Source: Gemmatimonadota bacterium (GTDB lineage: Bacteria > Gemmatimonadota > Gemmatimonadetes > Gemmatimonadales > Gemmatimonadaceae). Taken from it: a DNA stretch of 13,367 bases. Below, piece by piece: positions 1-13,367 of this stretch (the stretch's first letter is position 1; each line of letters starts with the position of its first letter). The DNA lies in assembly GCA_003222065.1 (NCBI GenBank), contig QHUV01000087.1, positions 1 to 13,367 of the forward strand, given 5' to 3'. The position numbers and the translations under genes are program-made. The notes below the pieces were generated by a model that saw only the letters and a program-made list of their open reading frames with translations, did no database searches and had not been told where the DNA came from.

Positions 1-416
1 CGCCAACCGATGTCGAGTGGTCGCCGGCGCCGGGCAAGTTCAGCTTCGGCGATCTCGTTAGGCATCTGGCGACGATCGAGCGGTACATGTACGCCGAGAC
101 GGTGCACGGGCGTCCAAGCGCCTACCCGGGCCATGGCCGCGACCTCGCTGCCGGCTTCGAGGCCACGATCGCGTATTACGACCGCCTTCACGACGAGTCC
201 CGCGCGCTCTTCGCTCAGCTCACCGACGCTCGGCTCGCCGAGAAGTGCCGGACTCCCGCCGACACGCCGATCTCGGTTGGAAAGTGGCTGCGCGCCATGA
301 TCGAACACGAGGCGCATCATCGCGGGCAGATCTACCTGATGCTCGGCATGCGCGGCGTGGCGACCGCGCCTCTCTACGGCCTGACCTCGGAGGAGGTCAA
401 GGCACGCTCGGTCTGA
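1..416 (+). CDS. DinB-family protein, 3' part (5' end outside window)
   Basis: The reading frame is open from base 3 to a TGA at 414-416, so about 137 C-terminal residues are visible and the start lies upstream of the window. The translation shows the four-helix DinB/DUF664 pattern: a first-helix histidine in 'DLVRHLATIE', then near the C-terminus 'IEHEAHHRGQIYLML', whose spaced histidines usually complete a divalent-metal site together with the first one. Family members are small (about 150-180 residues) metal-binding proteins of the DinB/YfiT-like fold. Several are thiol-dependent S-transferases and others are stress-induced proteins of unknown role, so substrate cannot be assigned. The GTT AGG pair at 57-62 lies in a copy of the recurrent CGTTAGGC motif and uses the rare Arg codon AGG. 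It is followed by a long non-coding inverted repeat. Family assignment is fairly sure; function is not. Confidence 0.8.
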   Translation, partial: PTDVEWSPAPGKFSFGDLVRHLATIERYMYAETVHGRPSAYPGHGRDLAAGFEATIAYYDRLHDESRALFAQLTDARLAEKCRTPADTPISVGKWLRAMIEHEAHHRGQIYLMLGMRGVATAPLYGLTSEEVKARSV

Positions 417-451
417 GCAGCAGAGGCGAGAGGTCAGCTCCGCACTTTTCC

Positions 452-663
452 GATGTGCCGCGCACGCATCTCACCCAGGAAAGCGAGCCCAGTTTCGAGA
501 AGGCAGAAGCGAGCAGCGAGCTTTGAGACTGAAGGGTTAGGAATACGAGTTAGGACTCTCCCTCGCTGTCATTCCTCAGCCCTTCGACTCAAGGCTCGCA
601 TCTGTAGGCTGCCTTCTCGAGACTGGGCTCGCTCGCCCGGGTGCGATGCAGACGTGGCGCATC
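452..663. repeat. Long imperfect inverted repeat (two 93-nt arms, 26-nt loop)
   Basis: Bases 452-544 align without gaps to the reverse complement of 571-663, with about 69 of 93 positions identical by hand alignment. The best block is 482-506 against 609-633 (agcgagcccagt...gaaggcag), with one mismatch. The loop is 545-570. This fills most of the 372-base gap between the DinB-like gene and the S9 peptidase gene; I see no credible protein in it, and the small ORFs crossing it have no family features. The element could fold as a long RNA hairpin (blocking readthrough into 789) or be a decayed palindromic mobile repeat. There is no T-run on the right side, so a simple intrinsic terminator is not indicated. 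Confidence 0.8.
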
Positions 664-777
664 AAAAGGCAGGATTTCAGTCTGACTGCCCACCGCTGGT
701 ATCTGAGCGCTGAGGTGTCCTGAACGTTGCGAAGGCGTAACGCGTAAGCGACGTTAACAGTTGCGCCGAAATGAATC

Positions 778-781
778 GGAG
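778..781 (+). promoter_or_regulatory. Ribosome binding site deciding the S9 peptidase start
   Basis: GGAG lies 7 nt before the ATG at 789, a good Shine-Dalgarno spacing. It falls inside the alternative frame that would begin at ATG 771, which itself has no purine-rich site upstream. It therefore favours the shorter protein. Confidence 0.6.
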
Positions 782-788
782 ATCATCG

Positions 789-3146
789 ATGCCTTACGTC
801 CTGCCTACCCGCCGAGCGCAGCGAGTCGCCTGCGCTTCTCTTGCCAGCGCGCTGTTTGCAGCACCACTCGCTGCCCAAACCAAGCCGACGATTGCCCAGT
901 TCTTGAGCCCGTCGTCCCCGCTCGAGCTGACGCGCGCCAAGGATGCCGACCGGGTCGCGTGGGTCGCCTACGAGCGCGGGATGCGCAACGTGTACACGGC
1001 GGCGGCGCCGGAGTTCAGGCCCGTACGCCTAACGAGCTTCATGCAGGACGACGGCACCGATCTCTCCGAGGTCGATCTCTCCGACGACGGCACGACGGCG
1101 ATCTTCCTGCGCGGCACGGCGCCCAATCGCCTGGGCTGGATCGCGAATCCATCACACGACCCGACCGGCGCCGAACGCACGGTGTGGGCCGTTCGAACGG
1201 CCGGCGGAGGCGCACCCTGGCGCGTCGCGGCGGCGAACGGCGCGACGCTCGCGCCCGATGGGCGCTCGGTGCTCTATGTAAAGGACGGACAGATCTTCCG
1301 CGCGCGCATCCTGCCTAACGCGCAAGCCCCCGCGGGCGATACGTTGACGCCGTTCATCAAGGAGTGGGGGCGGCAAAGCAATCCGCGCTGGTCGCCGGAC
1401 GGGACGAAGATCGCCTTCGTGAGCGACCGCGACAATCACTCCTTCATCGGCATCTACGACATGCGGACGCGGCGCGTCGACTTCGTGGCGCCGAGCGTGG
1501 ATTGTGACGCCGCGCCGGCCTGGTCGGCGGACTCGAAGCGCATCGCCTTTCTGCGTCGCCCCGGCGTGCCATTCGGCATGCAGTCGCAGGAGGGGAGTGG
1601 CGGCATCGGCAATCCACCAGGACCCGCCACCGGTCGCGGCGGGCGGGGCAGTGTCGGCGGATGCCTCGCGTCCGCATTCGGGCGCGGTGGCGGCGGGAGC
1701 GGACGTGGGGAAGCACGCGTCGAGGACACGACGCGCTTCCGGCGCTTTCCGGGTCTTTACCGTGCCACGTTCAAGGGCGGTTACAATCTGTCCGTCATGG
1801 TCGCCGACGTGTCTCGTTGCCCGGCGTCGTCCGGAGCGACGGAAGCTGGTGGAACTGAGTGCTCGGCGCGCGAGTTGTGGCACAACGCACCTAACGACGA
1901 GAAGTTCGCTGGGATGCGCGCGGTCATCTGGGCGGGCGACAACGTGATCTTCCCACTCTCGGCCCCGGACGACGAATGGGACCGCTACTATACGATCGAC
2001 ACGACGAATCCGGCCTCCGGTCCCGTGATGCTCACGACGACGAACGGGTTGATCGAGGACCCGACATCCGCGGCACTCTCGCGCGATGGCAAGACGCTCT
2101 ACTACTGCACGAACGCCAACGACATCGAGAAGCGGCACATCTGGAGTGTGCCGACGACCGGAGGCACGCCCAAACAAGTCTCGACCGACGACGGGATCGA
2201 GACGACGCCCCAGCCGCTGGCGTCGGGCAAGCAGCTCGCGGTGCTCTACTTCGGCGCGGCGCAGCCGGCGTCGGTCGGCCTCGTTTCGACGACCGGCGGC
2301 GCGACGCGCGTCGTGTTCCCGATGCTGCCGAAAGACTTCCCGACGGCGGCGCACGTCACGCCGCAGATCGTGATCGTGAAGTCGCCGGACAGTTTAGAGA
2401 TTCATAACCAGCTCTTCCTGCCCAAGGACGTGAAGCCGGGCGAGCGCCGGCCGGCGATGATCTTCGTCCACGGCGGGCCCGTTAGGCAGATGCTCCCGGG
2501 GTATCACTACATGCAGTTCTACCACTGGGCGTATGCGTACAACCAGTGGCTCGCCAATCAGGGTTATGTCGTTCTCTCGGTGAACTATCGCAGCGGAATC
2601 GGCTACGGCCGGTCATTCCGCAACGCGGCGAACACCAACGCGCGCGGCAACTCCGAGTATCAGGACGTGCTCGCGGCCGGGAAGTATCTCCAATCGCGTC
2701 CGGACGTCGATCCGGCGCGCATCGGCATCTGGGGGCTGTCCTACGGCGGACTCCTCACGTCGCAGGCGCTGGCGCGGAATTCGGATCTCTTTGTCGCCGG
2801 GGCTGACCTCGCCGGCGTCCATCTTTACGGAAATTCGCTCGACACGACGAACGTCTCATACCAATCGTCGGCGATTTCGGCAATCGATAAGTGGAAGTCG
2901 CCGGTGTTCCTCGTTCAGGGCGACGACGACCGCAACGTCGACTTCGCGCAGATGGTAGGACTCGTGCAACTGCTGCGCGCGCATAACGTGTACTACGAGC
3001 TGACCGTGATTCCGGACGACACGCACGAATCGCTGATTCACGCCCGCTGGATCGACACCTTCGGCAAGATGGGAGACTTCCTGCACCGGTTCGTGTGGGA
3101 TCGAGGCAGCCCGGCAGCGCAGGCGACGTCGAGCGGGACGAAGTAG
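789..3146 (+). CDS. Secreted S9-family prolyl oligopeptidase-type serine peptidase
   Basis: This 785-residue exported serine peptidase has an N-terminal signal peptide (basic start, hydrophobic core, 'APLAAQ' cleavage region near residue 30). A beta-propeller follows with PD40-like repeats such as 'PRWSPDGTKIAF' and 'PAWSADSKRIAF' around residues 195-260. The C-terminal alpha/beta-hydrolase domain starts near residue 545 ('MIFVHGG'). The catalytic triad is visible: Ser651 in 'GLSYGG', Asp714 in 'QGDDDRNVDF' and His746 in 'DDTHES'. The start at 789 was chosen because GGAG at 778-781 lies 7 nt upstream; the ATG at 771 has no ribosome site. Family members cleave short peptides, often after Pro or Ala (DPP IV/acylaminoacyl-peptidase-like), and here would act in the periplasm or outside. 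An odd Gly/Pro/Arg-rich low-complexity stretch (about residues 268-312) interrupts the propeller. Exact peptide specificity is not readable. Confidence 0.9.
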   Translation: MPYVLPTRRAQRVACASLASALFAAPLAAQTKPTIAQFLSPSSPLELTRAKDADRVAWVAYERGMRNVYTAAAPEFRPVRLTSFMQDDGTDLSEVDLSDDGTTAIFLRGTAPNRLGWIANPSHDPTGAERTVWAVRTAGGGAPWRVAAANGATLAPDGRSVLYVKDGQIFRARILPNAQAPAGDTLTPFIKEWGRQSNPRWSPDGTKIAFVSDRDNHSFIGIYDMRTRRVDFVAPSVDCDAAPAWSADSKRIAFLRRPGVPFGMQSQEGSGGIGNPPGPATGRGGRGSVGGCLASAFGRGGGGSGRGEARVEDTTRFRRFPGLYRATFKGGYNLSVMVADVSRCPASSGATEAGGTECSARELWHNAPNDEKFAGMRAVIWAGDNVIFPLSAPDDEWDRYYTIDTTNPASGPVMLTTTNGLIEDPTSAALSRDGKTLYYCTNANDIEKRHIWSVPTTGGTPKQVSTDDGIETTPQPLASGKQLAVLYFGAAQPASVGLVSTTGGATRVVFPMLPKDFPTAAHVTPQIVIVKSPDSLEIHNQLFLPKDVKPGERRPAMIFVHGGPVRQMLPGYHYMQFYHWAYAYNQWLANQGYVVLSVNYRSGIGYGRSFRNAANTNARGNSEYQDVLAAGKYLQSRPDVDPARIGIWGLSYGGLLTSQALARNSDLFVAGADLAGVHLYGNSLDTTNVSYQSSAISAIDKWKSPVFLVQGDDDRNVDFAQMVGLVQLLRAHNVYYELTVIPDDTHESLIHARWIDTFGKMGDFLHRFVWDRGSPAAQATSSGTK

Positions 3147-3178
3147 CGCACTGGTCGACAGCGGACTCACGCTGCACG

Positions 3179-3202
3179 AGCCGCGGCAAAGGAAACGCGG
3201 CT
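3179..3202 (+). terminator. Possible weak hairpin after the S9 peptidase gene
   Basis: GCCGCG (3180-3185) pairs perfectly with CGCGGC (3196-3201) around a 10-nt A-rich loop, and A3179 can pair with T3202. It lies 33 nt after the S9 stop and before the YbjQ-like start. The following bases (ttcctgatctct) are only weakly T-rich, so termination is uncertain; it could also be a processing or stability hairpin. Confidence 0.3.
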
Positions 3203-3232
3203 TCCTGATCTCTCCGTCTCCCAACTGACAAT

Positions 3233-3598
3233 ATGCGTCCATCCCTGACTTTCCTAACGACAACTGAAAACCAGCTTCCCGATTACCGGATACTCGAACG
3301 GTACGGAGTAGTGCGGGGCATTACCGTCCGCTCACGCTCGGTGTTCGGGAGCTTCGGGGCAAAGCTGCAGCAGTTGGTGGGCGGGGACATCACGATATTG
3401 ACCGACCTCTGCGAGCAGACCCGCGCCGCGGCGTTCGATATCGCGGTGGATCACGCCAAGGCGCTTGGCGCCAATGCGTTGATCGCCCTGCGCTACGACG
3501 CGACTGAGATCATGTCCGGGGTCTCGGAAGTGCTCTGCTACGGCACGGCTGTGCGTCTCGTGCCTCTGCGGTCGGATAGCGAACCAACCATGCCATGA
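3233..3598 (+). CDS. YbjQ/UPF0145 (DUF74) family protein
   Basis: This 121-residue protein matches the YbjQ family over nearly its whole length: 'GVVRGITVRSRSVF' near the N-terminus, the middle 'CEQTRAAAFDIAVDHAKALGANALIALRYD', and the C-terminal strand 'LCYGTAVRL'. These are the conserved parts of the family, whose members form compact oligomers and are sometimes labelled 'heavy-metal-binding' without strong proof. There is no signal peptide or membrane segment, so it is predicted cytoplasmic. It starts at ATG 3233 with no clear ribosome site. Its TGA (3596-3598) overlaps the next start as ATGA (3595-3598), implying translational coupling to the GH3 gene. A role in glycoside use is not evident and the pairing may be incidental. 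Confidence 0.85.
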   Translation: MRPSLTFLTTTENQLPDYRILERYGVVRGITVRSRSVFGSFGAKLQQLVGGDITILTDLCEQTRAAAFDIAVDHAKALGANALIALRYDATEIMSGVSEVLCYGTAVRLVPLRSDSEPTMP

Positions 3599-5868
3599 TC
3601 ATGAAGCGGGTGGGCTTCGCCGTCGGCATCGCCTTCGCGACGTCGACCACGTCGGTCGCGCAAAGCCAGCGCCTAACGAACCGCCCTGCCGAGACGCGAT
3701 TTGTCGATTCCGTCCTCGCGCGGATGACGCTCGCCGAAAAGCTCGGCCAACTCAATCAGGTCTCCGGCGCCGGGAACCCGACAGGGCCCGGTGGCGGTGA
3801 GCGTGCCGCGCGCATGGATCAACTCCGTCACGGCGCGATCGGCTCCTTCCTGAACGTCGTCGGCGCGGATACGACCAAGGCCCTGCAGCGCATCGCGGTC
3901 GAGCAATCGCGCCTTCACATCCCGTTGATTTTTGGGCTCGACGTCATTCACGGCATGCGCACGATCTTCCCCGTGCCGCTCGCCGAGGCGGCGAGCTGGG
4001 ATCCGCAGGGAGCTGAGCGCGCGGCCCGGATAGCGGCGGCAGAAGCCGCCGCGATGGGCATAGACTGGACTTTCGCGCCGATGGTCGACATCGCCCGCGA
4101 TCCGCGGTGGGGACGCATCGTCGAGGGGGCCGGCGAAGATCCGTACCTCGGCGCCGCTTTCGCCGCCGCGCGCGTACGCGGATTTCAGGGGAGCGGGCTC
4201 GGCTCGCGCGACGCGATTGCCGCGACGGTGAAGCATTTCGCGGCGTACGGGGCCGCCGAGGGTGGACGCGATTACAACGTCGCCGAGGTGTCGGAGCGGA
4301 CGCTGCGCGACGTCTATCTGCCGCCCTTTCACGCCGCAGTTTGCGCGGATGCCGCGACGTTGATGGCGTCGTTCAATGAGATATCGGGCGTCCCGTCGCA
4401 CGCGAACCGGCATTTGCTCACCGACATCCTGCGCAACGAATGGAAGTTCGATGGAATGGTCGTCAGCGACTGGACGGGGATCGGTGAGCTGCTCAACCAC
4501 GCCGTCGCCGCCGACAGCGCGCAGGCGGGGGACGTCGCGATGCACGCCGGCGTCGACATGGACATGGTGAGTGAAATTTATCTTCACGCGCTGCGGGCAT
4601 CCGTCGCTGCGCGGCGGATGCCGATGGCCGAGATAGATGAAGCAGTTAGGCGTGTGCTTCGCGTCAAGTATCGGCTCGGGCTGTTCACCGACCCGTACCT
4701 TCGGCGCGATGCGGCGCGCGAACGCACGGCGATTCTCACGACCGAGAACCGCGCGGCGGCGCGCGAGGCGGGACGTCGCGCCATCGTCCTGCTCAAGAAC
4801 GATCAGTCGACGCTGCCGCTGCGAAAGGACGTCGCCTCGCTCGCCGTACTCGGCGCCCTCGCCGCGGATTCCGCGGTCGTGCTCGGCAACTGGACAGCCC
4901 TTGGTCGACGGGAGGATGCCGTGCCCGTCCTCGATGGAATTCGCCGCGCGGTGTCGTCTCGCACGACGGTCACCTATGCACGCGGTGCGAGCCCGACGAG
5001 CGACGACAGCAGCGGCATCGCCGAAGCCGTGCGCGTCGCGAGCGGCGCGGACGCCGTGGTGCTCGTCGTCGGTGAGACGGGTGAGATGAGCGCCGAGGCG
5101 GAGAGCCGATCGCGGCTCGATCTGCCGGGCGCGCAGAAGGAGCTCGTCGCGGCGATTCGCGCCACCGGAAAGCCGATGGTCGTCGTCTTGATGAACGGCC
5201 GGCCGCTCGCGATCGAGCGGATGCAAGAGACGGTGCCGGCGATCCTCGAGACATGGTTCCTCGGCGTCGAGGCGGGCAACGCCATCGCCGACGTGCTCTT
5301 CGGAGACGCGAATCCAGGCGGCAAGTTGCCTGTCACCGTCCCGCGCGTGGTCGGTCAGGTTCCGATCTACTACAACCACAAGAACACCGGTCGCCCGCCG
5401 ACGACGGAGAAGTACACGTCGAAGTACTGGGACATTCCCTACACGCCCCTCTATCCGTTCGGCTTTGGGCTGAGTTACACGACGTTCGCCTATAGCGTGC
5501 CGCGTCTGAGTGCAACGACCATCGGCGCGGGTGACTCGCTGCGCGTCGAGGTGGACGTCACGAACACCGGCAGCCGCGCCGGCGACGAAGTGGCGCAGCT
5601 GTACGTGCGTGACGACGTTGGCAGCGTGACGCGTCCCGTGATGGAGCTGAAGCGCTTTCAGCGTCTGACGCTGCGGCCTGGCGAGCGAAGGACGCTACGC
5701 TGGTCGCTCGGCATCGGCGACCTCGCGTTCTACGACCTCGTGATGCGCCGTGTGGCCGAGCCGGGGACGTTCCGAGTTTTTGTCGGTACCAATTCCGCTG
5801 ACACGCACTCGGCGCCGTTCACCTTGCGGGGTATGGCGAGCATTCCCGTTCCCGATAGGTGCCCCTGA
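3595..5868 (+). CDS. bglX: Secreted GH3 beta-glucosidase, BglX type
   Basis: The 757-residue length is typical of BglX. Order: signal peptide ('GFAVGIAFATSTTSVAQ', probable cleavage about residue 23); GH3 TIM-barrel domain ('KLGQL', 'IPLIFGLDVIHG', 'FAPMVDIARDPRWGRI', 'EGAGEDPYLG', 'VKHFAAYGAAEGGRDYN'); the nucleophile Asp292 in 'GMVVSDWTG'; the alpha/beta sandwich domain with 'GETGEMSAEAESR' (Glu501 is the likely acid/base) and 'LMNGRPL'; then 'YPFGFGLSYTTF' and a C-terminal fibronectin-III-like domain (about residues 640-745). The enzyme removes terminal beta-linked glucose from oligosaccharides, probably in the periplasm. The start ATG overlaps the YbjQ-like stop; no Shine-Dalgarno is visible, so coupling to the upstream gene is likely. 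ATG 3601 is an alternative start that would remove two residues. All key residues are present and the gene looks intact. The preferred linkage cannot be read from sequence. Confidence 0.93.
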   Translation: MIMKRVGFAVGIAFATSTTSVAQSQRLTNRPAETRFVDSVLARMTLAEKLGQLNQVSGAGNPTGPGGGERAARMDQLRHGAIGSFLNVVGADTTKALQRIAVEQSRLHIPLIFGLDVIHGMRTIFPVPLAEAASWDPQGAERAARIAAAEAAAMGIDWTFAPMVDIARDPRWGRIVEGAGEDPYLGAAFAAARVRGFQGSGLGSRDAIAATVKHFAAYGAAEGGRDYNVAEVSERTLRDVYLPPFHAAVCADAATLMASFNEISGVPSHANRHLLTDILRNEWKFDGMVVSDWTGIGELLNHAVAADSAQAGDVAMHAGVDMDMVSEIYLHALRASVAARRMPMAEIDEAVRRVLRVKYRLGLFTDPYLRRDAARERTAILTTENRAAAREAGRRAIVLLKNDQSTLPLRKDVASLAVLGALAADSAVVLGNWTALGRREDAVPVLDGIRRAVSSRTTVTYARGASPTSDDSSGIAEAVRVASGADAVVLVVGETGEMSAEAESRSRLDLPGAQKELVAAIRATGKPMVVVLMNGRPLAIERMQETVPAILETWFLGVEAGNAIADVLFGDANPGGKLPVTVPRVVGQVPIYYNHKNTGRPPTTEKYTSKYWDIPYTPLYPFGFGLSYTTFAYSVPRLSATTIGAGDSLRVEVDVTNTGSRAGDEVAQLYVRDDVGSVTRPVMELKRFQRLTLRPGERRTLRWSLGIGDLAFYDLVMRRVAEPGTFRVFVGTNSADTHSAPFTLRGMASIPVPDRCP

Positions 5869-5900
5869 GACTAGTGGCCTGGGCGGCAAGCTCTGACAAA

Positions 5901-6029
5901 GCGTGATCGCGGACTCACACGGACACTCACGGACAGACACGGAGGAACCAGCAAACAGGCTCGAAATCAACACTCTAGGTCTTTGTCCGTGTCCGTCCGT
6001 TTATTGTCCGCGTTCGTCCGCGATCACGC
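5901..6029. repeat. Intergenic inverted repeat with TCCG-rich arms
   Basis: A perfect 13-bp arm (5901-5913, gcgtgatcgcgga) pairs with 6017-6029. The pairing continues imperfectly inward (about 5914-5943 with 5986-6016), both sides built of repeated CGGAC / GTCCG words. The loop is about 5944-5985. It lies between the bglX stop and the convergently oriented small gene ending at 6083, so it could act as a bidirectional terminator or RNA-processing hairpin. It also looks like a member of a dispersed family: its right part recurs at 11091-11119. Confidence 0.75.
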
Positions 6030-6034
6030 TGTTG
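6006..6034 (+). repeat. Dispersed repeat, copy A
   Basis: The 17-mer gtccgcgttcgtccgcg at 6006-6022 is identical to 11091-11107. Extended to 6034 the match is 27 of 29 bases with 11091-11119, ending in acgctgttg in both. Copy A forms the right arm of the inverted repeat after bglX. Confidence 0.8.
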
Positions 6035-6044
6035 ATCCTCGAAG

Positions 6045-6073
6045 CAGATGCCCCGCGCAGCGCTCGGGATGAC
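6045..6073. repeat. REP-like degenerate element after the TCCG repeat
   Basis: The pattern cagatgcc...gctcgggatgac resembles the two elements at 10997-11028 and 11034-11058 (gatcctt...aggatgac). In both places it lies immediately next to a copy of the TCCG-rich repeat, although in the opposite order. It is degenerate, so this is a moderate call. Confidence 0.45.
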
Positions 6074-6082
6074 ATCCAGGCT

Positions 6083-6322
6083 TCAGCGCGCCTTGGCCTT
6101 CGGCAATCCGCGCTTGGTCGTCCTGAGCCACTTCTCGGCCGCTCGTAAGGCCGAGCCTTTGCCGCCGTGGCCTGCGTCGCCGAAGAAGGCGCTCGCCTTG
6201 GGGCGCCAACCTTTGGTCGTCTTTCGATAGCCGACGCGCACGAAGTACCCGTGCGTGCGAGAAGTTTCCTGGTCGATGCGGCTGATGCCGGAGGGAAGCG
6301 AGCGACTGTTGGTCTGTGTCAT
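6083..6322 (-). CDS. Small AP2-domain-like DNA-binding protein
   Basis: Read on the minus strand from ATG 6322, this gives 79 residues, one compact domain: 'GISRIDQ', then 'RTHGYFVRVGYR', then 'AFFGDAGHGGKGSALRAAEKW' and a basic tail. This order (three beta strands with Arg/Trp-type contacts, then an amphipathic helix after 'GGK..AL.AA') is the bacterial AP2/ERF-like domain pattern, a DNA-binding fold also found in homing-endonuclease and integrase proteins. Here it stands alone without a nuclease or integrase part, so it may be a small regulator or chromatin-type protein. A GTG at 6361 would add 13 residues including a His run; neither start has a good ribosome site and I prefer ATG 6322. 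It is the only minus-strand gene in the window. Its 3' end abuts repeat sequence. The family call is from recognition of motif order, not a search. Confidence 0.7.
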   Translation of the reverse strand: MTQTNSRSLPSGISRIDQETSRTHGYFVRVGYRKTTKGWRPKASAFFGDAGHGGKGSALRAAEKWLRTTKRGLPKAKAR

Positions 6323-6498
6323 GAGGCAGTTCGTCGAATGGTGATGGTGACGCAACGGCACGCGTGTCGGGAGACGTTAGGCAATCGTCGTCGGCAGGCG
6401 GCGAGCGGACGCAGCCGGCACGTCGTCGTGCAGTTGGTTGCTCGTCTTCATGTACAGACTGATAGCGCAAATCGTTTGTCGTTTGGCGTTAAGAAAGC

Positions 6499-6527
6499 TT
6501 GACATGACAGCGGCGAATGGGTATGCT
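6499..6527 (+). promoter_or_regulatory. Sigma70-type promoter for tRNA-Asn
   Basis: A perfect -35 box TTGACA (6499-6504) is followed by exactly 17 bp and a -10 box TATGCT (6522-6527, 4 of 6 matches to TATAAT). The expected start is about 6534, about 60 nt before the tRNA. It is the best promoter match I noticed in the window and fits a strongly expressed stable RNA. The 273 bases from 6323 to 6595 hold this promoter, the hairpin at 6540-6571 and one copy of the CGTTAGGC motif, and no credible gene. Confidence 0.75.
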
Positions 6528-6539
6528 CGCGAATATTCG

Positions 6540-6571
6540 CCCGCGGAGACGGATCCTGCGGGTTTTTGTTT
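6540..6571 (+). terminator. Terminator-like hairpin in the tRNA leader
   Basis: CCCGC (6540-6544) pairs with GCGGG (6558-6562) around a 13-nt loop, followed at once by TTTTTGTTT (6563-6571). This is intrinsic-terminator architecture with a short stem. It lies downstream of the promoter and 24 nt before the tRNA, so it could attenuate tRNA transcription, end a very short RNA, or stop transcription arriving from upstream. A 12-bp palindrome gcgaatattcgc (6529-6540) directly precedes it. Confidence 0.5.
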
Positions 6572-6595
6572 GAGCGAGAGTGGTGAACACATTTT

Positions 6596-6668
6596 TGGGG
6601 TGTAGGTCAATTGGCAGACCGCCCGACTGTTAATCGGGAAGTTGGAGGTTCGAGTCCTCCCGCCCCAG
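6596..6668 (+). tRNA. tRNA-Asn(GUU)
   Basis: The full 73-nt cloverleaf can be drawn. The acceptor stem is 6596-6602 with 6661-6667 (one G-U pair) and discriminator G6668. The D stem is GGTC 6605-6608 with GACC 6617-6620. The anticodon stem is CCCGA 6622-6626 with TCGGG 6634-6638, with loop CTGTTAA placing anticodon GTT at 6629-6631. The T stem is GGAGG 6644-6648 with CCTCC 6656-6660, enclosing TTCGAGT. CCA is not encoded and must be added after transcription. It has its own promoter upstream. I see no integrase gene or duplicated tRNA 3' end nearby, so it does not look like a used integration site in this window. Confidence 0.96.
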
Positions 6669-6727
6669 CTTCGCTCGCTGGCGCTCGCTTCTGAAGGACT
6701 GGCAGGTTAGGCTCGTACCCTTAGACC

Positions 6728-6732
6728 AGGAG
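6728..6732 (+). promoter_or_regulatory. Ribosome binding site supporting the GTG start at 6739
   Basis: AGGAG sits 6 nt before GTG 6739. It is one of the clearest Shine-Dalgarno sites in the window and decides the non-ATG start of the nitrilase-family gene. Confidence 0.7.
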
Positions 6733-6738
6733 CTGCAG

Positions 6739-7590
6739 GTGCCGGAGTTCACCGCAACGGAATCCGGTACGTCCGCCTCCGCGCCGCCGCTGCGAGCCGC
6801 GCTCGGCGAATACGACATTGGCTGGCATGATCCGGCGACGTCGGTTCAACGAGCGCATGACGTGATCGCCGGCGCGGCGCGCCTGCGCGCGCGACTCGTC
6901 ATCCTCCCCGAGATGTGCACGACCGGCTTCACGATGGAAGGATCCCGCTGGGCCGAGCCACTGTCGACGGAGCATGGCGCGAGTGGCGCGCTGGCCGCGG
7001 CGGCGCGCGAGCATCACCTGTGGGTCCTCGCCGGGCTCTCGCTGCGCGAAGAGTCGCCGTCGCGATTGGTGAACGCGGCGGTGCTGTTCGATCCCGCGGG
7101 AAGCGTCGCCGCCATCTATCGCAAGCAGCGGCTCTTCACTTACGCGGGAGAGCAAGAGGTCTATACCGCGGGTGACGGACCGGTTGTCGTCACGATCGAG
7201 GGTGCGCGACTCGGACTCTTCATTTGCTACGACCTGCGCTTTCCGGAACTCTTTCGCGCCGTCGCGCCGGATATCGACGCCGCGCTCATCATCGCGAACT
7301 GGCCCGAGCGGCGACGCATGCACTGGGACGTGCTCACACGCGCTCGCGCGATCGAGAATCAGTGCTATGTTGTCGCGGTCAATCGCACCGGCATTGGTGA
7401 CGGGGTCGAGTACGACGGTGGGTCGGTGGCGTACGATCCGTGGGGGGAGCCACTCGGCATCGGCGGCGGCGGCAACGCACCCCGTGTCGTTGACATTGAT
7501 CCCGGACGCGTCAAGTTGGTGCGCGCACGGTATCCCTTCCTCCGTGAGCTGGAAATTGCGCGCGAGGCACAGGTCCCGCAGTTTCATTAG
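6739..7590 (+). CDS. Carbon-nitrogen hydrolase (nitrilase superfamily, omega-amidase/YafV-like)
   Basis: This 283-residue cytoplasmic hydrolase carries the full Glu-Lys-Cys triad of the nitrilase superfamily: Glu58 in 'LPEMCTTGF', Lys129 in 'YRKQRLF' and Cys163 in 'FICYDLRFPE'. The motif 'TGFTMEG..WAEP' right after the Glu, and 'ARAIENQCYVVAVNRTG' near the C-terminus, are close to the YafV/Nit2-type omega-amidases. Those hydrolyse alpha-ketoglutaramate or related omega-amides, a repair step after glutamine transamination. Substrate is inferred from these motifs only; deaminated-glutathione amidase or another amidase is possible. Translation starts at GTG 6739 with AGGAG 6 nt upstream. It begins 70 nt after the tRNA and could be read from the tRNA promoter, since I see no clear terminator between. 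The gene is intact and of usual family length. Confidence 0.9.
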   Translation: MPEFTATESGTSASAPPLRAALGEYDIGWHDPATSVQRAHDVIAGAARLRARLVILPEMCTTGFTMEGSRWAEPLSTEHGASGALAAAAREHHLWVLAGLSLREESPSRLVNAAVLFDPAGSVAAIYRKQRLFTYAGEQEVYTAGDGPVVVTIEGARLGLFICYDLRFPELFRAVAPDIDAALIIANWPERRRMHWDVLTRARAIENQCYVVAVNRTGIGDGVEYDGGSVAYDPWGEPLGIGGGGNAPRVVDIDPGRVKLVRARYPFLRELEIAREAQVPQFH

Positions 7591-7614
7591 ACGTGAGTGC
7601 GTTAGGCAGTTCAC

Positions 7615-7649
7615 TGGCCCCTGGCCCCTGGCCCCTAGCACCTAGCACC
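7615..7649 (+). repeat. Heptanucleotide tandem array (5 units)
   Basis: Three exact TGGCCCC units (7615-7635) are followed by two TAGCACC units (7636-7649) in strict 7-base register. The array lies between the nitrilase stop and the next small ORF. It has no coding role and resembles short heptamer repeats reported between genes in some bacteria. Slippage could vary the copy number. Confidence 0.85.
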
Positions 7650-7657
7650 TCCTTCCA

Positions 7658-7915
7658 TTGACCGTCGGCGAGACGCTGGTCTTCATTCGCGACACGCGCG
7701 TCTTCGAGTGCACGCTCTACTTTCGCGTCGCCGAGTTGATCGGCTTCGAGCGGGATGAGCTGCACTGGGAGGCCTTTTGGAGCGTGCGGGTCGACGGGGT
7801 GCTCTTCGGATCACTGCAGCTACTCGACTTTCAGGAACGCGCCGCCCAGATCGAGCAGCGCGTCGTGCACTGGTACCGGAGCGAACGAATCCGGCGCGCC
7901 AGTCGCGAGGTTTAG
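7658..7915 (+). CDS. Small protein of unknown function, possibly cut at its 3' end
   Basis: This 85-residue ORF is not recognised. The codons have the strongly G/C-ending third positions of its neighbours, so it is probably real. It is predicted soluble, rich in aromatic and acidic residues ('WEAFWSVRVDGVLF', 'VVHWYRSERI'), with no signal peptide, membrane segment or cysteine motif. The only visible start is TTG 7658, without a Shine-Dalgarno site, directly after the heptamer array. Its stop (TAG 7913-7915) lies exactly where recognisable symporter sequence begins. If a deletion fused the two regions, both the last residues and the stop could be products of the junction and the original protein longer. 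Confidence 0.5.
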   Translation: MTVGETLVFIRDTRVFECTLYFRVAELIGFERDELHWEAFWSVRVDGVLFGSLQLLDFQERAAQIEQRVVHWYRSERIRRASREV

Positions 7916-7917
7916 CC

Positions 7918-9465
7918 GGCGCATCGGGGGCGAAGTACGGGATCGCGACGAGTCATTTCTACTGGGTGGGCGCGATCCCGGCGATGGTGTTCGTCGCCCT
8001 GTTCATGATGCCGTTCTATTACGGTTCGCGCGCGCGGTCCGTCCCCGAATACCTGAAGCTGCGCTTCGACGAGAAGACACGCACCCTGAACGCCGTGTCG
8101 TTCGCGGTAATGACTGTTTTCTCATCAGGGATCTCGATGTACGCACTGGGGAAGCTCCTCAACTTATTGCTTGGGTGGAGCTTCGATGCGAGCATCCTCG
8201 TGTCCGCGGTCATCGTGCTCTCGTATATCCTGCTCGGCGGCCTAACGAGTGCGATTTACAATGAGGTGCTTCAGTTCTTCCTCATCGTCTTCGGCTTTTT
8301 CCCGCTCGTCTGGCTCGGGCTCACCGCCGTTGGCGGGTGGCACGGTCTATCGACGCAGCTCGCCGCGATCTCGACGACGCGCGGCTTTCCCGCCGACGCC
8401 TACACGCACGCCTGGCGGACAATGGGGAGCGCCTCGCAGAATCCCATTGGCGTCGAGTGGTTCGGGCTCGTGATGGGACTCGGCTTCGTGCTGTCGTTTG
8501 GCTACTGGTGCACGGACTTTCTCGTCGTGCAGCGGGCGATGGCGGCCGAGTCGATGACCGCCGCGCGACGCACGCCCCTCATCGCCGCCCTCCCCAAGAT
8601 GTTCTTTCCCTTCCTGGTCATTCTCCCGGGGATGATCGCGCTCGTCCTCAGCGGCGCGCACGGGGTGGGCCAGGGATTGATTCCGGCAAAGCTGACCGCC
8701 GCGGGCACACCACTGATCGACGTCTCCGGACACCCGGTGCTCGACTACGACTTGGCGACGCCGATGCTGCTGTTGCGTCTCTTTCCGACCGGCATGCTCG
8801 GCCTGGGCCTAACGGCGCTCCTTGCGTCGTTCATGTCGGGTATGGCCGGGAACGTGACGGCGTTCAACACGGTGTGGACCTACGACATCTATCAGGCGCA
8901 CATTCGCAAGGGCGCGTCCGACGCGCACTATCTGTGGATGGGACGCGCCGCCACGGTGGCGGGGATCGTGCTCGCGATCGCGGCGGCGTACGTCGCCAGC
9001 GCGTTCAACAACATCATGGACCTGTTGCAGCTCGTGTTCGCATTCGTGAATGCGCCTCTCTTCGCGACGTTTTCGCTCGGTATGTTCTGGAGACGGACGA
9101 CGGGCCACGGGGCGTTCACGGGACTGCTCTGCGGCACGTTAGGCGCCGCGGTCCATCACGGCCTCACGCTCCCAGCTGGGGCGAGCGCCGGCATCAAGGG
9201 TGGGTATCTCGCGGTGGTCCACACCTATCCGAGTGAGCTGGCGCAAACGTTCTGGACAGCGATCACGGCGTGGACGACGTGCATGGTCATCACGATCGTC
9301 GTGAGTCTGATGACGCAGCCGCGTCCGGACGAGGAGCTCCGCGGTCTCGTCTATGCGTTGACGCCTCGGCAACGCGACAGTGAGCATAACTTCTGGAAGC
9401 GTCCGGCTACACTCGGCGTCATTGTCCTCGTAATGACTCTGCTCCTTAACTTCGTGTTTTTCTAA
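7918..9465 (+). CDS. Sodium:solute symporter (SSS family), N-terminal transmembrane part missing
   Basis: About 515 residues of an SSS-family (SglT/PutP-like) sodium-coupled transporter are present, with many hydrophobic helices. The homologous sequence begins abruptly at 'ASGAKYGIATSHFYWVGAIPAM' (7921 on), then 'RSVPEYLKLRFDEKTR', the Na2-site-like helix 'SFMSGMAGNVTAFNTVWTYDIY', and a complete C-terminal end. A normal family member has roughly 70-90 more residues in front, including the first two membrane helices, one of which contributes to the sodium site. None of the three forward frames upstream encodes them. The same frame runs open back to a TTG at 7777, but that stretch is the out-of-frame shadow of the small ORF at 7658-7915. 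There is no ATG near 7918. It is therefore likely a 5'-deleted pseudogene, or a deletion or misjoin in the assembly. Substrate (sugar, amino acid or other) is unknown; nearby glycoside genes suggest sugar. Confidence 0.8.
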   Translation, partial: GASGAKYGIATSHFYWVGAIPAMVFVALFMMPFYYGSRARSVPEYLKLRFDEKTRTLNAVSFAVMTVFSSGISMYALGKLLNLLLGWSFDASILVSAVIVLSYILLGGLTSAIYNEVLQFFLIVFGFFPLVWLGLTAVGGWHGLSTQLAAISTTRGFPADAYTHAWRTMGSASQNPIGVEWFGLVMGLGFVLSFGYWCTDFLVVQRAMAAESMTAARRTPLIAALPKMFFPFLVILPGMIALVLSGAHGVGQGLIPAKLTAAGTPLIDVSGHPVLDYDLATPMLLLRLFPTGMLGLGLTALLASFMSGMAGNVTAFNTVWTYDIYQAHIRKGASDAHYLWMGRAATVAGIVLAIAAAYVASAFNNIMDLLQLVFAFVNAPLFATFSLGMFWRRTTGHGAFTGLLCGTLGAAVHHGLTLPAGASAGIKGGYLAVVHTYPSELAQTFWTAITAWTTCMVITIVVSLMTQPRPDEELRGLVYALTPRQRDSEHNFWKRPATLGVIVLVMTLLLNFVFF

Positions 9466-9496
9466 GAGCTGCTTTCTAACCTCTTCCGGGAAAGCG

Positions 9497-9799
9497 ATGA
9501 GCGGCGCTGCATCACTCGATCTGCGTCTACCGATTGGCGGGCTGTTCACCGCGCTCGGCCTCCTCGTCGGCGGCTATGGCCTTGCGACGAACGGCGACCG
9601 CGCGCTGTACGAGACATCGCTGTCGATCAACATCAATTTGTGGTGGGGAATCGTGATGTTCGTCGTTGGCCTGCTGATGTTGACGTTAGGCATGCGCGCG
9701 ACGCGAGCGAAGCACCCGTCATCCGCGGAGCCGGCGATGGAGTCGCCCGCGGGCCGCGCGACGGAGCAGCGCGAACGAGACACCGGTCTGGAGCGCTGA
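9497..9799 (+). CDS. Small two-helix membrane protein next to the symporter
   Basis: This 100-residue protein has two predicted membrane helices: about residues 12-31 ('LPIGGLFTALGLLVGGYGLA') and about 48-68 ('LWWGIVMFVVGLLMLTLGM'), separated by a loop with 'SININLWWG', and a charged C-terminal tail. It starts 31 nt after the symporter stop, at ATG 9497 with a weak GGGAAAG upstream. I recall similar small proteins with 'RLPIG...INLWWG' motifs beside SSS symporters in Acidobacteria and Gemmatimonadota, so a role as a small partner or stabiliser of the transporter is plausible but unproven. Its stop TGA (9797-9799) overlaps the probable CTG start of the next gene. TTA at 9686-9688 (T-L-G) lies in a copy of the CGTTAGGC motif. 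Confidence 0.75.
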   Translation: MSGAASLDLRLPIGGLFTALGLLVGGYGLATNGDRALYETSLSININLWWGIVMFVVGLLMLTLGMRATRAKHPSSAEPAMESPAGRATEQRERDTGLER

Positions 9800-10986
9800 C
9801 GGAGCTCTCGCTCGCCGAAGCCCGGCGCATCGCCCTCGGAGCGCAGGGCTTTGGTGGCACTCGTCAAAGGCGGCGCGTCGACGCGGCGCGGCTTGCGAGA
9901 GTACTGCGAACGATCGGCGTCCTGCAGCTCGACTTCGTCAACGTGCTCGTGCCGGCGCACTATCTCATCCCGTTCTCCCGCGTCGGACCGTACGACAGAA
10001 AGCTGCTCGACGAAGTGATGTATCGGAGCGGAGAGTTCGTGGAGCACGTCGCGCACGAGGCGTCGGTCGTGCCGGTGGAGCACTGGCCGCTCCTGCGCCC
10101 ACGCCCGACCGATCGCCGGGTGCGCGCGCTCGATGCTTTCATGTCCAAACGCGTCGCTTACGCGGCGCGGATCCTCGAGGCAGTACGAGCACAGGGTCCG
10201 CTCGCCGCGGATGGTGCGCCGGCCTCGGATGAGCCCGAGCCGGAGCGCGACTGGTGGGGCTGGAGCGTCGCCAGGGCGACGCTCGAGGGACACTTCTACC
10301 AGGGCACGCTCGCGGTTGCAGGCCGGCGCTCCGACTTCGCACGCCTCTACGACCTCGCCGAGCGCGTGATTCCCGAGCCGCATTTTGCGCGACGCGTCAC
10401 GATCGACGAGGCCGAGCGGGCGTTGCTCGCGGAGGCGGCGCGCTCGTTAGGCGTCGGCACCGCCGCCGATCTCGCCGACTATTATCGTCTGCCCCTGCGT
10501 AGCGCGCGCCGACGCCTCGCCGAGTTGGCGAGCGAGGGGGTGCTCCGTGAGGTGCGCGTCGACGGCTGGCGGGATGCAGCATTCTTGTATCCGACGGCCA
10601 AGGCCATGACCGTTGAGGTGCAAGCCGTCCTCTCGCCGTTCGATCCCCTCGTCTGGTACCGTCCACGCGCCGAGCGGCTGTTCGGGTTCGACTATCGGAT
10701 CGAGATCTACGTCCCGCGGGCGAAGCGCCGTTGGGGTTATTACGTGTTGCCATTTCTCCTCGGTGACGCGCTCGTTGCGCGCGTCGATCTCAAAGCCGAT
10801 CGCGGCCGACGGAAGCTCCTCGTGTTGGCGGCCCACGCCGAACGCGGAGTGAAGGTTGGCACGGTCGCCGAGCCGCTCGCTGAGGAGTTGCGCGTGCTCG
10901 GCGCCTGGCTTGGACTCGATGCCGGCGTGGCCGTCGAGCGACGTGGGAATCTGGCAAAGCCTCTGTCCGGCGCGATTCTGGCATGA
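9796..10986 (+). CDS. ycaQ: YcaQ/AlkZ-type winged-helix DNA glycosylase
   Basis: About 396 residues match the HTH_42/AlkZ-like family of DNA glycosylases that remove alkylated bases and unhook interstrand crosslinks. Key features: 'LSLAEARRIALGAQGF' at the N-terminus; the catalytic-type motif Gln-Leu-Asp in 'GVLQLDFVNV' (the Q-x-D version of YcaQ rather than Q-x-Q of antibiotic-cluster AlkZ); 'HYLIPFSRVGPYD'; 'EHVAHEASVVP'; winged-helix repeats in the middle; and 'LSPFDPLVWYRPRAERLFGFDYRIEIYVP' near the end. It acts on chromosomal DNA in the cytoplasm. The start is a problem: the frame is open back to GTG 9640, but homology begins right after 9798 and no ATG, GTG or TTG lies there. CTG 9796, overlapping the preceding TGA as CTGA, is the most natural start. 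Otherwise a 52-residue extension overlapping the membrane-protein gene must be assumed. Family call is firm; start is not. Confidence 0.88.
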   Translation: MTELSLAEARRIALGAQGFGGTRQRRRVDAARLARVLRTIGVLQLDFVNVLVPAHYLIPFSRVGPYDRKLLDEVMYRSGEFVEHVAHEASVVPVEHWPLLRPRPTDRRVRALDAFMSKRVAYAARILEAVRAQGPLAADGAPASDEPEPERDWWGWSVARATLEGHFYQGTLAVAGRRSDFARLYDLAERVIPEPHFARRVTIDEAERALLAEAARSLGVGTAADLADYYRLPLRSARRRLAELASEGVLREVRVDGWRDAAFLYPTAKAMTVEVQAVLSPFDPLVWYRPRAERLFGFDYRIEIYVPRAKRRWGYYVLPFLLGDALVARVDLKADRGRRKLLVLAAHAERGVKVGTVAEPLAEELRVLGAWLGLDAGVAVERRGNLAKPLSGAILA

Positions 10987-10996
10987 CGGACGAGCT

Positions 10997-11058
10997 GATC
11001 CTTCGTCGCTGTCGCACCTCAGGACAACCAGCAGATCCTTCGCTTCGCCCAGGATGAC
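10997..11058. repeat. Two degenerate REP-like palindromic elements
   Basis: Element 1 (10997-11028) and element 2 (11034-11058) share the pattern gatcctt...cgc...(c)aggatgac, in which ATCCT can pair with AGGAT. The sequence is like a dispersed repeat seen in many soil-bacterial genomes, recalled rather than searched. They fill most of the 67-base gap after the glycosylase stop, and element 2 contains the ATG of the following lipoprotein gene. Confidence 0.6.
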
Positions 11059-11800
11059 GGGAGATAATCGTCCGCGTCTGTCCGTGTTCCGTCCGCGTTC
11101 GTCCGCGCTGACGCTGTTGCTTGTTGTGCTCTGTGGGCTCGCGTTAGGCTGCAAAGTCGTCATTCAACACGCAGACGACAGTGCTCGCGACACTACTCGG
11201 AGCGACACGACCGTCAGCCTGACATCGCTGCCGTCCAAGCCAATCGTGCTGCCGCAGGAATCGCTTCCGGCGCCGCCGCATCCGTCGCTCGCGAATGGCG
11301 ACATCGCCGATACGACGCCGTCGGTGACAACACAGCTCGACCTGGCGATCCTGCGCGAGGAGCTGGTGATTCCCCTCGCCGGCGTTAAACCCTCTGATCT
11401 GCGTGACACCTTCAACGAGGTGCGTGGCGGCGGGAAGCGGAAGCACGAAGCCTTGGACATCATGGCGCCGCGTGGCACACCCGTGCTCTCGGCGTCGGCG
11501 GGACGCGTCCTCCGGCTCCACAATAGCAAGGATGGCGGCCTCATGGTCTACGCGGCCGACGCGAGCAATCGGTTCGTGCTCATGTACGCGCACCTCGACC
11601 GCTATGCGGACGGCATGCGGGATAGCCTCCCCTTGCGGCAGGGCCAAGTGATCGGCTATGTGGGAACGACAGGGAACGCGCCGCCGAATGCGCCGCATCT
11701 TCATTTCGCCATTGCCCACCCGAGCGATGTCAAACTCTGGTGGACGGGCACGGCGATCGATCCGCGTCCGCTGTTGCAACGGCCGGGTGTGGCACAGTAG
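11054..11800 (+). CDS. M23-family peptidoglycan endopeptidase, predicted lipoprotein
   Basis: From ATG 11054 the product is 248 residues. A basic N-terminus and hydrophobic segment (about residues 18-31) lead to a lipobox-like 'LALGC' with Cys33, so it is probably a membrane-anchored lipoprotein. After a linker, the LytM/peptidase M23 domain shows the zinc-site pattern: His and Asp in 'KHEALDIMAPRGTPV', 'MYAHLDRYA', and the His-x-His of 'PHLHFAI', with 'GQVIGYVGTTGNAPPNAPHLHF' as the classic core. Such enzymes cut cell-wall peptide crosslinks or activate amidases during growth and division. The frame is open upstream to 10856, but that part overlaps the glycosylase gene. ATG 11054 has no good ribosome site and lies in repeat sequence; residues 6-22 are encoded by a copy of a dispersed repeat. 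The lipobox Leu-Gly is encoded by TTA GGC from a CGTTAGGC motif. Confidence 0.87.
   Translation: MTGDNRPRLSVFRPRSSALTLLLVVLCGLALGCKVVIQHADDSARDTTRSDTTVSLTSLPSKPIVLPQESLPAPPHPSLANGDIADTTPSVTTQLDLAILREELVIPLAGVKPSDLRDTFNEVRGGGKRKHEALDIMAPRGTPVLSASAGRVLRLHNSKDGGLMVYAADASNRFVLMYAHLDRYADGMRDSLPLRQGQVIGYVGTTGNAPPNAPHLHFAIAHPSDVKLWWTGTAIDPRPLLQRPGVAQ
11091..11119 (+). repeat. Dispersed repeat, copy B, inside a signal-peptide coding region
   Basis: This matches 27 of 29 bases with 6006-6034. Here it is translated as part of the N-terminus of the M23 lipoprotein, and additional TCCG words precede it from about 11070. Confidence 0.8.
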
Positions 11801-11851
11801 CGGCCGTTGAATCCTGATCGCGCATTCACAAGGCACTCGAGGATCGCGCGC

Positions 11852-12244
11852 ATGTGGTCGTCGATTCTTCATTCCATTTTCCACGGCACGCTCCGCGAGC
11901 GCGACGCGATGATGCTTGTCACGGCCGGGGGTGTCGCACTGTTGGTCGGGAGCATTAGCGCCTGGCTCGGCGCGCATTTCGGCGCAAGGCGCGCCGTTCG
12001 ACGCGCCTTCCGCGACAAGATCGAGATTCCCTCGATCGTCACAGAAGTGCGCTACGATGAGCTTTCGCGATCGGTCGACGCGATCGCGCTCGAGGTCGAA
12101 CGGATCTCCGAGGCGCAACGATACGTGGCGAAGCTCCTCGCCGAGCGCGTGAACGCCATGCAGATGGCACCGACGGTAAGTACGACCGCCGTGACTGCGC
12201 CGCCATTGCCGCTGCGCGAGCCCGGGATCACGACGCCGCACTAG
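11852..12244 (+). CDS. Single-pass membrane protein of unknown function
   Basis: This 130-residue protein is not recognised. From ATG 11852 there is a short amphipathic start, one clear membrane helix (about residues 20-42, 'MLVTAGGVALLVGSISAWLGAHFG'), then basic residues 'ARRAVRRAF' that should stay cytoplasmic. An acidic helical stretch follows ('VRYDELSRSVDAIALEVERISEAQRYVAKLLAERV') that could form a coiled coil, and then a Pro/Thr-rich tail. GAGG at about 11839 is a loose ribosome site; a TTG at 11807 would add 15 residues and is less likely. It sits 51 bases after the M23 lipoprotein stop, so co-transcription is plausible and an envelope role possible, but nothing specific supports it. 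Confidence 0.65.
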   Translation: MWSSILHSIFHGTLRERDAMMLVTAGGVALLVGSISAWLGAHFGARRAVRRAFRDKIEIPSIVTEVRYDELSRSVDAIALEVERISEAQRYVAKLLAERVNAMQMAPTVSTTAVTAPPLPLREPGITTPH

Positions 12245-12308
12245 GGTTGCCCTCGGTCCCCGACGAGTCCATACTTTTTGCGACTTGCTCACCAGTGGGG
12301 GCGCTCGC

Positions 12309-13169
12309 ATGTCGGACTCTCATGATCGACGCACTTTTCTTGCGACCCTTGGCGCCGCGGCTTTGACGTTGGCGGCGCGGCGACCGGTTCCTTTAATCAG
12401 TCGCCGACGATTGAAGCGTATCGGGCTGCAGCTGTACACCGTACGCGACGAGATGGCCAAGGATGTCCCGAAGACGCTCGAGCGCGTAGCGCAGATTGGC
12501 TATCGCGAGGTCGAGTTCGCGGGATACTTCAAGCACACGCCTCACGAAATTCATGAGCTGCTCGAGCGCTACAAGCTCAGCGCGCCGTCGTCACACGTGC
12601 CCTATCCAGAGAAGTGGGACGACTGGAAAAAGACCGTCTCCGATGCGAAGAAGGTTGGCCATGAGTACGTGACTGTGGCGTGGACGCCCGACGAAAAGCG
12701 CCAGGGCGCCGATGCGTACCAGCGTGTCGCCGAGACGTTCAATCGCGCCGGCACCGAGGCGCGCAAGGCGGGACTCCATTTCGCGTACCACAATCACGAC
12801 TACGAGCTCGCCGCGCCTGCCGCCGGCGGCCCGCTGCCGCTCGACGTGCTAATCGAGCACACCGACCCGGCGCTCGTGACCTTCGAGATGGACCTGTATT
12901 GGATGGTGCACGGCGGAGCCGATCCGCTGGCGTACTTCAAGAAGTATCCCGGCCGCATCTCGCTTGTGCACGTGAAGGACGCGATGGCGGGGCCGGAGCA
13001 CACGATGACGGAGGTCGGCAAGGGGACGATCGACTTCCCGAAGATCTTCGCGTACGACGCCGACCACGGCGCGCACATCAAGCATGCGTTCGTCGAGCAC
13101 GACCAGCCGGCCGACGCGTTCGCATCGGCGAAGGCCAGCTTTGAGTACTTGCGGAAGATGGAATACTAG
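12309..13169 (+). CDS. Tat-exported sugar phosphate isomerase/epimerase-family protein
   Basis: The 286-residue product has a twin-arginine signal: Arg7-Arg8 in '[10 protein letters not shown]', then an Ala/Leu-rich segment, so it should be exported folded, probably with its metal. The rest is a xylose-isomerase-like TIM barrel (AP endonuclease family 2, PF01261): '[35 protein letters not shown]', 'FAYHNHDYE', '[17 protein letters not shown]', 'ISLVHVKDA', and 'HAFVEHDQP' at the end, giving the Glu/Asp/His residues that usually bind a divalent metal. Members isomerise or epimerise sugars, and some act on 3-keto-glycosides. Here the Tat signal and a GMC oxidoreductase starting one base after the stop favour the latter. 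ATG 12309 was chosen because the Tat motif begins right behind it; a TTG at 12285 is less likely. It is intact and of normal length. Confidence 0.88.
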
Positions 13170-13170
13170 G

Positions 13171-13367
13171 ATGGCGGCCGTGTACGATGTCTGTATCGTC
13201 GGCTCGGGGGCGGGCGGGGGCATGGCGGCGCACGCGCTCACGCAAGCCGGCGCGCACGTGGTGATGCTCGAAGCGGGGCCGTCGTGGTTCGCATCACGCG
13301 ACAGCAAGATGCTCCTGCCGGCGTATTCGTCCTCGCGCCGAGGCGCGGGGACGAAAACCCGTCCATT
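13171..13367 (+). CDS. GMC-family oxidoreductase, N-terminal fragment (cut by window end)
   Basis: Only the first 65 residues are visible. They begin with a Rossmann FAD-binding motif '[19 protein letters not shown]' (Gly11-x-Gly13-x-x-Gly16) and the acidic end of strand two in 'VVMLEAGP'. The continuation, with '[14 protein letters not shown]', is typical of the GMC/choline-dehydrogenase-like enzymes that oxidise sugars or alcohols and pass electrons to a cytochrome or quinone. No signal peptide is visible; partners of this type are often exported with a Tat-bearing small subunit, which would be expected downstream. ATG 13171 lies one base after the stop of the isomerase/epimerase, so the two are almost certainly one operon. 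Class is fairly sure; substrate is inferred from context only. Confidence 0.85.

What the first reader, a model, noticed from the sequence alone, without database searches (positions are those of the whole stretch)
57..11149. CGTTAGGC is strongly over-represented and overrides codon choice: a candidate genome-wide DNA signal
I count 15 GTTAGGC sites on the two strands, 13 of them CGTTAGGC, plus two CGTTAGG variants. At about 66% GC, chance predicts roughly 1.6 of the 7-mer and about 0.5 of the 8-mer in 13.4 kb on both strands. Twelve of 15 are inside genes and fall in different frames and orientations: GTT AGG (V-R) at 57, 2481 and 4645; TTA GGC (L-G) at 9138, 9685, 10446 and 11143; CTA ACG (L-T) at 1027, 3671, 8240 and 8807; CCT AAC (P-N) at 1313. 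They bring in TTA, CTA and AGG, codons otherwise rare here, so the constraint is on DNA, not protein. The density (about one per 0.9 kb) and two-strand placement resemble DNA uptake sequences. A recombination (Chi-like), methylation or nucleoid-protein site is also possible. A strongly polar KOPS-like role fits less well, given a 10:5 strand split.
Basis: partly seen in the sequence, partly recalled or inferred. Interest (0 to 1): 0.78.

Follow-up and report, generated by a model that had tools for sequence, protein, structure and literature searches.

The report
Genome-wide eight-letter DNA signal word
Some soil bacteria of the phylum Gemmatimonadota carry one exact eight-letter DNA word hundreds to thousands of times, kept even at the cost of rare codons; it behaves like a self-recognition tag for DNA uptake, which would be new for this phylum, but what reads it is not shown.

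Summary
CGTTAGGC occurs 13 times in the window (shuffle mean 0.32) and 2065 times in the window's 3.73 Mb genome, against 226 for the letter-reversed control. It is the top 8-mer outlier in the three rich genomes sampled at depth (20-24 times a 3rd-order Markov expectation). Of 395 genomes of the phylum, 23 reach 0.1 sites per kb (17 in the window's family, 6 in another). In coding DNA the excess over synonymous-codon shuffles is 14- to 24-fold; the word holds 40% of TTA codons in the window's genome and 71-88% in two GC-richer ones. Within genera, sites are kept in 37 of 55 comparisons against 746 of 2751 for same-composition words; between genera they turn over. Strand polarity is absent or weak. 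A published methylome of one rich species lists no such m6A motif; 11 of 13 rich f1 genomes tested show neither RecC nor an AddAB-type nuclease. Best reading: an uptake-sequence-like word spread by transformation (about 0.5). Unexplained: the same word forms integron attC cores, in rich and poor genomes.

The parts
56..63 (+). CGTTAGGC site, V-R frame (DinB-family ORF 3-416)
   Evidence: gene name; conserved in L015/L140 (G361)
1027..1034 (-). CGTTAGGC site, L-T frame (peptidase S9 ORF 771-3146)
   Evidence: gene name; conserved in G361, one change in G242
1313..1320 (-). CGTTAGGC site, P-N frame (ORF 771-3146)
   Evidence: conserved in G242 and G361 with changed flanks
2480..2487 (+). CGTTAGGC site, V-R frame (ORF 771-3146)
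   Evidence: conserved in G242, not in G361
3671..3678 (-). CGTTAGGC site, L-T frame (glycosyl hydrolase family 3 ORF 3595-5868)
   Evidence: gene name; conserved in G242
4645..4651 (+). GTTAGGC site preceded by A (7-mer only), V-R frame (ORF 3595-5868)
   Evidence: 7-mer conserved in G242 and G361
6375..6382 (+). CGTTAGGC site outside the recognised genes (overlapping mechanical ORFs there have no established identity)
   Evidence: no Pfam hit for ORF 6024-6470; core conserved in G242 and G361 while flanks differ
6706..6712 (+). GTTAGGC site preceded by G (7-mer only), between the tRNA and ORF 6739-7590
   Evidence: not conserved in G242
7600..7607 (+). CGTTAGGC site just after the carbon-nitrogen hydrolase ORF 6739-7590
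   Evidence: gene name; conserved in G242 and G361
8240..8247 (-). CGTTAGGC site, L-T frame (sodium:solute symporter ORF 7777-9465)
   Evidence: gene name; conserved in G361, one change in G242
8807..8814 (-). CGTTAGGC site, L-T frame (ORF 7777-9465)
   Evidence: conserved in G242, one change in G361
9137..9144 (+). CGTTAGGC site, L-G frame with TTA codon (ORF 7777-9465)
   Evidence: conserved in G242, not in G361
9684..9691 (+). CGTTAGGC site, L-G frame with TTA codon (ORF 9497-9799, no Pfam hit)
   Evidence: not conserved in G242 or G361
10445..10452 (+). CGTTAGGC site, L-G frame with TTA codon (AlkZ-like DNA glycosylase ORF 9640-10986)
   Evidence: gene name; no aligned relative
11142..11149 (+). 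CGTTAGGC site, L-G frame with TTA codon (peptidase M23 ORF 10856-11800)
   Evidence: gene name; no aligned relative
1890..1896 (-). near-match CGTTAGG followed by T (read on the minus strand)
3253..3259 (-). near-match CGTTAGG followed by A (read on the minus strand)

Best explanation
YGTTAGGC (Y mostly C) is a genome-wide DNA self-recognition word of the DNA-uptake-sequence type. Inferred mechanism: a protein at the surface or in the periplasm, most simply a minor type IV pilin, binds the word, so that DNA of the same lineage is taken up preferentially. Homologous recombination then replaces site-less alleles by site-bearing ones, so copies build up by molecular drive on both strands, in genes and between them, until protein constraint stops them. 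Lineages without a receptor of this specificity sit at the chance level. Shown here: the enrichment, its action on DNA and not on protein, strand balance, conservation within genera with turnover between genera, patchy presence, and PilT and ComEC genes in most genomes tested. Not shown: uptake, natural transformation in these organisms, and the receptor.
For: Density is 0.55 per kb in G000, 0.60 in G080, 0.87 in G200; copy numbers fit Neisseriaceae uptake sequences, 943 to 5918 per genome (PMC3630211, one section read). Top 8-mer in three genera, no longer conserved flank. No strand polarity on the G080 chromosome (chi2 20.3, 20 df, p 0.44). In coding DNA 14-24 times the synonymous-shuffle null. 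Density outside my gene calls is 2.1-4.3 times that inside for G245, G080 and the KBS708 megaplasmids. Kept in 37 of 55 within-genus comparisons against 746 of 2751 controls, with turnover between genera. Kept at 0 of 7 aligned positions in poor G229, which has 3 sites in its genome. Present on megaplasmids and on a 15-kb integrative element at chromosomal density or above. PilT family in 36 of 36 and ComEC domain in 44 of 50 genomes tested. One-mismatch words add up to expectation (G000 114 vs 105.7, G245 375 vs 404.9), so the word is sharp; in K. oralis near misses add only 21% to the DUS hits, a different measure.
Against: PilT and ComEC occur in poor genomes as well; ComEC was missed in 4 of 23 rich genomes (G258, G355, G358, G168, all fragmented assemblies, G258 95% complete) and in 2 of the 27 others. 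No receptor was found; the GspH family is patchy in rich and poor alike (25 of 36). Close inverted pairs, common for uptake sequences (recalled), are not in excess. Poor genomes G019, G159 and G004 show no word of comparable strength, so no dialects. In G000 coding density (0.74 per kb) exceeds noncoding (0.53). Across genera, conservation is not above control (G080 1 of 10 vs 61 of 390; G245 0 of 3). The G245 strand test is not clean (p 0.04). Searches for uptake words in this phylum found no paper; natural transformation was searched only with the name Gemmatirosa (2 papers, one opened, not about it).
Confidence: 0.5

Rival explanations
1. An intracellular recombination or end-processing signal: a Chi-like word read by a machine other than RecBCD, AddAB or AdnAB that handles double-strand ends, protecting self DNA and starting recombination.
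For: Non-palindromic 8-mer, over-represented inside genes, also dense on a mobile element. Conserved positions.
Against: PDDEXK_1 (AddAB/AdnAB type) in 0 of 13 rich f1 genomes, including the complete G080, and RecC in 2 of those 13. Of the rich f2 genomes, G155 has AddAB-type hits and G041, G109, G133 none. Of 13 poor f1 genomes, 6 have PDDEXK_1, the reverse of the expectation (Fisher p 0.015, related genomes). No strand bias in G080. These family searches could miss very divergent enzymes.
Confidence: 0.15
2. A HIP1-like word driven by base modification or mismatch repair: a methyltransferase or repair enzyme acts at the word and biases mutation towards it.
For: HIP1 in cyanobacteria is a highly iterated octamer tied to orphan methyltransferases, and a repair-bias origin has been proposed (PMC4390886, passages seen). 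m5C would escape standard SMRT detection (general knowledge).
Against: The KBS708 methylome lists only RGATCY, ATGCAC and CCAGN7TCA, as m6A motifs (PMC3974934, whole text). The word is not palindromic. Where poor G229 lacks a site it differs by 2-5 letters of 7, more than one biased repair step; but some within-genus losses are single letters.
Confidence: 0.13
3. Integron-linked: the genomic words are core sites for the integron integrase, or remnants of cassette insertion.
For: The word equals the attC core in f2 arrays and in most attC-like sites found near integrase genes in rich and poor f1 genomes. A large integron on the 1.1 Mb KBS708 replicon is in print (PMC9024848, passage seen).
Against: Genomic sites have no conserved flank, close opposite-strand pairs are not in excess, and they lie in frame in called genes. 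Integrase over the cut-off occurs in many poor genomes (G019, G159, G004, G027 and others), while rich G133 (97% complete) has none over the cut-off.
Confidence: 0.07
4. A nucleoid-protein or chromosome-organisation site bound throughout the genome.
For: Genome-wide, both strands, conserved within genera, present on megaplasmids as well.
Against: Whole genera and one species beside rich ones in a genus lack it, unlike an essential organiser. KOPS-type polarity is absent and sites occur in every sampled stretch of the G080 and G245 main contigs.
Confidence: 0.12

Closest known systems
DNA uptake sequences (DUS) of Neisseriaceae
   Same: Hundreds to thousands of copies of one word, also within genes, and some relatives lack it (PMC3630211, passages and one section); on both strands (recalled).
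   Different: 8 letters, not 10-12; the same word in two families and not dialects; no excess of inverted pairs; uptake unproven; different phylum.
Uptake signal sequences (USS) of Pasteurellaceae
   Same: A genome-wide word that marks self DNA (start of the abstract of PMC7811141 seen in the listing).
   Different: No conserved flanking tracts as recalled for USS; uptake unproven.
HIP1 of cyanobacteria (GCGATCGC)
   Same: A highly iterated octamer with exceptions among relatives and an uncertain role (PMC4390886, passages).
   Different: Not a palindrome; not among the m6A motifs of KBS708.
Chi sites
   Same: Short non-palindromic words over-represented in genomes (recalled).
   Different: No strand bias in G080; the reading enzymes are not found in most rich genomes tested.
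Integron attC core sites (GTTRRRY, consensus recalled)
   Same: Identical core word in Gemmatimonadota integrons.
   Different: Genomic sites are mostly single, without the attC hairpin.

Membership tests
DNA uptake sequences (DUS/USS) | One short word, far over-represented genome-wide | tested here: met
DNA uptake sequences (DUS/USS) | Both strands, no replication polarity | tested here: met
   G080 chi2 p 0.44; G245 p 0.04, mostly from two of 21 stretches
DNA uptake sequences (DUS/USS) | Uptake machinery encoded | tested here: inconclusive
   PilT 36 of 36; ComEC 19 of 23 rich and 25 of 27 other genomes
DNA uptake sequences (DUS/USS) | DNA with the word is taken up or transforms better | not testable with these tools
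   needs an experiment
DNA uptake sequences (DUS/USS) | A receptor that binds the word (ComP in Neisseria) | not tested
   only a GspH family tally, not discriminating
DNA uptake sequences (DUS/USS) | Inverted pairs, often terminators (common, not defining; recalled) | tested here: not met
   opposite-strand pairs within 60 nt: 1, 2, 2 and 2 in four samples against 1.9, 3.6, 3.9 and 2.5 at random
Chi site of RecBCD/AddAB/AdnAB | The genome encodes the reading enzyme | tested here: not met
   PF12705 in 0 of 13 and PF04257 in 2 of 13 rich f1 genomes
KOPS | Strong strand polarity along the replichore | tested here: not met
HIP1-type methylation-linked octamer | Methylated by an orphan methyltransferase | tested here: inconclusive
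   not among the m6A motifs of KBS708; m5C not assessed
HIP1-type methylation-linked octamer | Palindrome | tested here: not met
   the word itself
Integron attC site | Paired R'' and R' cores forming a hairpin | tested here: not met
   genomic sites lack conserved flanks and close inverted partners; attC-like hairpins found in 7 of 20 f1 integrase regions

The most novel reading that the evidence does not exclude
The genome-wide self-recognition word and the integron recombination core are one word for a reason: in Gemmatimonadota the uptake receptor came to read the cassette end, or cassettes are under selection to carry the uptake word. Integron cassettes would then be tagged for uptake, and in rich lineages the same word has spread by drive through chromosome, megaplasmids and mobile elements.
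Probability: 0.12. Interest if true: 0.92.

Novelty: new variant of a known kind. Interest (0 to 1): 0.78.

Why it matters
If it is an uptake word, it would be, as far as I recall, the first outside Neisseriaceae and Pasteurellaceae, and would imply word-guided DNA exchange in an abundant, hardly cultured soil phylum. The yes-or-no distribution between relatives makes the gain and loss of such a word testable by comparative genomics. A cultured species with a complete genome and a published methylome (G. kalamazoonensis KBS708) carries about 4470 copies (G080), so experiments are possible. If it is not an uptake word, a strong unknown force on DNA sequence remains, strong enough to account for most TTA codons in the sampled genes of G245 and KBS708.

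Tried and rejected
Chi of RecBCD/AddAB type: enzymes not found in most rich genomes tested. KOPS-like polarity: not seen. m6A methylation target: not in the published methylome. Integron integrase as the driver: present in rich and poor alike. attC remnants: no conserved flanks, no excess of close inverted pairs. Competence genes as discriminators: PilT and ComEC occur in rich and poor. Another word in the poor genomes: none of comparable strength in samples of G019, G159 or G004. Viral relatives of the 15-kb element: none for the primase-like protein, one weak hit for the long protein, not used. A first RpoB tree took wrong reading frames for five rows and was replaced. Literature: CGTTAGGC as a string gave 163 papers, of which 20 were listed, none on this subject by title; Gemmatimonadetes with uptake, octamer or attC terms, and GTTAGGC with uptake, gave none.
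Full report
OBSERVATION. The window holds 13 CGTTAGGC and 15 GTTAGGC sites, with shuffle means of 0.32 and 0.69. The two near variants and the GC content (64.9%) were checked. In the window's own genome, G000 (3,732,969 bases in 736 contigs, about 82% complete), the word occurs 1079 + 986 times against 112 + 114 for the same letters read backwards.

IS IT THE TOP WORD? In 147,824 sampled bases of G000 the word is the strongest 8-mer (93 against 4.1 by a 3rd-order Markov model). In 420,000 bases of G245 it is again first (173 against 8.6), on the G080 chromosome too (209 against 8.7 in 400,000 bases), and in 150,000 bases of two KBS708 megaplasmids (94 against 3.8). Flanks carry no further conserved letters beyond a 5' pyrimidine and a weak 3' purine. 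One-letter variants add up to expectation under a 2nd-order model (G000 114 vs 105.7, G245 375 vs 404.9). Single variants above it are mostly at the ends: T at position 1 in G245 (42 vs 1.3), A and G there in both genomes, T and G at position 8 in G000 (11 and 6 vs 0.9 each), T at position 6 in G000 (9 vs 2.0), A and T at position 7 in G245 (11 and 8 vs 2.7 each). Several inner ones are below it, for example C at position 3 in G245 (5 vs 20.9).

WHO HAS IT? One search scanned 395 genomes of the phylum (drawn evenly from a larger group). By my reading of its table (genome sizes rounded there), 23 reach 0.1 sites per kb: 17 of family f1 (genera g1, g10, g13, g15, g16, g18, g20, g24, g28) and 6 of f2 (five of g41, one of g56). 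G037, G121 and G186 lie near 0.05. The rest have 0-93 sites, usually fewer than the reversed-letter control. For three poor genomes a 2nd-order model on 20 kb each expects 0.07-0.17 sites per 20 kb, that is roughly the 17-26 sites they have, so they sit at chance and are not clearly depleted. Some of the 40-90-site f2 genomes owe clusters to integron arrays. G019, a single contig of 4,636,964 bases, matches the recalled size of G. aurantiaca T-27 and is poor (17 sites). Of 64 named loci, 8 have two or more 7-mers, two of these 8 from Acidobacteriota with 2 each; the densest (L015, 15 in 14.4 kb; L041, 10 in 12.7 kb) are soil MAGs labelled Gemmatimonas. A quick RpoB tree of 28 genomes (G000 39% filled, G012 partial) needs at least 8 changes between rich and poor, with 0.03 per kb as the line, so that G121 and G155 count as rich. 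Rich G200 and G048 group with poor G229 and G033; rich G080 and G245 group with poor G159. Only rich-poor neighbours that I chose are in that tree.

A CONSTRAINT ON DNA. With home-made gene calls (L119 left out), coding sites exceed a synonymous-codon shuffle by 17.4 (G000), 16.5 (G245), 24.0 (G080 chromosome) and 13.7 times (plasmids). In three poor genomes they are 0, 0 and 2 against nulls of 1.1, 0.6 and 1.6. The word holds 31 of 78 TTA codons in G000, 115 of 161 in G245, 104 of 120 in G080 and 35 of 40 on the plasmids. Noncoding density exceeds coding density in G245 (1.15 vs 0.45 per kb), G080 (1.12 vs 0.54) and the plasmids (2.24 vs 0.52), but not in G000 (0.53 vs 0.74).

CONSERVATION AND TURNOVER. 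Within genera the 7-mer is kept in 8 of 12 (window vs G361), 8 of 12 (window vs G242), 5 of 10 and 7 of 11 (L011 vs G361 and G242) and 9 of 10 (L080 vs G358) aligned sites: together 37 of 55, against 746 of 2751 words of the same composition (p about 1e-9). Sites enter twice where two relatives were compared; G242 alone gives p 2e-5 and G361 alone p 9e-4. Read the other way, sites of the relative are kept in G000 in 8 of 16 and 13 of 15 (redundant alignments included) and 5 of 9 and 7 of 8. L015 aligns to the window exactly as the G361 loci do, so they are probably one genome. Between genera conservation is not above control: G080 1 of 10 (61 of 390), G048 2 of 8 (41 of 266), G200 1 of 3, G102 1 of 3, G245 0 of 3, G090 0 of 3, G029 0 of 1; some of these alignments may be paralogues. 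Poor G159 and G019 have 0 of 3 each, poor G229 0 of 7 against 65 of 428. Sites thus come and go, and are held while the lineage keeps the trait.

POLARITY AND SPACING. On 20 stretches of the G080 chromosome strand counts fit an even split (chi2 20.3, 20 df, p 0.44; correlation with GC skew -0.27). In G245 the test gives p 0.04, mostly from stretches L100 and L101 (correlation 0.28). Gaps between sites have a coefficient of variation of 0.78-1.07, close to random. Opposite-strand pairs within 60 nt are not in excess (1, 2, 2, 2 in four samples).

CANDIDATE READERS. PDDEXK_1 (AddAB/AdnAB nuclease) is in 8 of 37 genomes: 0 of 13 rich f1, 6 of 13 poor f1, and 2 of 11 f2 (G155, rich; G013). E. coli is not found by that family, so RecC was searched apart: 4 of 22 genomes, namely G040 and G090 (rich) and G019 and G159 (poor). 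Of the 22 genomes searched for both, 16 show neither. KBS708 has a published methylome: three m6A motifs, none related. PilT is in 36 of 36. ComEC is in 44 of 50: 19 of 23 rich and 25 of 27 others, the four rich misses in fragmented assemblies. GspH-type pilins are in 25 of 36. None of these separates rich from poor.

THE INTEGRON COINCIDENCE. Two f2 genomes hold cassette arrays whose attC ends are GCCTAACR...GTTAGGC, often with a pyrimidine before the G. In 20 f1 regions beside integrase genes my attC finder sees 5 sites in G080, 10 in poor G159, 2 in poor G019, 2 in G200 and 1 each in three further regions; 13 of the 20 have none. The R' cores are mostly GTTAGGC or GTTAGGT. Integrase over the curated cut-off is in 26 of 50 genomes, rich and poor. 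A large integron on the 1.1 Mb KBS708 replicon is in print (PMC9024848, passage). Counting words, an arbitrary octamer contains GTTAGGC on either strand about once in 4096 (my arithmetic); as a match found afterwards, I would not put it below about 1%. It may be chance or may mean that uptake and cassettes share a word.

MOBILE DNA. The 21-kb element of KBS708 is a 14,997-base unit followed by its own repeat. 145 of 150 probes from the unit lie in the first 20 kb of the chromosome contig, and the five misses are neighbours that would fall before the contig's first base (the last is inference). It carries an integrase and a primase-like protein and 14 7-mers (12 8-mers) per unit, 0.93 per kb against 0.60 for the other chromosome stretches, so the word is not confined to core genes.

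CONCLUSION. A real, strong, clade-patchy DNA signal. An uptake-type word spread by transformation explains copy number, strand balance, drive against codon choice, turnover and patchiness with least strain, at about 0.5. The reader protein and uptake itself are unproven.

Noticed in passing
L160 (G138:C5:10000-24000) and L161 (G002:C43): Integron gene-cassette arrays in family f2 with attC sites about 87-132 nt long whose cores equal the genome-wide word.
   Followed up: partly
L079 / L180 (G080): 15-kb integrative element with integrase and primase-like protein, high-copy according to the genome paper, denser in the word than the rest of the sampled chromosome.
   Followed up: partly
window 415-532 and 11020-11120: Interspersed repeats: each of these stretches matches about 20 short places in G242 and G361. 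452-663 is a 93-nt imperfect inverted repeat and 5985-6034 an 84% copy of 11070-11119.
   Followed up: no
window 6596-6669: A tRNA-Asn gene (anticodon gtt) lies beside the intergenic site at 6706.
   Followed up: no
AddAB-type nuclease and RecC are patchy in Gemmatimonadota: 16 of 22 genomes searched for both show neither.
   Followed up: partly
G000:C102:2096-3035: Integron integrase of the window's genome is split over two frames, a frameshift or a sequencing error.
   Followed up: no
G245 sample: TGTTAGGC is a second strong form in G245 (42 against 1.3 expected) but not in G000 (2 against 0.7).
   Followed up: no
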